Made by a program: the position numbers and the translations under genes | Shown here: positions 1 to 8,809 of the stretch, piece by piece | Layout of the letters: each line of letters opens with the position of its first letter | Position numbering within the stretch: the stretch's first letter is position 1 | The notes under the pieces: model-generated | What the model was told of the DNA's origin: nothing | What the model saw: only the letters and a program-made list of their open reading frames with translations | Databases searched by the model: none | From: Desulfobulbaceae bacterium | Lineage (GTDB): Bacteria; Desulfobacterota; Desulfobulbia; Desulfobulbales; Desulfobulbaceae | NCBI GenBank assembly: GCA_007121995.1 | Contig: SKJK01000225.1 | Location: forward strand, 1-8,809 | Direction: 5' to 3' | Length of the DNA: 8,809 nt

Positions 1-2
1 CT

Positions 3-1184
3 GTTCCAGCGGTCAAGTATCTGGGAGCCCGCACCTATTTCACCGACCTGGAGCGCACAGGGTGGGTTTCCATGCCCCTGGCAGCCGGAGACTTTACTTT
101 CACCGTCATGTCCGGAGCCCATTTCGTCAGTCAACCGGAAGTACTCGAGGCACAGCTTGCCTCAGGAGAACACCTGCAGCGTGCCGCGGTTATCGCCACC
201 CGTATTCACCCTGAGAAGGACAACTGGTACAGTGTAGACCTCCATCATCACACCGATATCGGCGACGGCAGCACCTCGCCGGAAGACCTGGTCAAGTCTC
301 AGCTGGCCGCCCGCCTGGATCTCACCTTTGTCAGTGACCATGATTCCGTGGCCAACCACGAAGCTGTGCGGGCTTTTTCTGCCGCACGGGGTGTGGACAT
401 GATTCCCAGCCTGGAGGTGTCACCGGGATGGGGTCATTTCAACATTCTCCCCATGCCTTTTGCCGGCGAGATCATTGATCCTGCCCTGAATGTTGAGGAA
501 ATCATTGCCCAGGCTCACGAAAGAAAGGCTCTGGTGATCGTTAATCATCCCTATACGGATTACGGCTATTTCAGTAACCGGGAAATTGCTCCTGGCGGCT
601 ATGATGCCAATTTTGATCTCATCGAATTGCAGCCCACCATTGATCTGGCCAAATCGACCAATGCCGACACCCGCTCCCTGGCCACAGCCATGGAGTTGTG
701 GACCGGACATCTGGCCGGAAAAAACAAGGCCTATTACCTCACCGGTGGTTCCGACACCCATGACGTGGCCTCCCATACTCTGTATTCAGGGATCATGCGT
801 ACCTACGCCCGGATCGATGGTGATCTGACTCCGGCAGATTTTCTTCAAGCGGTGGCGCAAGGCAGATCCTACGCATCCATGGGGCCGCTGTTTTTCACCG
901 ACACCATCCATTTCGGCGACACAATCCAACTCAAGGCCGGAGAGCCTTTGCATCTCCACCTGGACGTCTTTGCTGTCAACGGCCTGGAACAGGTTGATGT
1001 GTACAGCAAAGAGGTGGAAATCGGCAGTCCGGTGGATTCTCGATCCCTTTCGGGCAGTACTGAACGGGAAACCCTGCAGTTCCAGTTTACTCCCGGGGAA
1101 AGCACCTGGTACAATTTCATTGCCCTGGATGCAGCCGGCAAGGTTGCAGTTTCCAACCCTGTCTGGGTACAAGTGACACCATAA
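3..1184 (+). CDS. PHP-domain metallohydrolase, CehA/McbA-like (5' end cut by window)
   Basis: The reading frame is open from the first bases of the window, so the N-terminus is missing. The ATG at 72 is internal: clean coding sequence (GARTYFTDLERTGWV) precedes it. The visible part begins with a beta-rich segment, then a PHP metal-dependent phosphoesterase domain with its usual metal-binding motifs: DLHHHTDIGDGS (about 237-272), VSDHDS, a VNHPY motif and GGSDTHD near 746-766. A C-terminal beta-sandwich-like tail follows. PHP proteins hydrolyse phosphoester or similar bonds with a cluster of two or three metals. The CehA/McbA branch includes the carbaryl hydrolase, but most members have no known substrate. 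The gene ends with TAA and is followed by a strong terminator, so it is not cotranscribed with glpK. The domain call is firm; the substrate is unknown. Confidence 0.85.
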   Translation, partial: VPAVKYLGARTYFTDLERTGWVSMPLAAGDFTFTVMSGAHFVSQPEVLEAQLASGEHLQRAAVIATRIHPEKDNWYSVDLHHHTDIGDGSTSPEDLVKSQLAARLDLTFVSDHDSVANHEAVRAFSAARGVDMIPSLEVSPGWGHFNILPMPFAGEIIDPALNVEEIIAQAHERKALVIVNHPYTDYGYFSNREIAPGGYDANFDLIELQPTIDLAKSTNADTRSLATAMELWTGHLAGKNKAYYLTGGSDTHDVASHTLYSGIMRTYARIDGDLTPADFLQAVAQGRSYASMGPLFFTDTIHFGDTIQLKAGEPLHLHLDVFAVNGLEQVDVYSKEVEIGSPVDSRSLSGSTERETLQFQFTPGESTWYNFIALDAAGKVAVSNPVWVQVTP

Positions 1185-1240
1185 TTCTTTGCAGTTGTCA
1201 GGCTGATAAATCCGTCTCTCGCTCTTGCCGGGAGACATGG

Positions 1241-1268
1241 AAAGGCACCCTCTTGAGGGTGCCTTTTT
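1241..1268 (+). terminator. Intrinsic terminator after the PHP-domain gene
   Basis: A perfect 12-bp inverted repeat (AAAGGCACCCTC at 1241-1252, GAGGGTGCCTTT at 1255-1266) is GC-rich at its core and ends in a run of five T (1264-1268). In RNA the loop would open to about four bases (TTGA). It lies 57 bases past the PHP gene stop and about 70 bases before glpK, and so separates the two transcription units. Confidence 0.88.
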
Positions 1269-1340
1269 GCGTTAAGTTGATTATACAGGCAGGTGTGGAG
1301 AGAGCCATCACTGCATGACTTTGTTTTGTTGGAGGACCAT

Positions 1341-2849
1341 ATGACCCCAGACCATATCCTTGCCATTGACCAGGGCACCACCAGCACCCGCGCCATGATT
1401 TTTTCCCTGTCGGGCGATTGCTCCATCGTAGCTCAACAGGAATTACCCCAGATATATCCAGATGACGGCTGGGTGGAGCATGATCCAGAAGAGATCTGGC
1501 GGGCGGTGGTCACGGTCTGCCGTCAGGCTCTGGCCCAGGCCGAGGCGAAGGGGGTTCGCGTTGCCGGCATCGGTATCACCAACCAGAGAGAGACCACAGT
1601 GGTGTGGAACCGGTCCACTTCTCAACCGATCTACAATGCCATTGTCTGGCAGGACCGACGGACCACCAGCCTGTGTGATGATGTCCGACGTGCCGAAGGG
1701 GAAGAAACCATAGCCGCTACTTCCGGCCTGCTTATTGATCCCTATTTTTCCGCGAGTAAACTGCGCTGGATCCTTGACCAGGTTCCTGGTGCGCGGGCCC
1801 AGGCAGAGGCCGGTGAACTGGCCTTCGGCACCATCGATTCTTTTCTCCTGTGGCGATTGACCGGTGGGCGGGTCCATGCCACCGATGTCACCAATGCCTC
1901 GCGCACCATGCTGTTCAATATCCATACCCAGCAGTGGGATCCCCAACTGCTGGAGATCTTCCAGGTGCCTCCTGCTCTTCTCCCCGAGGTCCGGGACTGT
2001 GCCGCTGATTTCGGCACCACCAGCCCCGATCTGTTTGGTGTTTCCCTGCCCATCTGTGGAATTGCCGGCGACCAGCAGGCAGCTGCCATCGGCCAGGGAT
2101 GTATCGAAGCCGGCATGATTAAAAGCACCTATGGAACCGGGTGCTTTGTCCTCCTTAATACCGGCCAGGCCCCCTGTCGCTCGAACCATCGTCTGCTGAC
2201 GACCATTGCCTATCGAGTCCAGGGGCAGACCAGATACGCGCTGGAAGGGTCTATTTTTGTGGCTGGCGCCGCCATTCAATGGATACGGGACGGCATACGG
2301 CTGATCGGTTCCTCGGCGGAAGTGGAAGGGTTGGCCCAGGGGTTGGACTCGAATCGGGGGGTCTTCATGGTGCCCGCGTTCACTGGTCTGGGTGCGCCTC
2401 ACTGGGACCCCCACGCCCGGGGTGCCATTTTCGGCCTGACCCGCGACACCGGGATTGCCGAAATAGCCCGGGCAGCGTTGGAATCGGTTGGCTACCAGAC
2501 CTATGACCTGATGGATGCGGTGCAAAAGGATTATACGACCGATTCGTGGACATTGAGGGTTGATGGAGGCATGGCAGCTAACAACTGGTTTCTCCAGTTC
2601 CTTGCTGATCTGCTTGCCATCCCGGTGGAACGTCCACGGGTGACTGAGACCACGGCCCTTGGTGCAGCCTGGCTGGCGGCTGTCCAGCTTGGTTTGCTGC
2701 CCTCCCTTTCGGCTGCCGGTGAATATTGGCAGCGCGAGGCCCGATTCACCCCGCAATGCGAGGATGCCCGACGACAGGAGATGCTGCGCGGCTGGCAACT
2801 CGCTGTTGCCCGGGTGCTGACCAGGGACCATAACCAAGCCCGGCATTGA
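1341..2849 (+). CDS. glpK: Glycerol kinase
   Basis: Cytoplasmic FGGY-family kinase that converts glycerol and ATP to sn-glycerol-3-phosphate. The chosen ATG (1341) has GGAGG five bases upstream and gives 502 residues, the normal length. An in-frame ATG at 1293 would add 16 residues that do not belong to the family. Visible motifs are the N-terminal DQGTTSTR (Asp10), [11 protein letters not shown] with Arg83 and Glu84, IDPYFS with Tyr135, GIAGDQQAA with the catalytic-base Asp244, GTGCF, and the C-terminal nucleotide-site stretch [11 protein letters not shown]. The numbering of Arg83, Glu84 and Tyr135 equals that of the E. coli enzyme. The GGKGGT loop that binds fructose-1,6-bisphosphate in E. 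coli is replaced by PDLFGV, so that allosteric control is probably absent. No glpF or glpD is adjacent. It ends with TGA at 2847-2849, which shows that TGA serves as a normal stop in this genome. Confidence 0.96.
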
Positions 2850-2925
2850 GCAACAGGTCGCTGGCAACCAGCTGAATTATGTCCCGGGAATTTTCGACAC
2901 CTCACCTGTCCTATACAGCTATTGA

Positions 2926-2954
2926 TTGACAACGCTTCTTGTTATCTGTAGAGT
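2926..2954 (+). promoter_or_regulatory. Sigma70-type promoter of the selenopeptide cassette
   Basis: A perfect -35 hexamer TTGACA (2926-2931) is followed by a 17-base spacer and the -10 hexamer TAGAGT (2949-2954, four of six consensus bases). Transcription would start near 2961, giving a leader of about 75 bases before the ATG at 3036. The leader contains an AT-rich inverted repeat (AAATAG at 2979-2984, CTATTT at 2992-2997, with a T-rich loop) of unknown importance. The position, between glpK and the precursor gene, fits a dedicated promoter. Confidence 0.7.
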
Positions 2955-3035
2955 TTTGACCTATAGGCGGGCATTGAAAAATAGATTTTTTCTATTTAAG
3001 CCTGTTTTCGTCATCATCCTGACAAGGAGGTTCTC

Positions 3036-3341
3036 ATGAAAAACAAGGATCTGAAAAAGCTGCTCGCCGGGCTGGGTATTGCCGGGCTGGTCAGCGTCGG
3101 CGGCGTCCATATCCCGGGGGCGCAGGCATCCGGGAGCGGTTGAGGTGCCAAACCTGGCGCCGGGAGCGCCAGCGAAGTGGAACAGCCCGCAGCGGGCAGT
3201 GGCTGAGGCGGCATGAAAGACAGTGCCGTGAGCACTGACAAAGAAAAAGATAAAGATCCGGCCACCGAAGAGCACAATGATGAACCGAAAGAGGACCAGG
3301 TACCTCCTAAAAAACCAGCAAAAAGCGGCTGAGGCGGTTGA
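3036..3341 (+). CDS. Putative selenocysteine-containing RiPP precursor (three in-frame TGA codons)
   Basis: Conventional gene calling would stop this gene at residue 35. The ATG at 3036 has a near-ideal AAGGAGG (3024-3030) five bases upstream. Reading TGA at 3141, 3204 and 3330 as selenocysteine (U) gives 101 residues with U36, U57 and U99, ending at TGA 3339-3341. All three TGAs lie in the same protein context: GSGUGA, GSGUGG and KSGUGG. The neighbouring Ser and Gly codons differ synonymously (AGC/AGT, GGT/GGC), so the protein motif is what is kept. Residues 1-32 look like a leader: basic start (MKNKDLKK), hydrophobic LLAGLGIAGLVSVGG, then an Ala-Gln-Ala that resembles a cleavage site. Between U57 and U99 lies a very charged Lys/Glu/Asp linker ending in Pro/Lys. 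A SECIS-like hairpin follows each recoded TGA. The radical SAM maturase gene is next downstream. The gene matches what I recall as 'selenobiotic' peptide precursors. The final structure and activity are unknown. Confidence 0.87.
3154..3172 (+). promoter_or_regulatory. SECIS-like hairpin for the first TGA (U36)
   Basis: A perfect 7-bp stem (CTGGCGC at 3154-3160, GCGCCAG at 3166-3172) closes a 5-base loop CGGGA. It begins 11 bases after the TGA at 3141-3143, with the loop 18 bases after it. That is the distance and size expected of a bacterial selenocysteine insertion element read by SelB inside the coding region. It also encodes part of the peptide, so its sequence serves both protein and RNA. 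Confidence 0.7.
3221..3237 (+). promoter_or_regulatory. SECIS-like hairpin for the second TGA (U57)
   Basis: A perfect 6-bp stem (CAGTGC at 3221-3226, GCACTG at 3232-3237) closes a 5-base loop CGTGA, nearly the same loop as in the first hairpin (CGGGA) and with the same GC closing bases. The loop starts 21 bases after the TGA at 3204-3206. The shared loop in unrelated coding sequence argues for a common RNA-binding role, most likely SelB recognition. Confidence 0.7.
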
Positions 3342-3348
3342 TTGACAC

Positions 3349-3365
3349 TCGTGCAGTTGGCACGA
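3349..3365 (+). promoter_or_regulatory. SECIS-like hairpin for the third TGA (U99), beyond the stop codon
   Basis: A perfect 6-bp stem (TCGTGC at 3349-3354, GCACGA at 3360-3365) closes a 5-base loop AGTTG. The loop starts 23 bases after the TGA at 3330-3332 but only 14 bases after the terminal TGA at 3339-3341. It lies wholly in untranslated RNA, so it is conserved for no protein reason. Loop position two is G, as in the other two hairpins. Confidence 0.62.
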
Positions 3366-3372
3366 AATACCT

Positions 3373-3411
3373 GACAAGGGATACCGGTGCTGTGGCACCG
3401 ATATCCCTGTC
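3373..3411 (+). other. Long hairpin between precursor and maturase genes
   Basis: An inverted repeat with arms 3373-3390 and 3395-3411 forms about 16 base pairs: GAC, a bulged A, AGGGATA, one C/A mismatch, CGGTGC, a TGTG loop, and the complementary arm. There is no T-run after it (GTCTTCGG follows), so it is not a standard terminator. It could stabilise the 3' end of the short precursor message, act as a processing site, or attenuate transcription so that more precursor than enzyme is made. The maturase ATG is only 19 bases further on. Confidence 0.6.
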
Positions 3412-3429
3412 TTCGGACAAGTTACTCCC

Positions 3430-4986
3430 ATGGTGCATGCGAACCAGTCTCTGACCGTCATCTACCCGATCAGTTCCCGTCTGGCTGAGGCATTGCCCCC
3501 TGCCCTCTCACCGGCAGATTTTCCCGCTTACCTGACCACACACCCTCTGACCCACACCAAACACCCCTATCTACCTGAACTTGCCACCATCGAACTGGCT
3601 CGCTCCCAGCTGAACTCCGCCCCGACGACTCAGCCAGTACCGGACCACAGGCACACCATCAATCCAACAGTCCAGCTACTGGAGGTTGAATGGACGGGTT
3701 TGCCCGAATTTCTCGCAGATCAATCCGTCCAGCCACAGGAGAAAAAAGCACTGGTCCTGTTGTATCAGCCCGGCCCTGACGCCGCTGCCAAAGTCTGCAC
3801 CCCGCATGGGCATGATGTCCTGGCCTTAAAAATGGTCATGGAGCAGCTCGACAGGAAAGACGTTGCCCGTGCGGCCGGTGTCACCATCGGCAGAATCGAT
3901 GAAATCCTCGCCGCGGCGGTGCACAAGAAGTTGATCTATGCTCCGCCCTCATCCCTGGTGCGTGAACAGATCTTCCGGCAGGGTGGCTTTGAGTATTCCA
4001 GCCCGACACGAGTAGCCACCTTTGCCCTCCAGTGGCATCTGACTCAGGCCTGTGATCTGCACTGTCGGCACTGCTATGATCGAACCAGTCGGCAGGATAT
4101 GGAACTTTCCCAGGCTATCCATGTGCTCGACCAGTTGTATGCCTTCAGTCGAGCGCATCATGTCGATGCCCAGGTGAGTTTCAGCGGCGGTAATCCCATG
4201 CTCTACCCGTTCTTTTATGAACTCTACCAGGAAGCGGTGGATCGCGGTTTTCTGGTGGCTATCCTCGGCAACCCCATGGAGGAGCGGTACGTACAACGGG
4301 TAGTGGAGATCAAACGACCGGAATTTTACCAGGTCAGCCTGGAGGGACTGCGGGAGCACAACGATTACATACGGGGTAAGGGGCATTTCGACCGAACCCT
4401 GGCCTTCCTCGATCTGCTCCGCAACTATGATATTTACTCGATGGTCATGCTCACCCTGACCCGGGCCAATTGCGATGAGGTTCTGGCCCTGGCCGACGTG
4501 CTTTGCGGCAGAACCGACCTGTTCACCTTCAACCGCCTGGCAATGGTAGGGGAAGGAGCCGCACTTGCCTCTGTTGAGATCGACCGTTTCCCGAAATTTC
4601 TCGAAGCCTTTCTCGGCGCGGCTGAAAGCAATGCCTGCCTCAGCCTCAAAGATAATCTTTTCAATCTGCATCTTGCAGCACAAAACAGGCCGCTCACCGG
4701 TGGCTGTACCGGATTTGGCTGCGGGGCGGCGTTTAATTTTGTCTCTGTCCTTCCCGATGGCAAAGTCCATGCCTGCCGAAAATTCCCCTCACCCATCGGC
4801 AATATCTATACCCAATCCCTCAACGATATCTATGCCAGTGAACCAGCGCGAAAATATAGGGCCGGAACCAGTTCCTGCCAGGACTGCCAACTGCATCCCG
4901 TTTGTCGCGGTTGCGCCGCCGTTACCCATGGGTTCGGCCTTAACGTTTTGACGGATCGGGATCCGTATTGTTTCAAAGCACACTAA
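3430..4986 (+). CDS. Radical SAM/SPASM peptide maturase of the selenopeptide cassette
   Basis: 518 residues. The N-terminal third has no cysteine cluster and includes a helical, winged-helix-like stretch around residues 129-170, which may bind the precursor leader. The radical SAM core starts near residue 200: C208-DLH-C212-RH-C215 is the CX3CX2C motif that holds the 4Fe-4S cluster used to cleave S-adenosylmethionine, and FSGGNP is the following GG motif. The C-terminus is a SPASM-type region for auxiliary clusters, with C426, C431-X12-G-X4-C449, C483, C486, C492, C495 and C514. It differs slightly from the classic pattern in having CX2C at 492-495 instead of CX3C. Such enzymes modify ribosomal peptides by radical chemistry, often forming thioether or carbon links at Cys residues; here the likely targets are the Ser-Gly-U-Gly sites. 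The gene lies 88 bases after the precursor and the ATG has only a weak ribosome site (GGA 12 bases upstream), suggesting low translation relative to the precursor. I recall a family named 'selenobiotic family peptide radical SAM maturase' that fits. Confidence 0.88.
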   Translation: MVHANQSLTVIYPISSRLAEALPPALSPADFPAYLTTHPLTHTKHPYLPELATIELARSQLNSAPTTQPVPDHRHTINPTVQLLEVEWTGLPEFLADQSVQPQEKKALVLLYQPGPDAAAKVCTPHGHDVLALKMVMEQLDRKDVARAAGVTIGRIDEILAAAVHKKLIYAPPSSLVREQIFRQGGFEYSSPTRVATFALQWHLTQACDLHCRHCYDRTSRQDMELSQAIHVLDQLYAFSRAHHVDAQVSFSGGNPMLYPFFYELYQEAVDRGFLVAILGNPMEERYVQRVVEIKRPEFYQVSLEGLREHNDYIRGKGHFDRTLAFLDLLRNYDIYSMVMLTLTRANCDEVLALADVLCGRTDLFTFNRLAMVGEGAALASVEIDRFPKFLEAFLGAAESNACLSLKDNLFNLHLAAQNRPLTGGCTGFGCGAAFNFVSVLPDGKVHACRKFPSPIGNIYTQSLNDIYASEPARKYRAGTSSCQDCQLHPVCRGCAAVTHGFGLNVLTDRDPYCFKAH

Positions 4987-5155
4987 GCACAATACAACAT
5001 CCCGGTAACAGCTCACAACATTTCATATACGGATCAACAATTCTTGTTTTGGGAGGCGAGCCGTCGTTTCCCTGCACCCGTCAACAATACCAACCCAGAC
5101 ACGCCCTCGCCCTCGGGCCGGATTGATCCGGAAATATCTCACCCGATAGTATAGT

Positions 5156-5821
5156 TTAAAAACGCCTGGTTTGGTACCTTTGCCGTGAAAACTTCATCGA
5201 TTGGCTGAGTAATTTCTCGGGCGGCCCGATCCAGGCATAAGCAAGCAGAGTTGGCTCAAAATCACCTGTTGTCAACCGATGAGTTTTATGAGGAGGGTTG
5301 AATATCAACGACCCGGGGACAAAGACACCGGCATCCCCCTCGGAAACAACACCGCTGAGACAGACATAGGACTCACTTACCCCATCGTGGCTGTGAGCCG
5401 GATAAACACAGCGGGGTGCAAACAGAACCAGGCCAAGAGCCAGACATTCGCTGACAACTGGCCCGCGGGGACTCATTAATTCGGCATAAGCATATTTCGG
5501 CTTCAAACCCGGCGGCATGCGCTGGTACCCGTACTCCCATTCCAGTTGATCAACAATCTGCTGGATACTGCGGATCAGGCCGGCACCGACGCCAAGCATA
5601 CCTTGATCAAGAGCTCGCCCCAGCCAGTCACAGGCCGGCAATAGCTGTGCCTGCCGTTGCAGCAGTTCAGGATCTTTGTCCATCTCATCGCTCAGGCGAT
5701 TGCGCACCTCCCGTTTATGCGATCGAATCGGTTTGCTGCCTCCTGCGGAATGAAAACGGTAGATGGTCCAGAATTCTCTCAACACATAATACCAGGCAAC
5801 GTGTTCGCTCAGTTTTGTCAT
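5156..5821 (-). CDS. dddL: Cupin protein, DMSP lyase family (DddL-like)
   Basis: 221 residues, no signal peptide. The N-terminal half is helical and contains AGGSKPIRSHKREVRNRL. The C-terminal half is a cupin barrel: YPAHSHDGVSESY supplies His143, His145, Glu150 and Tyr152, and GSLIFNPPHKTHRL supplies His178 or His181. It closes with PTLLAYAWIG. This arrangement (YP-H-x-H, E-x-Y, a second-motif His, then LLAYxW) is what I know from DMSP lyases. These cleave dimethylsulfoniopropionate to dimethyl sulfide and acrylate with a divalent metal. The length suits DddL (about 230 residues) rather than the shorter DddW or DddK. One residue more than usual separates His145 from Glu150, so the substrate should be treated as open. 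The ATG at 5821 has AAAGG seven bases upstream (5829-5833). It converges with the maturase gene; no acrylate-using genes are nearby. Confidence 0.66.
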   Translation of the reverse strand: MTKLSEHVAWYYVLREFWTIYRFHSAGGSKPIRSHKREVRNRLSDEMDKDPELLQRQAQLLPACDWLGRALDQGMLGVGAGLIRSIQQIVDQLEWEYGYQRMPPGLKPKYAYAELMSPRGPVVSECLALGLVLFAPRCVYPAHSHDGVSESYVCLSGVVSEGDAGVFVPGSLIFNPPHKTHRLTTGDFEPTLLAYAWIGPPEKLLSQSMKFSRQRYQTRRF

Positions 5822-5928
5822 GACATAACCTTTGCCAATCTATATCTGGCTGCGGCACGAGCATCAAAGGTGATTTTGCAACGGCCTTGCCCGGCCACAC
5901 CATGTAGAATCAGTCCAGCCAGCCGCAT
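5818..5928 (-). CDS. Possible small ORF coupled to the DddL-like gene, or gene remnant
   Basis: A 36-residue open frame starts at ATG 5928 and ends at TGA 5818-5820, overlapping the start of the DddL-like gene as ATGA, the classic form of translational coupling. The peptide begins MRLAGLILHGVAGQGRC and has a basic, Ala/Arg-rich end. The frame is open upstream without an ATG to a TAA at 5998-6000 and reads plausibly there too (ATLAGIVTPDP), so this may be the tail of a once longer gene. There is no clear ribosome site before the ATG. I do not recognise it. Confidence 0.28.
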   Translation of the reverse strand: MRLAGLILHGVAGQGRCKITFDARAAARYRLAKVMS

Positions 5929-6192
5929 CGGATCAGGTGTGACGATACCAGCCAGGGTGGCACAACCCTGAATCCGTGACGGCAGGATAGGTATATTTTA
6001 TTGTAATTAGGTTATAAATGCAGCGACCTTTCTTGTAATATGCCGTCACCCTCCGCCCTTTGGGGCGTGCGGACGGATGCTCACGGATCCAGGAAAACAA
6101 AAACCGATCCCTGTGCTTGCCCGAAACACTGTTCCTGTGGTATGAAGTCATGCTGACGACTGTATACTGCACACCTTGGAACGGGGAAAAAC
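5822..6192. other. Divergent intergenic region between the DddL-like gene and the 113-aa ORF
   Basis: About 370 bases separate two divergently oriented genes, so promoters for both should lie here. On the minus strand a possible -10 TATAAC (reverse complement of 6011-6016) has a poor -35 (TTACAA, complement of 6033-6038) 16 bases away. On the plus strand TATACT (6163-6168) is a fair -10 at about 25 bases before the ATG, but I find no matching -35. The stretch around 5990-6020 is clearly AT-rich. Apart from the small ORF at its left edge I see no convincing gene or RNA here. Confidence 0.4.
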
Positions 6193-6534
6193 ATGACTGA
6201 CGCTAAAATAAATAAAATTGTTGTTGCTGATTGTATTTTTATCGGCAATTTATTCGAAGAAAGCGGCTACGATGAAGAGCTGAGTGCTGACAATCTTGCT
6301 GAACGGAAATGGCAGATCATTAACGAATACCTGGAAAGTACCTATCCGGACTCGGAAATCATCGCCGATATCGCTATTGAGCGTCAAGCCAGCCACCCTC
6401 GTCCTTTGGAAGTTGCCGCCTTCGCCGGCGATGAAATCAGCGTACCATCGGCCGCTGCTGCGATTCAAGAGCAATTGACCCAAAAAATTGCTGAAGGAAC
6501 CAAAGATTATTCCTGGGCGGTAAAAACAAAATAA
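6193..6534 (+). CDS. Hypothetical acidic protein, 113 aa
   Basis: I do not recognise this protein. It begins MTDAKINKIVVADCIFIGNL and has no signal peptide or membrane segment. The first two thirds are rich in Glu and Asp (FEESGYDEELSADNLAERKW, then LESTYPDSEIIADIAIERQ). They alternate predicted helix and strand, and an Ala-rich helical tail (AAAAIQEQLTQKIAEG) follows. The composition is that of a soluble cytoplasmic protein. The ribosome site is modest (GGGG at 6183-6186, six bases before the ATG). The first 60 bases are AT-rich compared with neighbours. It stands alone, divergent from the DddL-like gene and convergent with the lipoprotein gene. Clean start context, sustained frame and normal protein composition support a real gene. 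Confidence 0.7.
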   Translation: MTDAKINKIVVADCIFIGNLFEESGYDEELSADNLAERKWQIINEYLESTYPDSEIIADIAIERQASHPRPLEVAAFAGDEISVPSAAAAIQEQLTQKIAEGTKDYSWAVKTK

Positions 6535-6664
6535 GTGCACGGACGAATACACGCAGTATCGTTCACCGATCGCACACTTCCAGCATTTTTCAATAGCTGC
6601 GTCGTCTCTCTTCGCTCTGCTCACCTCCAATCGTTTTTCCAGGCAGAAAAATTAATGTGCTGCT

Positions 6665-6689
6665 CGAGATGAGCGGCACCCTCATCTCG
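6665..6689. terminator. Hairpin between convergent genes, possible weak terminator
   Basis: A perfect 9-bp inverted repeat (CGAGATGAG at 6665-6673, CTCATCTCG at 6681-6689) with a 7-base loop lies between the 113-aa gene and the convergent lipoprotein gene, whose stop codon (6682-6684) is inside one arm. Neither side has an immediate T-run; on the minus strand the nearest is about ten bases away. It may act as a poor bidirectional terminator or protect the 3' end of the message. Confidence 0.4.
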
Positions 6690-7257
6690 GGTCAGAAGCC
6701 CGCTCCCAGTCGCGGGCTTCGTCCATGAGTAAAAACAGATACCGTTCACTTTTGTAAAGCTCGTACCGGAGTTGATCGCGGCGCCAGTCGAATTCACGAA
6801 TATCATCCCTGAGCCATCGACGATTTTTTGGGGACAGGTTCCGGTTCAGTAACCTGTATTCGGAACTGAAAAACCATCTCTCTGCACTGTCCAACTGGCG
6901 GCGTAGATCGTAAACTCTATAAGCAGCCCTGTTGTAATGGTCAAAAAGAGGATCGATTTCCGGCGGGCAGACATGTCGATAGCGTTGGCCCCGCAGACCG
7001 GTATCAAAAGCGTTGTCAATCCGGCAATAATCCAACAGACCCTGGGTGTGACCTTGTTGATACAAGCGCATATCGACGCGCACTCCATGCCGCGCACAAG
7101 CCTGCATATGGCGATCCAGTTGGTCGGCCGCCGGTAGACCGTCCCGTCCATCAGCCAAGCCGATACCGTACCAGTCACCCCGCCGGCATTGCTCAACGTT
7201 CAGAGTAGCGCATCCGCTCAACACCATGACCACAATAAGGAGACCGAGGAGCTTCAT
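6682..7257 (-). CDS. DUF2799-like lipoprotein
   Basis: 191 residues from ATG 7257. A GTG at 7266 is also in frame, but its Shine-Dalgarno would be too close; GGGGTGG precedes the ATG at a proper distance. The N-terminus is a lipoprotein signal peptide: MKLLGLLIVVMVLSGC, lipobox LSGC, lipidated Cys16, so it should be anchored to a membrane facing the periplasm. The next part fits the DUF2799 pattern: a Cys (24), DWYGIGLADGRDG, an Ala-Cys-x3-Gly motif, YQQGHTQGLLDYC. The C-terminal half is a long, Arg- and Glu-rich region of probable paired helices (RRWLRDDIREFDWRRDQLRYE) that may form a coiled coil. The function of DUF2799 proteins is unknown. It lies 188 bases downstream of the pseudouridine synthase gene. 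Confidence 0.83.
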   Translation of the reverse strand: MKLLGLLIVVMVLSGCATLNVEQCRRGDWYGIGLADGRDGLPAADQLDRHMQACARHGVRVDMRLYQQGHTQGLLDYCRIDNAFDTGLRGQRYRHVCPPEIDPLFDHYNRAAYRVYDLRRQLDSAERWFFSSEYRLLNRNLSPKNRRWLRDDIREFDWRRDQLRYELYKSERYLFLLMDEARDWERASDPR

Positions 7258-7445
7258 GGCTTCCACCCCTTTGGGTTTTGGTTGTTTGGAAACAATGCAG
7301 GCATCATTTCCCCATGCACAATACTTTATCCGAACCGACGGGGGACAGTAAACGAAGAAAAGAACGGGTATGCTTTGATTCCCGAAACCTGGAAACCGCT
7401 GGGTCGGGGGCTAAAGGAAAGAACCACCCCACGGCAAGGCCCCTC

Positions 7446-8405
7446 TCAGCGTCTACCTGCTTTTTTCCGGGGTATGAGCGTGTTGAATCTGCTTGGCTGC
7501 TCGAGACTGAACTCCATCAGCTTACCGCTGGTCGGGTGGACAAAAGCAAGAAAACAGGATTGCAGGGCCAGCCGGCGAATAGGATCGGTTTTGGCCCCGT
7601 ATTTCTTGTCGCCAACCACCGGATGGCCGAGATCGGCCAGATGCACCCGAATCTGATTTTTGCGACCGGTAACCGGAATCACCTCCAGCAGCGAGTATTC
7701 ACCCTCGGTGCGCACCAACTTGTATTCGGTTTCAGCGTACTTGCCTGTACCCGTATCGGTGGCAACGGAGTAGACCCGGTGTATTTTCGACTCGCACAGA
7801 TAGCCGCTGATCGTACCGTTGCTCTCTCTGGGTGCCCCCTCAACGATGGCTCGATAACGTTTGCGGACTTCCGACCAGGAGTCCTGTAGAGCATGTTTGG
7901 TCGTTTCATTCTTGGCAAAAACCAGCAGACCGGACGTCCCCTGATCCAAGCGATGGACGATGAAGATCCGATTCTCTCCTTCTCGTTCTTTGAGGCACGC
8001 GGTCAACTTGTAGTAGACGGTCTTTATTTTTTCGGTGGCCGAGGCGATGGTCAGCATTCCAGAGGGCTTGTCAATGACCAGAATATCTGCATCCTCGTAT
8101 ACGATAGGAAGCCCGGGACACGGACGATATCTGCCCCCCTCTTCTTTTTCCGAGGTGATTGTCAGACTGTCACCAACAGCAAGGGCCTGATCAATCCGGG
8201 TTAAGGGCCGATCATCCTGCCGAACCGCACGGTATTTAAGCAACTGCTTGATCTTGGTTCGCGAATAGCCGGCCTTGAGCAACACAGCCAGCAGGGTTGT
8301 TGTTTCCTTCACTTCTATTTTTTTCACCTGTCTCTCCACTGCAGCCGAAGAACGGCCATCCTTATCCTCGCCAGAGGAACAGCAACCGCTGCATCGGGCA
8401 TCCAT
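7446..8405 (-). CDS. RluA-family pseudouridine synthase with S4 domain
   Basis: Converts specific uridines in rRNA or tRNA to pseudouridine. From ATG 8405 it has 319 residues. An S4 RNA-binding domain (about 30-90, LLAVLLKAGYSRTKIKQLLKY) is followed by the RluA catalytic domain. HRLDQGTSGLL carries the catalytic Asp154. VIDKPSGML and the C-terminal VTGRKNQIRVHLADLGHPV with GDKKYG are also family motifs. The start is uncertain. ATG 8405 has no visible ribosome site and adds a Cys-rich, low-complexity head (CSGCCSSGEDKDG). GTG 8327 has GGAGAG four bases upstream and begins directly before the S4 domain (293 residues). I give the longer form but consider the GTG start at least as likely. The RNA target cannot be read from the sequence. 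The gene follows the receiver-domain gene closely on the same strand. Confidence 0.92.
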   Translation of the reverse strand: MDARCSGCCSSGEDKDGRSSAAVERQVKKIEVKETTTLLAVLLKAGYSRTKIKQLLKYRAVRQDDRPLTRIDQALAVGDSLTITSEKEEGGRYRPCPGLPIVYEDADILVIDKPSGMLTIASATEKIKTVYYKLTACLKEREGENRIFIVHRLDQGTSGLLVFAKNETTKHALQDSWSEVRKRYRAIVEGAPRESNGTISGYLCESKIHRVYSVATDTGTGKYAETEYKLVRTEGEYSLLEVIPVTGRKNQIRVHLADLGHPVVGDKKYGAKTDPIRRLALQSCFLAFVHPTSGKLMEFSLEQPSRFNTLIPRKKAGRR

Positions 8406-8410
8406 CGGAA

Positions 8411-8438
8411 GCCAGCGGCCGCCAGCGGCCGCTTCTTT
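8411..8438 (+). repeat. Tandem 10-bp repeat with two NotI palindromes and a T-run
   Basis: GCCAGCGGCC occurs twice in tandem (8411-8420, 8421-8430), creating two GCGGCCGC palindromes (8415-8422, 8425-8432). Together with flanking GAAG and CTTC it can fold into a GC-rich hairpin followed on the plus strand by TTCTTTTT. It fills the gap between the receiver-domain stop and the pseudouridine synthase ATG. Its orientation would terminate antisense, not sense, transcription. Confidence 0.55.
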
Positions 8439-8809
8439 TTATCCATCAAGAACCGAGCGGACACAGCGAGCCAGGTCGGCCATGATCACCGGTTTATTCA
8501 GAAAGCCTTCAATACCAATAACTTTGGATTGCCGACTGTTAAGCTGCTCACTGAATCCAGTGCAGATAATAACTTTGACATCAGGACGGATTTTTTTAAT
8601 CTCCCGGTACAGCTGTAATCCGGTCATTTGGGGCATGGTCAGGTCGGCAATCAGCAAATCGATTCGATCAGCCAGATTACGGAACGCTTCGAGGGCATCG
8701 TAACTGCTGATGCGCGTGGTAACCTTGTATCCCAGTCGCTCTAGCATGCCAGTGGTCACATCGGCAACGGATTTCTCGTCATCAACTAAAAGAATATGTT
8801 CGCTGCCAC
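8439..8809 (-). CDS. C-terminal receiver domain, probably of a hybrid sensor histidine kinase (partial)
   Basis: The frame runs off the right edge, so only the C-terminal 122 or so residues are visible. They make a complete response-regulator receiver domain: EHILLVDDEKS with the acidic pair near 8778-8783, the phospho-accepting Asp in LLIADLTMP (codon 8643-8645), the switch Thr in IICTGFS, and the conserved Lys in FLNKP. The Gly-Ser-Glu before the first strand is what commonly links the ATPase domain of a hybrid histidine kinase to an attached receiver, and the protein ends right after the domain with no output domain. Hence a hybrid kinase is more likely than a free-standing regulator, but the kinase part is not visible. 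GTG 8759 lies inside the domain and cannot be the start. It ends with TAA 33 bases before the synthase ATG. Confidence 0.85.
   Translation of the reverse strand, partial: GSEHILLVDDEKSVADVTTGMLERLGYKVTTRISSYDALEAFRNLADRIDLLIADLTMPQMTGLQLYREIKKIRPDVKVIICTGFSEQLNSRQSKVIGIEGFLNKPVIMADLARCVRSVLDG

What the first reader, a model, noticed from the sequence alone, without database searches (positions are those of the whole stretch)
3036..3341. Hidden triple-selenocysteine peptide precursor
Three in-frame TGAs in 101 codons each sit in Ser-Gly-U-Gly. The surrounding codons vary synonymously, so the repeated motif is conserved as protein. A near-perfect ribosome site and a good promoter precede the gene, and a SPASM radical SAM maturase follows. 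Ribosomal peptides with selenocysteine as the modified residue are predicted (I recall the name 'selenobiotic'), but to my knowledge none has been structurally solved. Standard gene calling would give a 35-residue fragment or nothing.
Basis: partly seen in the sequence, partly recalled or inferred. Interest (0 to 1): 0.93.

Follow-up and report, generated by a model that had tools for sequence, protein, structure and literature searches.

The report
Triple-selenocysteine peptide with its maturase gene
A small gene in a Desulfobulbus-related bacterium carries three in-frame UGA codons, each followed by a conserved selenocysteine-type RNA hairpin, so it is predicted to make a peptide with three selenocysteines that the enzyme encoded next door likely turns into selenium-containing rings; it belongs to a known family whose purpose in the cell is untested.

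Summary
Window 3036-3341 is an SbtA-type precursor (TIGR04081, 44.5 bits, cut-off 30.5) followed by its radical SAM/SPASM maturase SbtM (TIGR04082, 633.5 bits, cut-off 350). Family and chemistry (Cys/Sec to thio(seleno)oxazole) are in print: a new member of a known kind.

Shown here: each of the three UGAs has a SECIS-type hairpin, apex 20-25 nt downstream; a covariance model built from other species ranks these sites first in the window. Over 58 precursors, 130 of 140 UGA sites but 3 of 37 Cys codons have one; for internal sites 84 of 91, against 28.6 after synonymous recoding. The genome has SelB and two tRNA-Sec genes. The fourth TGA is the stop: TAA in both nearest relatives.

New as far as I could search: SbtM's N-terminal half is homologous to DUF2063-RRE 'PME' proteins, partners of the unrelated MNIO iron enzymes that make thiooxazole copper peptides (hhalign E 2.6e-12, controls null). 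Precursor leaders look like export signals, some lipoprotein-type. I read the product as a likely exported selenium counterpart of those metallophores; the metal role is inference.

The parts
2926..2954 (+). promoter-like site TTGACA-17-TAGAGT
   Evidence: consensus scan, 10 of 12 matches; not evidence of function by itself
3024..3030 (+). ribosome-binding site AAGGAGG
   Evidence: sequence
3036..3341 (+). sbtA precursor gene, 101 codons with three UGA read as Sec, plus stop TGA
   Evidence: TIGR04081 44.5 bits, cut-off 30.5; translation
3036..3128 (+). leader, residues 1-31, signal-peptide-like, predicted cut after A-Q-A
   Evidence: TIGR04081 match residues 1-23; rule-based reading, no signal-peptide predictor was run
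3141..3143 (+). UGA 1, predicted Sec36
3151..3175 (+). SECIS 1, apex +20, in the coding sequence
   Evidence: model R1, 25.2 bits, E 4.4e-5
3204..3206 (+). UGA 2, predicted Sec57
3217..3241 (+). SECIS 2, apex +23, in the coding sequence
   Evidence: model R1, 28.6 bits, E 5.5e-6
3330..3332 (+). UGA 3, predicted Sec99
3339..3341 (+). TGA stop
   Evidence: TAA at this place in L032 and L033
3345..3369 (+). SECIS 3, apex +25 from UGA 3, beyond the stop
   Evidence: model R1, 22.9 bits, E 1.9e-4; hairpin identical in L032 and L033
3430..4986 (+). sbtM, radical SAM/SPASM maturase, 518 residues
   Evidence: TIGR04082 633.5 bits, cut-off 350; Pfam Radical_SAM and SPASM
3430..3954 (+). SbtM residues 1-175, module homologous to DUF2063-RRE (PME) partner proteins
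   Evidence: hhalign E 2.6e-12 with null controls; Foldseek; VIA-align
4039..4488 (+). radical SAM core, residues 204-353, CxxxCxxC at 208-215
   Evidence: PF04055, 49.5 bits; motif
4720..4914 (+). SPASM domain, residues 431-495
   Evidence: PF13186, 43.9 bits

Best explanation
This is an sbtA-sbtM gene pair: a small precursor gene with three in-frame UGA codons, each with its own SECIS-type hairpin, predicted to be translated with three selenocysteines, which the neighbouring radical SAM enzyme SbtM would oxidise to selenooxazoles before the peptide is likely exported. Step 1 (strongly supported): SelB with tRNA-Sec reads UGA 1-3 as Sec; two hairpins lie inside the coding sequence, where they also spell the linker peptides, and the third lies behind the stop. 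Step 2 (inferred from a tested SbtM in print): SbtM removes four hydrogens per SGUG unit and closes a five-membered ring. Step 3 (homology shown, role inferred): the N-terminal half of SbtM is a fused partner module of the kind that serves MNIO enzymes; it likely binds the signal-peptide-like leader and delays export until the core is modified. Step 4 (inferred): the leader takes the peptide through the general export route, leaving a periplasmic peptide here and a lipoprotein in some relatives. Step 5 (least certain, about 0.35): the selenooxazoles bind copper or another soft metal in the envelope, as MNIO-made thiooxazole peptides do. The confidence given is for steps 1 to 4.
Against: selA was not found in this 56.8%-complete genome, though 8 of 8 relatives searched have it. 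The two selD matches are fragments below cut-off. Ten of 140 UGA sites lack a hairpin at the set distance. The A-x-A signal is weak: 25 of 58 against 17.6 +/- 2.8 in shuffles, maximum 27; no signal-peptide predictor was available. The own N-terminal domain has no Pfam match, and DUF2063 is reached in 2 of 34 members, best E 0.017; a profile search of the PDB by sequence did not find the partner proteins. A shared fold does not prove a shared role. Nothing in the window, or in the flanking genes scanned, points to a metal.
Confidence: 0.66

Rival explanations
1. The product is a secreted antimicrobial, the 'selenobacteriocin' or 'selenobiotic' sense of the name: a selenopeptide that harms competing bacteria.
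For: Label in the 2026 review table (PMC13188914). Leaders look exportable, and RiPPs made by radical SAM enzymes are often antimicrobial (recalled).
Against: No dedicated exporter or leader peptidase among the nine window ORFs scanned or the 15 flanking genes scanned in nine relatives. SbtM is the only gene shared by all 18 compared loci in the standard-code comparison. Lipobox leaders in some relatives suggest retention in the envelope.
Confidence: 0.1
2. The peptide is an exported selenium store, carrier or redox peptide in which Sec itself, not a ring, is the working group, and SbtM changes only part of it or has another role.
For: Two to four Sec in 49 of 58 precursors; Sec-rich carriers exist in animals (selenoprotein P, search listing only).
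Against: SbtM goes with the precursor in 37 genomes of 39, Cys-only versions are kept beside the same maturase, and the tested SbtM oxidises the residue to a ring.
Confidence: 0.12
3. The UGAs are ordinary stops and the gene makes a 35-residue leader-like peptide, with a decayed frame behind it.
For: Standard gene calling reads it so; selA is missing from this incomplete genome.
Against: Conserved frame after the first UGA, hairpins with covariation at the right distance, Cys codons in the same core motif in relatives, SelB and tRNA-Sec present.
Confidence: 0.02

Closest known systems
SbtA/SbtM thio(seleno)oxazole RiPP system (TIGR04081, TIGR04082; Lewis et al. 2021, Biochemistry 60:3347, seen only as a citation in papers read)
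   Same: Leader, SGUG core, hairpin behind each UGA and adjacent SbtM; both proteins above curated cut-offs.
   Different: Three Sec here; the 2026 review table gives 2. In my set three is the commonest number (24 of 58; range 0 to 4). Nothing found excludes membership.
Bufferins, oxazolins, fontiphorin ('captophorins'): MNIO-PME1 5-thiooxazole copper peptides
   Same: Ring type reported for the Cys product, repeated Cys/Sec-Gly core, signal-peptide or lipoprotein leaders, and a DUF2063-RRE recognition module.
   Different: Catalyst is radical SAM, not MNIO; the module is fused to the enzyme; selenium instead of sulfur; copper binding untested.
SkfB, SuiB, CteB and other RiPP radical SAM/SPASM maturases
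   Same: Catalytic half has the same fold and related sequence.
E. coli fdhF-type bacterial SECIS (geometry recalled, not fetched)
   Same: Hairpin with its apex about 20 nt behind UGA and a GG/GU apex.
   Different: Several hairpins per gene, one per UGA, and the last one outside the coding sequence.

Membership tests
SbtA precursor (TIGR04081) | leader scores above the curated cut-off | tested here: met
   44.5 bits, cut-off 30.5
SbtA precursor (TIGR04081) | repeated SGUG/SGCG core beside SbtM | tested here: met
   three SGUG sites; sbtM starts 88 bases behind the stop
SbtA precursor (TIGR04081) | core residues converted to thio(seleno)oxazole | not testable with these tools
   needs mass spectrometry or NMR; reported in print for another SbtM
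SbtM maturase (TIGR04082) | score above the curated cut-off, CxxxCxxC and SPASM cysteines | tested here: met
   633.5 bits, cut-off 350; C208, C212, C215 and eight C-terminal cysteines invariant in 50 sequences
bacterial selenoprotein | SECIS at a proper distance behind each UGA | tested here: met
   apex +20, +23, +25; first three of 22 model hits. The model is home-made; Rfam gave no SECIS match
bacterial selenoprotein | SelB and tRNA-Sec in the genome | tested here: met
bacterial selenoprotein | SelA and SelD in the genome | tested here: inconclusive
   selA not found in a 56.8%-complete assembly but in 8 of 8 relatives searched; selD fragments below cut-off
MNIO-PME1 captophorin/bufferin system | MNIO enzyme beside the precursor | tested here: not met
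   no MNIO family among the nine window proteins scanned against Pfam; the maturase is radical SAM
MNIO-PME1 captophorin/bufferin system | DUF2063-RRE partner module | tested here: met
   as the fused N-terminal half of SbtM, by profile and fold; the own sequence alone does not match the PF09836 model
MNIO-PME1 captophorin/bufferin system | copper binding | not testable with these tools
   needs purified peptide
bacteriocin system | dedicated exporter or leader peptidase in the cluster | tested here: not met
   none among nine window proteins or 15 flanking genes in nine relatives; an unknown immunity gene could not be recognised this way

The most novel reading that the evidence does not exclude
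The thiooxazole metallophores have a selenium branch: SbtM arose by fusing the complete recognition module of the MNIO world (DUF2063 plus RRE, so far described as a dedicated MNIO partner) to a radical SAM/SPASM enzyme, so two unrelated catalysts reach the same five-membered ring through the same substrate-handling module. Its product is an exported, in some lineages membrane-anchored, selenooxazole peptide that captures copper or another soft metal in the envelope of anaerobes. The spacing of the peptide is written by RNA: each internal Sec is followed by a linker that is the translation of its own SECIS.
Probability: 0.38. Interest if true: 0.86.

Novelty: new member of a known kind. Interest (0 to 1): 0.68.

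Why it matters
Peptides with several selenocysteines that are then modified are rare, and the purpose of this family is open. The link found here between SbtM and the MNIO partner proteins turns a vague 'selenobiotic' label into a testable idea: an exported selenium counterpart of copper-binding thiooxazole peptides. A preprint describes PME1 proteins as almost universally encoded next to MNIOs and as their dedicated partners (PMC12668002, passage); a homologous module fused to a radical SAM enzyme goes beyond that. The family is also a clean case of one nucleotide stretch serving as SECIS and as peptide linker, up to four UGAs per gene, useful for working out the rules of UGA decoding.

Tried and rejected
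Rfam scan of 2950-3450 gave two chance matches and no SECIS family, so I built a covariance model. Of 64 non-redundant sites the script printed 60; I left out five odd ones and aligned 55; three rows came out of register (L012, L066:1759, L076) and I dropped those and L066:1622, leaving 51. These were chosen because they hold a hairpin, so the 98.7% paired cells lean upward; the recoding test does not depend on that choice. Ends of eight precursors where TGA could be the stop were set by hand patterns; one (L035) came out misplaced and is left out of the stop-codon count. Close relatives are not down-weighted in any count. A first regex search for precursors failed through an error of mine and was replaced. 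The protein search with the own precursor gave only two 57-residue fragments. Leader hits in G176 and G305 lie in frames of 363 and 356 codons without SbtM over cut-off and are probably false. The lipobox counted for L002 is probably spurious (its Cys lies in the core motif), leaving 13 of 58. The whole-model fold comparison mostly covered residues 173-516, so the N-terminal half was folded alone. A profile of that half against PDB sequences found only a designed scaffold at E 0.37. PF09836 over its cut-off was found in 4 of 118 phylum genomes, none of these four with SbtM over cut-off. The idea that the hairpin at 3378-3407 is a fourth SECIS was set aside: not conserved in L032 or L033. SelB is over cut-off in 353 of 395 genomes, so its presence beside SbtM is weak evidence alone. 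tRNA-Sec matches below cut-off also ring in all 14 control genomes, so only those over cut-off were used. Literature: ten answered searches of an open-licence library; in their listings and in the passages read I saw neither the SbtM-PME link nor SbtA export, but Lewis et al. 2021 is not held and may describe either.

Full report
What is there. The window is one contig of a draft genome, 56.8% complete. The closest named locus is in Desulfobulbus alkaliphilus DSM 24258 (L032, SbtM 80% identical), with largely the same neighbours. The named stretch translates, with TGA as Sec, to MKNKDLKKLLAGLGIAGLVSVGGVHIPGAQASGSGUGAKPGAGSASEVEQPAAGSGUGGMKDSAVSTDKEKDKDPATEEHNDEPKEDQVPPKKPAKSGUGG and a stop. 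The leader passes the curated cut-off of TIGR04081 (SbtA) and the next gene passes that of TIGR04082 (SbtM) by a wide margin.

Are the UGAs Sec codons? I collected relatives by SbtM and by leader, then by a leader profile of my own, giving 58 distinct precursors. Of 140 UGA sites 130 have a stem of at least five pairs with the apex 17-28 nt downstream; of 37 Cys codons past residue 30 only 3 do. For 91 internal sites the count is 84, against 28.6 +/- 3.7 (maximum 41 in 200 trials) when codons are replaced by synonymous ones, so the RNA itself appears selected. All six stem pairs show changes on both sides. A covariance model built from 51 sites of other species, without own, L032 and L033, was run over the window without filters: the three best of 22 hits are the three own sites (28.6, 25.2, 22.9 bits). 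The next, 15.9 bits, is a hairpin between the genes that was not found in L032 or L033.

Stop or Sec at the fourth TGA. L032 and L033 have TAA there, while the third hairpin, beyond that stop, is identical in all three sequences although its surroundings differ. So UGA 3 is most likely read and 3339-3341 ends the gene. In the family TGA is rare as the real stop: 6 of 57 precursors, against 96 of 214 other ORFs of at least 150 codons in the same loci (p 5.5e-7).

The linker is the SECIS. Behind internal UGAs the peptide soon reads a motif of the type (G/S)A(G/V)(S/G)(T/S/A) in 77 of 90 cases, and behind internal core Cys in 0 of 23. This is what the hairpin spells in frame, so the peptide motif that looks like a repeat unit is the footprint of the RNA signal.

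Machinery. SelB is found in the own genome with E 4.4e-108 and, by my reading of the same table, in 38 of the 39 SbtM genomes with E of 5.3e-94 or better (exception G113, 76% complete). Two tRNA-Sec genes over cut-off were also called by ARAGORN with anticodon tca. A selD start at a contig edge has TGA within KAAG-U-AAKLGPGDLG. selA was not found, but 8 of 8 relatives searched have it.

Known chemistry. The review PMC11002830 (passages and one section read) reports that SbtM takes four hydrogens from Cys and Sec substrates and that the Cys product is a thiooxazole. The original paper, Lewis et al. 2021, was not held. A 2026 review lists TIGR04081 as 'Selenobacteriocin', SGUG, 2 Sec (PMC13188914, table passage).

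Why that matters for mechanism. PMC12452194 (abstract and passages) reports that MNIO precursors with Sec signal peptides go with PME-type 1 (DUF2063-RRE) partners and speculates that the partner masks the signal peptide until modification is done. PMC12668002 (passages) reports 5-thiooxazole as the product of MNIO-PME1 pairs, copper binding, and the name captophorins. PMC12636315 (abstract and one section) shows a lipidated oxazolin-type peptide. SbtA leaders fit: on average 3.1 Lys/Arg in the first nine residues, a hydrophobic stretch, then A-x-A or a lipobox. Lipoboxes occur in 14 of 58 (13 credible) against a shuffled mean of 4.4, maximum 11; A-x-A in 25 of 58 against 17.6 +/- 2.8, which is weak. 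Own has A-Q-A before the first core motif. I infer that SbtM holds the leader, modifies the core, and releases it for export.

Function. In a standard-code comparison of 18 loci SbtM is the only gene shared by all; other shared genes lie in two or three loci, mostly close relatives. sbtA was followed by its own profile. Fifteen flanking genes scanned in nine relatives are varied and mostly housekeeping in kind; one is another radical SAM protein and one has no match. A two-gene system without exporter, with export-type leaders and lipoprotein variants, fits an envelope metal-binding peptide better than an antimicrobial, but there is no direct evidence for a metal.

Verdict. The system is a member of a known family; the added value is the decoding evidence, the SECIS-coded linkers, the export-type leaders and the partner module in SbtM.

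Noticed in passing
window 3378-3407: Strong hairpin GGGATACCGGTGC-TGT-GGCACCGATATCCC between sbtA and sbtM, 15.9 bits to the SECIS model, with an in-frame TGA (3372-3374) just before it; single copy in the held genome and not found in L032 or L033.
   Followed up: partly
L014, L017, L029, L084 (also L066): Two UGAs three to five codons apart where the first has its best hairpin only about 30-40 nt downstream, so one SECIS may serve two UGAs.
   Followed up: partly
L006, precursor residue 95: A C-terminal Cys site (GGSGCSG) that still has a SECIS-like hairpin behind it, perhaps a recent Sec-to-Cys change.
   Followed up: no
L095 1-240 (own genome, contig C295): Start of selD with an in-frame TGA; selD is likely a selenoprotein too.
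   Followed up: partly
L096, L097 (own genome): Two tRNA-Sec genes with anticodon tca in one incomplete genome.
   Followed up: partly
G088, G339, G376: The leader match and SbtM lie on different contigs in three genomes, so the pair need not be linked.
   Followed up: no
L045, L047, L015 (second copy), L076, L083: Precursors that are Cys-only or mostly Cys near the same kind of maturase.
   Followed up: partly
P0002, P0003: Relatives in the protein database with Trp or Gly at the first Sec position, ending just before the second UGA.
   Followed up: no
window 5156-5821 (-): Cupin protein matching DMSP lyase (PF16867, E 1.4e-32); among the 18 compared loci also present in L032.
   Followed up: no
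window 6682-7266 (-): DUF2799 lipoprotein-like gene.
   Followed up: no
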